From Ruegeria discodermiae (lineage in GTDB: Bacteria; Pseudomonadota; Alphaproteobacteria; Rhodobacterales; Rhodobacteraceae), in assembly GCF_030758345.1 (NCBI RefSeq), contig NZ_JAVAMO010000004.1:124001-188000 (forward strand): a stretch of DNA of 64,000 bases. The letters run 5' to 3'. Made by a program: the position numbers and the translations under genes. This document shows positions 1 to 64,000 of the stretch, one piece after another. Every line of letters starts with the position of its first letter. Positions within the stretch are counted from its first letter, which is position 1. Below the pieces are notes generated by a model, which saw nothing but the letters and a program-made list of their open reading frames with translations, did no database searches and had not been told where the DNA came from.

Positions 1-2
1 AA

Positions 3-113
3 CTGCGCATGCCCGCCTCGGCCCGCCCGCTGTTCAGCGAGATTGCCGAAGCGCGACTGAATTCGCTCAGCTCAGCGCTTGAGGCCGAAACCAGGATGCT
101 GATCCGCGACTGA
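3..113 (+). CDS. C-terminal end of an unidentified protein (cut by window edge)
   Basis: The third forward frame is open from the window edge to a TGA at 111-113 and gives about 36 residues, mostly helical and charged, ending in the motif TRMLIRD. The next gene, on the opposite strand, ends 8 bases later, so the two converge. No domain can be named from this tail and the start lies outside the window. It may be a real C-terminus because the other two forward frames close earlier, but the evidence is only an open frame. Confidence 0.35.
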   Translation: MRMPASARPLFSEIAEARLNSLSSALEAETRMLIRD

Positions 114-121
114 TCCCGTGT

Positions 122-502
122 TCAGATTTCTGTGCCTTCGAGGTTGGGTTCTGCGTCCTGTCCGGGCGTCTCGGGCTTCGGATCAGGGCCCGGCTCGGGC
201 TTGCGACGGATGATGATATCGCCATTGGGCAGGATTTCGGGCATCTCATAGACGCTCCAATCCTTCACCTCCTGCGCCATATCGGCAAAGGCGGGTCCCA
301 TTTCCTCAAAGAAGCTCAGCATTGAGGGGCCAAGTTCGTCGGCAAGCCCTAGAAGGCCTTGCAAGGTGGGCTCCATTTCTTGTCGCAGCCCGTCCAAAAA
401 CAGCTCCGCTCCGAGATCCATCAGCGATCGTCCCTGATCTTCCTGAGCGGAGACCGGCACCGCAAGACCGGCAGTCAGAGCAATGGCAAGCATCATACGC
501 AT
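122..502 (-). CDS. Small secreted/periplasmic protein of unknown function
   Basis: From the ATG at 502 the product is about 126 residues. It opens with a signal peptide (MRMMLAIALTAGLAVPVSAQ, probable cleavage after SAQ), so it is exported. The mature part is acidic with an amphipathic helical stretch, followed by a proline- and acid-rich tail. Rhodobacteraceae carry similar proteins, sometimes loosely named AAA+ ATPase, but no Walker motifs are present and no function is assigned. An alternative ATG at 544 overlaps the stop of the upstream endonuclease gene as ATGA and would add 14 residues before the signal peptide. That overlap suggests translational coupling and co-transcription. The start is therefore uncertain by 42 bases. 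Confidence 0.7.
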   Translation of the reverse strand: MRMMLAIALTAGLAVPVSAQEDQGRSLMDLGAELFLDGLRQEMEPTLQGLLGLADELGPSMLSFFEEMGPAFADMAQEVKDWSVYEMPEILPNGDIIIRRKPEPGPDPKPETPGQDAEPNLEGTEI

Positions 503-540
503 GAGCTGAGTATAGGCGCGGTTGGGTCGGTGTTCAAAGG

Positions 541-1554
541 TCATATCTCGATATCCAACGTGACCGGGAAATGATCGGAAGCAGTCAGCAGCGCATCCCG
601 CAGCTCTGGTACGGACCAGCAATCGACATCATCGAACGGGTGCCAGATGCGCCACTCAGGCCCCCGCGCCCGCAATCCGGGTGTCACCATGATGTAATCC
701 AGCAAGGCCCGCAGATACCGCCCCTGATCGGCCAGATGAAACCGCGCCGTCGTCGGCACAGCGCCGGGGCGAAGTTGCCGCGCCTGATCCGCATGCGGAT
801 CATAAAGCCGCGCAGCCAGCAGAATCTCGACCGAAGAGCGCCCGAAGAGATGTTCGTACTCATCCAGCCCGGGACCATCGTTCAGATCGCCCAGCAGGAT
901 CACCTCCTGCCCCGCCGCCACATGCGCCTCGACCCGTGTGGCCAACCAGATCGCCTGCGCCAGTTGCTTGCGCCGGTTGGCGATCGAGGTGCGGATCACC
1001 TCATCGCGGGTTTCCGCACCATGCGGTGCCTTGGATTTCAGGTGTGCGCCGATCATGCGCAATTGGGTGCCCCCGGCGGTCTCGACCGCCAGCTCCAGCG
1101 GAGGTTTGGAGAAACGCACCAGATCCTCGGTTGCATCGATATCCAGGTCGATGCGAAAGACCCCGTCAAAGCGCGGTGCAGCGCCGCTGCCCTTCTTGCC
1201 GGTTTCCTCGCCCTGCGGATCATGCCGGGCGCGGAGTTGCGCAGGATCATAAAGCAGCGCGATTTCCTGCTGGGTTTCATTGGCAAAACCGATCAGCGCT
1301 TTGTTTGTGCGCAGGTCAAAAGCGGCGGCAAACCTCTCCAGCGCCGCAACCGTGCTTTGCCTGCGCCCGGTATCGGGAGCCTCGACCACCATCACCGCAT
1401 CGGCATCCATGGCGGTCAGAACCTTGGCGATCGCCTCACCCTGCTGCGCTCGGGTCACGCCATAGCGGCCAGAGCGTTCATCATCCAGTTGCAGCTTGTC
1501 TTCATCGTCGAAAAGCGTGGCAAACCATTCGATGTTGTAGGTCGCCAGCCGCAT
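541..1554 (-). CDS. Endonuclease/exonuclease/phosphatase (EEP) family protein
   Basis: A 337-residue protein with the EEP fold signatures in order: ATYNIEWF at residues 4-11, a catalytic acidic residue in VVEAP near 58, GDLND at 222-226, LLDYIMV near 284-290 and the terminal SDHFPV at 326-331. These supply the metal-binding and catalytic Asn, Glu, Asp and His residues of the DNase I/exonuclease III superfamily, which cleaves phosphodiester or phosphomonoester bonds. The substrate (nucleic acid, phospholipid or inositol phosphate) cannot be told. No signal peptide is seen, so it is probably cytoplasmic. It starts 3 bases after the DnaJ-like gene and overlaps the possible start of the next small gene, consistent with one operon. 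Confidence 0.85.
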   Translation of the reverse strand: MRLATYNIEWFATLFDDEDKLQLDDERSGRYGVTRAQQGEAIAKVLTAMDADAVMVVEAPDTGRRQSTVAALERFAAAFDLRTNKALIGFANETQQEIALLYDPAQLRARHDPQGEETGKKGSGAAPRFDGVFRIDLDIDATEDLVRFSKPPLELAVETAGGTQLRMIGAHLKSKAPHGAETRDEVIRTSIANRRKQLAQAIWLATRVEAHVAAGQEVILLGDLNDGPGLDEYEHLFGRSSVEILLAARLYDPHADQARQLRPGAVPTTARFHLADQGRYLRALLDYIMVTPGLRARGPEWRIWHPFDDVDCWSVPELRDALLTASDHFPVTLDIEI

Positions 1555-1557
1555 GGC

Positions 1558-2238
1558 TCAGGCCGCAGCCCGGTTGATCTCATCCCAGGCGCGGTTGATA
1601 TCGATCATCCGCTTTTCTGCCAGCTTCACCGCCTCTTCCGGCACACCGCGCGCCATCATGGCATCGGGATGGGTGTCGCGCACCAATTGCCGCCAGACCT
1701 TGCGAATATCTTCCCGAGGCATGTCCGGCGCCACACCCAGAACCGTATAGGGATCCTTAGGCGCATCCGGCACAAAGCGCGCCCGCAAGGCGCGGAACTG
1801 CTGTTCGGTCTGGCCAAAGATGCCGCTGACCTCTTTCAGAAACTCGTTTTCATTGGGGTGATAGAACCCGTCCGCCATCGCGATATGGAAAAGCCCCTCC
1901 ATCAGATCGCAGAGCGTCGTCGAATCCTCTTCGAACATGCGTTTGATCTTGCGGGCGTAGTCCTGATAGCCAGCCACGTCGTTGCGCGCGAGGTCAAACA
2001 CCCGTGCTGCGCCCTCTTCGTCTTCGGGCGCGATCTGGAACACGTCGCGAAAGGCGGTGACCTCGTCGCGGGTCACCCGGCCATCGGCTTTGGCCATCTT
2101 GGCCCCAAGCGCCACAACCGCAATGGCAAAAGCCACCGACCGCTCAGGCGGGGTGCGCAGACGTTCGAACACGTCCGAAAGACTTTCGCCCTTGGCCAGC
2201 GCGCTCAGCGCTTCGGATATTCTTGTCCAGAGTGACAT
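1558..2238 (-). CDS. TerB/DjlA-like co-chaperone with C-terminal J domain
   Basis: The 226-residue product joins a TerB-like helical domain (about residues 30-145, with acidic DGR and DGF turns) to a C-terminal J domain (about 160-226). The J domain carries the diagnostic HPD tripeptide at 190-192, expected to stimulate a DnaK-type ATPase. This is the soluble DjlA-like arrangement found in alphaproteobacteria; E. coli DjlA adds an N-terminal membrane anchor that is absent here. It sits between a GNAT gene (31 bases upstream) and the EEP gene (3 bases downstream) in a tight leftward block. The client protein is unknown. Confidence 0.85.
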   Translation of the reverse strand: MSLWTRISEALSALAKGESLSDVFERLRTPPERSVAFAIAVVALGAKMAKADGRVTRDEVTAFRDVFQIAPEDEEGAARVFDLARNDVAGYQDYARKIKRMFEEDSTTLCDLMEGLFHIAMADGFYHPNENEFLKEVSGIFGQTEQQFRALRARFVPDAPKDPYTVLGVAPDMPREDIRKVWRQLVRDTHPDAMMARGVPEEAVKLAEKRMIDINRAWDEINRAAA

Positions 2239-2269
2239 AGCTATAGCCTACTGCGGATTTCTGACCCTG

Positions 2270-2773
2270 TCAGGTAAGGGTTTTGCCATCAGCCGCAAGA
2301 ATTTTCTGCATCAGCACCAGGTCGAGCCACTGATCCCATTTGCGCCCCACCTGCGGCATGCGCCCGACCTCTTCGAACCCCAGCGCCTTGTGAAACCCCA
2401 CCGCAGCCGGATTGGCGCTGCTGATACCGGCAATCAGCACATGTATCTCGTCGCGCACGGCGATATCCTCGAGCCGGTTCATCAGCACCCGCCCGGTGCT
2501 GCGCCCATGCGCCGCGGGTGCCAGCAGGATCGAGTGTTCCGCACTGTGCCGATAGCCGGGTCCTTCGCGAAACGGTTTGTAGCTGGCATATCCCAGCACC
2601 TCACCCGCCTCCTCGGCCACCAGAAAACGAGGCCCGCTGCGACGGATCTGCTCCGCCACCTGTTCCGGGTCGCGTTCTTCAACCGTGAATGTGATCAGCG
2701 ATCCGCGCACCATGTCATTGATCAGCGCAGCAACTGCGGGCGCATCCTGTTCCACGGCCCGCCGGATGATCAT
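2270..2773 (-). CDS. GNAT N-acetyltransferase, phosphinothricin-acetyltransferase-like
   Basis: 167 residues with the layout of the Pat/Bar subgroup of GNAT enzymes: an opening IIRRAVEQDAPAVAALIN, a central GYASYKPFREGPGYRHSAE segment, the acetyl-CoA pyrophosphate loop around AAHGRSTGRVLM, and the late FHKALGFEEVGRMPQVGRKW stretch. Family members acetylate small amines such as phosphinothricin or methionine derivatives using acetyl-CoA; which one applies here is unknown, and a resistance role should not be assumed. Its ATG overlaps the stop of the upstream VOC gene by 4 bases (ATGA), indicating translational coupling. Confidence 0.85.
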   Translation of the reverse strand: MIIRRAVEQDAPAVAALINDMVRGSLITFTVEERDPEQVAEQIRRSGPRFLVAEEAGEVLGYASYKPFREGPGYRHSAEHSILLAPAAHGRSTGRVLMNRLEDIAVRDEIHVLIAGISSANPAAVGFHKALGFEEVGRMPQVGRKWDQWLDLVLMQKILAADGKTLT

Positions 2774-3378
2774 TCCAGAACCCGACGTCCCGAAGGCGTG
2801 TCGAAATCCGCCACCATGCCAATCGGACCGGTCTCGACCGAGATTCGGTCATCCGACAGCACCCGGCCCAATGCCGTGCACAACTCATCCGCCTGCGGGT
2901 GTCTGACTGTCAGTCGCAGAAGTGAGCACCCGGTCGGGGCAAAACTGCCACCCGGCATGCGCCCCATCCATTGCAGAACCGAGGGGAACATACCGCCAAA
3001 GGGCAGGATGCCATCCTCGGGCACCGTCATCTTCCAGTGCAAATCGCCACGCTCCAGGTTCACGATCCATTGCGACGGCGCGGGCAGCAGCGCCAGTTCC
3101 CCCACCAGATCGTCAGACCGGATGATCCAGTTCGCTAGCCGCGCAGGCCCGGAGAATCGATCCAGATCCATCCAGCGTGGCCGCTCCTGCGGTTCCACCC
3201 CCGGCTCAATGGCAATCGCCTCAAGGTACAGTCCGCTCTCCAGACCCATCAGCCGGTTATGGGTGCCATAACGCGCATGCTGCCCGCCGGGTCCAAGCGC
3301 GACACCCAGCGAGGTCTCGACATGTTCCACAGCCTCTTCAAGACTCGTGCCCAAAACAGCCAGATGATCCAAACGCAT
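2770..3378 (-). CDS. VOC (glyoxalase-like) family protein
   Basis: 202 residues beginning MRLDHLAVLGTSLEEAVEHV, the first beta-alpha unit of a vicinal-oxygen-chelate/glyoxalase-like domain, followed by a GLESGLYLEAIAIEPG segment with a candidate metal-binding Glu. VOC proteins include lyases, dioxygenases and antibiotic-binding proteins; this subgroup (Glyoxalase_3-like) has no settled activity. It is the first gene of the leftward block that continues with the GNAT, J-domain, EEP and secreted-protein genes. The scpA terminator lies just upstream, so its promoter should be within about 3379-3428. Confidence 0.8.
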   Translation of the reverse strand: MRLDHLAVLGTSLEEAVEHVETSLGVALGPGGQHARYGTHNRLMGLESGLYLEAIAIEPGVEPQERPRWMDLDRFSGPARLANWIIRSDDLVGELALLPAPSQWIVNLERGDLHWKMTVPEDGILPFGGMFPSVLQWMGRMPGGSFAPTGCSLLRLTVRHPQADELCTALGRVLSDDRISVETGPIGMVADFDTPSGRRVLE

Positions 3379-3428
3379 GACAGGTCCTCCCGTCCGTCAG
3401 GCTACAGCGCCACGACCTGCGCGCAACG

Positions 3429-3451
3429 AAAAAGGGGCGCTGATACGCCCC
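3429..3451 (-). terminator. Rho-independent terminator of scpA
   Basis: On the minus strand a GGGGCG / CGCCCC stem with a 6-base loop is followed by TTTTT (plus-strand A-run at 3429-3433, stem arms 3434-3439 and 3446-3451). It lies about 45 bases beyond the scpA stop codon and before the VOC gene start, so it should end scpA transcription. Confidence 0.8.
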
Positions 3452-3494
3452 CTACCCTGCCTTCGAATTTGCTCGGCGCAATGCGCCCGCTGTC

Positions 3495-5621
3495 TCAGTT
3501 CCGCGCTTCGGCGACCAGCTTCAGGATGTCCTGCGCCGCTTCGGGAATGTTTGTTCCGGGCCCAAAGATCGCCTTGACGCCATTATCATAAAGGAACTGG
3601 TAATCCTGCTGCGGGATTACGCCCCCGCAGATTACGATGATGTCCTCGGCCCCGGCGGCTTTCAGCGCCTCGACCAGTTGCGGCGCCAGCGTCTTGTGCC
3701 CCGCGGCCTGAGAAGAGATGCCGACCACATGCACGTCATTGTCGACCGCATCCTGCGCCGCTTCCTCGGGTGTCTGGAACAAGGGCCCGACATCCACGTC
3801 AAACCCGATGTCAGCAAAAGCGGTGGCGATCACCTTGGCGCCCCGGTCATGGCCGTCCTGACCCATCTTGACCACCAGCATTCGGGGGCGGCGGCCTTCG
3901 GCCTCGGCAAAATCCTCGATGGATTTCTGGATCGCGGCAAAGCCCTCGTCGCCCTCATAGGCCGCGCCATAGACACCGGCGAGCGTTTTTACCTCGGCGC
4001 GGTGACGGCCGAATTCCTTTTCCATCGCCATGCTGATCTCTCCCACAGATGCGCGCGCCCGCGCGGCTTCGACCGCCGCGGCAAGCAAATTTCCACCCTC
4101 CCGCGAGACGCGGGTCAACTCGTCCAGTGCAGCCACGCAGGCTGCGTCGTCGCGCGTGGCGCGGATGCGTTCCAGCCGCGCGATCTGCGCGTCACGCACC
4201 GCCATGTTGTCAACATCCAGAATGTCGATCGGGTCTTCCTGTTCCTTGCGGTACTTGTTGACGCCGACGATCACCTCTTCGCCCCGGTCGATCATCGCCT
4301 GACGGCGTGCCGCCGACTCCTCGATGCGCAGCTTGGGCATGCCAGAGGCAACGGCCTTGGTCATGCCACCCATTTCCTCGACCTCCTCCATCAGGGCCCA
4401 GGCCTTTTCGATCAACTCATTGGTGAGGCTTTCGATGTAGTAGGACCCCGCCAGCGGATCGACCACGTCCGTGACACCGGTTTCCTCCTGCAACACCAAT
4501 TGCGTGTTTCGCGCGATCCGGGCCGAGAAATCGGTGGGCAGTGCGATGGCTTCGTCCAGCGCGTTGGTATGCAGAGACTGCGTGCCCCCCAGAACCGCGC
4601 TCATCGCCTCATAGGCGGTGCGGATCACGTTGTTATAAGGGTCCTGCTCCTGCAGGCTCACGCCCGAGGTCTGGCAATGGGTTCGCAGCATCTTGGAGCG
4701 TTCGGATTTTGCGCCGAACTCGGTCATCACCCGGTGCCAGAGCGTGCGCGCGGCGCGCAGCTTGGCGATCTCCATGAAGAAGTTCATGCCGATGGCAAAG
4801 AAGAAGCTCAACCGCCCGGCAAACTTGTCCACATCCATCCCGGCCTGCGTCGCGGCACGCACATATTCACGTCCGTCCGCCAGCGTATAGGCCAGTTCCT
4901 GCACCAGGTTCGCCCCGGCCTCTTGCATGTGATAGCCGGAGATCGAAATTGAGTTGAACTTGGGCATCTCGTTCGAGGTGTATTCGATGATGTCCGAGAT
5001 GATCCGCATCGACGGCTCGGGCGGGTAGATATAGGTGTTGCGCACCATGAATTCTTTCAGAATGTCGTTCTGAATGGTGCCCGCCAGCAGCGACTTATCA
5101 TGGCCTTGCTCTTCACCAGTAACGATGAAACTGGCCAGAACCGGGATCACCGCCCCGTTCATGGTCATCGAGACCGAGACCTTGTCCAGTGGAATGCCGT
5201 CGAACAGGATCTTCATATCCTCGACAGAATCGATAGCCACACCGGCCTTGCCCACATCGCCCACAACGCGGGCGTGGTCGCTGTCATAGCCCCTGTGGGT
5301 GGCCAGATCGAAGGCCACGGAGACACCCTGCTGACCGGCCGCAAGGTTGCGGCGATAGAAGGCATTTGATTCCTCAGCGGTCGAGAAACCGGCATATTGC
5401 CGGATGGTCCAGGGGCGGCCAGCATACATCGTCGCTTTCACACCGCGGGTGAACGGACCAAAGCCGGGCAGCGTGCCGATATGATCAAGCTCGGCGGTAT
5501 CCTCGGCGGTATAGAGCGGTTTAACCTCAATCCCCTCAATCGTTTCGCGGTTCAGGTCATCCAACGGGCGGCCGCGCAGTTCTTTCTCGGCCAGCGCCCG
5601 CCATTCTGCGGTCGTCGTCAT
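3495..5621 (-). CDS. scpA: Methylmalonyl-CoA mutase (B12-dependent)
   Basis: 708 residues from the ATG at 5621, which has a GAGAGGA ribosome site about 8 bases upstream; an earlier in-frame start at 5693 lacks one. The enzyme isomerises (R)-methylmalonyl-CoA to succinyl-CoA, the last step of propionyl-CoA assimilation. The N-terminal substrate barrel covers roughly residues 1-540 and contains [10 protein letters not shown]. The C-terminal cobalamin domain carries [10 protein letters not shown], the DxHxxG motif whose His ligates cobalt. Both domains are in one chain, as in homodimeric bacterial enzymes. pccA lies upstream in the same direction, separated by the opposite-strand DUF4174 gene. 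No epimerase or MeaB-type chaperone gene is in the window. Confidence 0.96.
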
Positions 5622-5650
5622 CTCGGGGTCCTCTCGTCTTGTCGGAGAAT

Positions 5651-5668
5651 GGCAAAGCAGGCTTTGCC
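5651..5668. promoter_or_regulatory. Perfect inverted repeat upstream of scpA
   Basis: GGCAAAGC-AG-GCTTTGCC is an exact 8-2-8 palindrome about 30 bases upstream of the scpA start codon and 100 bases upstream of the divergent DUF4174 gene. It has no adjoining T-run, so it is not a typical terminator. It contains GCAAA and TTTGC halves in the reverse order of the TTTGCAAA box seen at pccB and pccR. An operator role is an inference. Confidence 0.4.
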
Positions 5669-5771
5669 GGATGTCTCTTGAGTTGCTGCACACAACATTT
5701 TGGTGAACAGGTGCAATTCGGCGGTCGCATTCCGCGCCCGCGCGTCTATATTCATGTCAAAGGGAGAGAGT

Positions 5772-6218
5772 ATGAAACGCACGCTTGCGCTTGTTTTTGC
5801 GACACTAATTCCCTTCGCGGCAGCCGCGACGGATGGGTCCGAGCCTGAAGAGGCCGGGATGATCCGTACAGCGGATGATGGCGATCTGAGCGAATTTCTG
5901 TGGACGAACCGACCCATCGTGGTCTTCGCCGACACCGAAGCCGATCCACGGTTCCAGCAGCAAATCGACATGCTGATGGCAGAAGAATCCATGCTGGCCG
6001 ACCGCGATGTGGTGGTTCTGACCGATACCGATCCGTCAAACCCGTCAGATCTGCGCAAGAAGCTGCGCCCGCGCGGTTTCCAACTGGTCATCATCGGCAA
6101 GGATGGCGGCGTGCGTCTGCGCAAACCTTTTCCGTGGAGCGTGCGCGAAATCAGCCGGTCCATCGACAAGATGCCGCTGCGCCAGCGCGAGCTGCGCGAG
6201 CAGCGGGGGTTCAACTGA
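5772..6218 (+). CDS. Secreted DUF4174 domain protein
   Basis: From the ATG at 5772, preceded by GGGAGAGAG, the product is 148 residues. It starts with a signal peptide (MKRTLALVFATLIPFAAAA). The mature domain matches DUF4174: a thioredoxin-like beta-alpha fold with RPIVVFADTEADPRF, VVVLTDTDP and FQLVIIGKDGGVRLRKP. No CxxC redox pair is present, so a thiol-disulfide role is not supported. It is transcribed against the propionate genes, converging on pccA (66 bases apart) and diverging from scpA. Its function is unknown. Confidence 0.82.
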   Translation: MKRTLALVFATLIPFAAAATDGSEPEEAGMIRTADDGDLSEFLWTNRPIVVFADTEADPRFQQQIDMLMAEESMLADRDVVVLTDTDPSNPSDLRKKLRPRGFQLVIIGKDGGVRLRKPFPWSVREISRSIDKMPLRQRELREQRGFN

Positions 6219-6284
6219 CCCCGCTGCCGATCTGATTTCACATTCACCTTTGTCACGGTGCCGCCTTTCCCGGTGGGTTCCCAA

Positions 6285-8330
6285 TCACTCGAACTCGATG
6301 ATCACATCATCCACGGCCAGACTGTCGCCGGGGCCTGCGTTGATCTTGGCCACCACGCCTTTTTTCTCGGCACGCAGGATATTTTCCATCTTCATCGCCT
6401 CGATGGTGCAGAGCGCCTGCCCCTCCTGCACTTCCTGGCCCGGTTCGACGTCGACCTTCACGATCAGACCGGGCATCGGGCAGAGCAGCATTTTCGAGGT
6501 ATCGGGGGGCAGTTTTTCCGGCATCAGGCGCGCCAGTTCGGCCTGGCGTGGGGTGCGTACATGCACTTTCATATCCGCGCCCCGGTTGCGGACACGGAAG
6601 CCGCCGGAAACCTTGCCCACTTTCAGCACCAGCGGGCTGCCGTCCACCTCAAGAACTGCCAGCTGATCGCCCGGCGTCCAGTCCGATGTGACGCGTAGCT
6701 TGCTGCCATCTTCGAACTTGACAGTCGAGCCTTCGCGGTCGGCCTTGACCTTGACCGCAAATTCCTGGCCCTGCAGCGCCACGTTCCAGCGTTTGCCGAT
6801 CTTGCGCTCATGGTTGTCCATCCGCCCCGACACGCGGGTGCGGCGAATCTCGGCCACCCGGTGCATGGCCGCGCAAGAGGCCGCAATGCGCCGCAGATCC
6901 TGGTCGGGCAGCGTGACCCCTTCGAACCCGTCGGGATATTCCTCGGCAATGAAGGCCGTGGTCATGTCGCCCGAGACAAATTTCGGGTGATCCATCACCG
7001 CGCTCAGGAAGGGCAGGTTGTGGCCGATGCCTTCGACCTCGAAACTGTCCAGCGCCACGCGCATCGCCTCGATTGCGGCTTCGCGGGTTGGGGCCCAGGT
7101 GCAGAGCTTGGCGATCATCGGGTCGTAATACATGCTGATCTCGCCGCCTTCATAGACGCCGGTATCGTTGCGCACGGCCGCTTCACCCTCGGGCGCGTCC
7201 CCTTGCCATTTGTCATTGATCAGCAGCGGGCCCGAGGCGACCTCCTGCGGCGGGCGATAGCGGACGAGACGTCCGATCGATGGCAGAAAGTTGCGATAGG
7301 GGTCTTCGGCGTAAAGACGGTTTTCAATCGCCCAACCGGTCAGCGTGACATCGTCCTGGGTGATGCTCAGCGGTTCGCCATTGGCGACGCGGATCATCTG
7401 TTCCACCAGATCGACACCGGTGATCAACTCGGTCACCGGGTGTTCCACCTGCAGACGCGTGTTCATTTCCAGAAAGTAGAAATTCTTGTCGCCATCAACG
7501 ATGAATTCCACCGTACCGGCGCTGGCATAGCCCACCGCCTTGGCCAGCGCCACGGCCTGTTCGCCCATCGCCTTGCGGGTTTCGGGGTCGAGGAAGGGGC
7601 TGGGCGCCTCTTCCACCACTTTCTGGTTACGGCGTTGGATCGAGCATTCGCGCTCGCCCAGATAGATGCCGTTGCCATGGGTGTCGCAGAGCACCTGAAT
7701 CTCGATATGGCGCGGCTGGGTGACGAATTTCTCGATGAAAATACGGTCATCCCCGAATGAGCTTGCCGCCTCGTTCTTGGACGATTGGAAGCCCTCGCGT
7801 GCCTCATCATCGTTCCAGGCGATCCGCATACCTTTACCGCCACCCCCGGCAGAGGCCTTGATCATCACCGGATAGCCGATCTCGTTGGAGATCTTCACCG
7901 CTTCTTCGGCATCTTCGATTAGCCCCATATAACCGGGCACGGTCGAGACCTTGGCCTCCTGCGCGATCTTCTTCGAGGTGATCTTGTCACCCATGCTTTC
8001 GATCGCCCCCACGGGCGGGCCGACAAAAGCAACACCTTCAGCCTCAAGCGCCTCGGCAAACTTGGCGTTCTCCGACAGGAAGCCATAGCCCGGATGCACC
8101 GCCTGCGCGCCGCTGGAACGGATCGCCTCCATCACCTTGTCGATCACGATATAGGACTGGTTGGCGGGGGGCGGACCGATATGCACCGCCTCGTCGGCCA
8201 TCTTCACATGCAGCGCCTGCTTGTCGGCATCGGAATAGATGGCAACCGTCGAGATGCCCATCTTGCGGGCGGTCTTGATGACCCGACATGCAATTTCGCC
8301 CCGGTTGGCGATCAGGATCTTGTTGAACAT
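6285..8330 (-). CDS. pccA: Propionyl-CoA carboxylase alpha (biotin carboxylase/carrier) subunit
   Basis: 681 residues combining an N-terminal biotin carboxylase, starting FNKILIANRGEIACRVIKTA and containing the ATP-grasp loop GGGGKGMRI near residues 160-170, a central subunit-binding region, and a C-terminal biotinyl domain with the biotinylation motif EAMKMEN. The subunit carboxylates its own biotin with ATP and bicarbonate, then feeds the PccB carboxyltransferase, which makes methylmalonyl-CoA. The long region between the carboxylase and the biotin domain favours PCC over 3-methylcrotonyl-CoA carboxylase, as does the location near scpA and pccR. A terminator-like hairpin just upstream implies it may also have its own promoter. 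Confidence 0.95.
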   Translation of the reverse strand: MFNKILIANRGEIACRVIKTARKMGISTVAIYSDADKQALHVKMADEAVHIGPPPANQSYIVIDKVMEAIRSSGAQAVHPGYGFLSENAKFAEALEAEGVAFVGPPVGAIESMGDKITSKKIAQEAKVSTVPGYMGLIEDAEEAVKISNEIGYPVMIKASAGGGGKGMRIAWNDDEAREGFQSSKNEAASSFGDDRIFIEKFVTQPRHIEIQVLCDTHGNGIYLGERECSIQRRNQKVVEEAPSPFLDPETRKAMGEQAVALAKAVGYASAGTVEFIVDGDKNFYFLEMNTRLQVEHPVTELITGVDLVEQMIRVANGEPLSITQDDVTLTGWAIENRLYAEDPYRNFLPSIGRLVRYRPPQEVASGPLLINDKWQGDAPEGEAAVRNDTGVYEGGEISMYYDPMIAKLCTWAPTREAAIEAMRVALDSFEVEGIGHNLPFLSAVMDHPKFVSGDMTTAFIAEEYPDGFEGVTLPDQDLRRIAASCAAMHRVAEIRRTRVSGRMDNHERKIGKRWNVALQGQEFAVKVKADREGSTVKFEDGSKLRVTSDWTPGDQLAVLEVDGSPLVLKVGKVSGGFRVRNRGADMKVHVRTPRQAELARLMPEKLPPDTSKMLLCPMPGLIVKVDVEPGQEVQEGQALCTIEAMKMENILRAEKKGVVAKINAGPGDSLAVDDVIIEFE

Positions 8331-8363
8331 GGGCAGTCCTTTGTCTTGTAATTCCGTAGACGC

Positions 8364-8399
8364 AAAACGCCGCCCCCGTCCTGTCGGACCGGAGCGGCG
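8364..8399 (-). terminator. Terminator-like hairpin between small lipoprotein gene and pccA
   Basis: On the minus strand a GC-rich imperfect stem (CGCCGC pairing with GCGGCG, continuing with mismatches around a small loop) ends in TTTT. It follows the small lipoprotein gene and precedes pccA, so it could attenuate readthrough rather than stop it fully. The T-run is short. Confidence 0.5.
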
Positions 8400-8465
8400 C
8401 TTCGCATGAGTTCAGACGACCCGGAAAGGGGCCGCGTATGTAGAGTGGTCAGACCCGCAATGCGA

Positions 8466-8669
8466 TCAGCACTTGCCGGGGTTTTCCTCGCAATAGATGA
8501 CGTTTGCCGCCGCACCGACGGCTGCACCGGCAACCACGTTGGTGTCGAGGATGGCCGAGCCCGCAGCGCCTGCCGCGCCGCCATAGAGCACCTGTTCAGT
8601 GGTGTTGTCACCGCAGGCCGTGAGGCCCGCACAGGCCGCCAGGGCCAGCACAATCTTGTTCGTATACAT
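8466..8669 (-). CDS. Small lipoprotein, glycine/alanine-rich
   Basis: 67 residues with a type II signal peptide (MYTNKIVLALAACAGLTAC, lipobox LTAC), so the Cys near residue 19 should be lipidated. The mature part is a Gly/Ala-rich stretch (YGGAAGAAGSAILDTN) like the glycine-zipper segments of small envelope proteins, and it ends with two further cysteines. It lies between pccB and pccA on the same strand. Small lipoproteins occur at this position in related bacteria, but no role in propionate metabolism is known. Confidence 0.75.
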   Translation of the reverse strand: MYTNKIVLALAACAGLTACGDNTTEQVLYGGAAGAAGSAILDTNVVAGAAVGAAANVIYCEENPGKC

Positions 8670-8802
8670 CCTGCTCTTCCTTCTTTTTCGTAGGATTTCT
8701 GATCGCAGTGATGCCGCCGCCCTGCCGTCACGGGCAAGTCAATTCGGGTTGAGGCGTATGGCTGCGCAAATCCCCGCCGACCCGCAGGCATGGCGCAGGG
8801 CG

Positions 8803-8847
8803 AAAAAAAGGCGGGCAAATTGAAGGGGGGAACATCAATTTGCCCGC
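8803..8847 (-). terminator. Strong rho-independent terminator; the flanking 8670-9018 gap has no other feature
   Basis: A perfect 13-base inverted repeat (arms 8811-8823 and 8835-8847, 11-base loop) is followed on the minus strand by seven T (8803-8809). It ends transcription of the leftward genes starting at 9366, 9573 and upstream. The remaining gap bases carry no convincing coding frame; the promoter of the 8466-8669 lipoprotein gene should lie in 8670-8800. Confidence 0.88.
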
Positions 8848-9018
8848 ACAGAGAAGGGGTACGGAATAGATGGTTTGCAGGTGACGCAGGCAATGCGTAG
8901 CCACCCGCAGTTGAGAGACTGCCCGACAGTTCGTGGCGCGCCAAGCATGGCAAGCGCGAAGGCTCACTTTGAGCCACTTTCTGCCGATCCAGGAGTGAAA
9001 TCTGCGGGTTCATGCCGA

Positions 9019-9366
9019 TCAATCCCCAAAAACATCGGGAAAAGAGGCCCGCGCAACGCTGACGTCGACGATAAGCAATGCCTCGTAACTCTCGGGATCG
9101 AAAGGGTCTTCTGCTGGAATCACCTCGCGCCCGAAGAGCCAGCTCAACCGGCCTGCATCCAGATTGCCCCGCTCAAACGGCTGGTCGCCAAATTGCTGCC
9201 AAAGCGCAGCCATGAACCCGGAATCAGCGCGTTTGTCCGCCGGTCTGCGATCACGATAGCGATCGCGTGCAACCAGAGGCGTCACACCCTTGGGATTAGG
9301 GCGGCGAATCGTGAACTGGAAATCGGTGCCGGGAAGGCGGCCGGGAAACCCGCGATGTTTCAGCAT
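9019..9366 (-). CDS. Conserved hypothetical protein in the pcc locus
   Basis: About 115 residues from the ATG at 9366 (an ATG at 9393 would add nine). It begins MLKHRGFPGRLPGTDFQFTI, continues with an Arg/Asp-rich segment (ARDRYRDRRPADKRAD), and ends acidic with FDPESYEALLIVDVSVARAS. No signal peptide, membrane segment or known motif is visible. It lies on the same strand as the pccB and lipoprotein genes and is closed off by the strong hairpin at 8803-8847. Coding is supported by its fit into the gene order; function is unknown. Confidence 0.6.
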   Translation of the reverse strand: MLKHRGFPGRLPGTDFQFTIRRPNPKGVTPLVARDRYRDRRPADKRADSGFMAALWQQFGDQPFERGNLDAGRLSWLFGREVIPAEDPFDPESYEALLIVDVSVARASFPDVFGD

Positions 9367-9435
9367 GGCAGCGCCCCCCGGATGGGATGCCATGGATGGG
9401 TCGGGACCAGCGCAAAGGCCAGTCCCGGACCTGTA

Positions 9436-9573
9436 TTACTTGTACTTGCCGGTGAAGACCGGTTCAGTCGAGACCGGCTCGACCACAACGATCTCTTCTT
9501 CCTGCTGACCGGCACATGCGGCGACGGTGCCGACGAAGGCAAGCATGGTGACAAATTTGATGCTCTTCGACAT
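9436..9573 (-). CDS. Very small lipoprotein (45 aa)
   Basis: The ATG at 9573 has an AGGAG site about 6 bases upstream. The 45-residue product is essentially a lipoprotein signal (MSKSIKFVTMLAFVGTVAAC, lipobox VAAC) and a short acidic tail (QQEEEIVVVEPVSTEP). It should be attached to a membrane through its Cys near residue 20. It is one of two tiny lipoprotein genes between pccB and pccA. Its small size makes it easy to miss in automatic annotation. Function unknown. Confidence 0.7.
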   Translation of the reverse strand: MSKSIKFVTMLAFVGTVAACAGQQEEEIVVVEPVSTEPVFTGKYK

Positions 9574-9787
9574 CTGCTTCTCCTGGTTAAAAACGCAGCC
9601 TCTGCAGAGGGTACGCCCCCTGCCCGCGTCATCTTTTGATTGCGACCCGCAATGTTGTGGATCGCCGCGACCATAGGACAGAAGGACGGAAATGCACATG
9701 CGGCAAGCGGTATAGCTGCACTGCGGCAAGACAGAGGCGTATTATGGCCACAGGAGCGCCCCTCAAACACAACATCTTGTGGCAGCA

Positions 9788-10249
9788 TCAGTATTCCTCC
9801 CATATGCAGCGAGCGTTTTCCAGCCGATAGGTCTCGAAAAACTGGGTTGCCATGGGATCAGACTGACCGAATTCCACATTTCTATCCGCCAGCGAGATGA
9901 CGATGCGCGCGGGGTCCAACTCATGCTTGCCGACATAGGGCACGACGACCTTGTTACACAGAAACTCCATGTCATGGGCCGCAACCTCATAGCCGATGCG
10001 TTCCTCGGTCTTGCCAATGGCCGGGGCCATGAAGCGGAACCGCAGCCACAGCGCGCCGGGGTTCTTGTCGAGCAGCACATCCTGCAACTCGACCGGCTGC
10101 CCCGAGGGCACCGGTATCCGCGCATCCGCCTGCACCGATCCCGCAACACCACACAATACCAGCCCGGCGACACGGCCAAGCCGCCGCGCGCGGCAGTAGT
10201 TCTCAGCCTGTGCGGCATGCGAGTGCGAGTATCTGAGAGCACGGATCAT
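9788..10249 (-). CDS. Exported DUF6497 family protein
   Basis: Starting at the ATG at 10249 the product is 153 residues, with a basic N-region, a hydrophobic segment (RVAGLVLCGVAGSVQADA) acting as export signal, and a conserved domain running from IPVPSGQPVELQDVLLD to the C-terminal TQFFETYRLENARCIWEEY. Two cysteines remain in the mature part. This matches DUF6497, a Rhodobacteraceae family I recall as often encoded beside pccB; its activity is unknown. It begins 79 bases after the pccB stop and is probably co-transcribed with it. Confidence 0.78.
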   Translation of the reverse strand: MIRALRYSHSHAAQAENYCRARRLGRVAGLVLCGVAGSVQADARIPVPSGQPVELQDVLLDKNPGALWLRFRFMAPAIGKTEERIGYEVAAHDMEFLCNKVVVPYVGKHELDPARIVISLADRNVEFGQSDPMATQFFETYRLENARCIWEEY

Positions 10250-10328
10250 CTGGTGTAGCGTCCTTGCGGTTGAAGCGAGGTACGGGCCGTCGCATGAGAC
10301 TGCGCGGCGGCCCGACCCCGAATGAGGC

Positions 10329-11861
10329 CTAGAGCGGAATGTTGTCGTGTTTCTTCCATGGCTTCTGGCTTTTCTTGCCCCGCAACGAGGCAAAGGCGCG
10401 TGCCACCCGCTTGCGGGTCGACTGCGGCATGATCACCTCGTCGATGAAGCCGCGCTCCGATGCAACAAAGGGATTGGCAAAGCGTTCTTCATAATCGGCC
10501 GTGTGCTGGGCGATCTTTTCGGGATCTTTCAGATCGGCACGGTGGATAATTTCGGTCGCGCCCTTGGCGCCCATCACCGCCACCTCGGAGGATGGCCAGG
10601 CGTAGTTGAAATCGCCCCGCAGATGCTTGGAAGACATCACAACATAGGCCCCGCCATAGGCTTTGCGGGTGATCACCGTCACTTTCGGAACGGTCGCCTC
10701 GCCATAGGCAAAGAGCAGCTTCGCGCCGTGTTTGATCACGCCGCCATATTCCTGCGTCGTACCCGGCAGGAAGCCTGGCACGTCAACAAAGGTCAGGATC
10801 GGAATTTCAAAACAGTCACAGAACCGCACGAAACGCGCGGCCTTACGGGAGCTATCAATGTCCAGACATCCGGCCAGAACCATCGGCTGGTTGGCTACAA
10901 CACCCACGGTCTGCCCTTCTAGGCGGATAAAGCCGGTGATGATGTTCTTGGCGAAATCCCCTTGAAGCTCATAGAAATCGCCTTCGTCCGCGACCTTGGT
11001 GATGAGTTCCTTCATGTCGTAAGGCGTGTTTGGGTTTTCCGGCACCAACGTGTCCAGCGAGGTCTCGATCCGGCCCGGCTCATCAAAGAAGGGACGCACC
11101 GGGGGCTTCTCCCGATTGTTGAGTGGCAGGAAATCCACCAGACGGCGCACTTCGGCCAGGGCCTCGACATCGTTTTCGAACGCGGCATCCGCGACGGAGG
11201 ATTTCTTGGTATGGGTCGACGCCCCGCCCAATTCCTCGGCCGAGACCACCTCGTTGGTGACGGTCTTGACCACGTCGGGGCCGGTCACGAACATGTAAGA
11301 GCTGTCTTTGACCATGAAGATGAAGTCGGTCATGGCAGGGCTATAAACCGCGCCACCGGCGCAGGGGCCCATGATGACGCTGATCTGCGGCACCACGCCC
11401 GAGGCCTCGATATTGCGCTGGAACACCTCGCCATATCCGGCCAGCGAGTCGACGCCTTCCTGAATCCGCGCACCGCCAGAATCGTTGATCCCGATTACCG
11501 GCGCGCCATTGGCCACGGCCATATCCATGATCTTACAGATCTTCATCGCATGCGTGGCCGACACCGACCCGCCCAACACGGTGAAATCCTGGCTGAACAC
11601 ATAGACCTGACGGCCATTGATCGTGCCCCACCCGACCACAACGCCGTCCCCTGCGGGCTTTTGCTTTTCCATGCCGAAATCGGTGCAGCGGTGGCTGACG
11701 AACATGTCGAATTCTTCGAAACTGCCCTCGTCGAGCAGCAGGTCGATCCGCTCGCGTGCGGTCAGCTTGCCACGCCCGTGCTGGGCATCGATCCGTTTTT
11801 GCCCGCCGCCCAGACGCGCCGCGTCCCGGCGGTTTTCAAGCTCGGAGAGGATATCTTTCAT
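10329..11861 (-). CDS. pccB: Propionyl-CoA carboxylase beta (carboxyltransferase) subunit
   Basis: 510 residues from the ATG at 11861, preceded by AAAGGGA; the reading frame is open further upstream but this start gives the usual PccB N-terminus ([20 protein letters not shown]). It transfers CO2 from biotin on PccA to propionyl-CoA. Seen are the acyl-CoA carboxyltransferase crotonase-fold halves, including [30 protein letters not shown], the oxyanion [16 protein letters not shown] and the C-terminal [16 protein letters not shown]. The promoter region carries a TTTGCAAA box about 75 bases upstream of the start, the likely PccR target. The region is shared with the divergent MFS gene. Confidence 0.96.
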
Positions 11862-11933
11862 GGCCGGTGTCCCTTTCAAAATCGCGCGATACATATAAGG
11901 GATCGGCCTGCGGCCAAAGCGATTTTCAGCAAA

Positions 11934-11973
11934 TTTGCAAATCTTTTGAAGCACGCTGGATGCGAAATGCAAA
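11934..11973. promoter_or_regulatory. Putative PccR (ScfR) operator upstream of pccB
   Basis: A perfect TTTGCAAA palindrome lies at 11934-11941, and a related AATGCAAA (6 of 8 bases) at 11966-11973, 32 bases away centre to centre. PccR of Rhodobacter sphaeroides is known to use TTTGCAAA-type sites to activate pccB. The site is about 75 bases upstream of the pccB start codon and 100 bases upstream of the divergent MFS gene, so it might affect both. Confidence 0.7.
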
Positions 11974-12042
11974 TCTGTTAATTAACATCTTTATGAATCT
12001 TGGTTATGGACAGGCCACACCCCTGAGCATACATCCCACATA

Positions 12043-13257
12043 ATGACCCAGCTTCAGCATGAGACTTCGGCGCGCCGCAGCCCGCCCCGGATCGGCACAT
12101 TGGTTTTGCTGACTGGGTTGTCGGCGCTGGGTTTGAACCTCTATCTGCCCAGCCTGCCGAACATGACGCTGCATTTCGAGACCGAGTACCGGCTCATGCA
12201 GCTTTCAATCTCGCTATATCTGGCGGTCAACGCGATGATGCAGATCGTGATTGGCCCGATTGCCGACAAGGCCGGTCGGCGGCCGGTGATCCTGTGGGGG
12301 CTTGTACTGTTCCTGCTGGCGACGCTGGCTTGTATCTACGCGCCCAGCGCCGAGGCCTTTCTGGCCGCCCGCATGTGTCAGGCCGTGGTGGTGGTTGCCA
12401 TGGTACTGAGCCGGGCGGCGGTGCGAGACATGCATGATCAGGATCAGGCCGCCTCGATGCTCGGCTATGTCACCATGGGCATGGCCGTGGTGCCCATGAT
12501 CGGCCCAGCCATCGGCGGGATGCTTGACGAGAATTTTGGCTGGCACGCCAATTTCTGGATGCTCTTCATACTGGGCAGCTTCACCCTCTGGCTGACATAT
12601 GTGGATTTTGGTGAGACCGCGCTGAAAAGCGGCAAGACCCTGATCGAGCAGTTCCGCGAATATCCCGAGCTTCTGACCTCACCGCGTTTCTGGGGCTATT
12701 CGCTGGCCTCAGGGCTGAGTTCGGGTGCCTTCTTTGCCTATCTCGGCGGAGCGCCTTTTGTCGCGACCGAAATTTATGGCATGTCGTCTTCGGTCATGGG
12801 AGTCTATTTCGGGGCACCAGCGGCGGGCTATTTTCTGGGCAATTTCCTGTCGGGCCGCTATTCCGCGCGGTTCGGGGTCAATCGGATGGTGCTCTGGGGC
12901 TGTATACTGAACGCCGCAGGTGTTGGACTTTCTTTGCTGTTGACGCTTTCTGGGCTCGCCTCGGCCCTGACATTCTTCGGCTTCATGACCTTTGTGGGCC
13001 TCGGCAACGGCATGTCGATCCCCAATGCAACCGCAGGCGCCCTATCGGTGCGTCCACATCTGGCAGGCACTGCGTCGGGCCTGTCCGGCGCCATCATGCT
13101 GGGGGGCGGTGCTGCGCTCAGCGGTATGGCCGGCGCGTTGCTGGGCCCCGGCAGTTCTGAGGCACCGCTGCTGGGCCTGATGCTGGGCACCGCGGTGCTG
13201 GCGATCGGGTCAATTGCCGTGGTTATCTGGCGCGAGCGCCAACTGGCCCTGAGGTGA
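12043..13257 (+). CDS. Bcr/CflA-type multidrug efflux MFS transporter
   Basis: 404 residues, about 12 membrane helices, an inner-membrane proton-driven exporter of the DHA1/Bcr-CflA group. Family signatures seen are the first helix with GLNLYLPSLPNM (the LPALP-like motif), the loop motif GPIADKAGRRPVIL near residues 70-83, and the RAAVRDMHD segment. The family exports drugs such as bicyclomycin and chloramphenicol, or metabolites; the substrate here cannot be told. It lies between pccB and pccR, diverging from the first and running 60 bases ahead of the second. Confidence 0.88.
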   Translation: MTQLQHETSARRSPPRIGTLVLLTGLSALGLNLYLPSLPNMTLHFETEYRLMQLSISLYLAVNAMMQIVIGPIADKAGRRPVILWGLVLFLLATLACIYAPSAEAFLAARMCQAVVVVAMVLSRAAVRDMHDQDQAASMLGYVTMGMAVVPMIGPAIGGMLDENFGWHANFWMLFILGSFTLWLTYVDFGETALKSGKTLIEQFREYPELLTSPRFWGYSLASGLSSGAFFAYLGGAPFVATEIYGMSSSVMGVYFGAPAAGYFLGNFLSGRYSARFGVNRMVLWGCILNAAGVGLSLLLTLSGLASALTFFGFMTFVGLGNGMSIPNATAGALSVRPHLAGTASGLSGAIMLGGGAALSGMAGALLGPGSSEAPLLGLMLGTAVLAIGSIAVVIWRERQLALR

Positions 13258-13271
13258 CTTGCGCTGGCGGG

Positions 13272-13309
13272 TTTGCAAACCTAACCTGACGGGCAGGTAA
13301 ATCTGCAAA
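13272..13309. promoter_or_regulatory. Putative PccR operator upstream of its own gene
   Basis: Perfect TTTGCAAA at 13272-13279 and TCTGCAAA (7 of 8) at 13302-13309, 30 bases apart centre to centre. The second box ends 8 bases before the pccR start codon and overlaps the position of the ribosome site, so binding there would be expected to reduce expression. This suggests negative autoregulation, an inference from position. Confidence 0.6.
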
Positions 13310-13317
13310 GGCCACTC

Positions 13318-14718
13318 ATGCCTCCCCAAAAGCTCTATGCCGGTGCCAAGCTGCGCGAAATCCGCAACAGGCTGGCTTTGACCCAGAGAGAATTCGCAAC
13401 AAAACTGGGCATTTCGCTTCCCTATCTCAACCAGATGGAAAACAACAACCGCCCCGTTTCGACCACGGTGGTTCTGGCGCTGGCGCAGGAATTCGGACTG
13501 GATGTCACTGAACTCAGCAGCGGCGATAGTGAGCGGCTGGTCTCGGATATGCGCGAGGCGCTGGCCGATCCGCTTTTTGCCGAGATGATGCCGCCGCCCG
13601 CCGATCTGCGGTTGACCGCCTCAAACGCACCCGCGCTGGCCCGCGCCTTTATCGAGCTGCACCGCCACTACCGCCAAACACACGAGCGGCTGGCTTCGCT
13701 GGATGAGGCGCTGGGGCGTGAAGACGCCCGCCTGCAGGCCAGCCCCTGGGAAGAGGTGCGAGATTTCTTTCATTATTGCGACAATTATATCGACGCGGTC
13801 GACCGCAGCGCCGAACGCTTTGCCGATCTGGCCCGCCGCGAAAACGGCATAGGTTCCGCCGCCGAAGCGATGCTGGGCGCTCAGGGCATCACCGTCAGAA
13901 ATGTCGATACCGAAACCTTGCGCAGCTACGATGCCGAGGCGCGCCTTCTACGGTTATCCTCACGCGCCGCGCCCGAGACACGGATATTTCAATTGCTGCT
14001 GCAAGTGGCGCTGCTGACGCAGGACAAGCTGCTTGAGGCCACGCTCGACTTCGCGCGGTTCCAGACAGACGCCGCCCGCGCCATCGCCAAGATCGGGTTG
14101 GCCAATTACTTCGCCGGGGCCGCGCTGATGCCTTATGCCAGCTTTCTGGAGGCCGCGCGCGAAACGCGGCATGATCTGGAACTGCTGGGCCATCGCTTTG
14201 GCGCGTCGATCGAACAGGTTGCACACCGGCTGTCCACCCTGCAGCGGCCCGGCGCAAAGGGCATCCCGTTCTTTTTTGTGCGGGTCGATCAGGCGGGCAC
14301 CATCACCAAGCGCCATTCTGCCACACGGCTGCAATTTGCGCGGTTCGGCGGGGCCTGTCCGCTCTGGAACGTGCATCGTGCGTTCGAGACGCCCGGACAT
14401 TTCCTGCGCCAACTGGCCGAGACACCCGACGGGGTGCGCTATATCTCACTGGCCCGCGACGTGTCGAAACCGGGCGGGTCATTCGGCGCGCCCGTACGCC
14501 GTTACGCCATCGCGCTGGGGTGCGAGATACGTCACGCGGATGCGCTGGTCTATGCAGATAATCTCGATGTCAACAATGCCAGCGCTTTCGAGCCCATCGG
14601 CATTTCCTGCCGCATCTGCGAACGCGCCACCTGCCACCAGCGGTCGGTTCCGCCGCTGGAACGCAGGCTGACCATCGACCCCGACACGCGCGGCACCCTG
14701 CCTTACCTCGTCGACTGA
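13318..14718 (+). CDS. pccR: Short-chain fatty acyl-CoA regulator PccR (ScfR family)
   Basis: 466 residues. An N-terminal XRE helix-turn-helix (about 10-65, LALTQREFATKLGISLPYLN) is followed by a long IrrE/DUF955-like and DUF2083 region, ending in a cysteine cluster CRICERATC near residue 436. This is the ScfR family, in which PccR activates propionyl-CoA assimilation and relatives RamB and MccR control other short acyl-CoA routes. Orientation and distance to pccB, the two TTTGCAAA-bearing promoters and the nearby pccA and scpA genes support PccR specifically. The effector is presumably an acyl-CoA of the pathway. Confidence 0.92.
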   Translation: MPPQKLYAGAKLREIRNRLALTQREFATKLGISLPYLNQMENNNRPVSTTVVLALAQEFGLDVTELSSGDSERLVSDMREALADPLFAEMMPPPADLRLTASNAPALARAFIELHRHYRQTHERLASLDEALGREDARLQASPWEEVRDFFHYCDNYIDAVDRSAERFADLARRENGIGSAAEAMLGAQGITVRNVDTETLRSYDAEARLLRLSSRAAPETRIFQLLLQVALLTQDKLLEATLDFARFQTDAARAIAKIGLANYFAGAALMPYASFLEAARETRHDLELLGHRFGASIEQVAHRLSTLQRPGAKGIPFFFVRVDQAGTITKRHSATRLQFARFGGACPLWNVHRAFETPGHFLRQLAETPDGVRYISLARDVSKPGGSFGAPVRRYAIALGCEIRHADALVYADNLDVNNASAFEPIGISCRICERATCHQRSVPPLERRLTIDPDTRGTLPYLVD

Positions 14719-14770
14719 AACGGCCCGGGAACTGTCGGCGGATCAGGGGTGATCCCCGACCCGCCAGGGC

Positions 14771-15010
14771 TCAGGCTTTGGCCAGAATACCCCAGATCTC
14801 GTCCTTGAGCGCCGCGCGCTTCTTGCGCAGCTCGACCTCTGCCAGATCCTCCATGGGCTCAACATTGGTCTCGGCGCGATGCACCGCGCGGTTGACCTCG
14901 TGATACTCGTCCGAGAGTCGCGCAAAATGCGCATCGCTCTGCTTGAGCTGGCTCATGACGTCCACTTTATCCGGAAATTCCTCGGCCAGTTCATGCGGGG
15001 TGTGGGACAT
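14771..15010 (-). CDS. YdcH family (DUF465) small coiled-coil protein
   Basis: 79 residues, predominantly one helical hairpin: MSHTPHELAEEFPDKVDVMS, then FARLSDEYHEVNRAVHRAE, then a charged helix VELRKKRAALKDEIW. The HELAEEFP start and the LSDEYHEVNRxVHR core are typical of DUF465/YdcH. These proteins are common in proteobacteria and have no agreed function. It is encoded just downstream of betA on the same strand, about 105 bases away, but no link to betaine synthesis is known. Confidence 0.82.
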   Translation of the reverse strand: MSHTPHELAEEFPDKVDVMSQLKQSDAHFARLSDEYHEVNRAVHRAETNVEPMEDLAEVELRKKRAALKDEIWGILAKA

Positions 15011-15115
15011 ATATGTGCTCCTGATCTTTATGTGCGGCTCAGATTAGATTCGCAAAGTAGTGAACTGCTTTGACACGGATCAAGCTGTGCATGGGAACGG
15101 CAAGTTTCAACACCT

Positions 15116-16774
15116 TCAGCGCTGCCACGTCTCCCAATCCGGGTGCACCCAAGGCTGCGCATTTGAACGCGGCAGCATTCCGCGCCCCAGCAGATGGTCG
15201 GACACTTTTTCTCCGACCATGATCGAAGGCGCATTCAGGTTGCCATTGGTGATCTGTGGAAAGATTGAGCTGTCAGCAACCCGCAGCCCGTCCACCCCGA
15301 TCACCCGTGCCTCGGGGTCCACCACCGCGTTTGGATCATCGGCGCGGCCCATGCGGCAGGTGCCGCAGGGGTGATAGGCGCTTTCGGCATGTTCGCGGAT
15401 GAAGCCGTCCAACTCGTCATCGCTTTGCAGATCGGCGCCGGGCTGAATTTCCTTGCCGACAAAAGGCTTGAAGGCCTCTTGCCCGAAGATCTCGCGGGTC
15501 AGGCGCAGGCAGGTGCGAAACTCGTCCCAATCCTGTTCGGTCGACATGTAGTTGAACCGGATCACCGGCGCCTCAGCCGGGTCCGCTGAGCGCAGTGTCA
15601 CCGCCCCGCGCGACGGAGAGCGCATCGGGCCGGTATGCGCCTGAAAGCCATGCCCCTCGGCGGCGGCCTGGCCGTCATAGCGCACGGCCATGGGCAGGAA
15701 GTGATACTGGATATCCGGATAAGGTATCCCTGCACGCGAGCGGATGAAGGCCGCGCTTTCGAATTGATTCGACGCCCCGAGCCCGGTCTTGGTGAACAGC
15801 CACTGCGCCCCGATCACCGCCTTGCTGATCAGGTTCCAATATCGGTAGAGCGTGATCGGCTTCAGCGAGGCGATCTGGAAATAAATCTCCAGATGGTCCT
15901 GCAGGTTTGCGCCAACGCCGGGCCGGTCCGCAACCACCTCAAGCCCATGTTCCGCCAGATGCGCCGCCGGGCCGATGCCCGACAGCATCAACAGCTTGGG
16001 CGAGTTGATCGACGAGGCTGCCAGAACCACTTCGCGCCGCGCCCGGAACACCTGCGTGCTGTTGCCGCGCTTGATCTCGACACCTACGGCGCGGCCTTCT
16101 TCGATCACGACCCGCTGCGCCAGCCCGTTGACCAGATCACAATTAGGACGCTTCAGCGCGGGCCGCAGATAGGCATTGGCCGCCGACCAGCGCCGCCCGC
16201 GCCAGACGGTCTGCTCCATCGGACCGAAACCTTCCTGCTTCTCGCCATTGTAATCGCCCGTTGTCTCATACCCGGCCTGTTTCCCGGCCTCGACAAACGC
16301 GTGGTAAAGCGGATTGCGGCGTGGGCCACGGCTGACATGCAACGGGCCGTCGATGCCACGCCATTCGCTGTCACCCCCATGGCCGCCATCATGCCAATGC
16401 TCCATCCGCTTGTAATAGGGCAGGACATTCGTATAGGCCCAGCCATCGGCACCCATCTCGGCCCAGGTGTCGAAATCCATCGCATGGCCGCGCACATAGA
16501 CCATACCGTTGATCGAGGAGGATCCGCCGATCACCTTGCCGCGCGGCACCACCAGCCGCCGGTTGTTCAGGTGTGGCTCCGGCTCGGAATTGAACCCCCA
16601 ATCATAGCGCGACATGTTCATCGGATAGCTCAGAGCGGCGGGCATCTGGATAAACGGCCCGATATCGCTGCCGCCATGTTCGATCACCAATACCGAGGAC
16701 CCCGCCTCGCTCAACCGATAGGCCATCGCGCAGCCGGCGCTGCCCGCGCCAACGATCACAAAATCTGCTTCCAT
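15116..16774 (-). CDS. betA: Choline dehydrogenase
   Basis: 552 residues from the ATG at 16774, which has GGAGG 5-6 bases upstream; a GTG four codons earlier is less well placed. It is a flavoprotein of the glucose-methanol-choline family oxidising choline to betaine aldehyde. The FAD-binding [20 protein letters not shown] is at the N-terminus, GMC signature 1 around [19 protein letters not shown], signature 2 around [18 protein letters not shown], and the C-terminal catalytic region with [10 protein letters not shown]. It follows betB with a 90-base gap and closes the bet operon. Confidence 0.95.
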
Positions 16775-16864
16775 TTCCACCTCCACCCGGCTCGTTCCGG
16801 CGTGTCACGTCTGTCATTGTCAAAAAAGAGCGCGCGGAAGCGCTCAATCCGGAAACAGCCCCGC

Positions 16865-18322
16865 TCAGAACGGGGCCTCCATATCGCCCATGCGCACATA
16901 GACGGATTTCAACTGGCTATAATGCTCGATTGCGGCTTTGGCGTTCTCGCGTCCCACACCTGACAGCTTCGAGCCGCCAAACGGCATCTCGACCGGCGCA
17001 TCGTTGTAGGAGTTGATGAAACAGGTTCCCGCCTCGAACCCGGCCACCACACGATGCGCGCGCACCAGATCGCGGGTGAAGACACCGGCAGACAGGCCGA
17101 ACTCGCTCGCGTTTGCCCGCGCCAAGGCCTCCTCTTCCGTGTCGAAATCGAGCACTGCCATCACCGGTCCGAAAATCTCTTCCCGCGCGATGGTCATGTC
17201 GTCACTCACATCAGCAAAAACGGTAGGCTGCAGGAAAAACCCGTCGCGCTCCACGCGCGCTCCACCGGTGACCAGCCTTGCGCCTTCCTCGATGCCTTTG
17301 GCGATATAAGATCGCACGATCTCTAGCTGGCGCTGGCTGACGAGGGGTCCAAAACTGGTGGCAGGGTCCAACGGATCGCCGATCACCGCGCCTTTCAGCC
17401 GTTCGGTCAACCGCGCCAGAAATGCCTCTTTGATGCCCTTCTGAACGAAGACCCGCGTACCGTTGGAACAGACCTGCCCCGAGGAATAGAAATTGCCAAG
17501 GATCGCGCCGCTGACCGCGTTCTCCAGATCGGCATCGTCAAAGATCAGCAAGGGCGATTTGCCGCCAAGTTCCATCGTCACATGTTTGATCCCCGCCGCC
17601 GCGGCCGCATAGACCTTGCGGCCCGTGGGCACCGACCCGGTGAGCGAGACCTTGTCCACGCGTGGGTCACCAACCAGCGCGCCACCGACTTCGCCCATGC
17701 CCTGAATGACGTTATAAAGCCCGGCGGGCAGCCCCGCCTCGTGCAGAATCTCGGCCACTTTCAATGCGCAAAGCGGTGTCGTCTCGGAGGGTTTGAAGAT
17801 CATCGCATTGCCACAGGCCAGCGCGGGCGCGCCCTTCCAGCAGGCGATCTGGGTTGGATAGTTCCAGGCCCCGATCCCCACGCACAGCCCCAGCGCCTCG
17901 CGCCGCGTATAGGCCCAATCCGTTCCTAGCTGAATGTGCTCGCCGGTCAGCGTCGCCGCAAGGCCGCCGAAATATTCCAGCGCATCGGCCCCGCTGGTGG
18001 CATCCGCCACGGACGTCTCCTGATAAGGTTTGCCGGTGTCACAGGTTTCCAGCACGCTCAGATCGTGGTTACGTTCGCGCATCATATCTGCTGCCCGGCC
18101 CAGAATGCGGCCGCGTTCGGTGCCCGGAAGCGCCGCCCAAGCGCCTTGCGCGACACGCGCAGAGACGATTGCCTGTTCAACAACTTCCGGGGTTGCGGCA
18201 TGTACCGTTGCGATCACCGCGCCGGTGGCCGGATAGATCACGTCGATAGGCGTGCCGTTGGTATCCTCGACATAGGCGCCATTGACGAAATGGCTGGCCG
18301 TGGGTTGGGTCAGATAACTCAT
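16865..18322 (-). CDS. betB: Betaine aldehyde dehydrogenase
   Basis: 485 residues of the aldehyde dehydrogenase superfamily, converting betaine aldehyde to glycine betaine with NAD(P)+. Seen are the active-site Glu in [20 protein letters not shown], the nucleophile Cys in [15 protein letters not shown], and the C-terminal [15 protein letters not shown]. Length and order (betI, betC, betB, betA) match the Sinorhizobium-type betICBA operon. It begins 34 bases after betC and probably shares its transcript. Confidence 0.95.
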
Positions 18323-18356
18323 AGAGGTGTGCCGTTCAAAGAGGGGTCGCAGAGGA

Positions 18357-19865
18357 TCATTCGCCGCGCGGAAAGCGCTGGCTTTCCTCGACGGTGTTCA
18401 GATCCATGTGGTTGCGCATGTAGCGTTCCGAGGCGCGTTGCAGCGGCTGGTAGTCCCAGGGATAGTAGCCACCCTGCCGAAGTGCTTCATAGACCACCCA
18501 GCGGCGGGCCTGGCTGGCCCGCACATCAGCGTCATAGGCGTCCAGATCCCAGCGCGCCTCGGATTTGGCGCGCAGCGACTGCAAGGTGCCCTGATGCGCC
18601 GGGCTGTCGGCCAGGTTGGTCAACTCATGCGGATCTGCCTCTAGGTCAAACAGCTGATTGGGGTCCAGCGCGCAGCGGTTATACTTCCACTTGCCATAGC
18701 GCAGGGAAACCAGCGGCGCATGCGAGGCCTCCGCGGCGTATTCCATCGCCACCGGCGCGCTCCGCTCGACGCCATTTGCCAGCGGCACAAGGTCTTCGCC
18801 GTCAGTCCAGGGCGCGATTTCAGCCATATCCACGCCTGCAAGAGCGCCCAGCGTCGGTGTCACGTCGATAGTGGAAACCGGAGTGTCGATCCGCCCGACA
18901 GGCATGTCAGGCGCCGAGATCATCAGAGGCACCCGCGCCGAGCCCTCGTAGAAGCACATCTTGAACCAGAGGCCCCGCTCACCCAGCATGTCGCCGTGAT
19001 CCGACACAAAGAGGATGATCGCCTCTTGCCGTGTGCTCTCCAGCACATGCAGGATTTCACCGATCTTGTCGTCCAGATAGGAGATATTGGCAAAATAGGC
19101 CCGGCGGGATTTGCGGATATCTTCTTCGGTGATGTCGAAACTGCGCCAGTCATTGGCATCAAAGATACGCTGCGAATGCGGGTCCTGATTGTCATAGCCG
19201 AGGTCGGAAACCTGCGGCAGCAGATGTTCGCAATCCTCGTAGAGGTCCCAGTATTTCCGCCGCGCGACGTAAGGGTCATGCGGATGGGTAAAGCTGACGG
19301 TCAGGCACCAAGGGCGCTCGTCCCTGCCACGCGCAAGATCATAGAGCTTGGCGGTGGCGTGATAGGCAACCTCGTCATCATATTCCATCTGGTTCGAGAT
19401 TTCGGCAACGCCCGCGCCAGTGACCGAGCCCATATTGTGATACCACCAGTCGATGCGTTCGCCGGGCTTGCGGTAATCCGGCGTCCAACCGAAATCGGCG
19501 GGATAGATATCGGTGGTCAGACGGTCCTCGAACCCGTGCATCTGATCAGGACCGACGAAATGCATCTTGCCGCTGAGACAGGTGTAGTACCCCGCCCGGC
19601 GCAGATGATGCGCATAGGTCGGAATATCGCTGCGGAACTCGGCTGCATTGTCATAGACCCCGGTGCGCGATGGCAATTGCCCGGACATGAATCCCGCCCG
19701 CCCCGGCGCACAAAGCGGCGAGGCGGTGTAGGTGTTTGCAAACCGGGTCGAGCGCGCGGCAAGGCGCTTGAGGTTGGGCGCATGCAACCAGTCGGCGGGA
19801 CCATCGGGAAATAGAGTTCCGTTAAGCTGATCCACCATCAGGATCAGAATGTTGGGTTGAGTCAT
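18357..19865 (-). CDS. betC: Choline sulfatase
   Basis: 502 residues. It hydrolyses choline-O-sulfate to choline and sulfate, feeding BetA and BetB. The type I sulfatase signature LCAPGR is at about residues 51-56; the Cys at 52 should become the catalytic formylglycine. Metal-ligand motifs include MVDQLNG at the N-terminus and [17 protein letters not shown] in the middle. The C-terminal extension from about residue 400 is typical of choline sulfatases. Its start overlaps the betI stop by 4 bases, indicating coupled translation. Confidence 0.95.
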
Positions 19866-20434
19866 GACAGTCTGCCTGTGAGCGTATCGAGGATGGTCGA
19901 AGCCTGCCGCACCGCCAGTTCAGGCCGTTCCGGCGCGCCCAATGCGGCCCGGATGTAAAGCCCATCGATCAGGGCAATCAACGTTTCGGCAACATCCTTG
20001 GGGTCTTTGGTCCGGCCCTTCAGCGCATGCACAAGATTGGACCTTATGCGGGATTGGTAAATCTGCCAGAGCCGCAGCGCCTCCTGATTGGACTGGGCCA
20101 TCACGTAGAAGGTCATCCAGGCCGCGATGACATCCGGTGAAAAGCATGACGGCGCGAAACAGGCGCGGATCACCGCCCGCGCGCGATCCTCGGGCGCGGC
20201 GGCCTTCAGCTCGGCACGCGCCTCGGCCGCAAAATCGGCCAGAATACGGCGCATCGCGGCGAGGAATATCTGATCCTTACCGCCGAAATAGTGATGCGCC
20301 AGGGCGCTGGACATACCGGCGCGTTTGGCGATCTGGCTGACGGTGACATCCAGCGAACGGGTCTGGCCAAGCTCGGCAATGGTCGCCCGCACGATGGCTT
20401 CGCGCCGGATCGGCTCCATTCCCAATTTTGGCAT
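19862..20434 (-). CDS. betI: TetR-family choline-responsive repressor BetI
   Basis: 190 residues from the ATG at 20434, which has AAAGGGA about 8 bases upstream. The N-terminal TetR helix-turn-helix includes TVSQIAKRAGMSSALAHHYF, with the rest a ligand-binding helical domain. BetI represses the bet genes and is relieved by choline. It is the first gene of the betICBA block and sits directly behind the palindrome at 20481-20502, so autoregulation of the operon is likely. Confidence 0.93.
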   Translation of the reverse strand: MPKLGMEPIRREAIVRATIAELGQTRSLDVTVSQIAKRAGMSSALAHHYFGGKDQIFLAAMRRILADFAAEARAELKAAAPEDRARAVIRACFAPSCFSPDVIAAWMTFYVMAQSNQEALRLWQIYQSRIRSNLVHALKGRTKDPKDVAETLIALIDGLYIRAALGAPERPELAVRQASTILDTLTGRLS

Positions 20435-20480
20435 CGTCACGTCCCTTTCCGCGAGGTTAGGGAAAACAGCTAGGGTGTTT

Positions 20481-20502
20481 TTATTGACTCGTCAATCAAT
20501 AA
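20481..20502. promoter_or_regulatory. Putative BetI operator
   Basis: TTATTGACTCGTCAATCAATAA contains the perfect inverted repeat ATTGAC-TC-GTCAAT (20483-20496), and its flanks resemble the known BetI operator pattern with TTATTGA and TCAATCAATAA halves. It begins about 45 bases upstream of the betI start codon and ends 18 bases beyond the stop of the DMT transporter gene. Confidence 0.72.
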
Positions 20503-20519
20503 CCCGCAGGCGCCCTGCG

Positions 20520-21431
20520 TCACAGCTTCGGCTCAAGATTGACCGGGGTAATCTGGCGCCGCTGCAACGCCGCCTCGCGCCATGAAATAAAGCTGACCGA
20601 GGCGAGGATCAGCGTGCCACCGGCTACCACCCAGGGGTCGATCCCTTCATCAAAGGCCAGCGCCCCCAGCGCGACCGACCAGACCAGTTGCAGGAAGGTG
20701 GCAGGCTGGGTCACGGCCACTGGCGCGGCTTGCAGCGCGCGAGTCATGCAATAGTGCCCGGCGGTCGCCATCGTTGCGACGAGAAAGACAAAACCGAGAT
20801 CGGAGGGGCTGAATGGCTGCCAGACCACAACGGCAAACGGGGCAAGGAAAACAGCAACCCAGATCGACATCTGCGCCAGCACCAGCGCCGGGCGCACCTC
20901 GTCCACGGTGACCTTGGCCAGCAGATAGGCACCACCCAGCAACAACGTGGTTCCCAGCATCGCCAGATGACCCGCAGAAACTTCGCGGAATCCCGGGCGC
21001 AGAATGATCAACGCACCGATAAATGCAAAGCCGATGGCGGTGATCCGGCGCAAGGCCAACCGCTCCCCCAGCAGGAACACGGCCCCAAGCGTGACATAGA
21101 TCGGGGTCAGATAGTTCATCGCCGTGACCTCGGCCAAGGGGATCTGCGTCATTGCAAAGAACCACAGCATCACCGCCACCGATTGCAGCGCGCCCCTGAT
21201 GCCGAACAGCGCCCATTGGCGGCGTGTGAACCGCGTGGTGATCAGCGGGCGGATCACCGGCAGCACAAAGACCAGACCCAATATATAGCGCAGAAATGCC
21301 AGTTGAACCGGATGCATCGCGTTTCCGATCACCTTGACCAACGCTGTCATCAGTACAAAGCACACGCCCGCAGCGAGCATCCAGAGGATACCGACAAGCG
21401 GGCGCTGCGGTGGGGAATCGGGCATGGGCAT
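20520..21431 (-). CDS. DMT-superfamily (EamA) transporter
   Basis: About 303 residues from the ATG at 21431 (an ATG two codons later is equally possible). It has ten membrane helices in two EamA repeats, the first opening with GILWMLAAGVCFVLMTALVK and the second around GTTLLLGGAYLLAKV. Proteins of this type export amino acids or other small metabolites across the inner membrane; the substrate cannot be inferred. It is immediately upstream of betI on the same strand, separated from it by the BetI operator, so it should be transcribed independently. Confidence 0.87.
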   Translation of the reverse strand: MPMPDSPPQRPLVGILWMLAAGVCFVLMTALVKVIGNAMHPVQLAFLRYILGLVFVLPVIRPLITTRFTRRQWALFGIRGALQSVAVMLWFFAMTQIPLAEVTAMNYLTPIYVTLGAVFLLGERLALRRITAIGFAFIGALIILRPGFREVSAGHLAMLGTTLLLGGAYLLAKVTVDEVRPALVLAQMSIWVAVFLAPFAVVVWQPFSPSDLGFVFLVATMATAGHYCMTRALQAAPVAVTQPATFLQLVWSVALGALAFDEGIDPWVVAGGTLILASVSFISWREAALQRRQITPVNLEPKL

Positions 21432-21471
21432 GAAATGGTTCAACACCCTATGGCCGACCGGGACAACCCCT

Positions 21472-22071
21472 TCACATGCTAATGAGTTTGATGGCAATGG
21501 CCCACATGATCACGCCGATCAGTACGTCCAGCACCTGCCAGGCCCGCGGGCGGGCAAAAAACGGTGCCAGCAGCCGGGCACCATAACCCAGCGAGAAGAA
21601 GAAGACGAAACTTGAGGTCACCGCCCCCAAACCAAAGCTCAGCCGGTCCGGGTATTGCGCCGAAACCGACCCGATCAGCACCACGGTATCCAGATAGACA
21701 TGCGGATTGAGCCAGGTGAGTGCCAGCAGCGTCGCCAATGTCGCCCATAATCCGACACCTGCACCATTGCGGGTCTCCAACGCTTCGCCACCGCGCCAGG
21801 CGGCGTGAAAGCTACGCGCGCCATAGACGGTCAGAAACGCGGCCCCTCCAAAGCGCATGAGCGGCTCGAACCAGGGCACTGCCGTGGCCAGCGCACCAAA
21901 GCCTGCCACACCCGCCGCGATCAGCAGCGCATCCGAGATGGCGCAGCTCAGGCAGACCGCAAAGACATGCGCGTGCCGCAGCCCCTGGCGCAGCACAAAC
22001 GCATTCTGTGCCCCGATCGCCAGGATCAGGCTGAACCCCAGAAGGAAGCCGGGAATGAATGATGCCAGCAT
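21472..22071 (-). CDS. LysE/ArgO family amino-acid exporter
   Basis: 199 residues from the ATG at 22071, preceded by GGAGAGG. About six membrane helices, with LysE signatures FSLILAIGAQNAFVLRQGLR in the first helix and TWLNPHVYLDTVVLIG in the fourth. LysE and ArgO export lysine or arginine and their analogues, preventing toxic build-up. It is divergently transcribed from an ArgP/LysG-type regulator 87 bases away, the standard arrangement for this pair. Lysine versus arginine preference cannot be decided. Confidence 0.92.
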   Translation of the reverse strand: MLASFIPGFLLGFSLILAIGAQNAFVLRQGLRHAHVFAVCLSCAISDALLIAAGVAGFGALATAVPWFEPLMRFGGAAFLTVYGARSFHAAWRGGEALETRNGAGVGLWATLATLLALTWLNPHVYLDTVVLIGSVSAQYPDRLSFGLGAVTSSFVFFFSLGYGARLLAPFFARPRAWQVLDVLIGVIMWAIAIKLISM

Positions 22072-22158
22072 GTGCCTCTCCGCTATGAACGGGGTTTGAC
22101 TAACCGGGCGCATCGCCGCTATCAAATTAAAGATGGTAACGTCAGATAAGTAACTCTA

Positions 22159-23046
22159 ATGCAGTTCGACCCCAACCAGCTGCGCGCCCTTGCCGCGATT
22201 CTGCGACTGGGCAGTTTCGAGGCCGCCGCCGCCGAGTTGGCGGTGACGCAATCGGCCATCTCGCAGCGTATCCGGGCACTGGAGGAACGGGTGGGTGCCG
22301 CGCTGATCGAACGCGTCACGCCTTGCACGGGCACGCGGGCCGGGCTGCGGATCGCCAAACACGCCGAGGATGTCGGCCTGCTTGAGGCGCAGCTGAGCCG
22401 GGACCTGTCGCTGGAGCAAAAGGCAGGGCCCGCCCGTCTGCGCATCGCCGTCAATGCCGACAGCCTCGCCACCTGGTTCGTCGATGCGATGGCACAGGTC
22501 GAGGATGTGCTGTTTGACCTTGTGATAGATGATCAGGACCACTCCGCCGACTGGCTGCGGCGCGGGGCGGTCAGCGCGGCGATCTGTTCCGGCACCAAAG
22601 CCGCGCCGGGCTGTGACGCGGTTCCACTTGGGCATCTGCGGTATCTCGCGACCGCAAGCCCGGCCTTTGCCAATCGCTGGTTTGACAAGGGCGTGAGCGC
22701 GGCAACGCTGTCTGTCGCGCCCTGCATGACCTTCAACCGCAAGGACAATCTGCAACAAAAATGGATCGAGCAGGTGATCGGCAAGCGCGTCACGCCGCCC
22801 AGCCATTTCCTGCCCTCGACCCAGGCCTTCGTCGATGCCGCCTGCGCCGGGCTGGGTTGGGGCATGAATCCCGAGTCACTTGCAGGGCAACCGATCCGCG
22901 ACGGCAAGCTCGTCGCCCTGCTGGCGGATCAACCGCTGGACGTTGCGCTGAGCTGGCAAGTCAGCCGGGTGATGGCCCCGGCGCTCGCCCCCCTCACCCG
23001 CGCCGTGAAACAGGCCGCGCAGGATGGGCTGATCAGGGCGGGCTGA
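22159..23046 (+). CDS. argP: LysR-family regulator, ArgP/LysG type
   Basis: 295 residues. It begins with a winged helix (FDPNQLRALAAILRLGSFEA, then VTQSAISQRIRALEE) and continues with a periplasmic-binding-like effector domain. The short opening before the helix-turn-helix, the phrase RVTPCTGTRAGLR after it, and the divergent LysE/ArgO gene identify it as ArgP/LysG, which activates the exporter in response to basic amino acids. It overlaps the 3' end of the oppositely oriented LysR gene by 14 bases. Confidence 0.9.
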   Translation: MQFDPNQLRALAAILRLGSFEAAAAELAVTQSAISQRIRALEERVGAALIERVTPCTGTRAGLRIAKHAEDVGLLEAQLSRDLSLEQKAGPARLRIAVNADSLATWFVDAMAQVEDVLFDLVIDDQDHSADWLRRGAVSAAICSGTKAAPGCDAVPLGHLRYLATASPAFANRWFDKGVSAATLSVAPCMTFNRKDNLQQKWIEQVIGKRVTPPSHFLPSTQAFVDAACAGLGWGMNPESLAGQPIRDGKLVALLADQPLDVALSWQVSRVMAPALAPLTRAVKQAAQDGLIRAG

Positions 23047-23911
23047 GCGCGCTGGCCCGCCAGTCCAGACCGATGATCCACTCCTTGACCGCCTCAATCG
23101 AAGCGCGCTGAGGCTCGCCGGCATGAGACAGCAGCCATAGCGGGCGCTCTGGTGGCGCGATATCGCCTGTTTCGCACCGCATCAGCCGTGTATCCCCCTC
23201 GGCACAGACCACCGGCAGCGCGGTACGACCCAAACCTGCGCCCACCGCCTCTTGCGCCGTGTCCAGATCACAAACCCGCAGCGCGCTGATGTTGTTCCCC
23301 GCCACGCTGCCAAGCCAGCGCGCCTGTGGCAGCGACGCATGGGCGTCGTCATAGACGATCCAGGGCAGATCGGCGCGCTCGCACTCTGCCCTGGGCCCAT
23401 AAACCGCAAATTTCAGCGCCGCGAGCTTTCGCGCCTTCACGCGCAACCCGCCCGACGCAGGACGGGCGAAGCGCAGCGCAAGATCAGCCTCGCGTTTCGT
23501 CAGGTCGGCATTGCGCGCCTCGGGCACAAGCTCGACTGTCAGTTCCGGATGCTGGCGGGCGAACGGGGCGAAGCCAGGCACCAACACTCGATTGACCAAA
23601 GCCGGTACAGCGCTGACCCGGACCGTTCCGGTGAGGGCGGATTGCGCCAGACCAGCACTCTCGGAAATCTGCAGGTGCTGCATTTCGATCGTTTCGGCCT
23701 GCGTCACGATCCGTTGGCCGAATTCGGTGACCTCATACCTCCCATCCGTCGCACGCGTAAAAAGTGGCGCGCCCAATACGCGTTCCAACGTTCTGATCCG
23801 ACGCGCGATGGTGGTCTCGTTCACGGCGACAAGGCGGCCTGCGCCAGACATCCGCCCAGCGCGATGAAGCGCAAGAAGATATTTCAGGTCGTTCCAGTCA
23901 TGATCCTGCAT
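23033..23911 (-). CDS. LysR-family transcriptional regulator
   Basis: 292 residues with the N-terminal LysR helix-turn-helix (DWNDLKYLLALHRAGRMSGA, then NETTIARRIRTLERVLGAPL) and a C-terminal effector-binding domain. It is convergent with argP, overlapping it by 14 bases, and its promoter region (23912-23998) is shared with the divergent YciI-like gene, a common layout for a LysR protein and its target. Target and effector are not known. Confidence 0.88.
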   Translation of the reverse strand: MQDHDWNDLKYLLALHRAGRMSGAGRLVAVNETTIARRIRTLERVLGAPLFTRATDGRYEVTEFGQRIVTQAETIEMQHLQISESAGLAQSALTGTVRVSAVPALVNRVLVPGFAPFARQHPELTVELVPEARNADLTKREADLALRFARPASGGLRVKARKLAALKFAVYGPRAECERADLPWIVYDDAHASLPQARWLGSVAGNNISALRVCDLDTAQEAVGAGLGRTALPVVCAEGDTRLMRCETGDIAPPERPLWLLSHAGEPQRASIEAVKEWIIGLDWRASALSPP

Positions 23912-23998
23912 TTTTGCAGAATGAACTTACCCACTTGCCAGATCAACCTGCATGAAAGCCGGGTTAGTCTGTGTTCCCGAACACATGCAGGAGATGAC

Positions 23999-24301
23999 AT
24001 GACAACCTTTATCATTCTGTTTGAGGACAACCCGGATGCCGACCTCGACATCCGCAAAAAGCATATGAGTGCACATCTGGCCTTTCTGGAAGCGCATGCA
24101 GACGCCATTAGTGCTGCGGGTCCGCTTTCCAGCCCCACGGGCGCAGGTCAGGGAGGATTGTGGATCGTCGCTGCCGAGACAGAAGACAAGGTCGAGCAAC
24201 TGGTGCATCGCGATCCGTTCTGGGACACCGGGTTGCGCCAAAGCTATCGCATTCTGCGATGGCGGCAGGTCTTTGCAAACGGCATCCGGCAGATCACCTA
24301 G
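23999..24301 (+). CDS. YciI family protein
   Basis: 100 residues from an ATG with GGAG about 7 bases upstream. It shows the YciI fold markers: an opening strand MTTFIILFEDNPDADLDIRK, the HMSAHLAFLE helix with a conserved His, and the late EQLVHRDPFWDTGL containing the conserved Asp. YciI proteins are small dimeric ferredoxin-like proteins, some with dehydrochlorinase-like activity, most uncharacterised. It is divergent from the LysR gene 87 bases away, and may be its target. Confidence 0.85.
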   Translation: MTTFIILFEDNPDADLDIRKKHMSAHLAFLEAHADAISAAGPLSSPTGAGQGGLWIVAAETEDKVEQLVHRDPFWDTGLRQSYRILRWRQVFANGIRQIT

Positions 24302-24309
24302 GGCCGCGC

Positions 24310-25068
24310 CTATCCCCCGGCCCTGGCCAACGCGCGCAGCAATTCGCCGCTTTCGGGGTCGGCGGGAAAATACAGCTCAACCTTCAGATCATCCAGCAAC
24401 AGGTCCTCGGGCGTGCCGAACTGGGCGATGGTGGCAAACAGCGCCAGCCGCATATCGCCCATCCGCAGGATCGTGGGCACCACCGGCGCACGCGCGTGAT
24501 CCGCAGGCGGCGGCATCTGCGTCAGATGATCCGCCACCGCGTCCAGCCGGGCCACCCCACCCTGCGAGGCACTTTCGATCCGCAACCGAAGGGCGGCGTG
24601 ACGGGCCACCTCGGGCCAATTCTCGACCAGACCCGGCAAATGATCCGACATCAGCAGATCAAGCAGGCTGCCGCCCTCGGAAAGCCCCAACTGGCCGTAA
24701 AGCAACTGTGCAGCTGCGTTCATGCGCAGCACCGTCCAGAGCCGGTCGAGGGCGAGCGCGGGATAAGGCGAATGACTGTCCAGCATATGCGCGACCGCCG
24801 CGCGGATTGGGGCCATATCGTCAGCTTCCCACGGGCGTTGCGGATAGCGTGGGGCAAAACCCGCAGTGACCAGCATCTGATTGCGCGCATCCAGCGGCAT
24901 TTGCAGAGCGTCGCCCAGACGCCCGATCATCTCGCGGCTGGGGCGGGCGCGACCGGTCTCCAGAAAGGATATGTGCCGGGACGAGACCTCGGCCTCGACC
25001 GCGAGTTGCAGTTGCGACATCCGGCGCGCGGCGCGCCAGGTTTTCAGTGTGCTGGGAAACTCTGTCAT
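24310..25068 (-). CDS. XRE regulator with MmyB-like ligand domain
   Basis: 252 residues from the ATG at 25068; a TTG two codons upstream is also in frame. The N-terminal helix-turn-helix covers about 10-65 (RMSQLQLAVEAEVSSRHISF). The C-terminal half, with the NAAAQLLYGQLG and VENWPEVARHAALRLR segments, matches the MmyB-like PAS-type domain thought to bind a small or fatty ligand. It faces a small membrane-protein gene across a 108-base gap that contains a perfect TTACCT-TGC-AGGTAA palindrome, the probable operator. Confidence 0.87.
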   Translation of the reverse strand: MTEFPSTLKTWRAARRMSQLQLAVEAEVSSRHISFLETGRARPSREMIGRLGDALQMPLDARNQMLVTAGFAPRYPQRPWEADDMAPIRAAVAHMLDSHSPYPALALDRLWTVLRMNAAAQLLYGQLGLSEGGSLLDLLMSDHLPGLVENWPEVARHAALRLRIESASQGGVARLDAVADHLTQMPPPADHARAPVVPTILRMGDMRLALFATIAQFGTPEDLLLDDLKVELYFPADPESGELLRALARAGG

Positions 25069-25103
25069 ACCCAAAGCATAGCGTGGACCCGGACGAAGGT
25101 CAG

Positions 25104-25118
25104 TTACCTTGCAGGTAA
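25104..25118. promoter_or_regulatory. Palindromic operator between XRE regulator and membrane protein genes
   Basis: TTACCT-TGC-AGGTAA is a perfect 6-3-6 inverted repeat, 36 bases upstream of the XRE start and 58 bases upstream of the membrane-protein start. The gap holds no other strong symmetry. It is the best candidate site for the adjacent XRE regulator. Confidence 0.6.
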
Positions 25119-25176
25119 TTGCACCGATGACCCCCGACAGCTCATCCTGGGATCATATCCATTAAGGAGGACAGAG

Positions 25177-25614
25177 ATGTCACAGAGTTTCCATAAGTTC
25201 TGGCTCAAGATCACCGCCCTGGTCGTGGCCAGTTTTGCTCCGGTCTTCTTCCTTGGCTCCATCGAGGCCACGACCGGCCCCGCCCGCATCACACTTGACC
25301 TTCTGGGCTGGCCATTGGACGGCAGCGCAACCTTCGCAGCGCCCGATACGCGCTTTTTGTCGGCATTGGCGGGTGGGTTCCTGCTGGGCTGGGGCGTGAT
25401 GATCTGGAACCTGTCAGAACACGTCTATGATCACGCGCCGGAAGCCGTGCGCAAGAGCGTGCTCTATGGCATTCTCGCCTGGTTCGTTCTGGATAGTGCA
25501 GGCTCGGCGGCCTCGGGCAACGTGTCAAACGTGTTCTTTAACCTGATCGTTCTGCTGATCGGCGTCGGCCCACTCTGGCGACCGGCACAGGAGAGTGCTG
25601 CGGTTACCGGATAA
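25177..25614 (+). CDS. Small integral membrane protein of unknown function
   Basis: 145 residues from an ATG with an ideal AAGGAGG site 6-7 bases upstream. Four hydrophobic segments can be seen: ITALVVASFAPVFFLGSI (about 12-29), LSALAGGFLLGWGVMIW (about 61-77), VLYGILAWFVLDSAGSAA (about 95-112), and NVFFNLIVLLIGVGPLW (about 118-134). No catalytic motif is recognised. It is probably the regulated target of the divergent XRE gene, given the palindrome between them and the strong ribosome site. Confidence 0.82.
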   Translation: MSQSFHKFWLKITALVVASFAPVFFLGSIEATTGPARITLDLLGWPLDGSATFAAPDTRFLSALAGGFLLGWGVMIWNLSEHVYDHAPEAVRKSVLYGILAWFVLDSAGSAASGNVSNVFFNLIVLLIGVGPLWRPAQESAAVTG

Positions 25615-25634
25615 ATCGTCACAGCAGCGTGCAC

Positions 25635-25662
25635 AAAAAAAGCCCGGAGCGATGCTCCGGGC
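25635..25662 (-). terminator. Rho-independent terminator of yebC
   Basis: GCCCGGAGC and GCTCCGGGC form a perfect 9-base stem with a 3-base loop, followed on the minus strand by seven T (plus-strand A-run 25635-25641). It lies just downstream of the yebC stop. The convergent membrane-protein gene ends at 25614, so the stem could also slow transcription arriving from that side. Confidence 0.9.
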
Positions 25663-25684
25663 CATGTCATTCCTCAAAGCGCGA

Positions 25685-26425
25685 TCAAAGCTGCGCCATG
25701 ACCTCGTCATCGGCCTCGAAATTGGTGGTCACGCGCTGGATGTCGTCATCATCCTCCAGTGCATCCACCAGCCGCATCAGCTTTTGCATGCCATCCAGAT
25801 CAAGCTCGGTGGTTGTGGTTGGTTTCCACACCAGCTTGGTGGATTCGGATTCACCAAGCGCCGCCTCCAGCGCGTTTGACACGTCGTTCAGATCGGTATC
25901 CGCGCAATAGATAATATGGCCGTCTTCGGAGCTTTCCACATCCTCTGCGCCAGCCTCGATCGCGGCCTCAAAGATCGTATCGGCGTCGCCCGCCTCAGCC
26001 GTGTACATCACCTCGCCCTTGCGTTCGAACATGAACCCGACCGAGCCGGTCTCGCCCAGGTTTCCGCCGTTCTTGGAGAAGGTTGACCGCACGGTCGAAG
26101 CAGTGCGGTTGCGGTTGTCGGTCATCGCCTCGACGATTACCGCCACGCCGTTGGGGCCATAGCCCTCATAGCGGATCTCTTCGTAATCGTCGCCCTCGCC
26201 CGCTTGCGATTTCTTGATCGCGCGGTCGATCACGTCCTTGGGGACCGAGTTCGATTTGGCCTCTTTTACCGCCAGACGCAGGCGCGGGTTCTTGTCGGGG
26301 TCGGGATCGCCCATCTTGGCCGCGACGGTGATTTCCTTGCTGAGCTTGGAAAACAGCTTGGAGCGCGCCGCATCCTGACGCCCCTTGCGGTGCTGAATAT
26401 TTGCCCATTTGGAATGGCCGGCCAT
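25685..26425 (-). CDS. yebC: YebC/PmpR family protein
   Basis: 246 residues beginning [20 protein letters not shown], the highly conserved YebC N-terminus, followed by the three-domain body with [20 protein letters not shown]. YebC/TACO1 proteins have been described as transcription regulators and more recently as translation factors that help ribosomes on difficult sequences. The gene ends at a strong terminator. The divergent SLC13 permease starts about 107 bases from its start codon. Confidence 0.95.
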
Positions 26426-26532
26426 ATCGTCCTCGTTGCTCGGTGTTCTGACTGGCGATCATATAGACCCTTGCGGGCAAAAGGATCAAGGGACCGGCTT
26501 GCCCGCGCGCCACCCATCCCTATGGTGGCAGC

Positions 26533-28305
26533 ATGACTTTGGATCAGATGATTTTGTTCGCGTTGTTCATCGGGGTCTTCGGTATGCTGCTCTGGGGCCG
26601 CTACCGCTATGATCTGGTTGCGTTTTCCGCCCTGCTCATTGGCGTTGTGCTGGGCGTGGTCCCGGTCAAGGACGCGTTTTCGGGCTTTGGCCACCCCGCC
26701 ACGGTGGTGGTGGCGCTGGTGCTGGTTGTGTCCGCCGGGCTGGTGCGGTCGGGAGCGGTGTTCCTGATCACCCGCACGCTGGTGGATTCGGGGCGAAAAC
26801 TGGGCACGCATATCGCGCTGATGGGCGGGATCGGCGCGGTGCTGTCAGCCTTCATGAACAATGTGGCGGCCCTTGCGCTGCTGATGCCGGTTGATATCCA
26901 GACCGCACGCAAGGCGGGCCGCGCAGCGGGTCTGACGCTGATGCCGCTCAGTTTCGCCACCATTCTGGGTGGCATGGCCACGCTGATCGGCACCCCGCCC
27001 AACATCATCATCGCCTCGATCCGCGAACAAGCGGTCGGCACGCCCTATCACATGTTCGATTTCGCGCCTGTGGGCGGTCTGGCCGCGCTGGCCGGGCTAG
27101 CATTCGTCGCCCTAATCGGCTGGCGGCTGATCCCGGACCGGGGCGCCGAGGCAGATACCGCGACCGCTCTGGCCGACTACATCGCAGAACTCACGATCCC
27201 CGCGGAGTCGCCCCATATCGGTAAGCGCGTTGCAGAGTTCTATGACACCGCCGACCAGTCGGATGTAGCCATCATTGGCCTGATCCGCGACGGCAAACGT
27301 CGCTATGGCCGGGCCGCAAACGCTTTACTCAAAGCCGGAGATGCGCTTGTGCTGGAGGCCAAGCCCGAGGCGCTGGATGAGTTTCGCGCGGCTCTTTCGC
27401 TGGATTTCTCGGACGCGCAACGGCAGGAATTGCTGACCGCTGAGGGCGAAGGTCTGGAGATTATCGAGGTGGTGGCCCCCGAAGGCGCACGGATCACCGG
27501 ACGCACCGCTCAAGGCGTCGGGTTGGCCTGGCGGCAAAGCACGTTGCTGATGGGCATCTCGCGCCAGGGTACGCGCATCCGAAATCAGGTGCGCAAGACC
27601 GAGGTCGAGCCGGGTGACATCCTGCTGTTGCTTTGCCCGCGTGACAAAACCGCCGACGTCACCGACTGGCTGGGCTGCCTACCACTGGCCGAGCGCGGCT
27701 TGTCCGTGACAGCAAATGACAAGGTCTGGCTCGCTATCGGGCTGTTTGCGGCGGCGGTGCTGGCGGCGAGCGTTGGGCTGATCTACCTGCCGGTGGCGCT
27801 GGGGCTGGTGGTGGTGGCCTATGTGCTGACCCGCATCCTGCCCATCGCCGAGCTTTATGATCACATCGAATGGCCGGTGGTGATCCTGCTGGGCTCGATG
27901 ATCCCGCTTGGCGCAGCACTGGAAAGCTCGGGCGGGACAGAGTTGATTGCCGGTGCCCTCATCCAATTTACCAACGGCCTGCCCGCCTGGGCGATCCTGA
28001 CGGTGCTGATGGTGGTGACGATGACGCTGTCCGATGTGCTCAACAACACCGCGACCACCATTGTCGCCGCCCCGGTCGGCATACAGATGGCAACCACGCT
28101 GGATGTCTCACCCGACCCGTTCCTGATGGCAGTCGCGGTTGCCGCCTCGGCCGCGTTCCTGACGCCGATCGGGCACAAGAACAATACGCTGATCCTCGGC
28201 CCGGGCGGATACCGCTTTGGCGATTACTGGCGCATGGGCCTGCCGCTCGAAATACTGGTTGTCGCAGTCTCGATCCCCGCGATCCTGCTGTTCTGGCCGA
28301 TGTGA
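26533..28305 (+). CDS. SLC13-type permease with paired TrkA_C domains
   Basis: 590 residues. Membrane helices at both ends (about 1-200 and 395-590) enclose a cytoplasmic pair of TrkA_C (RCK_C) domains, with EFYDTADQSDVAIIGLIRDG and ARITGRTAQGVGLAWRQSTL as their openings. The membrane halves carry SLC13/CitMHS-type repeats, such as FMNNVAALALLMPV and DVLNNTATTIVAAPVGIQ. Relatives carry sulfate, dicarboxylates or other anions with sodium. The TrkA_C domains probably sense a ligand. A second, related permease is at 31559-33337. Confidence 0.88.
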   Translation: MTLDQMILFALFIGVFGMLLWGRYRYDLVAFSALLIGVVLGVVPVKDAFSGFGHPATVVVALVLVVSAGLVRSGAVFLITRTLVDSGRKLGTHIALMGGIGAVLSAFMNNVAALALLMPVDIQTARKAGRAAGLTLMPLSFATILGGMATLIGTPPNIIIASIREQAVGTPYHMFDFAPVGGLAALAGLAFVALIGWRLIPDRGAEADTATALADYIAELTIPAESPHIGKRVAEFYDTADQSDVAIIGLIRDGKRRYGRAANALLKAGDALVLEAKPEALDEFRAALSLDFSDAQRQELLTAEGEGLEIIEVVAPEGARITGRTAQGVGLAWRQSTLLMGISRQGTRIRNQVRKTEVEPGDILLLLCPRDKTADVTDWLGCLPLAERGLSVTANDKVWLAIGLFAAAVLAASVGLIYLPVALGLVVVAYVLTRILPIAELYDHIEWPVVILLGSMIPLGAALESSGGTELIAGALIQFTNGLPAWAILTVLMVVTMTLSDVLNNTATTIVAAPVGIQMATTLDVSPDPFLMAVAVAASAAFLTPIGHKNNTLILGPGGYRFGDYWRMGLPLEILVVAVSIPAILLFWPM

Positions 28306-28321
28306 GGCAGACCGTCCAAGC

Positions 28322-28942
28322 TCACAAAAACTGCGCACGCAGATGGCCCAGAACATCGTCTCTGCTGTCATCCGAGAAAAAATGGGCCTGCCATCCTAAG
28401 GCGCACGCCGCGTCGACGCTGGCCTGATAGTCATCAATCAGAAGCATCCTGTCGGGTGCCACATCCAGCGTTTCGGTGATCCGCGCATAAAACGCCGGGT
28501 CCGGTTTGCGCACGCCCATCCGGCCCGAGGAAAACACATGCGCGACCCGGTCGGCAAAGCCCATTTCGACCTCGATAAAGCGCGCGCGGCGGGCTTCGTT
28601 ATTGGTCGCGATAACCTGCCTGATCCCCTTGGCCGACAGTGCCGCCTGCACCTTCAGAACCTCGACATCCGGCAAGGCATCCTTTCTGAACCAATAGTCC
28701 AGCAATGCATCCGGCCCCGGAACAAATCCCACCATTTCAGCCCAAGAGGCCACGCGATCCCGCAAATCCTCCTGCCCGGTGATGATCCGGTCAAAATCAT
28801 CGGCAAAGACATGTTTGGTGAACACATCCAGCGACTGCCCGAGGTCCTGCTCAAAGCTCTCGGCCCACAAAAACACGCCATCACGGATGTTCCGGTTCAG
28901 AACGCCATCAAAGTCCCAGGCGATGATGGGAGGTTCGCTCAT
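28322..28942 (-). CDS. HAD-family hydrolase
   Basis: 206 residues from the ATG at 28942 (GGAG about 8 bases upstream; a TTG four codons earlier is rejected). The four HAD motifs are present in order: nucleophile DFDGVLN at about 9-15, motif II in VIATNNEARRARF, the Lys in GVRKPDPAFYARI and motif IV LLIDDYQASVDAA. The family hydrolyses phosphate esters or C-halogen bonds; the cap and sequence are closest to phosphoglycolate/haloacid-type members, but the substrate is unknown. It converges with the SLC13 permease, 16 bases apart. Confidence 0.88.
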   Translation of the reverse strand: MSEPPIIAWDFDGVLNRNIRDGVFLWAESFEQDLGQSLDVFTKHVFADDFDRIITGQEDLRDRVASWAEMVGFVPGPDALLDYWFRKDALPDVEVLKVQAALSAKGIRQVIATNNEARRARFIEVEMGFADRVAHVFSSGRMGVRKPDPAFYARITETLDVAPDRMLLIDDYQASVDAACALGWQAHFFSDDSRDDVLGHLRAQFL

Positions 28943-29051
28943 ACCACACTCCAATCACATGCAGAACGCTCAGACTATCGCGCCGGCACCGGATCGCAAG
29001 CCGCCCCGATGGGCGTTGCCAATACCGGCCATATCGCGCTAAAGCCCAGCC

Positions 29052-29786
29052 ATGAAACGCTTTCTGATCCTACAACTGCGCCCCGAACATGACGCGGCAG
29101 ATGCCGAGTTCGCCTCAATCCTGCACAAATGTGATCTGACCGAGGATCGCGCCCATCGCATCCGGCTGGATTGCGAAACGTTGCCAGAGGGGCTGCAGGT
29201 GAGCGACTATGCCGGGGTCATCGTTGGCGGCGGGCCGGGATGCATCAGCGATGATCCGGCCACCAAACCCCCGCTTGAGGCGCGGATCGAGGCGCAGGTG
29301 ATGGGGCTCATGCCACAGATCATCGAACAGGATCACCCGTTCATGGGCTGTTGTTACGGTCTGGGCGTGCTGGCGGCCCATCTGGGCGGTGAGGTAAGCA
29401 AGGCGCGCTATAGCGAACCTGTCGGCCCTTCGCACTGCGCGCTGACGCAGGACGGCGCGACCGACCCGCTCACCACCGGCTTGAAACCGGAATTCGAGGC
29501 CTTTGTCGGTCACAAGGAAGCGGTGCAGGACCTGCCGCCGGGCTGCGTGCACCTGGTCCGGTCCGAGGCCTGCCCCTATCAGATGATCCGGCATGGTGAA
29601 AACGTCTATGCCACGCAATTCCACCCCGAAGCGGATGCAAGCGATTTCGAGCAACGCATCGAGATTTACAAGGACTACGGCTACTTCCCGCCCTCGGATG
29701 CGGAACGGTTGATCGCTGTATGCAAGGCTGCGGACGTCACCGAACCCGGTGAAATCCTGCGCCGCTTTGCCAGAAAATACGAATGA
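29052..29786 (+). CDS. Class I glutamine amidotransferase-like protein
   Basis: 244 residues forming one GATase domain without a synthetase partner. The nucleophile elbow is GCCYGLGVLA (second Cys catalytic, about residue 100), and the His-Glu pair is in YATQFHPEAD near residue 194. Stand-alone proteins of this group resemble GMP-synthase-like amidotransferases and some hydrolyse gamma-glutamyl compounds. The neighbours (HAD hydrolase, BASS transporter) do not point to a pathway. Confidence 0.87.
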   Translation: MKRFLILQLRPEHDAADAEFASILHKCDLTEDRAHRIRLDCETLPEGLQVSDYAGVIVGGGPGCISDDPATKPPLEARIEAQVMGLMPQIIEQDHPFMGCCYGLGVLAAHLGGEVSKARYSEPVGPSHCALTQDGATDPLTTGLKPEFEAFVGHKEAVQDLPPGCVHLVRSEACPYQMIRHGENVYATQFHPEADASDFEQRIEIYKDYGYFPPSDAERLIAVCKAADVTEPGEILRRFARKYE

Positions 29787-29860
29787 CCTCGCGGCATTCC
29801 CCGTTGCCCGACCGCCCTGCCTTCCTCTAGCGTCCCCGAAACGCCTTTGGGAGGAAGAGT

Positions 29861-30718
29861 TTGGATTTTCTGATCAATGTGGGCCTGCCCCTGTCGCTGG
29901 CCATCATCATGCTGTCCTTGGGCATCGGGCTTGAGATTGCGGATTTTCGCCGTGTTCTGACGCGAAAATACGCCTTTGCCATAGGGGCTTTTTGTCAGGT
30001 TGTGCTACTGCCTGTGGTGGCGTTTGCAATTGCGTATCTTTTTGGCCTGCCGCCTGAGATTGCCGCCGGATTCATGTTGCTGTCGTTTTGCCCCGGTGGC
30101 GTGACCAGCAATATCCTGTCGAAACTGGCGAAAGGCGATGTGGCCTTGTCGGTGACGCTCACGGCGATCATCAGCCTGCTCTCCATCCTGACCGTCCCGA
30201 TCCTCGCCGCCTGGTCGGTCGGGCATTTCCTGGGCGAACAGGCGCCCGACGTGTCGATCGCCGGGCTTGCACTTGCGATGTTCCTGATCACGACCCTGCC
30301 TGTTGCCATCGGCGTCACCATCCGTTCCTTCGCGCGCAGCTTTGCGCTGCGGATCGACAAGGGGCTTTCGACGCTTGCCACCACACTCTTTGTGCTCATT
30401 GTAATTGCCGCGCTGGCGGGGAACTGGACAGTGTTTGCCGAGAACCTCGGCACCATGGGGGCCAGTCTGGTTGCGCTGAACGTCATGCTGTTACTGCTTG
30501 GTCTGGGATTGGGGCGCGGTGCCGGGCTGAGCTGGCAGGAAACCAAGACCATCTCAATCGAGACCGGCATCCAGAACTCAACGCTTGGCATAACGATGGC
30601 GGGGCTCATCACCGGTACCGCCACCGGGTTTAGCGTATTGGCTCTGCCCTCAGCGGTTTACGGCATAACCATGTATGCCGTGTCGATCCCGTTCATCCTT
30701 TGGTACCGCAGCCGCTAG
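29861..30718 (+). CDS. Bile acid:sodium symporter (BASS) family transporter
   Basis: 285 residues, about nine to ten membrane helices. The start is a TTG at 29861, chosen because GGGAGGAAGAG lies just upstream and the translation then begins at the family's usual MDFLINVGLPLSLAIIMLSL. The conserved SFCPGGVTSNILSKLAKGD stretch near residue 80 and the later IETGIQNSTLGITM are the two crossover motifs that bind sodium. Family substrates are organic anions such as pyruvate or bile acids; this one is unknown. Its stop overlaps the convergent META-domain gene by 4 bases. Confidence 0.88.
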   Translation: MDFLINVGLPLSLAIIMLSLGIGLEIADFRRVLTRKYAFAIGAFCQVVLLPVVAFAIAYLFGLPPEIAAGFMLLSFCPGGVTSNILSKLAKGDVALSVTLTAIISLLSILTVPILAAWSVGHFLGEQAPDVSIAGLALAMFLITTLPVAIGVTIRSFARSFALRIDKGLSTLATTLFVLIVIAALAGNWTVFAENLGTMGASLVALNVMLLLLGLGLGRGAGLSWQETKTISIETGIQNSTLGITMAGLITGTATGFSVLALPSAVYGITMYAVSIPFILWYRSR

Positions 30719-31452
30719 GGCAGCCGTGTCAGGCGCATCACCGTGTCGCCGGACGCATCGGTCAGGGCCAGCAGATCGCCATTGACCACGTAGCCTGTGG
30801 TGCGGGTGAGCCCGTTCAGGAATTGCTGTTCGACCGCATCCTGCTCGGGCGGGCAGGCCATAAGCGTGCCTGCCATATTGTCTGGGAAATCGATCGTGCG
30901 TGAGCCGATCTGCGCTGTGCCGACAAAACGATTGCAGCCTCCGGTCGCACCAAACTGGCCACCCTCAGCGAAGCTAATCTCGGGCTTCTTCTCTGATGTC
31001 ACTAGTGCGCCCGCCAATTCGCTGACCTGCCATTTGCTGTTGTCGAGCACCTGCGCCTCCTCCGGGCCGGAAACCTTGACCAGCACCATATCAACCGTGT
31101 TGGAGCCCCCGCGCGTCAAGACCGGATACACAGTGTCGTTGGTGAACAGCAGCTTCTCATCCAGCAGGATCGACGCTTCGACCGCATAGCTGTGATTGTC
31201 CTCGATCAGCGCATCGTCATAGTCGAGGCTGAACTTCGCCGGCACGCCCGACAGAGCATAGCGCTTGCCCGAAAGCTCGATCGCCGCCGCATCCACGCGC
31301 GAGATATCGACCAGCTTGACCTCCAACACCGCCCCCGGCGGAACGGCGATCCGTTCCCTGTAAGTGGCGGTTCCGTCAATGGTTCCTGCCATCGCAGCCG
31401 TCCCCAGCGCGGCACCTGTCAGCAGTGCGGCCATCAGACCTCGAAAAATCAT
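30715..31452 (-). CDS. Exported YbaY-like plus META domain protein
   Basis: About 245 residues from the ATG at 31452, whose AAGGA spacing (about 8) is better than that of the ATG at 31461. A signal peptide (MIFRGLMAALLTGAALGTAA) is followed by a YbaY-type beta domain (TATYRERIAVPPGAVLEVKL, then FSLDYDDALI), and then by a META/HslJ-like domain (NSKWQVSELAG, FGATGGCNRFVGT, LMACPPEQDAVEQQFLNGL). Both parts are found in envelope proteins, META in heat-shock HslJ. The two-domain fusion may act in envelope stress, an inference. Confidence 0.85.
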   Translation of the reverse strand: MIFRGLMAALLTGAALGTAAMAGTIDGTATYRERIAVPPGAVLEVKLVDISRVDAAAIELSGKRYALSGVPAKFSLDYDDALIEDNHSYAVEASILLDEKLLFTNDTVYPVLTRGGSNTVDMVLVKVSGPEEAQVLDNSKWQVSELAGALVTSEKKPEISFAEGGQFGATGGCNRFVGTAQIGSRTIDFPDNMAGTLMACPPEQDAVEQQFLNGLTRTTGYVVNGDLLALTDASGDTVMRLTRLP

Positions 31453-31558
31453 CTCGCTCATCCTTTCCCGATGCGATGTGCTGCCAAGATCGGGGCGGCA
31501 CATGCGGTTTCAAGGCATATTAGGCGCGATTGGCCGAAGAACGCTCAACTCTGGCCGA

Positions 31559-33337
31559 TCAGAAGGGCCAGATGAACGGGATCAGCGCCGAGGCCAGCAT
31601 TCCGACGGTCAGGTTCAGCGGAATGCCCACGCGCATGAAGTCGGTGAAGCGATAGCCTCCGGGGCCATAAACCATCATGTTGGTCTGATACCCGATCGGG
31701 GTCGCAAACGAGGCCGAGGCCGCGACCATCACAGCCACGATCAGCGGGCGCGGATCGATACCCATCGCACCGGCCAGTCCGATGGCGATCGGCGTGACCA
31801 CCACCGCCACCGCATTGTTGGACACAAGCTCGGTCAGAACCGAAGTCAGCAGATAGACCGCCCAGACCACTAGGAAGGGCGGCATCATGCCAAGGAAGGG
31901 CGCAATCGCTTCGACGATCAGCCGCACCGCGCCAGAGGCCTCCAGCGCGGCCCCGATGGCAAGCATTGCGAAAATCAGCGCCAGCAAGCGCCCGTCAACA
32001 AAGGAAAACGCCTCATCCGCGTCGATACAGCGTGTCACCAGTACAAGCGCCACGGCCATGATCGACAAGGGCAGGATCGGGGCCAGCCCCAGGGCGGCAA
32101 ACACCACGATCCCGACCATGGCTGCGATGGCAACAGGTGCGTGACCACGCCGATAGGCCCGCGCCGACGGGTGCGAAACATCGACCATATCCATGTCCGT
32201 GGCCAGCCGCTGAATATCCTCCGGCGCCCCTTCCAGCAGCAGTGTATCGCCCACCCGCACCACCAGATCGTCCAATTGCCGACCGATATTCTGGTTCCGG
32301 CGATGCACCGCCAGCACATAGACCCCATAGCGCCGCCGCAAGCGCAGCATGCCCAGCGTGCGCCCGACCATGCGGCAGCCCGGCGTGATCAGCACCTCGA
32401 CCGTCGAGGTCTGAACCGCCGAGACCTGATCGACGCGCTTGAGTTCCTTGTTGCTCTGCAGACTCAGCAACTCGGTCATCTGGGTGCGCAGGACAACCCG
32501 GTCGCCCACCTGTAATTCGACCCCCTTGAGGTTGCGCCGCAACGAGGCATCGCCCCGGATCACGTCGATCAGGCGAACGCCCTGCCGCTTGAACAGCTGC
32601 ACGCCGGTCACTTCGCGGCCGATCAGGTTGCTGTCGGGGGGGATCACCGCCTCGGTGAAGAACTTCATCTTCGACTTGTCGCTCAAGAGCGTCGCCATGC
32701 TATCGCGATCCGGCAGCAGCTTGGGCGCGATGAAGCGCAGATAGATCATGCCATAGATGACAAGGATGATGCCCAGCGGCGTGACCTCGAAAATTGAGAA
32801 CGGGGCCTGCCCCTGCGCGCGCGCCACGCCATCGACCAGCAGATTGGTCGAGGTGCCGATCAGCGTCAGCGTGCCGCCCAGAATGGCCGCATAGCTGAGC
32901 GGGATCAGCAGTTTGGAGGCGGCAACACCCAGCGTGCGCGCGATCTGCACGAAGACCGGGATCATCACCACCACGACCGGTGTGTTGGACACAAATGCCG
33001 AGGCAACCACGACAAAGCCCATCAGCAACCCGATGGCGATACGCGGGTTCACCTTGGCCTGTCGCTGCGCGGTCGAGGTGAAGGCATCCAGCGCCCCGGT
33101 GCGCACCAAAGCGCCCATGATGATGAACATCGCCGCGATGGTCCAGGGCGCAGGGTTGGCCAGCACCGGCAACGCCGCCTGATAAGGCAGGATACCGCTC
33201 ACCAGCATCAGCGCGACACCGCTGATCGCCACCACCTCGGTGGGGAACGTCTCGCGCAGGAACATCACAAACATCCCCGCGACGATCATAAGCGCCAGGA
33301 TTGCGCTGGCGGTATCGGAAAGCTGGAGAAATTGCAT
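31559..33337 (-). CDS. SLC13-type permease with TrkA_C domains (second copy)
   Basis: 592 residues from the ATG at 33337. Two membrane halves, about 1-185 (ending with AAILGGTLTLIGTSTNLLVD) and 400-592 (including LTELVSNNAVAVVVTPIAIG), surround two central TrkA_C domains. The second of these includes VEVLITPGCRMVGRTLGMLR. It is of the same broad type as the permease at 26533-28305 but differs clearly in sequence. SLC13-like carriers import sulfate, dicarboxylates or similar anions. The frame is open further upstream, but the earlier starts would add a non-hydrophobic extension. Confidence 0.86.
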   Translation of the reverse strand: MQFLQLSDTASAILALMIVAGMFVMFLRETFPTEVVAISGVALMLVSGILPYQAALPVLANPAPWTIAAMFIIMGALVRTGALDAFTSTAQRQAKVNPRIAIGLLMGFVVVASAFVSNTPVVVVMIPVFVQIARTLGVAASKLLIPLSYAAILGGTLTLIGTSTNLLVDGVARAQGQAPFSIFEVTPLGIILVIYGMIYLRFIAPKLLPDRDSMATLLSDKSKMKFFTEAVIPPDSNLIGREVTGVQLFKRQGVRLIDVIRGDASLRRNLKGVELQVGDRVVLRTQMTELLSLQSNKELKRVDQVSAVQTSTVEVLITPGCRMVGRTLGMLRLRRRYGVYVLAVHRRNQNIGRQLDDLVVRVGDTLLLEGAPEDIQRLATDMDMVDVSHPSARAYRRGHAPVAIAAMVGIVVFAALGLAPILPLSIMAVALVLVTRCIDADEAFSFVDGRLLALIFAMLAIGAALEASGAVRLIVEAIAPFLGMMPPFLVVWAVYLLTSVLTELVSNNAVAVVVTPIAIGLAGAMGIDPRPLIVAVMVAASASFATPIGYQTNMMVYGPGGYRFTDFMRVGIPLNLTVGMLASALIPFIWPF

Positions 33338-33682
33338 GGAGTCAGATTGTTGCCCGTAACCCGGCCCGAAGATGTGCCGGGAGGCAGTTTCCCGCATTGT
33401 GCAGGCCGGGGCAAGCCCGACCTGCACCTACCGCCGTGAGTGGTGGGTGACCGGGGGCCGGACAGCGCGGTTTCCCTGCAGCCATCCGGCCTGGTGAGAC
33501 TGACCCCTTCAGCATCCTCACCTTCCCGGTCCTGTTAGTGATATGGGATATCGGCACCTATCCGCACCGGCCGTTTCGGTCAGAGTTTTCGGGTTTTCGG
33601 CCAGCATTCTGCCTGCCACGCTGGCTTGGGCATTGCCATTGCGCGCGCCACCCCGATTATGTTCCAAGGGTTCGGAGGGCGC
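33338..33682. other. Intergenic region without recognised gene
   Basis: A 345-base gap between the divergent SLC13 permease and phosphotransferase genes. Short open frames on both strands are not supported by domains or ribosome sites. No terminator is expected here because both flanking genes start at it. It should contain the two promoters; no clear operator symmetry was found. Confidence 0.5.
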
Positions 33683-34615
33683 ATGGATCACCAAAGTTTC
33701 GAGCGTTTCGCGGCTGAAACGTTGGACCATCTTGGCGAAACGCCGCGCCATACCGGGTTTCTGGCCCAAGGCGCGACCAGTCGGGTTTGGGAAATATGGT
33801 CTGATCAACGCGCCTATGTGCTGCGGATCATCGACAGCCCGGCCCGCACGCTGAATGGCCCTCTCGACCGGTTTCTGCGCAAGTGGATCAGCGACCGTGG
33901 CGGACGGGTTTCCTGCCCGGTGCTGTCCTCGGACGAGGTGGGCACGCTATGGCAGGGCCGCCCTTGGACGCTTGAGCCCTTGTTGGTCGGCCGCCATCCC
34001 CCGCGTGGCAAACTGCCCGCACCGGTCTGCCGGGCTTTGGGCGAGACTTTGGCGGCGCTGCATCAGGTCCCGGTGCGTGGCTTCGGGCGGCCTGCGCATG
34101 TCGACGGGGCGTGCATCCATGGGGCCACGTCTGATCCTGTTGCAGGCCTCCTGCAGCGCTTTGACCACCCTTTGCCGGAACATTGGCCGCAGGACTTCAC
34201 ATCACCCGCCTTTGCCGCAGCACCAGAGATCGAGACCGGAACGCATGCCCTGCTGCAAAAGGTATCCGCACGGGTCGCAGAGCGCAGGCCGGTGATATGC
34301 CATAGCGACCTTCATGAGCAGCAGTTGATCTGCGATGGCGACCAACTCGTCGGCTTGATCGATTTTGGAGACGCTACACTACTGGACCCGCATTGGGATC
34401 TGGGCTCGGTGATTTATTTTCATGGGGAGCGGAATTTCCGGCAGGTTTTTGCGGCCTATCAGCAAGCCGCGCGCGACACCGGGTGCCAACCCGACCTCGC
34501 GGCGGCGTTCTCGGTCGCCATTGCGCTGCACCACGCCGCGCGCTCACGTCTGCCGGGCAAGTCCCACCGGCTGGAGCGCGCGGTGGCGCATATCCGGCAG
34601 ATCATCGACACCTGA
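33683..34615 (+). CDS. APH-family phosphotransferase (choline/aminoglycoside kinase-like)
   Basis: 310 residues from an ATG at 33683 with GGAGGG about 3-5 bases upstream; an earlier ATG at 33626 lacks a site. The protein-kinase-like fold shows the N-lobe (GFLAQGATSRVWEIWSDQ), the Brenner motif HSDLHEQQ and the metal-binding LIDFGDATLLDPHWDLGS. The residue five after the catalytic Asp is Gln rather than the more usual Asn. The family phosphorylates small molecules (choline, homoserine, sugars, aminoglycosides); a resistance role should not be inferred. Confidence 0.83.
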   Translation: MDHQSFERFAAETLDHLGETPRHTGFLAQGATSRVWEIWSDQRAYVLRIIDSPARTLNGPLDRFLRKWISDRGGRVSCPVLSSDEVGTLWQGRPWTLEPLLVGRHPPRGKLPAPVCRALGETLAALHQVPVRGFGRPAHVDGACIHGATSDPVAGLLQRFDHPLPEHWPQDFTSPAFAAAPEIETGTHALLQKVSARVAERRPVICHSDLHEQQLICDGDQLVGLIDFGDATLLDPHWDLGSVIYFHGERNFRQVFAAYQQAARDTGCQPDLAAAFSVAIALHHAARSRLPGKSHRLERAVAHIRQIIDT

Positions 34616-34623
34616 CCGGGAGG

Positions 34624-35436
34624 TCAGGGCTCCGCCTGCTGTAGACGCCCCCCGAGCCGCACCATACGGACCTTTTGCGCCGCGCCACTGCGATCGTCGG
34701 TTTCCAGATAGATGCCCGAAAGCGTGGCCTCCCCGGTCGCAGGCGTAAAACGCGCCTTTGGCATGCCGGTGAGAAAGCGGCGCATTGGCTCGGTCTTCTC
34801 CATACCGATCACGGAATCATAATCGCCGCACATGCCCGCATCGCTCAGATAGCCGGTGCCGCCGGGCAGAACCTGCGAATCGGCTGTAGGGATATGGGTA
34901 TGGGTGCCAACCACAAGGCTGGCGCGCCCGTCGCAGAAATGACCCATCGCCATCTTCTCCGAGGTCGCCTCGCAATGCATGTCCACGATCACCGCCTGTG
35001 CCAGCCCGCCGCGCGGGTGGGATTTGAGTACAGGCTCAATCGCTGAGAATGGATCGTCAAAGGGGCGTTTCATGAATACCTGCCCCAGCACCTGCGTGAC
35101 CAGAACCTTGCGCCCGCCCGGCGCGTCAAACAGGCGATAGCCGCGCCCCGGCGCACTTTTGGCGAAGTTCAGGGGCCGGATCACGCGAGGCTCACGCTCG
35201 ATGAATTGCTGCATGTCGCGCTGATCAAAAGCATGATCGCCCAGCGTCACGCAATCGGCACCGGCCTCCAGCAGCAGCTTGGCGTGATCGCCGGTCAGCC
35301 CCATCCCGTTCGAGGCGTTCTCGCCATTGACCACGACGAAATCCAGCTTCCAGTCTTCGCGCAGGCGCGGTAGATGCGTCTGCACCGCCGCCCGGCCCGC
35401 ACGGCCCATCACGTCGCCGAGAAAAAGTATCTTCAT
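34624..35436 (-). CDS. YmdB-like (TIGR00282) metallophosphoesterase
   Basis: 270 residues from the ATG at 35436, giving the family start MKILFLGDVMGRAGRAAVQ with the first Asp of the dinuclear metal site. Other metal motifs are VVNGENASNGMG, VTLGDHAFDQ and, near the C-terminus, VVGTHTHIPTAD. The family includes Bacillus YmdB, a 2',3'-cyclic nucleotide phosphodiesterase. The GDH form of the third motif replaces GNH of many metallophosphoesterases. An open frame upstream lacks family similarity and is not included. It converges with the phosphotransferase gene, 8 bases apart. Confidence 0.9.
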   Translation of the reverse strand: MKILFLGDVMGRAGRAAVQTHLPRLREDWKLDFVVVNGENASNGMGLTGDHAKLLLEAGADCVTLGDHAFDQRDMQQFIEREPRVIRPLNFAKSAPGRGYRLFDAPGGRKVLVTQVLGQVFMKRPFDDPFSAIEPVLKSHPRGGLAQAVIVDMHCEATSEKMAMGHFCDGRASLVVGTHTHIPTADSQVLPGGTGYLSDAGMCGDYDSVIGMEKTEPMRRFLTGMPKARFTPATGEATLSGIYLETDDRSGAAQKVRMVRLGGRLQQAEP

Positions 35437-35517
35437 GAGTTTGGTCCTAAGTGTGGCGCATCCCGAGCGCAAGCGCTTAAGGTATAGGGGCACCCTGCGA
35501 CCAACCGGAGTTCCCCC

Positions 35518-35745
35518 ATGACCCGTTTCCTGCTGATCCCTCTTGGACTGACCACGCTGGCCGCCTGTGACACGGCGCTTCAGACCAAGCCGCAACTGGC
35601 CAACCCGGCGGCCACCTATTGCATCGACAGCGGTGCAAAATATGAAATCCGCGATGGTGAGGCAGGCCAGTCCGGCATCTGCACCCTGCCCGATGGCACC
35701 GAAGTGGATGCCTGGGAGTATTTCCGAGAGAACAATCCCACCTGA
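35518..35745 (+). CDS. DUF333 lipoprotein
   Basis: 75 residues: a lipoprotein signal (MTRFLLIPLGLTTLAAC, lipobox LAAC) followed by a DUF333 domain with NPAATYCIDSGAKYEIRDG and the closing CTLPDGTEVDAWEYFRENNP. DUF333 proteins are small envelope lipoproteins sometimes labelled putative hemolysins; no activity is established and none is implied here. It is divergent from the metallophosphoesterase gene (81 bases) and convergent with the cyclo-ligase gene (5 bases). Confidence 0.87.
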   Translation: MTRFLLIPLGLTTLAACDTALQTKPQLANPAATYCIDSGAKYEIRDGEAGQSGICTLPDGTEVDAWEYFRENNPT

Positions 35746-35750
35746 GTGGC

Positions 35751-36311
35751 TCAGCGAAAGCTCAACACCCGGCTTTCGGTGACTAGCATGTCGAGCGGCT
35801 GATCGGTGGGTTCCAGCGGCAGGCTACCAGCTTCTTGCGCGTCAAAGGCAAAGCCGATGGCCAGCGTTGCGCGTTTGGCGCGCAGCCCCTCAAGCGTGCG
35901 GTCATAGAACCCTCCGCCGTAGCCCAGCCGCCCGCCTTTTGCGTCAAAGGCCACCAGCGGCACGATCAGGATCTCGGGGTCGAAATAGTCATCCTCCAGC
36001 GGCACTTTGGCCCCGAACGGCCCATCGCGCAGCGGGCCATCGGGCACCCAGCGTGAAAAGCGCAGCGCCTGCCCCGCCCCCTGAATGACCGGAACCCCGA
36101 CCGACCCGTGCGCCGCCGCCTCGGCCATGGCGGGCAGCGGATCGATCTCGGTCCGGATCGGCATATAGCCCGACAGTGGCACACCGCGATAGCCTGCCAG
36201 CACCTCCGACAAGCGCCCGGCAGCGCCCGGCGGACGGCCCTCGAACGCGATCTTGCGGCGGGCGAAACCGGCCTTGCGCGCGGCGGCCTTTATCTCGGTC
36301 AGATCATTCAT
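35751..36311 (-). CDS. 5-formyltetrahydrofolate cyclo-ligase
   Basis: 186 residues. It converts 5-formyltetrahydrofolate to 5,10-methenyltetrahydrofolate with ATP. The signature LGYGGGFYDRTLEGL near residues 132-146 and the N-terminal AARKAGFARRKIAF with basic residues for ATP are present. Its start overlaps the mgtE stop by 4 bases, so both are translated from one message. In some proteobacteria 6S RNA precedes this gene, but here mgtE does, and no 6S RNA was recognised. Confidence 0.92.
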   Translation of the reverse strand: MNDLTEIKAAARKAGFARRKIAFEGRPPGAAGRLSEVLAGYRGVPLSGYMPIRTEIDPLPAMAEAAAHGSVGVPVIQGAGQALRFSRWVPDGPLRDGPFGAKVPLEDDYFDPEILIVPLVAFDAKGGRLGYGGGFYDRTLEGLRAKRATLAIGFAFDAQEAGSLPLEPTDQPLDMLVTESRVLSFR

Positions 36312-37702
36312 AGCAGGACCACCGAGGCCAGTCCGAGGAAGGTGAAGAACCCCATCACATCGGTGGTTGTCGTCACGAAGGTCCCCGAGGCCAGGGCCGG
36401 ATCAACCCCCATCCGGTCCAGAATTACCGGCACCGCCGTGCCCGCCAGCCCGGCCACCACCATGTTGATGATCAGCGCCGTGCCGATCACCACGCCCAGC
36501 ATGGGCGATGCGAACCAGGCCATCCCGACCACGCCCAGCACGATGGCAAAACACAACCCGTTCAACATGCCCACCGTCACCTCGCGCCGGATCACCCGCC
36601 AGACATTCGATGCGGTCAGGTCCTTGGTGGCCAGCGCGCGCACCGCAACAGTTAGCGACTGGGTTCCGGCATTGCCACCCATCGAAGCGACAATAGGCAT
36701 CAGGATCGCAAGCGCCACCAGTTCGGCGATGGTTTCCTCGAATTGCGAGATCACCAGCGAGGCGCAGATCGCGGCACACATGTTCACCGCGAGCCAGGGC
36801 AGACGGCGGCGGCTGGTAGCCGCGACACTGTCGGACAGCGAGCTTTCGTCGCTGACCCCGGCAAGGCGCAGAATGTCCTCTTCATGTTCTTCGTCCAGAA
36901 CGATCATCGCGTCATCGATGGTGATCACCCCCACCAACCGGCCATCAGCATCAACGACAGGCGCCGAGATCAGGTGATATTGGTTGAACGCATAGGCTAC
37001 GTCCTCTTCATCCTGATCGACGGGGATGGTCTGAAACTCCTCCTCGGCGATATCGGTCAGCACCACCTCGCGTTTCGCACCCATCAGTTTGCCCAGCGCC
37101 ACATTGCCAATGGGGCGCATGCGCGGATCGACCAGAACGACATGATAGAACTGCTCCGGCAGATCATCCGTGCCGCGCATGTAGTCGATGGCGTGGCCGA
37201 CGGTCCAATGTTCCGGGGCCATGACAACCTCGCGCTGCATCAACCGCCCGGCGGAGTTCTCCGGATAGTTCAGCGCCTGTTCGACCGCGACCCGGTCGGC
37301 ATCTTCCAGCGCGTCGAGGATCTGCTCCTGCTGCGGCTCTTCCAGATCCTCGACCAGATCGACCACATCGTCGCTTTCCAGATCGCGCACCGCTTCGGCC
37401 AGAACATGCGGATGCAGGACGTTGATGACCTCTTCACGCACCGAGTCGTCCAGCTCTGACAGGATGTCGCCATCGAATTCCTTGTCATAAAGCCGGATCA
37501 GGCGCGCCCGGTCGTGGGCATTGATCTGCTCCAGAAGGTCGGCAATGTCGGCAGCGTGCAGCGGCTCCATCAACTCGATGAGCTTGTCGCGATCCTGCAC
37601 ATCGACCGCATAGAGGATCGCGGTGACCAGCTTGCGATCCAGCTCATAGGACTCGTCATCGCGCTGCCAGTCGGAATCGGGTGAGATGTCGTCGGTGGTC
37701 AT
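36308..37702 (-). CDS. mgtE: Magnesium transporter MgtE
   Basis: 464 residues from the ATG at 37702. The N-terminal helical domain (about 1-135, with acidic residues including SELDDSVREEVINVLHPH), a pair of CBS domains (about 140-265) and five C-terminal membrane helices (about 285-464) match MgtE, whose cytoplasmic domains close the pore when magnesium is plentiful. The selectivity-filter helix region contains GGNAGTQSLTVAVRALA and the last helices end TSVVLL-like. The next gene overlaps by 4 bases. Confidence 0.95.
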   Translation of the reverse strand: MTTDDISPDSDWQRDDESYELDRKLVTAILYAVDVQDRDKLIELMEPLHAADIADLLEQINAHDRARLIRLYDKEFDGDILSELDDSVREEVINVLHPHVLAEAVRDLESDDVVDLVEDLEEPQQEQILDALEDADRVAVEQALNYPENSAGRLMQREVVMAPEHWTVGHAIDYMRGTDDLPEQFYHVVLVDPRMRPIGNVALGKLMGAKREVVLTDIAEEEFQTIPVDQDEEDVAYAFNQYHLISAPVVDADGRLVGVITIDDAMIVLDEEHEEDILRLAGVSDESSLSDSVAATSRRRLPWLAVNMCAAICASLVISQFEETIAELVALAILMPIVASMGGNAGTQSLTVAVRALATKDLTASNVWRVIRREVTVGMLNGLCFAIVLGVVGMAWFASPMLGVVIGTALIINMVVAGLAGTAVPVILDRMGVDPALASGTFVTTTTDVMGFFTFLGLASVVLL

Positions 37703-37837
37703 GCGCTGCCCTCTTCTTGATTGGGGGCAAAATAGAAGAAGCATCTATGGGAAAACAATGAGAATGGCGCGATTTACCAAAAATTCACGCGCGCCTATTC
37801 TCTGTCAGGGCACAGATGGCGCGAAGTGAGGAATGAA

Positions 37838-39139
37838 ATGACGCAGGAAACGATCCTGAAGGGGCTGGTTTTGTCCTTCACCGGGTCTCCGTTCGACGGC
37901 ACACCCGAAGAGGCGGTCGTCCTGCACGAGGCGGTGGCGCTGAGCGCTGGCAAGATCGCCGCGACCGGCGCGGCGGACAGTCTGACGGCCACCTATCCGC
38001 AGGCCAGCGTCACCGATCACGGCGAAAAGCTGATCTTGGCGGGGTTTGTCGACGCCCATGTGCATTACCCCCAGACCGCGATGATCGCCAGTTGGGGCAA
38101 GCGGCTGATCGACTGGCTGAACCTCTATACCTTCCCCGAAGAGATGAAATTCGGCTCACCCGATTACGCGATGGACATCGCAACCCGCTATCTCGATATC
38201 ACCGCCGCCCATGGCACCACGACCATGTGCAGCTTCTGCACCATCCATCCCGAAAGCGTCGATGCCTTCTTTTTGGCCGCCAAGGCGCGCGGCCAACGGG
38301 TTGTGGCGGGCAAGACCTGCATGGATCGCAACGCGCCCGATGGGCTGCGCGACACCGCGCGCAGCGCCTATGACCAATCCAAGGCGCTACTGGAAAAATG
38401 GCACGGCACCGACCGGATATCTTACGCGATCACGCCGCGCTTTTCGCCAACCTCGACCCCCGAGCAGCTTGAGGCGATGGGCGCGCTCTGGGCCGAACAC
38501 CCTGACTGCCTGATGCAGACCCATCTGAGCGAACAGACCGACGAGATCGACTGGGTCCGGTCGCTGTTTCCCGATGCGCGCGATTACCTCGACACTTATG
38601 AGGCGCATGGCCTGCTGGGTGCGTATGGGCTTTACGGCCACGCCATCCATCTGGAACCGCGTGAACGCGACCGGCTGCGCGAACATGGCGCGGCGCTGAT
38701 CCATTGCCCGACCTCGAACACGTTCATCGGGTCTGGCCTGTTCGACATGGCCGGTCTGATGGCGGAAGGCCAGCGCATCGGGTTGGCCACCGATACGGGT
38801 GGAGGGTCCAGTTTCTCGATGCTGCGCACGATGGCGGCGGCCTACGAGGTCGGGCAATTGCGCGGCGCGGCCCTGCATCCGGCGCAGTTGTTGTGGCTGG
38901 CAACCGTTGGTTCGGCGCGCAGCCTGCGGATGGAGGACCGGATCGGCAATCTCACACCGGGGATGGAGGCCGATCTGATCGTGCTCGACCTCGCCTCGAC
39001 CCCCGCCATCGCCCAGCGCCATGAGGAGGCCAGCCAGTTCTGGGAGGCCGTGTTCCCCACCATCATGAAAGGCGATGACCGCGCGATTGCCGAGGTCTGG
39101 ATCGGCGGCCGCAAGGTGGCGCATCAGATGATGGGCTGA
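37838..39139 (+). CDS. guaD: Guanine deaminase
   Basis: 433 residues from an ATG at 37838 with GAGG about 7 bases upstream. An amidohydrolase converting guanine to xanthine and ammonia. Zinc ligands and family motifs appear in order: GFVDAHVHYPQTAMIASWG, the TMCSFCTIHPES region, MQTHLSEQTDEIDWVRS, YGHAIHLEP, and ATDTGGGSSFSML. It converges on an 8-oxoguanine deaminase-like gene whose stop is only 9 bases away. The 135-base gap to the divergent mgtE gene should hold its promoter; no purine riboswitch was recognised there. Confidence 0.95.
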   Translation: MTQETILKGLVLSFTGSPFDGTPEEAVVLHEAVALSAGKIAATGAADSLTATYPQASVTDHGEKLILAGFVDAHVHYPQTAMIASWGKRLIDWLNLYTFPEEMKFGSPDYAMDIATRYLDITAAHGTTTMCSFCTIHPESVDAFFLAAKARGQRVVAGKTCMDRNAPDGLRDTARSAYDQSKALLEKWHGTDRISYAITPRFSPTSTPEQLEAMGALWAEHPDCLMQTHLSEQTDEIDWVRSLFPDARDYLDTYEAHGLLGAYGLYGHAIHLEPRERDRLREHGAALIHCPTSNTFIGSGLFDMAGLMAEGQRIGLATDTGGGSSFSMLRTMAAAYEVGQLRGAALHPAQLLWLATVGSARSLRMEDRIGNLTPGMEADLIVLDLASTPAIAQRHEEASQFWEAVFPTIMKGDDRAIAEVWIGGRKVAHQMMG

Positions 39140-39148
39140 CCCGGGCGC

Positions 39149-40495
39149 TCAGCCCGGCAGGCGCGCACGCAGGTTCTGCGCCAACTGGTTCTGACGCTCA
39201 ATCACACGGGGCAAATCCAAGGTCACCACCTGCCCGTCACGCACGATCTGGCGCCCCTCGACAAGCAGGTGTTTAACCCGTGTAGGCCCTGCCAGAAGCA
39301 GCGCCGCCTTGTCCCAACTGCCCGCGCTTTCCACGCCGGACACATCCCAGATCACGACATCCGCCCGTTTCCCGATCGCCAACTGCCCGCAATCGGGCCG
39401 GTTCAGCACCTCGGCCCCGCCGCGCGTTGCGATCTCCAGCGCCTCATAGGGTGACATCGCATCCGCCCCCTGACTGACCCGCTGCAACAACATGGCCTGC
39501 CGCGCCTCAGCCATCAGATTACCGGTGTCGTTGCTGGCTGAGCCGTCCACGCCCAGCGCCACCGGCACACCCGCATCCCGCATCGCGCGCACCGGCGCGA
39601 TGCCGCTGCCCAGCCGACAATTGGAACAGGGGCAATGGGCCACGCCGGTTCTCGACCCGGCAAACAGCGCAATCTCCTGACCGTCAAGCTTCACGCAATG
39701 GGCGTGCCAGACATCCTCACCGGTCCAGCCCAGATCCTCGGCATATTGGCCGGGGCGGCAGCCGAAATTTTCCAGGGAATAGGCCACATCTTCATCGTTT
39801 TCGGCCAGATGAGTGTGCAGCATCACGCCCTTGTCGCGCGCCAGCAGCGCTGCCTCGCGCATCAGGTCGCGGCTGACCGAGAAGGGCGAACAAGGCGCTA
39901 GCCCGACCCGGCACATCGAGCCCTCAGCCGGATCGTGGAAGGCATCGATCACGCGGATCGAATCCTCCAGAATGCGCGCTTCCTGCTCGACAAGGCTGTC
40001 GGGTGGCAGGCCACCATCGCTTTCACCGATGCTCATCGCCCCACGCGTGGGATGAAACCGGAGGCCGATCTCGGCGGCGGCGGCGATCGTGTCCTCCAAC
40101 CGCGCACCATTGGGAAAAACATAGAGATGATCAGAGGACAGCGTGCAGCCCGACAGCGCCAGTTCCGCCAGACCAACCTGCGCTGAGACATGAACCTCTT
40201 CCGGGCCGAACTCTGCCCAGATCGGATACAGCCGACGCAGCCAGCCAAACAGCAGCGCGTCTTCCGCACCGGGAACCGCGCGGGTCAGGGTCTGGTAGAG
40301 ATGGTGATGGGTGTTGATAAGGCCGGGGGTGACGACACAGCCCCGCGCCTCGATGATTTCGCCCTCGCTCTGCAGGCCCTCGCCGATCTCGGCAATCGCG
40401 CCATCCCGGATTCTCAGATCGGCGCCGCTAAACACGCGCCTGGTGTCGTCCATCGTCAGAAGGGTTTCAGCCCCGCGTATCAGGATTTCTTTCAT
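39149..40495 (-). CDS. 8-oxoguanine deaminase-like amidohydrolase
   Basis: 448 residues from the ATG at 40495 (GGAG about 7 bases upstream; a GTG two codons earlier is less likely). The motifs are NTHHHLYQTLTRAVPGA for the first zinc ligands, SSDHLYVFPNG, HTHLAENDED and GVDGSASNDTGNLM. This pattern matches the subgroup that deaminates 8-oxoguanine to urate, rather than the hydroxyatrazine or cytosine deaminases. It converges with guaD (9-base gap), placing two purine deaminases together. Specificity is by family resemblance only. Confidence 0.87.
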   Translation of the reverse strand: MKEILIRGAETLLTMDDTRRVFSGADLRIRDGAIAEIGEGLQSEGEIIEARGCVVTPGLINTHHHLYQTLTRAVPGAEDALLFGWLRRLYPIWAEFGPEEVHVSAQVGLAELALSGCTLSSDHLYVFPNGARLEDTIAAAAEIGLRFHPTRGAMSIGESDGGLPPDSLVEQEARILEDSIRVIDAFHDPAEGSMCRVGLAPCSPFSVSRDLMREAALLARDKGVMLHTHLAENDEDVAYSLENFGCRPGQYAEDLGWTGEDVWHAHCVKLDGQEIALFAGSRTGVAHCPCSNCRLGSGIAPVRAMRDAGVPVALGVDGSASNDTGNLMAEARQAMLLQRVSQGADAMSPYEALEIATRGGAEVLNRPDCGQLAIGKRADVVIWDVSGVESAGSWDKAALLLAGPTRVKHLLVEGRQIVRDGQVVTLDLPRVIERQNQLAQNLRARLPG

Positions 40496-40598
40496 GTCCA
40501 CACTCCGTCTGCGCCCGCTTCATCAGAGTGTGAGAAGCCGACGGAAAACGGGTCAAGAACCGGCCTGATCCCAACCTAGCGAGAGCCGGTTGCGCGGG

Positions 40599-41390
40599 TC
40601 AAGTGCGGCGCAGGATTTCCAACGCCTTCGCATGGATCTGCGCATTGGCCGCCGCCAGCACGCGCCCGCCATCATGGGCCGGGCCGCCCTGCCAATCGGT
40701 GACCACGCCGCCCGCCGCCTGGATCACCGCGATCGGTGCCTGAATGTCATAGGGGTTCAGGCTGGCTTCGATCACCAGATCCACCTGCCCCGCCGCCAGC
40801 AGCGCATAGGCATAACAGTCCATCCCGTAGCGGGTCAGCTTGACCTGCGCCGATACGGCGTGAAAGGCGCGGCCTTCTTCTTCGGTGCCCACTTCGGGAA
40901 AGGTGGTGAAGAGCACCGCGTCAGACAGTTCTCTCGTTGACCTCGTGCGCAGGTTGCTGATGCCATGTGGTCCGACAAGTTGGGCATGATCCCGGTCGCC
41001 CGAAAACCGCTCACCGATATAAGGCTGGTCAATGACGCCCAGAAACGGGCCCTGCGCATCTGACAGAGCGATCAGAACGCCCCATGTAGGCGTTCCGCTG
41101 ATGAAGCCGCGCGTGCCATCAATCGGGTCCAGAACCCAGACCCGACCGCTGGAGCCGGGCGTCTCGCCAAACTCTTCTCCCAGGATACCATCATCGGGCC
41201 GATGTTCCGCCAGAACCGCGCGCATGGCCTGTTCGGCGGCGCGATCCGCGATCGTGACCGGATCGAACCCGTCAACGAGTTTGTTGTCGGTATCCAGCTG
41301 TGCGCTGCGGAAATGAGGCAAGATTACAGACCGCGCTGCGTTCGCCGCGCGATTTGCTACATCAAGATCAGTCTGGTCAACGGATGTCAT
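40599..41390 (-). CDS. hisN: Inositol-monophosphatase-type histidinol-phosphatase
   Basis: 263 residues with the lithium-sensitive phosphatase signatures LGEEFGE and WVLDPIDGTRGFISG, and the C-terminal NPYDIQAPIAVIQAAGG segment. The sequence resembles HisN, the monomeric histidinol-phosphate phosphatase of alphaproteobacteria; inositol monophosphatase or CysQ activity cannot be excluded. No other histidine gene lies nearby. It is followed on the same strand by the 8-oxoguanine deaminase gene about 100 bases further on. Confidence 0.83.
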   Translation of the reverse strand: MTSVDQTDLDVANRAANAARSVILPHFRSAQLDTDNKLVDGFDPVTIADRAAEQAMRAVLAEHRPDDGILGEEFGETPGSSGRVWVLDPIDGTRGFISGTPTWGVLIALSDAQGPFLGVIDQPYIGERFSGDRDHAQLVGPHGISNLRTRSTRELSDAVLFTTFPEVGTEEEGRAFHAVSAQVKLTRYGMDCYAYALLAAGQVDLVIEASLNPYDIQAPIAVIQAAGGVVTDWQGGPAHDGGRVLAAANAQIHAKALEILRRT

Positions 41391-41440
41391 GTGAGTGGAG
41401 TGCCACCCGCTGTCCCGAATTTCAACTGTCTTGCGCGCGA

Positions 41441-41812
41441 CTAGGCGACGTCGCTCAGCACCCGGGCCAGATCAAACAGCCGACGGCGTTGGTTTTCAGG
41501 GATCGCGTAGTAGGACCGCACCAGATCCAGCGCTTCCTTGTCACCCATCAGATCAGCCGGAACATTCGGACGCTCAGGCGTTGTCTTATGCGCCTCATCA
41601 AGCCCCTCAAAGAAAAAGCTGACCGGTACATCCAGGGATTCTGCGATGTCCCACAGGCGTGACGCGCTAATCCGGTTTGCACCGGTTTCATATTTCTGAA
41701 TCTGCTGGAACTTGATTCCAACCTGCTCCGCAAGCTGCTGCTGGGTCATTCCAATCAGCCAGCGGCGGTGCCTAACACGTTTGCCCACATGGACATCAAC
41801 GGGATGAGTCAT
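41441..41812 (-). CDS. XRE-family helix-turn-helix regulator
   Basis: 123 residues: an N-terminal helix-turn-helix (about 10-65, MTQQQLAEQVGIKFQQIQKY) and a short C-terminal helical tail (DLVRSYYAIPENQRRRLFDL). This compact form is common in alphaproteobacteria and resembles the SinR/HTH_3 proteins. The 345-base gap upstream contains two TTGGCGCC repeats 31 bases apart, a candidate operator. The next gene downstream is hisN on the same strand. Confidence 0.87.
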   Translation of the reverse strand: MTHPVDVHVGKRVRHRRWLIGMTQQQLAEQVGIKFQQIQKYETGANRISASRLWDIAESLDVPVSFFFEGLDEAHKTTPERPNVPADLMGDKEALDLVRSYYAIPENQRRRLFDLARVLSDVA

Positions 41813-41856
41813 AAGGTATCCTCCATTAGTCTTCTTCGACGACCACCCGGGTTCTG

Positions 41857-41895
41857 CTTTGGCGCCTTAACACTTAATAACTGTTAGTTGGCGCC
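41857..41895. repeat. Two TTGGCGCC repeats, candidate operator in the XRE upstream region
   Basis: TTGGCGCC occurs at 41857-41864 and 41888-41895, 31 bases apart, about three helical turns. The second copy is part of the perfect 10-base palindrome TTGGCGCCAA. The pair begins 45 bases upstream of the XRE gene start. The rest of the 41813-42157 gap is AT-rich for this genome and holds no recognised gene; the quinone oxidoreductase promoter should be near its right end. Confidence 0.45.
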
Positions 41896-42157
41896 AATTA
41901 AAAACGTCCTAACGTCCGTCATGCGCCCCAAAAACCGCACCCCAACACTGATGAAACCAGCATCTAGGTTGAACACAACCCGGTTGATTCCCCTCGACTA
42001 TACACATGTTTAGGGTTGAAACGTGAATTTTTTTTGGTTTCAACCTGGCGTCGAAGGATCAATTTCGTGCGACCAGCGTTGTTGCATGGCCGCGACGCGA
42101 TGTTTGACAGCATGACCACTGTGGCGGTTTATGTGCCTCAAAGCAAAGGGATTCCTC

Positions 42158-43117
42158 ATGCGCGCCTATCAAGTCAGCCGTTTCAACGCCCCTCCGGAGC
42201 TGTGCGACATCACGCGGTCCGCCCCCGGCCCCGAGCAGATCGCGGTCGAGATTCGCGCTTGCGCTCTGAATTTCGCCGATCTGCTGCTGATCAAGGGCAC
42301 CTACCAGGAAACGCCCGAGCCCCCGTTCACGCTTGGGATGGAACTGGCAGGCGTGGTGAGCGAGGTCGGCGATAAGGTCGACGGGTTCGCGCCTGGTGAC
42401 AGGGTGGCAGTCTATTCGGGTCAGGGCGGACTGGCCGAGCATGGCGTTTTTGAAGCGGCCCGCGCCGTCAGAATGCCCGACACGATGCGTTTCGAGGATG
42501 CGGCAGCAATGCTGGTCGCTTATGGCACGGGTCACCTGTCGCTGGCGCACCGGGCGTGCCTGCAACCGGGCGAGACCCTGCTGGTGACCGGGGCGGCGGG
42601 CGGTGTCGGACTGACCGCTGTCGAGATTGGCGCGAAGCTGGGCGCGCGCGTGATTGCGCAGGCGCGCGGCGCTGAAAAGCTGGAGATCGCGCGCAAGGCC
42701 GGGGCCGCGCATCTGATCGACGCCTCCGAAGACCTGCGCGAACGGGTGCTGGAACTTGGCGGGGCCGATGTCGTCTATGAGGCCATTGGCGGCGACGTGT
42801 TCCGCGCCGCCTTTCGCGCCACCCGGCCCGAGGGCCGCATCCTGCCCATCGGTTTTGCCGGGGGCGATGTGCCGCAAATCCCGGCCAACCACTTGCTGGT
42901 CAAGAATCTGACCGTGATCGGTGTCAATCTCGGGGCCTACCTGTCCTTCAACCCGACCGCCCTGCGCTACAGCTTTGCCGAGGTACTGCGCTGGTGCGAG
43001 GTCGGAGAGTTGACGCCGCATATCTCGCACATGCTGCCGCTGGAGCGCGCCGCCGAGGGGCTGCAATTGTTGAAAGAGCGCAAGTCCACCGGCAAGGTCG
43101 TGATCACGATGACCTAG
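42158..43117 (+). CDS. NADPH:quinone oxidoreductase family protein (zinc-free MDR)
   Basis: 319 residues from an ATG at 42158 with AAAGGGA about 6 bases upstream. Medium-chain dehydrogenase/reductase of the quinone-reductase group: GroES-like N-terminal domain (ACALNFADLLLIKGTYQ, PFTLGMELAGVV), then a Rossmann domain with LLVTGAAGGVGLTAVEIGA. The Cys/His ligands of the structural zinc are absent. It probably reduces quinones or enones with NADPH. Substrate unknown. It converges with the following LysR gene, 12 bases apart. Confidence 0.87.
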   Translation: MRAYQVSRFNAPPELCDITRSAPGPEQIAVEIRACALNFADLLLIKGTYQETPEPPFTLGMELAGVVSEVGDKVDGFAPGDRVAVYSGQGGLAEHGVFEAARAVRMPDTMRFEDAAAMLVAYGTGHLSLAHRACLQPGETLLVTGAAGGVGLTAVEIGAKLGARVIAQARGAEKLEIARKAGAAHLIDASEDLRERVLELGGADVVYEAIGGDVFRAAFRATRPEGRILPIGFAGGDVPQIPANHLLVKNLTVIGVNLGAYLSFNPTALRYSFAEVLRWCEVGELTPHISHMLPLERAAEGLQLLKERKSTGKVVITMT

Positions 43118-43129
43118 CCGCGACCCGCC

Positions 43130-44008
43130 TCAACCAACCGCCTTCAACGGCTGCGAAGCCGGGTTGCGGAAGACCTGGCGGATCATGTTGGCCAGTTCCT
43201 CGACATACCCTTCGCGGACCTTTTCGCCACCATAGAGGTTGATGTACTGCCCCGGCAGCTCCGGCAGCGTGCCGCCGTGGTCAATCACCTCCTGATGGCT
43301 GGGTTGTGTCCCTTCCAGCAACACTCCCACCGCCAGATCGGCGCTGACGGTCGCCTCGACAGTACGATCCGAATCGCTGTCGACGCCCATTTCCCACTTG
43401 ATCCCGGCCTCATCCAGCGCGGCAGTGGCAACCGGGCGGAAGATACAGTTCCGACAGAAACCGATTCGCAAGGGCTTTTGCCGCCAGACAGAGCCGTTCA
43501 GCGCCCCGACCCACCGCAGCGGCGTTTGCTGCAGCGTTTCCGCCCCCTCGCCCGCAGCACTTTCGGTGGTCAGGATCAGATCATATTCACCCTTGGCAAA
43601 AGACGCCTTCAATTCGCGGGTATTTGACGTCACCAAATTGACGTTCACGCGGGGGAAGCTGGCATTGAAGCGCTGCAGCACGCGCGGCACGAACGGGTGC
43701 ACCACATCATGGGGCACGCCCAACATCACCTCGCCCTCAAACGCCTGATCGGTCAGGCGACCAATCACCTCGTCATTCAGCGCCACCATCTGCCGCGCAT
43801 AGCTGAGCAATTGCTCACCCGAGGCGGTCAAGGCGATGCCCCGGCCCGAGCGGTCCAGCAGGCTGAGCCCCAAAAGCTCCTCCAACCGCTTGAGCTGCAT
43901 CGAGACCGCCGATTGCGTCAGGTTCAAAAACCCCGCAGCGCGGGTCACGCCGCCATTATCGGCCACGGCAACAAAAGAGCGCAGGGTGGTGATGTCCAGA
44001 TTTCTCAT
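43130..44008 (-). CDS. LysR-family transcriptional regulator
   Basis: 292 residues from the ATG at 44008 (GGA about 8 bases upstream; a GTG two codons earlier is in frame). The helix-turn-helix is LDITTLRSFVAVADNGGVTR then LTQSAVSMQLKRLEE. The effector domain includes two cysteines in GFCRNCIFRP near residue 200. Its promoter region carries an unusually long palindrome (44024-44063) shared with the divergent DUF1127 gene, its probable target. Effector unknown. Confidence 0.9.
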   Translation of the reverse strand: MRNLDITTLRSFVAVADNGGVTRAAGFLNLTQSAVSMQLKRLEELLGLSLLDRSGRGIALTASGEQLLSYARQMVALNDEVIGRLTDQAFEGEVMLGVPHDVVHPFVPRVLQRFNASFPRVNVNLVTSNTRELKASFAKGEYDLILTTESAAGEGAETLQQTPLRWVGALNGSVWRQKPLRIGFCRNCIFRPVATAALDEAGIKWEMGVDSDSDRTVEATVSADLAVGVLLEGTQPSHQEVIDHGGTLPELPGQYINLYGGEKVREGYVEELANMIRQVFRNPASQPLKAVG

Positions 44009-44023
44009 CTTCACGTTCCTTGA

Positions 44024-44063
44024 TGTGTTTCATCAAAAACATTCGTTTTTATAATGAAACACA
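44024..44063. promoter_or_regulatory. Long palindromic operator between LysR and DUF1127 genes
   Basis: Outer arms TGTGTTTCAT (44024-44033) and ATGAAACACA (44054-44063) are exact inverted copies, 20 bases apart. Inside them AAAAAC and GTTTTT form a second inverted pair around ATTC. The whole lies 16 bases upstream of the LysR start and 68 bases upstream of the DUF1127 start. It fits a LysR autoregulatory and activation site. Confidence 0.68.
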
Positions 44064-44130
44064 TTGCCCCATATTGTTCAAGGAAATTGATGAACGGCCC
44101 CGAAAGCATCACCAAAGAAAGGGTAATCAG

Positions 44131-44340
44131 ATGACCTTGATCACCGAACGCCATATCCGCCCCAGCAAGCGCAGATCGTTCTGGTGCGCCCTGACCCATG
44201 CCTGGGGCGTCCGGCGCAATCGGCGTAGATTGCTGCAACTGGACGATGCCGCGCTCAAGGATATCGGCATCACCCGTAGCGAGGCCTTGGCTGAGGCGCG
44301 CCGCTCGTTCTGGGACGCGCCAGAGACCTGGCGGTCGTGA
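44131..44340 (+). CDS. DUF1127 small basic protein
   Basis: 69 residues. The C-terminal half carries the DUF1127 signature: RRNRRRLLQLDDAALKDIGI followed by SEALAEARRSFW. These small Arg-rich proteins in alphaproteobacteria affect RNA turnover, phosphate or stress responses in the few species studied. It is divergent from a LysR gene with a shared long palindrome, so it is probably LysR-controlled. A 10-base-stem hairpin follows about 10 bases after its stop. An AAAGGGT-like ribosome site is visible upstream. Confidence 0.87.
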   Translation: MTLITERHIRPSKRRSFWCALTHAWGVRRNRRRLLQLDDAALKDIGITRSEALAEARRSFWDAPETWRS

Positions 44341-44350
44341 GCCTGCCTTC

Positions 44351-44381
44351 CCGGGCGATCCTGATTGGCCGGATCGCCCGG
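44351..44381 (+). terminator. Hairpin after the DUF1127 gene, possible terminator
   Basis: CCGGGCGATC (44351-44360) and GATCGCCCGG (44372-44381) form a perfect 10-base stem with an 11-base loop, 10 bases after the stop codon. There is no T-run, only ATTATTGG, so it may stabilise the small mRNA rather than end it. Confidence 0.45.
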
Positions 44382-44511
44382 ATTATTGGTGAAAACTCGC
44401 CAGATTTCCGACGGAAATACTTGAATTACCTCGTCAGCTTGCCGATATTCCCAAGGAAAGCTGCCGGTCACTCGCCGGCGGGGAGAGAGTTTTTGCTGAT
44501 GGAGAGCTTTA

Positions 44512-45291
44512 ATGGCTGAATTCGACACGATCCGGTCAACGGCGGCAGGCGCACGCACTGCCGAGATTGACGCGGGTCTGCGCGCGCATATGAACAAGGT
44601 CTACGGCACGATGTCCGTGGGCATGCTGATCACCTTTGCCGCTGCCTGGGCGATCTCGGGGCTGGCGGTCACCTCCGATCCGTCGGCGGCCACGGCGCAG
44701 CTGCGCGAGGGGCTGTACCTGACCTCGTTCGGTTATGCGATCTACGGCTCGGCCCTGAAATATCTGGTCATGTTCGCCCCGCTGATCTTCGTTTTCGGCT
44801 TCAGCGCTGCGATCAACCGGATGTCGGCGGCCACGGCGCAGACGGTGTTCTATGCATTCGCCGCTGTCATGGGCCTGTCGATCAGTTCGATCTTCCTGGT
44901 CTTCACCGGCCAGTCGATCATTCAGGTCTTCCTGATCACCGCGATCGCCTTCGCGGGCCTGTCTCTTTGGGGCTACACCACCAAGAAGGACATCTCGGGC
45001 TGGGGCAGCTTCCTGATCATGGGCGTGATCGGCCTGATCGTGGCGTCGATCATCAACATGTTCTGGCCGATGCCGGGCATGGCCTTCGCGATCTCTATCC
45101 TGGGCGTTCTGATCTTTGCGGGCCTGACCGCCTATGACACCCAGAACATCAAGACCACCTACCTGCAGATGGCCCATGCGGGCGATCAGGAATGGCTGGG
45201 CAAAGCCGCCATCATGGGCGCGCTGAGCCTCTATCTGGACTTCATCAACATGTTCATGTTCCTGCTGCAGCTTTTGGGGAACCGAGAGTAA
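44512..45291 (+). CDS. Bax inhibitor-1/YccA family membrane protein
   Basis: 259 residues with seven membrane helices beginning near residue 32 (MSVGMLITFAAAWAISGLAV). Family features are the GFSAAINRMSAATAQTVFYA stretch and the C-terminal AYDTQNIKTTY and LYLDFINMFMFLLQLLGNRE. Bacterial members include YccA, an inhibitor of FtsH proteolysis, and BsYetJ, a calcium-leak channel. Which applies here is unknown. GGAGAG lies about 6 bases before the ATG, and a strong terminator follows at 45320-45353. Confidence 0.94.
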   Translation: MAEFDTIRSTAAGARTAEIDAGLRAHMNKVYGTMSVGMLITFAAAWAISGLAVTSDPSAATAQLREGLYLTSFGYAIYGSALKYLVMFAPLIFVFGFSAAINRMSAATAQTVFYAFAAVMGLSISSIFLVFTGQSIIQVFLITAIAFAGLSLWGYTTKKDISGWGSFLIMGVIGLIVASIINMFWPMPGMAFAISILGVLIFAGLTAYDTQNIKTTYLQMAHAGDQEWLGKAAIMGALSLYLDFINMFMFLLQLLGNRE

Positions 45292-45319
45292 AGCTCTCGT
45301 CACCTGAGCTTTTCGAAAG

Positions 45320-45353
45320 CCCCGCCGAACAGCATGTTAGGCGGGGTTTTTTT
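45320..45353 (+). terminator. Rho-independent terminator of the Bax-inhibitor-1 gene
   Basis: CCCCGCC (45320-45326) and GGCGGGG (45340-45346) pair, with AACA/TGTT extending the stem inside the loop, followed by seven T at 45347-45353. It ends rightward transcription just before the transposase-remnant region. Confidence 0.92.
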
Positions 45354-45531
45354 GTCGCTGAAGTAGCTCTTGAAGATCCAAGATACGCTTAAAACCTCAC
45401 ACCACAAAAGTGTAAGACGAGCAGCTCCAGGAAAGCATATATCTTCAGCTATATAGAGTGAGGCCTCGCATCGCAGCGGGGAAAACGGGCATCGGCGTAC
45501 ATCTGATCCATCAAGGAACGCGCTCGCTTAT

Positions 45532-45812
45532 GTGAAAGCCACCCGCTCTATCCGACAAGTCGCGAACGGATCGAACAAGATCATGCTGAAACGTGTGAAG
45601 GCGAAGTTCGATCTGCATCCAGAACGGCTGATCGCAGACACCGCCTATGGTACTGGGCCACTTCTGGGTTGGTTGGTCGACCGACAGAATGCGCCGCACA
45701 TCCCATCTTCGGCAAAGCAGGCCGATCCGATGGCACATGGTGCCGTGCTGACTTCGAGTGGGACGCCGAGAACGATCAATACATCTTTCCCGCACCGCAG
45801 CAAACGGGCAAA
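45532..45812 (+). pseudogene. IS1182-type transposase remnant, frameshifted and truncated
   Basis: The first frame gives LKRVKAKFDLHPERLIADTA and continues YGTGPLLGWLVDRQNAPHIP. The similarity then moves to another frame after about 45704, reading IFGKAGRSDGTWCRADFEWD and then AENDQYIFP, before a stop near 45812. These are the central and C-terminal blocks of IS1182/IS5-like transposases, with a single indel and no N-terminus or inverted ends. The adjoining 45354-45531 and 45813-46133 stretches hold no gene I can name; a frame at 45831-46091 has no recognised homology. The region reads as decayed mobile DNA at the left edge of the amino-acid cassette. Confidence 0.75.
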
Positions 45813-46133
45813 ACCTGATCGGCATGGCGCTTGCGCCGTGTTCAGATCACTATTTTCTGCGCCGGCAGCACGTTGTTTTTCAACAGAACCGGCGTGTTTC
45901 GACCAGTCGCTGCAGTTGCGATGGCGAAATGTCGAAATCCGTCAAGCGACCTTTCGATATCCTATGTCTCGCTTAGAGATCTCGGTCATCCCGTTGTGTC
46001 CACCCCAACCCAAACCAATTTTGGGCAAGCAAAACATGATCAAGCAACCGCACAGGTGACTGGCAGCTCTTGGCAGAGTATCGCGTCATGATGTTTGATC
46101 CCCTAAAGCACCCCAAGATAGGCTGAACCAGGA

Positions 46134-47141
46134 ATGAGCAGTTTAGATCCCCTCGCTTGCCGAGCGTCCCTTCTTCACGAGGAAACGCCGCTGCATCCGC
46201 TGCCTGCGATATCGGAATTGCTTGGCATTGATCTGCATATCAAGCGGGATGATCTGTGCGGCGCGCCTTTTGGCGGCAACAAAACCCGCCAACTTGAGCA
46301 TTATCTGGGGGCCGCGCAGGCACAGGATGCCGATACGGTCCTGATTACCGGTGCCGTGCAGTCAAACTTCGTGCGGACCGCCGCCGCCGCGGCCATGTCG
46401 CTTGGAATGCAGGCCGTCGTGCAATTGGAAGATCGCGTGCCGGACGTGGACGCGTTCTATCGTCGCTCGGGAAACGTTCTCTTGCTGCGCGTTCTGGGCG
46501 CAGAGATCATGCATTATCCAGATGGTGAGGACGAGGCCGGTGCGGATGCCGCCTTGCGCGCCCGAGCCGAGGAATTGCATCTGGCCGGGCGGCGGCCCTA
46601 TGTGATTCCGTTGGCAGTGGATAACCCACCCTTGGGGGCGTTGGGCTATCTGCGCTCCGGGCTCCAGATCGCTGGTGAGGACGCCGCCTTCGACTATGTG
46701 ATTGTCGCCTCGGGCAGTGGCGCGACCCATGCCGGATTGCTTGCCGGGCTGCGCGCTGGCGGCAGCGCGGCACAGGTCATCGGCAGTTGTGTGCGCCGTG
46801 CGGCAGACCCGCAAAGGGCCAGGCTTGCCGAGGTTCTCAGGCGGCTGCGTGATCTGACCGAGGCTGCGAACGCGGCAAGTGACGCGGATATCGCGGTTTG
46901 GGATGGCGCGCTCACCCCTGGTTACGGGCGCCTCGGGCCGGTCGCTACAGATGCCATGCAACTCATGGCGCGACAGGAGGGTATCCTGCTGGATCCGGTT
47001 TACACCGCAAAAGCATTTGCTGCGATCCCCGCTCTGGTTGGGACCGGAAAAATCGAACCCGGCAGTCGCGTGCTGTTTGTGCACACCGGAGGCCTTGCCG
47101 CGCTATTTGGGTATCAAAATGACCTTGAGACCGCGTTTTGA
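46134..47141 (+). CDS. PLP-dependent D-cysteine desulfhydrase / cysteate sulfo-lyase / ACC deaminase-family enzyme
   Basis: 335 residues of the fold-type II PLP family. The PLP lysine is in FGGNKTRQLEHYLG (near residue 50), an active-site Ser in GAVQSNFVRT, the phosphate loop in ASGSGATHAGLLAGL and the C-terminal VYTAKAFAAIPALV with HTGGLAALFGY. Family members release ammonia (and sulfide or sulfite) from D-cysteine, L-cysteate or ACC, giving a 2-oxo acid. CuyA, the cysteate sulfo-lyase of Roseobacter-type bacteria, belongs here and is a serious alternative. It is the first gene of the cassette running to 53547; the next gene, a LysR, is convergent 9 bases away. Confidence 0.83.
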   Translation: MSSLDPLACRASLLHEETPLHPLPAISELLGIDLHIKRDDLCGAPFGGNKTRQLEHYLGAAQAQDADTVLITGAVQSNFVRTAAAAAMSLGMQAVVQLEDRVPDVDAFYRRSGNVLLLRVLGAEIMHYPDGEDEAGADAALRARAEELHLAGRRPYVIPLAVDNPPLGALGYLRSGLQIAGEDAAFDYVIVASGSGATHAGLLAGLRAGGSAAQVIGSCVRRAADPQRARLAEVLRRLRDLTEAANAASDADIAVWDGALTPGYGRLGPVATDAMQLMARQEGILLDPVYTAKAFAAIPALVGTGKIEPGSRVLFVHTGGLAALFGYQNDLETAF

Positions 47142-47150
47142 TCTTCAGCC

Positions 47151-48107
47151 CTATAGCTCCGGCTCGATCAGTTCGATCCTTGGGCTGGCGCCGACGCCAT
47201 CGAGCAGCGCGATGACCTCGTCTCGCCAGCCGTCCTTGATCTGGCTGGCGAGTTGCGACAGGGGCCGGTAGAGCGGCGACAGCAGCGCATATTCATAGCG
47301 GAAAAGGCCATGCATCGGGCGGAACACCACCCGGCCTGCGGTCGAGTTCATCTCGGTCTCGGTCACCATGGTCAGCGGATCGACGATCGAAAAGCAGCGA
47401 CCCGCGCTGATGAATTGCATCAGGGGCAGGAAGTACTGGCTGTCAAGAACGATATTCGCGCTCACGCCCGCCTGGCTCAGCGCCTCAATCGTCCTTTTGT
47501 GCATCACATGCGTGCTTTGCAGCGAGCCGAGGGGCACGCCGTCCAGATCGCAGCACTGGATCGCGTCATGTGCAGCGAGCGGATGATCGTGGGGTATCGC
47601 GCAATAACAATCGGCGGTGATCAGCTCTTGTTTATAAGTCTTGGACGCGCTGACGTCATCGACCAGATCGGCAAATCCGAAGTCGAAGCTCTGCGTTGCC
47701 GCCAGTTCCCGGATCTGAAGCGAGGTGCGTGACGAGAGCGATACCCTTATGTCCGGATTGTCCTGTGTGGCGCGGCTGATGTAGCGCGGCAGCAGAAAGG
47801 TCGAGGGACCCGGCATCGAGGCGATGTTGAGCTGCCCGCTCTGGCCACTGATCAGGCCTTTCATGGTGCCTGCCACCGCCGACAGGCGGTCGAGGATGTC
47901 GCTGGCCTCAGTCAGCAGGTAGTGGGCCTCGGGCACCGGCACCAGTTGCCGGCCTCGTCGCTCGAAGAGCTTGAGGCCCAGCGTATCCTCCAGCGAGCGA
48001 ATCGCGAGGCTGACCGCAGGCTGGGTACGGCCCAGCTTTTTGGCGGCTTCTGACAGCGAAGCAGAGTTCATGACCGCCCGAAACGCGGTAATTTGGGACA
48101 GATTCAT
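47151..48107 (-). CDS. LysR-family regulator of the TAXI-TRAP/amino-acid cassette
   Basis: 318 residues. The helix-turn-helix is at the N-terminus (MNLSQITAFRAVMNSASLSE, then RTQPAVSLAIRSLEDTLGLK), followed by an effector-binding domain with cysteines at AIQCCDLDG. It lies inside the cassette between the PLP enzyme and the TAXI binding protein, and its AT-rich promoter gap (48108-48234) is shared with the divergent TRAP genes, the standard layout for a LysR controlling an uptake operon. The effector is presumably the transported compound. Confidence 0.89.
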   Translation of the reverse strand: MNLSQITAFRAVMNSASLSEAAKKLGRTQPAVSLAIRSLEDTLGLKLFERRGRQLVPVPEAHYLLTEASDILDRLSAVAGTMKGLISGQSGQLNIASMPGPSTFLLPRYISRATQDNPDIRVSLSSRTSLQIRELAATQSFDFGFADLVDDVSASKTYKQELITADCYCAIPHDHPLAAHDAIQCCDLDGVPLGSLQSTHVMHKRTIEALSQAGVSANIVLDSQYFLPLMQFISAGRCFSIVDPLTMVTETEMNSTAGRVVFRPMHGLFRYEYALLSPLYRPLSQLASQIKDGWRDEVIALLDGVGASPRIELIEPEL

Positions 48108-48115
48108 GCCTTTTT

Positions 48116-48168
48116 ATAAGAAAAACTTTTATTGTACTAAAGTATTCAAATTTGTTTTTATCAAAAAC
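48116..48168. promoter_or_regulatory. AT-rich LysR-type operator region before the TAXI-TRAP genes
   Basis: The gap between the LysR gene and the TAXI gene is far more AT-rich than the genes around it. It contains the perfect inverted repeat GTTTTT-ATC-AAAAAC at 48154-48168 and an imperfect ATAAG/CTTTTAT pair at 48116-48132. AAAAAC/GTTTTT arms also occur inside the other LysR palindrome at 44034-44050. Binding is inferred from position and symmetry. Confidence 0.5.
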
Positions 48169-48234
48169 TTCCCTCATCGTAGTTGCATGACAACCGGGCC
48201 AGCAAAGCCCGGACCAAACCAGAGGGAGACAACA

Positions 48235-49245
48235 ATGACTTTGATCAAGACGTTCAGCGGCGCGCTGGTTGCCGCCGCGCTGACCACGGGCACCGCCTAT
48301 GCGCAGGACCCGACCTTTTTCCGCATCGGCACCGGCAGCGCCGGGGGCACCTATTTCCCCATCGGCGGCACCATCGCCAACGGCATCTCCGCCCCTCCGG
48401 GCTCGCGCCCCTGTGACGAGGGCGGGCAATGCGGCGTGCCGGGCCTTATCGCTATCGCGCAATCCACCACCGCCTCGGTGTTCAACAACACCGCTGTCGA
48501 GAACGGTGAGCTTGAGGCCGGGCTGGCCGCCGCCGATGTGACCCGGTCGATGTATCTGGGCGAGGGCAAGTTCGAAGGCAAGCCGCATCCCAAACTGCGC
48601 GTGGTCGCCAACCTCTTCCCCGAGGATCTGCATCTGGTGCTGCCGAAAGGATCGTCAATCGACAACCTCGGCGATCTTGCGGACAAGCGCGTGGGCATCG
48701 CGCAGGCTGGCTCGGGTACGCAGGTGGCCGTATTGCAGATGCTCGAAGCCTGGGACGTCACCCGCGACAACATGGACGAGGCCGAGCTGAACAACAGCCA
48801 GTCCGCGGAACGTCTGGCCGACGGTCAGATCGACGCTTATTTCTACGCCGCCGGCTGGCCGGTTTCGGCCATGGTGCAACTGGCCACCACCAAGGGGATG
48901 GAGCTGCACAGCTTCACCGATGAAGATCTGGCCAAGATCAACGAGATCATTCCGGCCTATATTCCGTCCGCTATTCCGGCAGGTGTCTATGAAGGCGTCG
49001 ATTATGAGGTGAAGACCCCGGCGGTTTCGGCCTTGCTGGTCGTCTCCTCGGACCTGTCGGATGAGTTGGTCTATGGCATCACCGAAGCCATGTGGAATGA
49101 CAACACCCGCAAGCTGCTGGACAATGGCCATGCCAAGGGCAAGCAGATCACGCCGGACACGGCGCTTGATGGCATTGCCGCGCTCGGCGTGCCGCTGCAT
49201 CCGGGGGCGGAGAAGTTCTACAAGGAAGCAGGGCTTCTGCAATAA
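48235..49245 (+). CDS. TAXI-family TRAP transporter solute-binding protein
   Basis: 336 residues from an ATG with GAGGGAGA about 6-8 bases upstream. A signal peptide (MTLIKTFSGALVAAALTTG..AYA) precedes the TAXI domain, which starts PTFFRIGTGSAGGTYFPIGG, the hallmark of this class, and includes IGIAQAGSGTQVAVLQMLE-like and DGQIDAYFYAAGWPVSAMV segments. TAXI proteins deliver acidic amino acids, dicarboxylates or related anions to a fused TRAP permease. The permease gene follows 97 bases downstream. It is divergent from the cassette LysR. Confidence 0.95.
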   Translation: MTLIKTFSGALVAAALTTGTAYAQDPTFFRIGTGSAGGTYFPIGGTIANGISAPPGSRPCDEGGQCGVPGLIAIAQSTTASVFNNTAVENGELEAGLAAADVTRSMYLGEGKFEGKPHPKLRVVANLFPEDLHLVLPKGSSIDNLGDLADKRVGIAQAGSGTQVAVLQMLEAWDVTRDNMDEAELNNSQSAERLADGQIDAYFYAAGWPVSAMVQLATTKGMELHSFTDEDLAKINEIIPAYIPSAIPAGVYEGVDYEVKTPAVSALLVVSSDLSDELVYGITEAMWNDNTRKLLDNGHAKGKQITPDTALDGIAALGVPLHPGAEKFYKEAGLLQ

Positions 49246-49342
49246 AGCCACATCTCCCCGGCTTTATTGATCGACGGGCGGCGGGCCCACCTGCCTGCCG
49301 CCCGACTGATCCTTCACGACATATCTTGCGAGAGGGCGGGCC

Positions 49343-51556
49343 ATGAGCAACGCGCCAGATCAGAACACCCCCGAACTGTCGGCCGAAGACTTGGCCGCCA
49401 TCGAGGAAAAATTCGACGAGGGCGCGGCGACGCGTCAGGTGACGGATCGGTTTGGCCTGTTCCTGCGCTATTTCTCGCTGCTCTTCGCGACCTATCACTA
49501 CCTGACGGCAGGGTTCGGTCTGCCGCCCGATTACTGGCATATGGGCTGGCACCTGTCGGGCCTCTTTATCCTGATCTACTCGCTCTATCCGCATATCAAG
49601 ACGAAATCCTCGTTCGACCTGAAGACCGGCGCCTTCCGATTGGGCGGGGTGCCTTACCTGGACGTCATCCTGATGGTGCTGGGGGTGATGTCGGCGCTCT
49701 ATATCGGCATGGCCTGGCACGGTATCCCGTTTCTGGGGATCGAGGAACAGACTTTCCGCATGGGCAACCCCAACACCTATGATCTTGTGTTCGGCTGTAT
49801 CCTGATCGTGCTGGTGTTGGATATCGCACGGCGCACGCTGGGCTGGATCCTGCCCTTCATCATCTGCATTTTCATGGCCTATGCGCTGTTCGGGCCGCTC
49901 TTTCCCGGCATTCTCACGCATCCGGGTGTGAAGTTCAAAACCTTTGTCTCGTCGATGTATTTCCCGCAGGAGGGCATCTTTGGCGTCACGCTCTGGGTGG
50001 TTTCGACCATTGTGTTCCACTTCGTGCTGTTTGGCGTGATCGCGCAGCGCACCGGGCTGGGACAGCTCTTCATCGACAACGCCACCATTCTGGCCGGGCG
50101 CTATACGGGCGGTCCTGCCAAGGTCTCGGTGGTGTCTTCGGCCTTCTTCGGCACCATCTCGGGCTCATCGGTGGCCAACACGGTGTCTACGGGCGCGCTC
50201 ACCATCCCCAACATGAAACGGTTGGGCTATCCCGGCCATTTCGCGGGCGGGGTCGAGGCCGCGGCCTCTGCCGGTGGCCAGATCACCCCACCGATCATGG
50301 GGGCCGCTGCCTTCATCATGGCCGAGTTTCTGGAGGTGCCCTACACCACGATCGTGATCGCCGCGATCTTCCCTGCGCTCTTGCACTATACCGGCGTGTT
50401 TGCCGTGGTGCACCTGATGGCCAAGCGGTTGAAGCTGGAAGGCATGACAAAAGACATGCTGCCCAAGTTTGCCGAGGTCTGGCGCGATGGCTGGGCCAAT
50501 ATCGTGCCGCTCGTCGGCCTACTGGTGGTGCTGTTTTCCGGCTATACGCCTTACATGTCCGCCTTCTGCGGCATCTCGCTGGCGCTGGTCGCAGGTATGA
50601 GCCGGTTCAGACAGCCGATCACCTGGGTCTATCCCGCCTTCTTCATCGGCTTCGTGATCTGGAAATACATGGGTGACGGGTTCGACCTGCCCATGGCGCT
50701 GATCCTGATCGCAGGGGCTATGATCGCCAGCTTCAACCCGCAAGAACGCACGACGATCCCGCAGATGACCGACACCATCGAGACCGGCGTGAAATACGCG
50801 CTGGCTGTGGGGGCTGCTGCGGCTGCCGTGGGCATCGTGATCGGGGTGATCAACACGACCGGCGTTGGCTTCCGCATCGGCTTTATGGTGACCCAGGCCG
50901 CATCGAACCTTGGCAGCGATCTCTATGCGCTCTTCAATATCGGCGGGTTCGAGCTATTTCAGGTCGAGGACCTGACACTCTTCATCAGCCTCGTCTTCAT
51001 CGCGCTGGCCTGTATCCTGATGGGGGCAGGGGTTCCGACCACGGCGCTCTACATCATGCTGGTTTCGGTGGCGCAGCCCGCGCTGGCGCAGCTGGGTATT
51101 CCGCCCATCGCGAGCCACATGTTCGTGCTCTATTACGGGGTGGTGGCCGAGATCACGCCACCGGTCTGCACCTCGGCCTATGCCGCCGCCGCCATCGCCA
51201 ATTCCAACCCGTTCCGCACCGGCATCTCGGCCTTCTCACTGGGGCTGGGCAAGGTGGTGGCCCCCATGGCCTTCGTCTATGCGCCGGTCCTGCTCTTCGT
51301 GTCCTCGACCGGGTTCGACCTGTTCGAGTTCACCTATACCGCCGCCAGCTGCATCGCCGGGGTTCTGGCCCTGTCGGTCGCGGTGGTCGGCTACTGGCTG
51401 GCCCCGATGGGCGTGGTGTTCCGCATCCTCATGGCCGTGGCCGGGCTGGTCTTCATCGCGCCTTCGCCACAGGCCGATCTGGTGGCGCTGCTGATCGCAA
51501 GCCCCGCAATCCTGAGCCAGCTCCTCGCGCGTCGCGCCCAGGCCAACCCGGTCTGA
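49343..51556 (+). CDS. Fused TRAP transporter permease (4TM-12TM)
   Basis: 737 residues carrying the small (about four helices) and large (about twelve helices) TRAP subunits in one chain, as is usual with TAXI systems. The conserved DctM-part motifs include SGSSVANTVSTGALTIPNMK, EAAASAGGQITPPIMGAAAF and LMGAGVPTTALYIMLV. It imports the TAXI-bound solute with a sodium or proton gradient. It ends 4 bases before the flavoprotein gene, so it shares a transcript with it. Confidence 0.95.
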   Translation: MSNAPDQNTPELSAEDLAAIEEKFDEGAATRQVTDRFGLFLRYFSLLFATYHYLTAGFGLPPDYWHMGWHLSGLFILIYSLYPHIKTKSSFDLKTGAFRLGGVPYLDVILMVLGVMSALYIGMAWHGIPFLGIEEQTFRMGNPNTYDLVFGCILIVLVLDIARRTLGWILPFIICIFMAYALFGPLFPGILTHPGVKFKTFVSSMYFPQEGIFGVTLWVVSTIVFHFVLFGVIAQRTGLGQLFIDNATILAGRYTGGPAKVSVVSSAFFGTISGSSVANTVSTGALTIPNMKRLGYPGHFAGGVEAAASAGGQITPPIMGAAAFIMAEFLEVPYTTIVIAAIFPALLHYTGVFAVVHLMAKRLKLEGMTKDMLPKFAEVWRDGWANIVPLVGLLVVLFSGYTPYMSAFCGISLALVAGMSRFRQPITWVYPAFFIGFVIWKYMGDGFDLPMALILIAGAMIASFNPQERTTIPQMTDTIETGVKYALAVGAAAAAVGIVIGVINTTGVGFRIGFMVTQAASNLGSDLYALFNIGGFELFQVEDLTLFISLVFIALACILMGAGVPTTALYIMLVSVAQPALAQLGIPPIASHMFVLYYGVVAEITPPVCTSAYAAAAIANSNPFRTGISAFSLGLGKVVAPMAFVYAPVLLFVSSTGFDLFEFTYTAASCIAGVLALSVAVVGYWLAPMGVVFRILMAVAGLVFIAPSPQADLVALLIASPAILSQLLARRAQANPV

Positions 51557-51560
51557 CCAC

Positions 51561-52835
51561 ATGGCCCAAGACGTAACCATCCTGGGCGCAGGTGCCGTTG
51601 GCATTTGCACCGCCCTCTCGCTGGCCGAGCGTGGCCTGTTGGTACGGCTGATCGATCGGGGCGATCCGGGGCAGGAGACAACCTTCGGCAATGCCGGTGT
51701 GATCTCACCCTGGTCTTTCATCCCGCAATCGCTGCCGGGCCTCTGGCGTCAATTGCCAAAGCTGATGATGGGGAAGCACCGCCCTCTGAGCGTGCGCGCC
51801 CGCTACTGGCCACGAATGGTGACATGGGGGTTGGCGTTTCTGCGTCAGGGCACCCCCGCCCGCGTTCAGCAGGTCGCCGACGCGATGGAGACGCTTTGCG
51901 CGCCGTCAATCGACCTCTACCGCCGTCATTTGCGGGGCACCGGCGACGAGGCGCTGATCCGCGATTGCGCTTATGTTCACGCCTTCCGAGATGGCAGCCG
52001 CGCCTCTCTCGATGCGATCGATTACCGTATTCGGCGGGACAAGGGCGGGCAGTTGGAACTTGTTGGCGGCGATGAATTGCGGCGGATTGAACCAGCGCTG
52101 TCACCGGATTTCAGGGCCGCCGTTCTGATCCATGGACAGGCACGGGCACTCTCACCCGGGCGACTGGCCTCGGTGATGGCCGACAAGGCGCGCGACCTTG
52201 GTGTCGAGATTCTGCGGCGCGACATCCGCGCATTGCGACGGGACGAGACCGGTTGGCGGATCGAGTGCAGCGGGGAGAGCTACGCCGCAGAGCGCGTGAT
52301 TGTCGCGATGGGGGCATGGTCGGCTGATCTGCTGCGTCCGCTGGGCATTGCCGTACCCCTGGCCAGTGAGCGGGGCTACCATCTTGAGTTTCCCGATCCG
52401 GGGATCGAACTGACCAACTCGGTGACGGATACCGATGCGAAGTTCGTCGCCAGCAGCATGGAAGGCGGGATGCGCGTCGCGGGGCAAGCCGAGTTCGGCG
52501 ATATCGATGCGCCACCCAATCCAAAACTAGAGACCCGCATGCTGGCGCAGGCGCGTGCGGCGTTTCCGGACCTGAACGCATCTGTCCCAAGCGTCTGGAT
52601 GGGGCGGCGACCCTCTTTTCCAGACAGCCTGCCGATGATCGGCCCGTTTGAGGGGCATCCAGGGCTGTTCGCCGGGTTTGGCCATTCCCATTACGGTCTG
52701 ATGATGGCGCCCAAGACAGGCGAGCTGCTGGCCGATCTGCTGACCGAGCGGGTCCCGAACATCGATCTCGCGGCCTGTTCCACGACCCGGTTCTCGCGGG
52801 GTCTTATTCCCTTCTCCGAGGCTCATCATGGCTGA
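51561..52835 (+). CDS. D-amino-acid-oxidase/dehydrogenase-like FAD protein
   Basis: 424 residues. The N-terminal dinucleotide motif VTILGAGAVGICTALSLAER, then RLIDRGDPGQETTFGNAGVI, marks the DAO/DadA family, as do the C-terminal SVWMGRRPSFPDSLPMIGP and FAGFGHSHYGLMMAPKTGEL. Such enzymes oxidise D- or N-alkyl amino acids to 2-oxo acids, passing electrons to quinone or oxygen. The gene is tied to the TRAP permease (4-base gap) and the racemase gene (8-base overlap), which argues that the imported solute or its racemised form is the substrate. Confidence 0.88.
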   Translation: MAQDVTILGAGAVGICTALSLAERGLLVRLIDRGDPGQETTFGNAGVISPWSFIPQSLPGLWRQLPKLMMGKHRPLSVRARYWPRMVTWGLAFLRQGTPARVQQVADAMETLCAPSIDLYRRHLRGTGDEALIRDCAYVHAFRDGSRASLDAIDYRIRRDKGGQLELVGGDELRRIEPALSPDFRAAVLIHGQARALSPGRLASVMADKARDLGVEILRRDIRALRRDETGWRIECSGESYAAERVIVAMGAWSADLLRPLGIAVPLASERGYHLEFPDPGIELTNSVTDTDAKFVASSMEGGMRVAGQAEFGDIDAPPNPKLETRMLAQARAAFPDLNASVPSVWMGRRPSFPDSLPMIGPFEGHPGLFAGFGHSHYGLMMAPKTGELLADLLTERVPNIDLAACSTTRFSRGLIPFSEAHHG

Positions 52836-53547
52836 TCAAAGCGCGCCCATCGGCATCCTATGCCTCGACACTGCCTTCGCCAAACCGCCTGGCCATATCC
52901 GCTGCGCGAACAGCCTACCGTTCCCGACGATGAAGGCGGTGGTCAAGGGCACGACAATCGCCGAATTGCTCGACCGGCCCAGCGACGCCTTCTTCGCGCC
53001 TTTCCTCGACGCGGCTCGCGATCTGGAGCGTAAGGGCTGCGCTGCGATCACCGGCAGTTGCGGTTTCATGGCGCTCTACCAGAATGAACTTGCGCAGGCG
53101 GTTTCCGTTCCGGTCTTTGCCTCAAGCCTCATCCAGATCCCGTTGATGCACCAGATGGCGGGTGGGCGCGGCAAGGTTGGTGTCATCACCGCGAAACGCG
53201 GCGCGCTGACCATCCGGCATTTCGAAGCGGTTGGTGCCGGTGACACGCCGGTCGCCATCGCTGGCATGCAGGATCAACCCGAGTTTTCGGATGTCATCCT
53301 TAACGACAAGAGACCCGAGATCGACGAAAGGCGGCTTACGGGCGAACTTGTCTCGGTCGGCACCGATCTGATGCGGAAAAACCCGGATGTGCGGTCGATC
53401 GTGTTGGAATGCACCGATCTCCCGCCCTACGCCCATCACCTTCAGCGCGCCCTCGGCGTGCCGGTGGCCGATCTGACGAGCCTGGCCAGGATGGCGCATG
53501 ACATCGTGGCACGCACCCCGTTTGTCGGGCGGGTCTGTTACAACTAG
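52828..53547 (+). CDS. Aspartate/glutamate/hydantoin racemase-family protein
   Basis: 239 residues. The two catalytic cysteines expected for a two-base racemase are visible: TGSCGFMALYQ (Cys about residue 75) and VLECTDLPPYAHH (Cys about residue 195). The family racemises aspartate, glutamate or hydantoins, or isomerises maleate, without PLP. Its start overlaps the flavoprotein gene by 8 bases. Together they suggest L/D interconversion followed by oxidation. It is the last gene of the cassette; a gene-poor stretch with an IS remnant follows. Confidence 0.85.
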   Translation: MADQSAPIGILCLDTAFAKPPGHIRCANSLPFPTMKAVVKGTTIAELLDRPSDAFFAPFLDAARDLERKGCAAITGSCGFMALYQNELAQAVSVPVFASSLIQIPLMHQMAGGRGKVGVITAKRGALTIRHFEAVGAGDTPVAIAGMQDQPEFSDVILNDKRPEIDERRLTGELVSVGTDLMRKNPDVRSIVLECTDLPPYAHHLQRALGVPVADLTSLARMAHDIVARTPFVGRVCYN

Positions 53548-53839
53548 GTCTGACAGATGGTACCGAGCGCAGCGTTGAGCGCTTCAGGTTAGATCCGTGC
53601 GGGTTGTTGATAAGGCAAGCTCGCTTCAAGCAGAATTTGCAGCTCTGGCCGCCAGATCGTGATCAGCGAGATGTCTCGGAACGACGACATCTCGGGCGCG
53701 CGGCGTAAGATCAAAGTCATCAAGCAGATCGTCCAAAAGCAGTCAGTTCAATCGGACCAGTTCATTTGATGACGGGCAGTCTCTCGAAAGGGCTTGGAAA
53801 CATGGCTGCGGCAGACTCGGAAACTCCGCCGCATGATTA

Positions 53840-54020
53840 GATTTAGAGCATTTAGGCTTGAACCTGAATCGCTGGTATTCCCCTGAAGCGTGATCTGTGA
53901 TTCATCCTGTTTGGGAGGATGGCTTATGTCAGCAGCATTGCCGGACGCGCTTCGGGCGCGGTCTCAGAAATACATCGAGGACGGGTTAAGCGAACCCGCC
54001 CTTTTCTTTTGCCACAAGGA
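53840..54020 (+). mobile_element. Probable IS630-type transposase 5' remnant at the right edge of the cassette
   Basis: From about 53840 the sequence reads like the left end and leader of an IS630-family element: TTTAGAGCATTTAGGCTTGA, then a GGGAGGATGGCTT ribosome region and an ATG at 53926. The frame MSAALPDALRARSQKYIEDG resembles an IS630 transposase N-terminus but is lost after about 30 residues. The rest of the 53548-54028 gap contains no recognised gene. The GNAT gene begins 9 bases beyond. Identity is from memory of such elements. Confidence 0.5.
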
Positions 54021-54028
54021 TCGATGCG

Positions 54029-54499
54029 ATGGATATCGTCGAACTGCAAAGCACCGACGCGCCACGGCTGTTGCCGCTGCTGCATCAGGTTCATGACCTG
54101 CATGTCACCCACCTGCCGACACGCTACCGCCCGATCGCCCGCAATTCGGAAGCGGTGGGCTGGCTGGCAGACTGGCTCGCGCGCGACGGGGTTTATGCCT
54201 TTGGGGCGATCTTTGATGATGCGCTGGCGGGCTATGCGGTGTTTGAGATCGAACACAAACCCGAAACGGTTCTGAAACACCCCTGCACCAGAGCGATGCT
54301 TCAACATATCTGCGTCGATGCCGCCTATGGCAGACAGGGAGTGGCAAGAGCGCTGTTCGAGGCAGCAAAGACCCATCTGGCCCCGATGGGGATCAGGGAC
54401 TACGGCACTACCTATGCCAGCTTCAACACGGCCTCCGCCGCGCTGATGGCATCCCTCGGGTTTCACCCAACCCTGATCTATGCGGAGTATCGCCCCTGA
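54029..54499 (+). CDS. GNAT N-acetyltransferase
   Basis: 156 residues from an ATG with AGGA about 8 bases upstream. The acetyl-CoA-binding motif is in LQHICVDAAYGRQGVARALF (Gln/Arg-x-x-Gly-x-Ala form), and the last strand holds ASFNTASAALMASLGFHPTL. The acceptor is unknown. The upstream region is the IS630-type remnant, so its promoter may be borrowed from that element or lost. It is convergent with the lipoprotein gene at 54522. Confidence 0.82.
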   Translation: MDIVELQSTDAPRLLPLLHQVHDLHVTHLPTRYRPIARNSEAVGWLADWLARDGVYAFGAIFDDALAGYAVFEIEHKPETVLKHPCTRAMLQHICVDAAYGRQGVARALFEAAKTHLAPMGIRDYGTTYASFNTASAALMASLGFHPTLIYAEYRP

Positions 54500-54521
54500 G
54501 ACGGGGCGCAGTCGCCTGGCT

Positions 54522-55031
54522 TCAACGGCAATTGAGCGGCACTGCCAGACCTTCGGTCCGTCGGCTAGATCTGCCCTTCTGATAGACATTGCCCGCCGTT
54601 AGGCAACCGGTCAGGCGCGGTACCGCCGCCCCGAAACTGGCTGTTGTCACCGGCGTGATCTCAAACACGGAATTCTGCGGCGCACGCAGGACAGCGAACA
54701 AAGTCCCGTTCACCTTAACCGAGCTGAGCATCAGAACGCGGTCGAAGCCACCCACTTCAACGGCATTGCCAACAACCCGCCCGCCATTGTCGATCGCGAC
54801 CAGCGCTTGCCCACCCTGATCCGGCGCATCGCTGATCACCTGCCGCGTGGGCAGTTCCGCAAATGCGACCGGGACCGAAAGGCTGCGCCCGAAATACACC
54901 TCGGTATCGCGGGTTGAAAGCGTACGCGGTTCGCCGTCGATACCGGTGAAGCCAACGCCTTTTCTGGGTGCGGCTTCAGAACAAGCGGCAAAAGACAAGA
55001 CGGCGAGGGCAGGCAGCAGGAAGTGTTTCAT
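54522..55031 (-). CDS. Lipoprotein of unknown function with terminal Cys motif
   Basis: 169 residues. The signal MKHFLLPALAVLSFAAC has a lipobox FAAC, so the Cys near 17 is expected to be lipidated. The body has beta-type segments (DTEVYFGRSLSVPVAFAELP, VEVGGFDRVLMLSSV). The end RLTGCLTAGNVYQKGRSSRR then GLAVPLNCR resembles the end of the lipoprotein at 56565-57245 (TGC near 26-30 residues before a final VPxxC). No known domain. It may belong to a small paralogous family. Confidence 0.72.
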   Translation of the reverse strand: MKHFLLPALAVLSFAACSEAAPRKGVGFTGIDGEPRTLSTRDTEVYFGRSLSVPVAFAELPTRQVISDAPDQGGQALVAIDNGGRVVGNAVEVGGFDRVLMLSSVKVNGTLFAVLRAPQNSVFEITPVTTASFGAAVPRLTGCLTAGNVYQKGRSSRRTEGLAVPLNCR

Positions 55032-55083
55032 GGCGCTCAGACTTTTGGGTCAGGTGCCAGTGAGGGTAACGGCACCACCCCCG

Positions 55084-55566
55084 TCATGACAAGCGGTGCC
55101 GCATACGAATGGCCGGGAAGCTGATGCCTGCCTGCAACGGCACTTGCATCGGACCTTCGCTTTGAAACCCCATCGCGGCGTAGAAATCCGCCGCTGTACG
55201 GGTCGACCAGCACTCTATCTCGCGGATGCCCGCAGCGCGCGCCTCGGCCAGGGCATGTGTGAGGATCGCGCGTCCCACACCCCGGCGCAGCGCCCGGTGA
55301 TCGGTGACCACATGACGGATATGACCGAGGGTCCGCCGGCGGCGATCACGCGTCCACCCGCCTGCCCCAAGTATCACGTCCTCCTCCTCGGCCACGTAAT
55401 AGGTGCCACAGCCAAACAGCGCAGGTTGCGCGCGGCTGATTAGCGGCAAAGCCGTGACCAGCACCGAGGGCGGATAATCCGGCTTGAGCAGGCGAGGATA
55501 GCTGCGCGCCAGAAGCGCGTCGACAGCGGCCATATCGGACCGCTCGGCAGCGCGAACCCGGATCAT
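55084..55566 (-). CDS. GNAT N-acetyltransferase
   Basis: 160 residues opening MIRVRAAERSDMAAVDALLA, with the acetyl-CoA loop around DHRALRRGVGRAILTHALAE and the late ADFYAAMGFQSEGPM strand-helix. The acceptor cannot be inferred. It overlaps the end of the P-loop gene at 55563-56087 by 4 bases, so the two are probably translated together, and it ends 52 bases from the start of the 54522-55031 lipoprotein gene. Confidence 0.85.
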   Translation of the reverse strand: MIRVRAAERSDMAAVDALLARSYPRLLKPDYPPSVLVTALPLISRAQPALFGCGTYYVAEEEDVILGAGGWTRDRRRRTLGHIRHVVTDHRALRRGVGRAILTHALAEARAAGIREIECWSTRTAADFYAAMGFQSEGPMQVPLQAGISFPAIRMRHRLS

Positions 55567-56087
55567 CGCTTGCCCTTCAGGGTTCCGAGATAGGCCGAAA
55601 CCTGCGCCGGAGTGCCAAGATGGTGCCTACTCTGATCCGGGCGCGCCTGATCATAGACTTGCTGTAACCGCGCGCGGCTGGACCGACGGGTCCGCCAGAT
55701 GAAGCGATAGAATGCGGGCGTTTCGCTGTGCCAGCCCTCGATACAGCCTTCGGCCATGTCGGGGCGGTTCTGGCCGCGATTGCGGATCATCCGTTTCGTC
55801 ACGCGCCACAGGCGCAGCCCCACCGGCAGATCCAGCCAGATCAGTGTATCTGCGCAGGTCAGCCTGTTGTCATAGGTGGCGGACAGACCGCCTTCGAAAA
55901 TCCATTGCTCGCGTGCTTCGATCTCGTGCGCCATGACGATCTTTTCGGTGCGCGGGCGTTCGACCCAGCCCGGCAGCCAATGCAGATGATCCATGTGATA
56001 AACCGGCAGGCCCGTTGCCGCAGCCAGATGCCGCGCCAACGTGCTTTTGCCGGACCCCGGCTGCCCGATGATCATCACCCGTTGCAT
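55563..56087 (-). CDS. P-loop kinase-like protein (adenylate-kinase/DNA-topology-modulation type)
   Basis: 174 residues with a perfect Walker A, GQPGSGKSTLARHLA at about 8-22, then YHMDHLHWLPGWVERP and ANN-type LIWLDLPVGLRLWRVTKRMI, the pattern of the small family annotated as DNA topology modulation or AAA/adenylate-kinase-like. The conserved D-x-(I/L)-x-W motif is present. The real substrate is unknown; the topology name has little support. It sits downstream of rpmG on the same strand, beyond the rpmG terminator, with a 17-base gap before it. Confidence 0.8.
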   Translation of the reverse strand: MQRVMIIGQPGSGKSTLARHLAAATGLPVYHMDHLHWLPGWVERPRTEKIVMAHEIEAREQWIFEGGLSATYDNRLTCADTLIWLDLPVGLRLWRVTKRMIRNRGQNRPDMAEGCIEGWHSETPAFYRFIWRTRRSSRARLQQVYDQARPDQSRHHLGTPAQVSAYLGTLKGKR

Positions 56088-56104
56088 CAGAACGCTCCGA
56101 AACG

Positions 56105-56134
56105 AAAAAGGGCCACGCAGTAACGTGACCCTTT
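56105..56134 (-). terminator. Rho-independent terminator of rpmG
   Basis: On the minus strand AAAGGGTCACG and CGTGGCCCTTT (one mismatch) form a stem with a 6-base loop, followed by TTTTT. It begins about 30 bases after the rpmG stop and ends just before the start of the P-loop gene. Confidence 0.8.
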
Positions 56135-56162
56135 CCGGTGTCTTTTCCAGTGAAGGAAAGGC

Positions 56163-56330
56163 TTACTTGATCTTGCCTTCCTTGTACTCGACATGCTTGC
56201 GGGCCACCGGGTCATATTTGCGCACAACCATCTTTTCGGTCATGGTGCGTGCGTTTTTCTTGGTCACGTAGAAGTGGCCCGTACCTGCGGTCGAGTTCAG
56301 ACGGATCTTGATAGTCGTCGGTTTCGCCAT
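56163..56330 (-). CDS. rpmG: 50S ribosomal protein L33
   Basis: 55 residues from an ATG at 56330, reading [20 protein letters not shown] and ending [17 protein letters not shown]. This is the complete L33 family, a small basic protein of the large ribosomal subunit. It has no zinc-binding CxxC pairs, so it is the zinc-independent type. It is shorter than the cutoff usually applied to open frames. It has its own terminator at 56105-56134. The gap to the divergent lipoprotein gene (56331-56564) should hold its promoter. Confidence 0.96.
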
Positions 56331-56564
56331 GGTCTTTACTCCTGCGCCCGAAAGACGCGCAGGCGCTTCCGGTTGAATTCCTATGAGCGTGCGCTTTTAC
56401 CCGCAGTGCCTCCCGAGTCAACCAGATTCTGCATCTGCGGCGGTATATCTGCATGCGGTCCACGACGGTGACGGCGCGGCACGATCTTTTTCGCATAGCT
56501 GCCTTACTTACGCCATCGTGACGGGGTGACTCTCGGGGTGATCTTTTTTTCGAGGAGTCGCCTG

Positions 56565-57245
56565 ATGCGCCATATCCTGATTGCCTCAGCGCTTGTGCTG
56601 ACCGCCTGTGCAGCCCCGGATGCCGGTGTCAGCAACAGAACCCTTCCGCGCGCCATGCAACCCGGCGGCCCGGCTTCGATTATTGGTCAGGACCCGCCAG
56701 CATTGATCACACCCGTCGCTGCGCCTGCATCTCTTGCAGCAAGCGGGACAACGCGGCGCCTTTCGGCGAATGAAACTGTGACGGTGACGCGAACCGGTCC
56801 GAACACCGTGGTCGAGACCTATCGCTATGGCAGCGGGCCGCAAACGACATCCCCAGCGGCGACCACAGCGGCACTTCAGACACCCGACGGGACGTCTCGC
56901 GTGCCTGTCTACCAGCTCGCCCCGTTGCCTTCCACGCCATATCTGAACCGTAAAATGGACCGCGTGATCAAGGCTGCTCGAAAAACAAGCGGTGTCCCGG
57001 TCTCGACTGGGGAGTATAGCGGAACCTTGAGACGGCTGGATTTCGGGACCACGAGCTATGCGGTATATGACCCGGTCACGCTGGGCCTCAAAGGTACCTT
57101 CAACCCGCGCAAAGCTGTCGTGGATCTTGCCCAACTGGCCCGCGTGCAAACCGGCTGCACGGGCGCGGAACGTGGGGACGCGGCCTTGGGCAATAGCGGC
57201 GCTTTCAACAAAGCCCTGGTGGTTCCCATTTCCTGTACAAGATGA
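56565..57245 (+). CDS. Lipoprotein of unknown function with terminal Cys motif
   Basis: 226 residues from an ATG at 56565 with GAGGAG about 7 bases upstream. The lipobox is in MRHILIASALVLTAC, and the mature protein is Ala/Pro/Thr-rich to about residue 120 (low complexity), then a domain from TPYLNRKMDRVIKAARKTSG. The end VQTGCTGAERGDAALGNSG and then ALVVPISCTR resembles that of the 54522-55031 lipoprotein. Probably membrane-anchored. No function is known. Confidence 0.75.
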   Translation: MRHILIASALVLTACAAPDAGVSNRTLPRAMQPGGPASIIGQDPPALITPVAAPASLAASGTTRRLSANETVTVTRTGPNTVVETYRYGSGPQTTSPAATTAALQTPDGTSRVPVYQLAPLPSTPYLNRKMDRVIKAARKTSGVPVSTGEYSGTLRRLDFGTTSYAVYDPVTLGLKGTFNPRKAVVDLAQLARVQTGCTGAERGDAALGNSGAFNKALVVPISCTR

Positions 57246-57314
57246 CGCCACTTCTGGGCCGCAACTTGCCGTGCGGCCCAAGGACCATGCATGAACAGGA
57301 GAACGGAGAGGGGC

Positions 57315-58022
57315 TTATCCGTCCAGGGGCACACCCATCTGGGCATGGATCTGACGTCGTGCGGCGTCGCTCAATCCAAGTGATTGGGCGAGCATGTTCA
57401 GGTATTGCGCCTCGGCGCCGGTATCGATGCGCATAACGGCGAGTGAGGTCGCGTATACTTGGGTGGCAGCGGCCCCCTGTGCCGCCTGCGCAAGCCCCAC
57501 GATGTCGAGCGGCGCGGCAAGCTGTTCTTGGACAAAGGCGCGCTCCTCATCGCTGATATCGTCGCCCAGCGCGTCCAGGATGACCTGCCGCTCGGCATCG
57601 TCGATCTCACCATCCGCCTTGGCCGCCTGGATCATCGCCCGCAGCATGAGTTTCGCCTGCTCCTCCATCGCGGTCTCGGCGGGCGTGCCCCGAAACATCG
57701 CACTCATCATGTCAGCCGATTGCTTGCCCCCCGAGAGTGCCGCGCCCTGCATCGAGGACATCAGCCCGCCAAGCCCGGCCATCGCCGCGCCCTGAGCGCC
57801 CGCGCCGGTAAACTGGTTCAGCATGTTCTGGATCTGCTCGGTCGCGCCGCCAAGGCCGAACTTCTCAGCCATCGCACTGATCTGGTCGCTTCCCATCTGA
57901 CCCTGCGCGCCCGAGAACATGTTTTGCAATCCGGCCATGCCCCCCATCTGCTGGTATTTTTCCATGCCTTTGGCAGCAGCAAAACCAACAGCAACCGAGG
58001 CCAGCGTTTTCATGAAGCTCAT
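57315..58022 (-). CDS. DUF533/YebE (TerB-like) membrane-associated protein
   Basis: 235 residues from the ATG at 58022, with GGAGGA about 8 bases upstream. An N-terminal helix and Gly-rich linker (FMKTLASVAVGFAAAKGMEK, GMAGLGG stretch) precede a C-terminal TerB-like DUF533 domain (MLRAMIQAAKADGEIDDAER, acidic metal-binding-like loop). The E. coli relative is YebE, a stress-induced inner-membrane protein. The gap to rnpB (58023-58259) holds no other gene I recognise. Confidence 0.85.
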   Translation of the reverse strand: MSFMKTLASVAVGFAAAKGMEKYQQMGGMAGLQNMFSGAQGQMGSDQISAMAEKFGLGGATEQIQNMLNQFTGAGAQGAAMAGLGGLMSSMQGAALSGGKQSADMMSAMFRGTPAETAMEEQAKLMLRAMIQAAKADGEIDDAERQVILDALGDDISDEERAFVQEQLAAPLDIVGLAQAAQGAAATQVYATSLAVMRIDTGAEAQYLNMLAQSLGLSDAARRQIHAQMGVPLDG

Positions 58023-58259
58023 TGTAAATCCTCCTCCAGAACAGACCACCAGTGTAGCGACAGGGCTTCATCATGACCATGACGCTCTGTTGTGACAGAA
58101 CGTGGAAGGCTCAGGGGGTGTCGCGGTCCCGACAAGACACGCCTGTTTTAGGCGTCTGCAACGCGGTCATTGCCGATGTATCACGTAAGATATTTGCACC
58201 CGGAAAACCCGCTTCAAGGCAAAACCTTTACCCGCATGTTCGACCAGCACATACGTGAG

Positions 58260-58680
58260 CGCGCGGAGGGCCTGTAAGCCGGATCCTGTTCCGGGGTTGC
58301 CCCCTTCGATGACCATTCATCTAGGGTGCCCGTTGCCGGGCACCTCCAGCTGCCAACCCGACCCCTCTCGGCTGAAGCGAGCCTAGCGGCGGTTTCGGCT
58401 TGCGCCGACCTGCCCGCGTGGGGGTCCTATTTGGCATTGCTCCCGGTGGGGCTTGCCGTGCCGCCGCTGTTGCCAGCAGCGCGGTGGGCTCTTACCCCAC
58501 CGTTTCACCCTTACCCCGGCGTGTTGCCGGAGGCGAACCTTCGACGAACCGGGGCGGTTTCATTTCTGTGGCGCTTTCCGTCGGGTTGCCCCGCCCGGGC
58601 GTTACCCGGCACCGTTGCTTCAGGGAGTCCGGACTTTCCTCGTGAGGGTGACCCCACGCGGCCATCCGGCCCTCCGCGCA
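58260..58680 (-). ncRNA. rnpB: RNase P RNA (class A)
   Basis: On the minus strand the RNA begins near 58680 with GGAGGGCCGGATGGCCGCGT (P1 5' arm), then the universally conserved GAGGAAAGTCCGGACTCC (P4 and J3/4) at about 58625-58645. The 3' side carries the matching GGATCCGGCTTACAGGCCC near 58262-58290, closing P1. This is the catalytic RNA that removes tRNA 5' leaders with the protein RnpA. The length of about 420 is normal for alphaproteobacteria. The exact ends are approximate. Confidence 0.94.
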
Positions 58681-58795
58681 GGGGCGGACCTATGCCGCAG
58701 GGCGTCTGGCGTCAAGCGTCGAACGCGCCGGCGCGCTGACACCCTTGGCCTGAGGCCAATTCACCCCGGGATACTTTAGCCAGACAAAGAGCGGA

Positions 58796-59461
58796 TCAGG
58801 TCCAGAGAGCGGTATGCCCCAAGGGCGTAAAATCGGCAGGCACAAGCGGTCCGGACCCCCAGGGGCGGTATCTGAGGCGGACGGCAGCCAGAAGGGTGTC
58901 ATCGTCAACATTGCTGGTGAAGCCGATGTCGCGCGCCAAGGTCCGAAAGTGATCCATCGGCGCATCCTGTGGCCCATCGCTATGGCCACGCTGGGCCGCC
59001 AGCTGCTGGCGCTCCAGCCGTTGCCAGTCGAAGCGCGGGCCGGGATCGATCTTGCGGCCCGGTGCCATATCGGAATGGCCGATGACGTTCTCGGGCGAGA
59101 TATCCCAGCGGGACAATATGACGGGCAACAGCACCTCAAGCGCGGCCATCTGAGCTTCGGCAAAGGGGGTTGCGCCGGTATTGTCCAACTCGATCCCGAT
59201 GGAGCGGGAGTTGATATCAGTCAGCCCCCGCCATTCCCCTGCCCCGGCATGCCAGGCGCGGTCCTCTTCGCGCACCATCTGCCATGTGGTGCCATCCGCG
59301 CCGATTAGGTAATGGGCGGAGACCTCGGCCTCGGGCAGGCAAAGCCGTTTGAGCGCCGCTTCCGCGCTGGTCATAGCGGTGTAGTGGATCACCACAAAGG
59401 CGGGCCTCAGCCCGTCCCGGCGCAGACCGAAATTGGGGGACGGATGCCAGAGCGGCGCCAC
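58796..59461 (-). CDS. AmpD-type N-acetylmuramoyl-L-alanine amidase
   Basis: 221 residues with the Amidase_2 fold: FVVIHYTAMTS with the first zinc His, EVSAHYLIGADGTTWQMV, AWHAGAGEWRGLTDINSRSI with the second His, then GHSDMAPGRKIDPGPRFDW with the last His and the catalytic pair. No signal peptide is seen, so it is likely cytoplasmic and recycles anhydro-muropeptides, as AmpD does. The neighbouring rnpB lies on the same strand, beyond its 3' end. The excalibur-type lipoprotein gene ends 4 bases upstream. Confidence 0.92.
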   Translation of the reverse strand: MAPLWHPSPNFGLRRDGLRPAFVVIHYTAMTSAEAALKRLCLPEAEVSAHYLIGADGTTWQMVREEDRAWHAGAGEWRGLTDINSRSIGIELDNTGATPFAEAQMAALEVLLPVILSRWDISPENVIGHSDMAPGRKIDPGPRFDWQRLERQQLAAQRGHSDGPQDAPMDHFRTLARDIGFTSNVDDDTLLAAVRLRYRPWGSGPLVPADFTPLGHTALWT

Positions 59462-59464
59462 GCC

Positions 59465-60241
59465 TCAGTTGCTGACGGCGTTGCGGTAGGGGCTCGGGTC
59501 CCAATCGCAGGCATAGCCATCGCCATCTGGGTCGAGCCCTTTACGGTCACGCTGCGGACCGCCGCCTTCGAGGAATGCGATCTGCGCGAGGTCGGGCGAG
59601 GCGAACCCTGCGCAGTTGCGCTGCGCCTTGGCCTGCAGGTTGAACCCTGCCCGCGAATAGACCTTGGTACCTTTCGGGTGCGACGTGCTGAGCGCATATT
59701 GCACGATATTTGGCTGCGCCGACCCGCTGCGCTCGGGCACGGCAGTCGGGGCCACCAACTGGTAATTGGCGCGGTTCTGCGCGATCCGCTGCGCATCACT
59801 CTCGATGGTCTGGCGGCTCGAGACGGCGCTGAAGTCGTTCTCGTCCGAAATGCCCGCATTGTCGACCAGTTGCGGTGCCGGGTTCGACGGGCTGGCCTGA
59901 ACAGGCGCGACGCCGGAATTGCCCTGCGATTGTTGCAGCGCATAGGCGGTTTCGCGGGCGATATCCTCGGCGCTGCCGGTGGCGGGCGAGGAGGTGCCCG
60001 TTCCGGACACGCCCGGCGTCGGATTTGTGGTGGCCGAGAGCGGAGCGCCGGTCGCGCCAAGTGTTTCCGATGATACCGCAGAGGGCGGCGCAAACGGGTC
60101 GCCGGTCACGGTCTGACCGGCCAGCGCCGCCTCGCGCTGCGCCTGATAGGTGGGGGTGTTGAACCCTGCCCCGGAATCGGGAACAGTTGACTGACAGGCC
60201 GCCAAAATCCCAAAAACGGGAACCAGATAGAGTACACGCAT
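59465..60241 (-). CDS. Lipoprotein with excalibur-type calcium-binding C-terminus
   Basis: 258 residues from an ATG at 60241 (AGGA about 8 bases upstream). A lipobox is in MRVLYLVPVFGILAAC, then a long Ser/Thr/Pro/Ala-rich low-complexity linker (about 30-160), and a C-terminal excalibur-like domain with NCAGFASPDLAQIAFLEGGG and the DPDGDGYACDWDPSPYR calcium loop. Excalibur domains occur in extracellular nucleases and envelope proteins. No nuclease core is visible. It ends 4 bases before the amidase gene and is likely co-transcribed with it. Confidence 0.85.
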   Translation of the reverse strand: MRVLYLVPVFGILAACQSTVPDSGAGFNTPTYQAQREAALAGQTVTGDPFAPPSAVSSETLGATGAPLSATTNPTPGVSGTGTSSPATGSAEDIARETAYALQQSQGNSGVAPVQASPSNPAPQLVDNAGISDENDFSAVSSRQTIESDAQRIAQNRANYQLVAPTAVPERSGSAQPNIVQYALSTSHPKGTKVYSRAGFNLQAKAQRNCAGFASPDLAQIAFLEGGGPQRDRKGLDPDGDGYACDWDPSPYRNAVSN

Positions 60242-60276
60242 GACCATCGTCCTGCTGATTTTGTTTCGGCGGGTAT

Positions 60277-61764
60277 CTACCACCATTTCCCGGCTTTGGC
60301 CACAAAACCGGCGGCAGACTCCAGCGCATAGGCCGTATTCAGCAGATCACCCTCTTCCCAGGGGCGTCCAATCAGTTGCAAACCCAATGGAAGCCCTTGT
60401 TTATCGAGCCCGGCAGGCACCGAGATACCCGGTAGACCGGCAAGGTTCACGGTCACGGTGAAGACGTCGTTCAAGTACATTTGAACGGGATCAGCATCGG
60501 TCATCTCGCCAAGACCAAAGGCCGCCGAAGGGGTGGCGGGCGTCAGGATCGCGTCGATGCCTTGGGCAAAGACATCCTCGAAATCCTTCTTGATCAGGGT
60601 GCGAACCCGGCGTGCGCGGTTGTAATAGGCATCATAAAAGCCCGCCGACAGCACATAAGTGCCGATCATCACCCGGCGCTGCACCTCGTGACCAAAGCCT
60701 TCGGCGCGGGTTTTCTCGTACATCTCGGTGATGCCGTCGCCCTGCGATAACTGCGCTCGGTGGCCATAGCGCACGCCATCATATCGTGCGAGGTTCGACG
60801 AGGCCTCAGCCGGTGCGATCACGTAATAGGCAGGCAGCGCGTATTTGGTGTGCGGCAGCGAGATATCGACGATCTCGGCACCCGCAGCTTTCAGCATCTC
60901 GGTCCCATCGGCCCACAGCTGTTCGATCTCGGCGGGCATACCCTCCATGCGGTATTCTTTCGGGATACCGATCTTCTTGCCCTTGATGTCACCGGTCAGC
61001 ATCACCTCGAAATCCGGCACCGCCAGATCGGCGGAGGTGGAATCCTTGGGGTCATGGCCACACATCGCTTCCAGCATGATGGCCGCATCACGCACCGACT
61101 TGGTCATCGGTCCGGCCTGATCCAGCGAGGAGGCAAAGGCGATGATGCCCCAGCGCGAGCAACGGCCATAGGTGGGCTTGATGCCGGTGATGCCAGTGAA
61201 AGCGGCAGGCTGGCGGATCGAGCCGCCAGTGTCAGTCCCGGTCGCGGCCAAACACAGATCAGCGGCCACGGCACTGGCCGAGCCGCCCGAGGAGCCACCC
61301 GGCGTCAGCGGCGCATCGTCATTGCCGCGCCGCCATGGGTTGACCACGTTGCCATAGGTCGAGGTCTCGTTCGAAGAGCCCATCGCGAATTCATCCATGT
61401 TGAGCTTGCCCAGCATGACGGCGCCCGCATCGGCCAGTTTCTGGCTGACGGTGGATTCGTATTCGGGTTTGAAGCCCTCAAGGATCGCACTTGCGGCCTG
61501 GCTTTCCACACCCTTGGTGCAGAACAGGTCTTTGATGCCGACGGGCAGGCCACACATGGACGGCGCATCGCCTGCCTTGATCCGGGCATCGGCCGCCTGC
61601 GCGCGCTCCATCGCGATCTCGGGTGTCTTGTGCACAAAAGCGTTCAGCGCACCGGCATTTTCGATGGCGTTCAGGCAGGCTTCGGTCAGTCCGACAGAGG
61701 TGGTTTCGCCCTTGCGCAGCAGGTCGCGGGCCTCAGCTAGGCCCAGAGTGTTCAGTTCAGTCAT
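60277..61764 (-). CDS. gatA: Aspartyl/glutamyl-tRNA amidotransferase subunit A
   Basis: 495 residues of the amidase-signature family. The Ser-cisSer-Lys triad is visible: Lys in [13 protein letters not shown], Ser in [15 protein letters not shown] and Ser in [15 protein letters not shown]. With GatB and GatC it converts Glu-tRNA-Gln (and Asp-tRNA-Asn) to the amidated forms using glutamine. Its ATG overlaps the gatC stop (TAATG), a coupled arrangement. gatB is not in the window. Confidence 0.96.
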
Positions 61765-62051
61765 TATTCTACCACCTTCGGAACCGCGAAAAAGCCCTCG
61801 CGCGCATCGGGGGCATTGGCCAGCACCTTGTCCTGCTGGTTGCCGTCGGTCACCACATCCTCGCGCCGTTTCAGGCGCATCGGCGTCACCGAGACCATCG
61901 GCTCGACACCGTCGACGTCGACCTCGTTCAGTTGCTCAATGAAGCCGAGGATCGTATTGAATTCTGAGGCCAGCGCCGGCAGCGCGTCATCCTCGACCTT
62001 GATCCTGGCCAGCTTGGCCACTTTGGCGGCGGTGCTTTGGTCAATCGACAT
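61764..62051 (-). CDS. gatC: Aspartyl/glutamyl-tRNA amidotransferase subunit C
   Basis: 95 residues, opening [20 protein letters not shown] and including the conserved [20 protein letters not shown] and the C-terminal [19 protein letters not shown]. GatC stabilises GatA in the amidotransferase. It overlaps gatA by one base. The 175-base gap to the thioesterase gene ends leaves room for the operon's promoter. Confidence 0.95.
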
Positions 62052-62226
62052 CGGTTTCCCTCATATGCGTCAGGGGGCGTTTACCGCCGCACGCGCCGGG
62101 TCGCAAGGGCTGGAGAGTGCGTTTCACTCCGTAAACGGGGCACCGCCGAGACCGCGCACGCCGTGCGCCCACCGGGTCGCGAGCGCCCGACGGGTTAAAC
62201 TGCGGTCGGGCAGACAGAGCCGCCGT

Positions 62227-62652
62227 TCAGGCCGGGCTCTCCAACCACTCGGTTGCACATTCGCGAACGTCATCGGGTATCTCTGTGGCTTGACGGGTTT
62301 CAAGGCTCAGCAGCACGCATTTGAATTCGGTCTCAAACGCCAATTTATCGCCATCCGTTCTGAAAAGCCGATGCCTGAAGGTCATTGATTTGGAACCGAT
62401 CGCGACAACTGACGTCTCCAACCTTATGGAGTCGCCCGCCGTGAGTTCAGCGCGGAAATCGCTCTGGGCATGGACAACGGCGAAGGAAACCCGGCGGCCC
62501 CGTCTCATGTCATCTGCGGTCAGCCCCATTTCGGATTGGATTGCAAACACGCCGTCGGAACAAGCGGCAAAGTATCTCGAAACGTTCATATGACCAAGAA
62601 AATCGCTATCCGTTGGATCGACCACAGAACGAAACGAAACCAATGCCGGCAT
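62227..62652 (-). CDS. Hotdog-fold acyl-CoA thioesterase
   Basis: 141 residues from the ATG at 62652, which has GAGGAG about 7 bases upstream; the longer frame starting at 62742 adds a non-conserved leader. The conserved hotdog segment DPTDSDFLGHMNVSRYF, with the 4-hydroxybenzoyl-CoA-thioesterase-type D..GHMN..Y, is near the N-terminus. It hydrolyses acyl-CoA; the acyl group is unknown. It ends about 175 bases from the gatC start and is on the same strand. Confidence 0.85.
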   Translation of the reverse strand: MPALVSFRSVVDPTDSDFLGHMNVSRYFAACSDGVFAIQSEMGLTADDMRRGRRVSFAVVHAQSDFRAELTAGDSIRLETSVVAIGSKSMTFRHRLFRTDGDKLAFETEFKCVLLSLETRQATEIPDDVRECATEWLESPA

Positions 62653-62772
62653 GTGAATGCTCCTCTCAAAATGCAGGGAACTTTTACAAAACTGAGCTTC
62701 CTGTGTCATCTTACCAGACGTTGGTCGCGTGCCCACTGGCACTTTGGCAAATCAAGGGAAACGGAGAATGCG

Positions 62773-62991
62773 ATGCCCTCAATAGAAATTCAGGTGCTCG
62801 AAGGCGTGTTTTCGGCGGAAGAAAAAGGCAGAATAATACAAAAGGTCACGGATGCTTTTGGCGAAGTCGCTGGTCAAACGATAAAGGCTGGAACGTCTGT
62901 CCGGTTGCTGGAAGTCAGCAGCGGCTCTTGGGGGTATGCGGGAAACGTTCTGACAACGCAGGACGCTTTGGAGATGCGCGCACGGGGTTGA
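62773..62991 (+). CDS. Tautomerase (4-oxalocrotonate tautomerase) family protein
   Basis: 72 residues starting MPSIEIQVLEGVFSAEEKGR, with Pro as residue 2, the catalytic N-terminal proline after Met removal, then IIQKVTDAFGEVAG. The family tautomerises 2-hydroxymuconate-type enols or dehalogenates related acids. The usual Arg residues near 11 and 39 cannot be aligned with certainty, so its activity is open. GGAGAATGCG precedes the ATG. It is divergent from the thioesterase gene (120 bases). Confidence 0.82.
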   Translation: MPSIEIQVLEGVFSAEEKGRIIQKVTDAFGEVAGQTIKAGTSVRLLEVSSGSWGYAGNVLTTQDALEMRARG

Positions 62992-63321
62992 CCATTCGTT
63001 TTGGTGTCCAGTGTGTGAGCGGCGGCCTTGGGCTGATTGTGTCTAAAAGCTCAAAACTGGAAAGCCCGAATTTTCCGCGTATTGCGATCAATCGAAAAAG
63101 AGTCCCCCCAACATCGATGATGGCCACAAAGACACCCTCTGGCGGTCGGAAATCACCGCTGGACAGGACATTCCATTAGATTCCCTTCCCGCCCCCAAAC
63201 GCATTGGAAATCCGGAATTGACCCGAGATATCGGCATCGCCTGAGCAATAGACACAATCCGGGCTCGCACGAGAACCGGCCCATCGCGGTCGCAGAACTC
63301 AACCGCCTCGATCCGGTCGCC
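62992..63321. other. Intergenic region with a weak minus-strand frame, no confident gene
   Basis: Between the tautomerase and ceramidase genes. A minus-strand frame runs on without a break after the ceramidase stop codon (GDRIEAVEFCDRDGPVLVRA), ending at about 63088. It could be a readthrough tail, a small separate gene from a GTG near 63270, or chance. No terminator is seen here. Confidence 0.3.
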
Positions 63322-63999
63322 TTACATCCGGGTCGCAACGGGCGTGCTGTTCGCGTGTCGGCGCATGTGACGGCGGTAAACATCGATCATCCAACCCAGC
63401 ATGATTGCGTTCAGAATGTGCCAAAGTAAATGCGTGCCCATTGGCAACGCTTCACAAAGCGGGACGTCCAATGAACGCAAGGTGATCGATACGATCAGGA
63501 TCGCCGCGCCGAGGGCCATACCCCGCGCGGTATCCGGCATGCGCGCCCTGAGAAAAAACGCGAAGATCAGTATCAGCAGCGGCACCGGCGCATAAGCTGC
63601 GGAGCCTCCAAGCCCCGGCACCAGTTGAAAAAGCGGCACGGTCAATGCCGCATAAGGCAGGAACAGCGCGGTCAGGCCCAGAGCGGGCCACAGGCTCAGC
63701 CCCAGAAAATCGCGATTGACCCCGTAGAAATAGACCAGAATGAACAATAGGATCGGCACCACATCCGCCATAGCCGCCCAGACTTGCGCATGGGTGTGGA
63801 ACAGATAGCTGCCCACTCCGATCGCCGCCAGAAGCGCCACCAGCACCATCGCCAGTGGCAGGCCCTGCCCCCGCACCCTACGCCACATGATAAACGCCGC
63901 GATCAAAAAACAGACATTGGTCACGGCATTGATCGGCTCGGCCCAGTAGCTTGGGTCAAGCCGTTCACAATATCCATCTATTTCGCGCATCCACTCCAT
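63322..63999 (-). CDS. Ceramidase-family (alkaline ceramidase-like) membrane protein
   Basis: 225 residues from an ATG at the very edge of the window (63999), so the true start could lie beyond it. Seven membrane helices. The ceramidase motifs are DGYCERLDPSYWAEPINAVT, GVGSYLFHTHAQVWAAMADV and THLLWHILNAIMLGWM, placing the zinc-binding His and Asp residues. Alkaline ceramidases hydrolyse the amide of ceramides; bacterial members may act on other lipids or receptors-like targets (PAQR fold). Sphingolipids are not typical of this clade, so the substrate is open. Confidence 0.85.
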   Translation of the reverse strand: MEWMREIDGYCERLDPSYWAEPINAVTNVCFLIAAFIMWRRVRGQGLPLAMVLVALLAAIGVGSYLFHTHAQVWAAMADVVPILLFILVYFYGVNRDFLGLSLWPALGLTALFLPYAALTVPLFQLVPGLGGSAAYAPVPLLILIFAFFLRARMPDTARGMALGAAILIVSITLRSLDVPLCEALPMGTHLLWHILNAIMLGWMIDVYRRHMRRHANSTPVATRM

Positions 64000-64000
64000 G

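Follow-up and report, generated by a model that had tools for sequence, protein, structure and literature searches.

The window, that is the whole 64-kb stretch of Ruegeria discodermiae DNA that was analysed, contains the gene for a propionyl-CoA carboxylase subunit (pccB) and that for its presumed regulator (pccR), separated by a transporter gene. Behind pccB, on the same strand and with small genes in between, lie pccA and methylmalonyl-CoA mutase genes. The features of the locus are listed here, with offsets at pccB counted from the core box d and offsets at pccR from box 1:

10329..11861, minus strand: pccB, propionyl-CoA carboxylase carboxyltransferase subunit (Carboxyl_trans domain)
11890..11895, minus strand: putative pccB -10 element, TATGTA (columns +46, +47 and +51; pairwise identity 0.49, moderate)
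11914..11919, minus strand: putative pccB -35 element, CTTTGG (columns +22 to +25 conserved)
11929..11933, minus strand: pccB half-box e (offset +8), TTTGC, adjoining box d (columns conserved)
11934..11941, minus strand: pccB core box d (offset 0), TTTGCAAA, exact; anchor of the comparison, present in 107/110 pccB promoters
11961..11966, minus strand: pccB box c (offset -25), TTCGCA, one mismatch; has one base in common with box b as drawn
11966..11973, minus strand: pccB distal box b (offset -32), TTTGCATT, given as AATGCAAA in the preliminary description; exact in 63/107
11976..11981, minus strand: pccB box a (offset -40), TTAACA, degenerate with two mismatches, so that the window falls outside the rule of at most one mismatch
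12043..13257, plus strand: MFS transporter of the Bcr/CflA family, between pccB and pccR (MFS_1; TIGR00710 above cut-off)
13259..13264, plus strand: putative pccR -35 element, TTGCGC (CTTGC columns -14 to -10 before box 1 in the +30 class, n=42)
13272..13279, plus strand: pccR box 1, TTTGCAAA, exact, within the putative -35/-10 spacer
13282..13287, plus strand: putative pccR -10 element, TAACCT, 17 bp from the putative -35 (columns T +10, A +11, T +15)
13297..13301, plus strand: degenerate pccR half-site at the +22 position, GTAAA for GCAAA (GCAAA at +22 in 29/106 relatives)
13302..13309, plus strand: pccR box 2 (+30), TCTGCAAA, overlapping the likely ribosome site
13318..14718, plus strand: pccR, ScfR-family regulator (HTH_3, Peptidase_M78 and ScfRs in Pfam)

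A TTG at 11972, taken as the pccB start in a mechanical list of open reading frames, was rejected, since the relatives start at the equivalent of the ATG at 11861. A strict scan for the sigma-70 consensus over 11860-13330 found no promoter, and the placements of the -35 and -10 elements thus rest on conservation.

The window protein has the HTH, M78-like and C-terminal ScfR domains that characterise the PccR group and, as in that group, its gene lies near those of propionyl-CoA carboxylase. It aligns with PrpR of Mycobacterium tuberculosis at E 3.7e-86; its C-X2-C-X4-C motif and the GAF-domain cysteine align with 6cyy at all four Fe-S cysteine positions, and PccR hence keeps the cysteines of a predicted 4Fe-4S site. 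Against the NCBIfam RamB equivalog NF038139 it scored 424 bits, below the curated cut-off of 700.

An exact search of the window located TTTGCAAA upstream of pccB and of pccR, at 11934-11941 and 13272-13279, with the second boxes, AATGCAAA at 11966-11973 and TCTGCAAA at 13302-13309, beginning 32 and 30 bp away, respectively. The four boxes are therefore where the preliminary description had put them. Two further exact copies lie at 19735-19742, by eye within a sulfatase-like open reading frame (18357-19865), and at 24272-24279. Exact TTTGCAAA occurs four times in the 64 kb against 0.81 expected, a count reached in 2 of 100 shuffles, and with up to one mismatch it was seen 21 times against 19.3 expected. 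This chance-like count means that the imperfect second boxes cannot be established from the window alone, and it would favour the view that promoter DNA, being AT-rich, contains such boxes by chance, a view rendered almost untenable by the conservation in relatives described below, where the counts are far above those in shuffled sequences. In the organism's own 5.8-Mb genome, pccB is the only place that matches the pattern TTTGCA-N26-TTTGCAAAT perfectly, and the best of the other places listed have two mismatches; with up to three mismatches the pattern was met at 118 places, against 29 when reversed, and there may be further targets.

For the comparison, PccR was sought in 199 Rhodobacteraceae genomes, one per genus label, 186 of which, the window included, gave a match at E 0.001; both genomes of the window's genus have one. 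We fetched 120 regions, from 119 of the 186 matching genomes and from one more of the window's genus, the former being mostly the best ranked, so that distant relatives are under-sampled. The regions were oriented by tblastn and the window was added to give 121 rows, in which the start of pccB could be located in 110 and that of pccR in all 121. The order pccB, MFS, pccR seen in the window is the commonest among the relatives. Extra DNA, probably of at least one gene, stands between pccB and the MFS gene or between the latter and pccR in L036, L037, L044, L045, L047 and others, and the MFS gene is absent from L139, L153, L154 and also L141. The pccB promoters were anchored on the core TTTGCAAAT; three of the 110 remained unanchored and were counted as misses, the core being beyond the position limit in L080, ending differently in L112 and degenerate in L138. 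Control sequences were mononucleotide shuffles that keep base composition only, 300 of them at pccB.

Among the 107 anchored pccB promoters, TTTGCA with at most one mismatch was found exactly 32 bp upstream of the core in 99 and at -31 or -33 in none. The same hexamer stands at -40 in 81 promoters and at -25 in 54, while the other offsets gave a mean of 1.1 and a largest count of 10, and the shuffled controls never exceeded 5 at any offset. Every promoter (107/107) has at least one of these distal boxes; the -32 and -40 boxes occur together in 74, and all three in 32. Half-box e is documented by exact TTTGCAAATTTGC in 69/110 pccB upstream regions. Pairwise identity is 0.77, 0.84, 0.58, 0.98 and 0.83 for boxes a, b, c, d and e, respectively, and 0.27-0.33 for the spacer from -20 to 0, where the column profile is blank from about -20 to -10. 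On the 3' side of the array, promoter-like columns appear at +22 to +25 and at +46 to +51. The distance from core to ATG varies from 68 to 113 bp among the relatives, so that a constant promoter length does not account for the fixed 32 bp.

The pccR promoters present a different picture, in that their spacing varies. Exact TTTGCAAA (box 1) lies within the last 75 bp before pccR in 106 of the 121 rows, and 15 lack it. In the 106, TGCAAA with at most one mismatch follows box 1 at +30 in 44 and at +29 in 14, and also at +22 in 34, at +21 in 18 and at +20 in 13, with a maximum of 4 at any offset in the shuffled control. Under a stricter rule applied to all 121 rows, spacings of 22 with 30 were assigned to 24, 30 alone to 18, 20 alone to 13, 21 with 29 to 9, 22 alone to 8, 21 alone to 8 and 29 alone to 5; 7 had other arrangements, 14 had box 1 but no second box and 15 had no box 1. 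The spacings thus fall into classes near 20-22 and 29-32. In the +30 class (n=42), CTTGC precedes box 1 and T-A...T follows it, which places box 1 inside a putative promoter spacer.

The second box at pccR overlaps, in the window, the AAAGG just 5' of the ATG, the likely ribosome site, as had been remarked before. This overlap, together with a G after the second box in 29/42 of the +30 class, could indicate a mere by-product of the ribosome site and not an operator; we hold this to be improbable, because the TGC before the AAA is also conserved (T in 35, G in 42 and C in 42 of 42), a second GCAAA stands 8 bp earlier and, in the class with spacings of 28-32 (n=62, a range chosen by the analyst), the second box keeps its distance to box 1 (sd 0.75) far more closely than its distance to the ATG (sd 6.4). 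Conservation of the second box and its spacing, on which the preliminary description had made its case depend, was thus found at pccB (-32 in 99/107) and at pccR (+30 in 44/106). Its picture of two boxes per promoter as a simple pair has to be replaced, however: judged from these alignments, the boxes of pccB and pccR belong to arrays stepped by 7 to 8 bp (-40, -32, -25, 0 and +8 at pccB, often 0, +22 and +30 at pccR), and the operator is real, sharply defined, rigidly spaced and common to about 100 genera.

The array goes with the regulator, as the assignment of the boxes to PccR implied. A core with a distal box was found in 107/110 pccB promoters from genomes with PccR and in 1/32 from genomes without a clear PccR. 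The latter comprise 28 Rhodobacteraceae genomes in which PccR found nothing or, at best, a match with E above 1e-50, of which 25 had pccB and 24 a readable upstream region, with states set by hand, and 8 more genomes with an intermediate ScfR match (E between 1e-68 and 1e-107). In the 24 upstream regions there was no core in 22, a lone core in L237 and the whole array in L247. The L237 genome gave no ScfR-domain match; the L247 genome gave one, partial, above the cut-off and on another contig, and a gap in the assembly could hide its pccR, since only 612 bp of contig precede pccB. All 8 genomes with an intermediate match have pccB and none has the core (0/8), which suggests that a more distant ScfR relative is not enough to keep the array in place and strengthens the link of the array to PccR. 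Of 11 further PccR-bearing loci, some of them named and all considered separately, 9 have the core and the -32 box; the two exceptions under the core rule are L213 and L214. In at least 30 genera pccB is retained without a core box or a clear PccR, and these would regulate this gene otherwise or not at all.

Fisher's test for array against PccR gave p 2e-21, a value that ignores kinship. On a tree of 132 rows, built before the last 8 genomes were added, from which 2 of the 110 had been dropped for short pccB coverage (leaving 105/108) and 1 of the 25 PccR-less genomes for having no upstream DNA, at least 16 changes of PccR and at least 18 of the array are needed; a strict independent-pairs test, underpowered with only 5 pairs, gave about 4 concordant and 0 discordant pairs (median p 0.125).

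The order-wide search for PccR gave matches in Rhodobacteraceae genomes only, 117/121 of them at E <=1e-80. When the array pattern was sought across the class with one mismatch allowed, 7 of 385 genomes had it, namely the 5 from Rhodobacteraceae and 2 others; in the latter two loci (L175 and L181) no pccB was seen within their 3 kb. In this strict one-mismatch search of 385 genomes, the array at pccB was not found outside Rhodobacteraceae.

In the window, the MFS gene starts 62-76 bp downstream of the distal boxes and, according to the accessible part of the literature, similar TTTGCAAA boxes can be recognised by each ScfR protein; the PccR operator could thus consist of the core box (0/+8) alone, with the distal boxes serving another factor, for instance at the divergent MFS promoter. 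We regard this as unlikely. At least one distal box is kept in 23/23 arrays where pccB is more than 500 bp from the MFS gene and in 4/4 where the latter is absent, which indicates that the array goes with pccB; moreover, the spacing of the distal boxes to the core is exact, and they vanish along with the core where PccR is absent, including 8/8 genomes with a distant ScfR relative.

In Rhodobacter (Cereibacter) sphaeroides an orthologous regulator acts on the same target gene, with TTTGCAAA boxes upstream of pccB, and the PccR motif there reportedly consists, after work by Carter and Alber in 2015, of two TTTGCAAA boxes 4 bp apart. The arrangement TTTGCAAA-X4-TTTGCAAA was found exactly in 1/107 pccB promoters (L148) and with at most one mismatch in 4/107; the pccB promoter of the window has the -32 box and does not contain this arrangement even with one mismatch. 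The L148 genome appears to be that of C. sphaeroides, Cereibacter johrii being 93% identical, and the motif is exact in Cereibacter johrii (L202) and broken in Luteovulum azotoformans (L216). All three of these Cereibacter-type loci keep the -32 and -25 boxes, so that the R. sphaeroides motif appears to have been added locally to a more widespread array. The suggestion that the 32-bp spacing is the variant form is accordingly reversed, as this spacing is nearly invariant in the family.

Taken together, both pairs of boxes are best read as parts of PccR operators, with PccR most likely activating pccB and blocking pccR, and we give this reading a probability of about 0.78. PccR would sense short-chain acyl-CoA. 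At pccB about 9 bp separate the end of the array from the -35-like element downstream, and PccR bound to the array would activate pccB and, if they are read together with it, pccA and the mutase genes behind it. At pccR, box 1 lies between the -35-like and -10-like elements, and close to where the start and the ribosome site are expected there is a second box or two boxes in tandem with an 8-bp step (commonly +22/+30); by covering the spacer and the start of its own promoter, PccR would shut down its own transcription. The end of the array just upstream of -35-like columns fits activation of pccB, and boxes within promoter-like columns and near the start fit autorepression of pccR. The roles proposed earlier, activation of pccB and repression of pccR, thus agree with where the boxes lie, the sign of each being what we infer from position, and the looped or cooperative arrangement suggested with them may apply.

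One PccR tetramer might bridge the distal and proximal clusters, which we consider somewhat less than an even chance. More tentative still is the broader proposal that the operator is a rigid two-cluster array, occupied by one D2 tetramer in a small fixed loop or wrap that would activate pccB, that the pccR operator is its rearranged counterpart, arisen when the MFS gene came between the two genes, and that the R. sphaeroides motif is a lineage-specific addition. Boxes b and d would then lie 32 bp, or about three turns, apart and the two pairs 40 bp apart. In L139, L153 and L154, pccB and pccR diverge with 142-174 bp and no gene between them, and a single array faces both, a hint that the two operators may have had a common origin.

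A motif derived from a single species would give way to an operator present in about 100 genera, and the sharp pattern of the latter would help to recognise where PccR controls propionyl-CoA carboxylation. The exact positions of its boxes make it possible to ask how an acyl-CoA sensor working as a tetramer could switch one promoter on and another off, and genomes without a clear PccR, in which the array is almost always missing, constitute a natural experiment.

The comparison with known systems drew on the accessible parts of PMC10370305, PMC12632250, PMC6765138 and PMC3420887, and no title or abstract opening in the literature searched names a 32-bp PccR array. In Paracoccus denitrificans, RamB needs both of its boxes, 18 bp apart, and a dual role as activator and repressor has been proposed for it (PMC10370305). 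Class 2 RamB resembles the PccR system as an ScfR activator with two nearly identical boxes; it differs in having two boxes with an 18-bp spacer at a glyoxylate operon, and the accessible text describes no five-box array (PMC10370305). PrpR of M. tuberculosis assembles as a D2 tetramer, has CoA or acyl-CoA as its ligand and targets a pair of 8-bp palindromes with 1 bp between them (PMC3420887, PMC6765138). It differs from the PccR system in its single two-palindrome site with a 9-bp step and a 25-bp footprint, for which these sources, as far as accessible, describe no second cluster about 32 bp away; as an ScfR relative with tandem 8-bp palindromes, a tetrameric state, acyl-CoA binding and an Fe-S site, it is like the PccR system (PMC3420887, PMC6765138).
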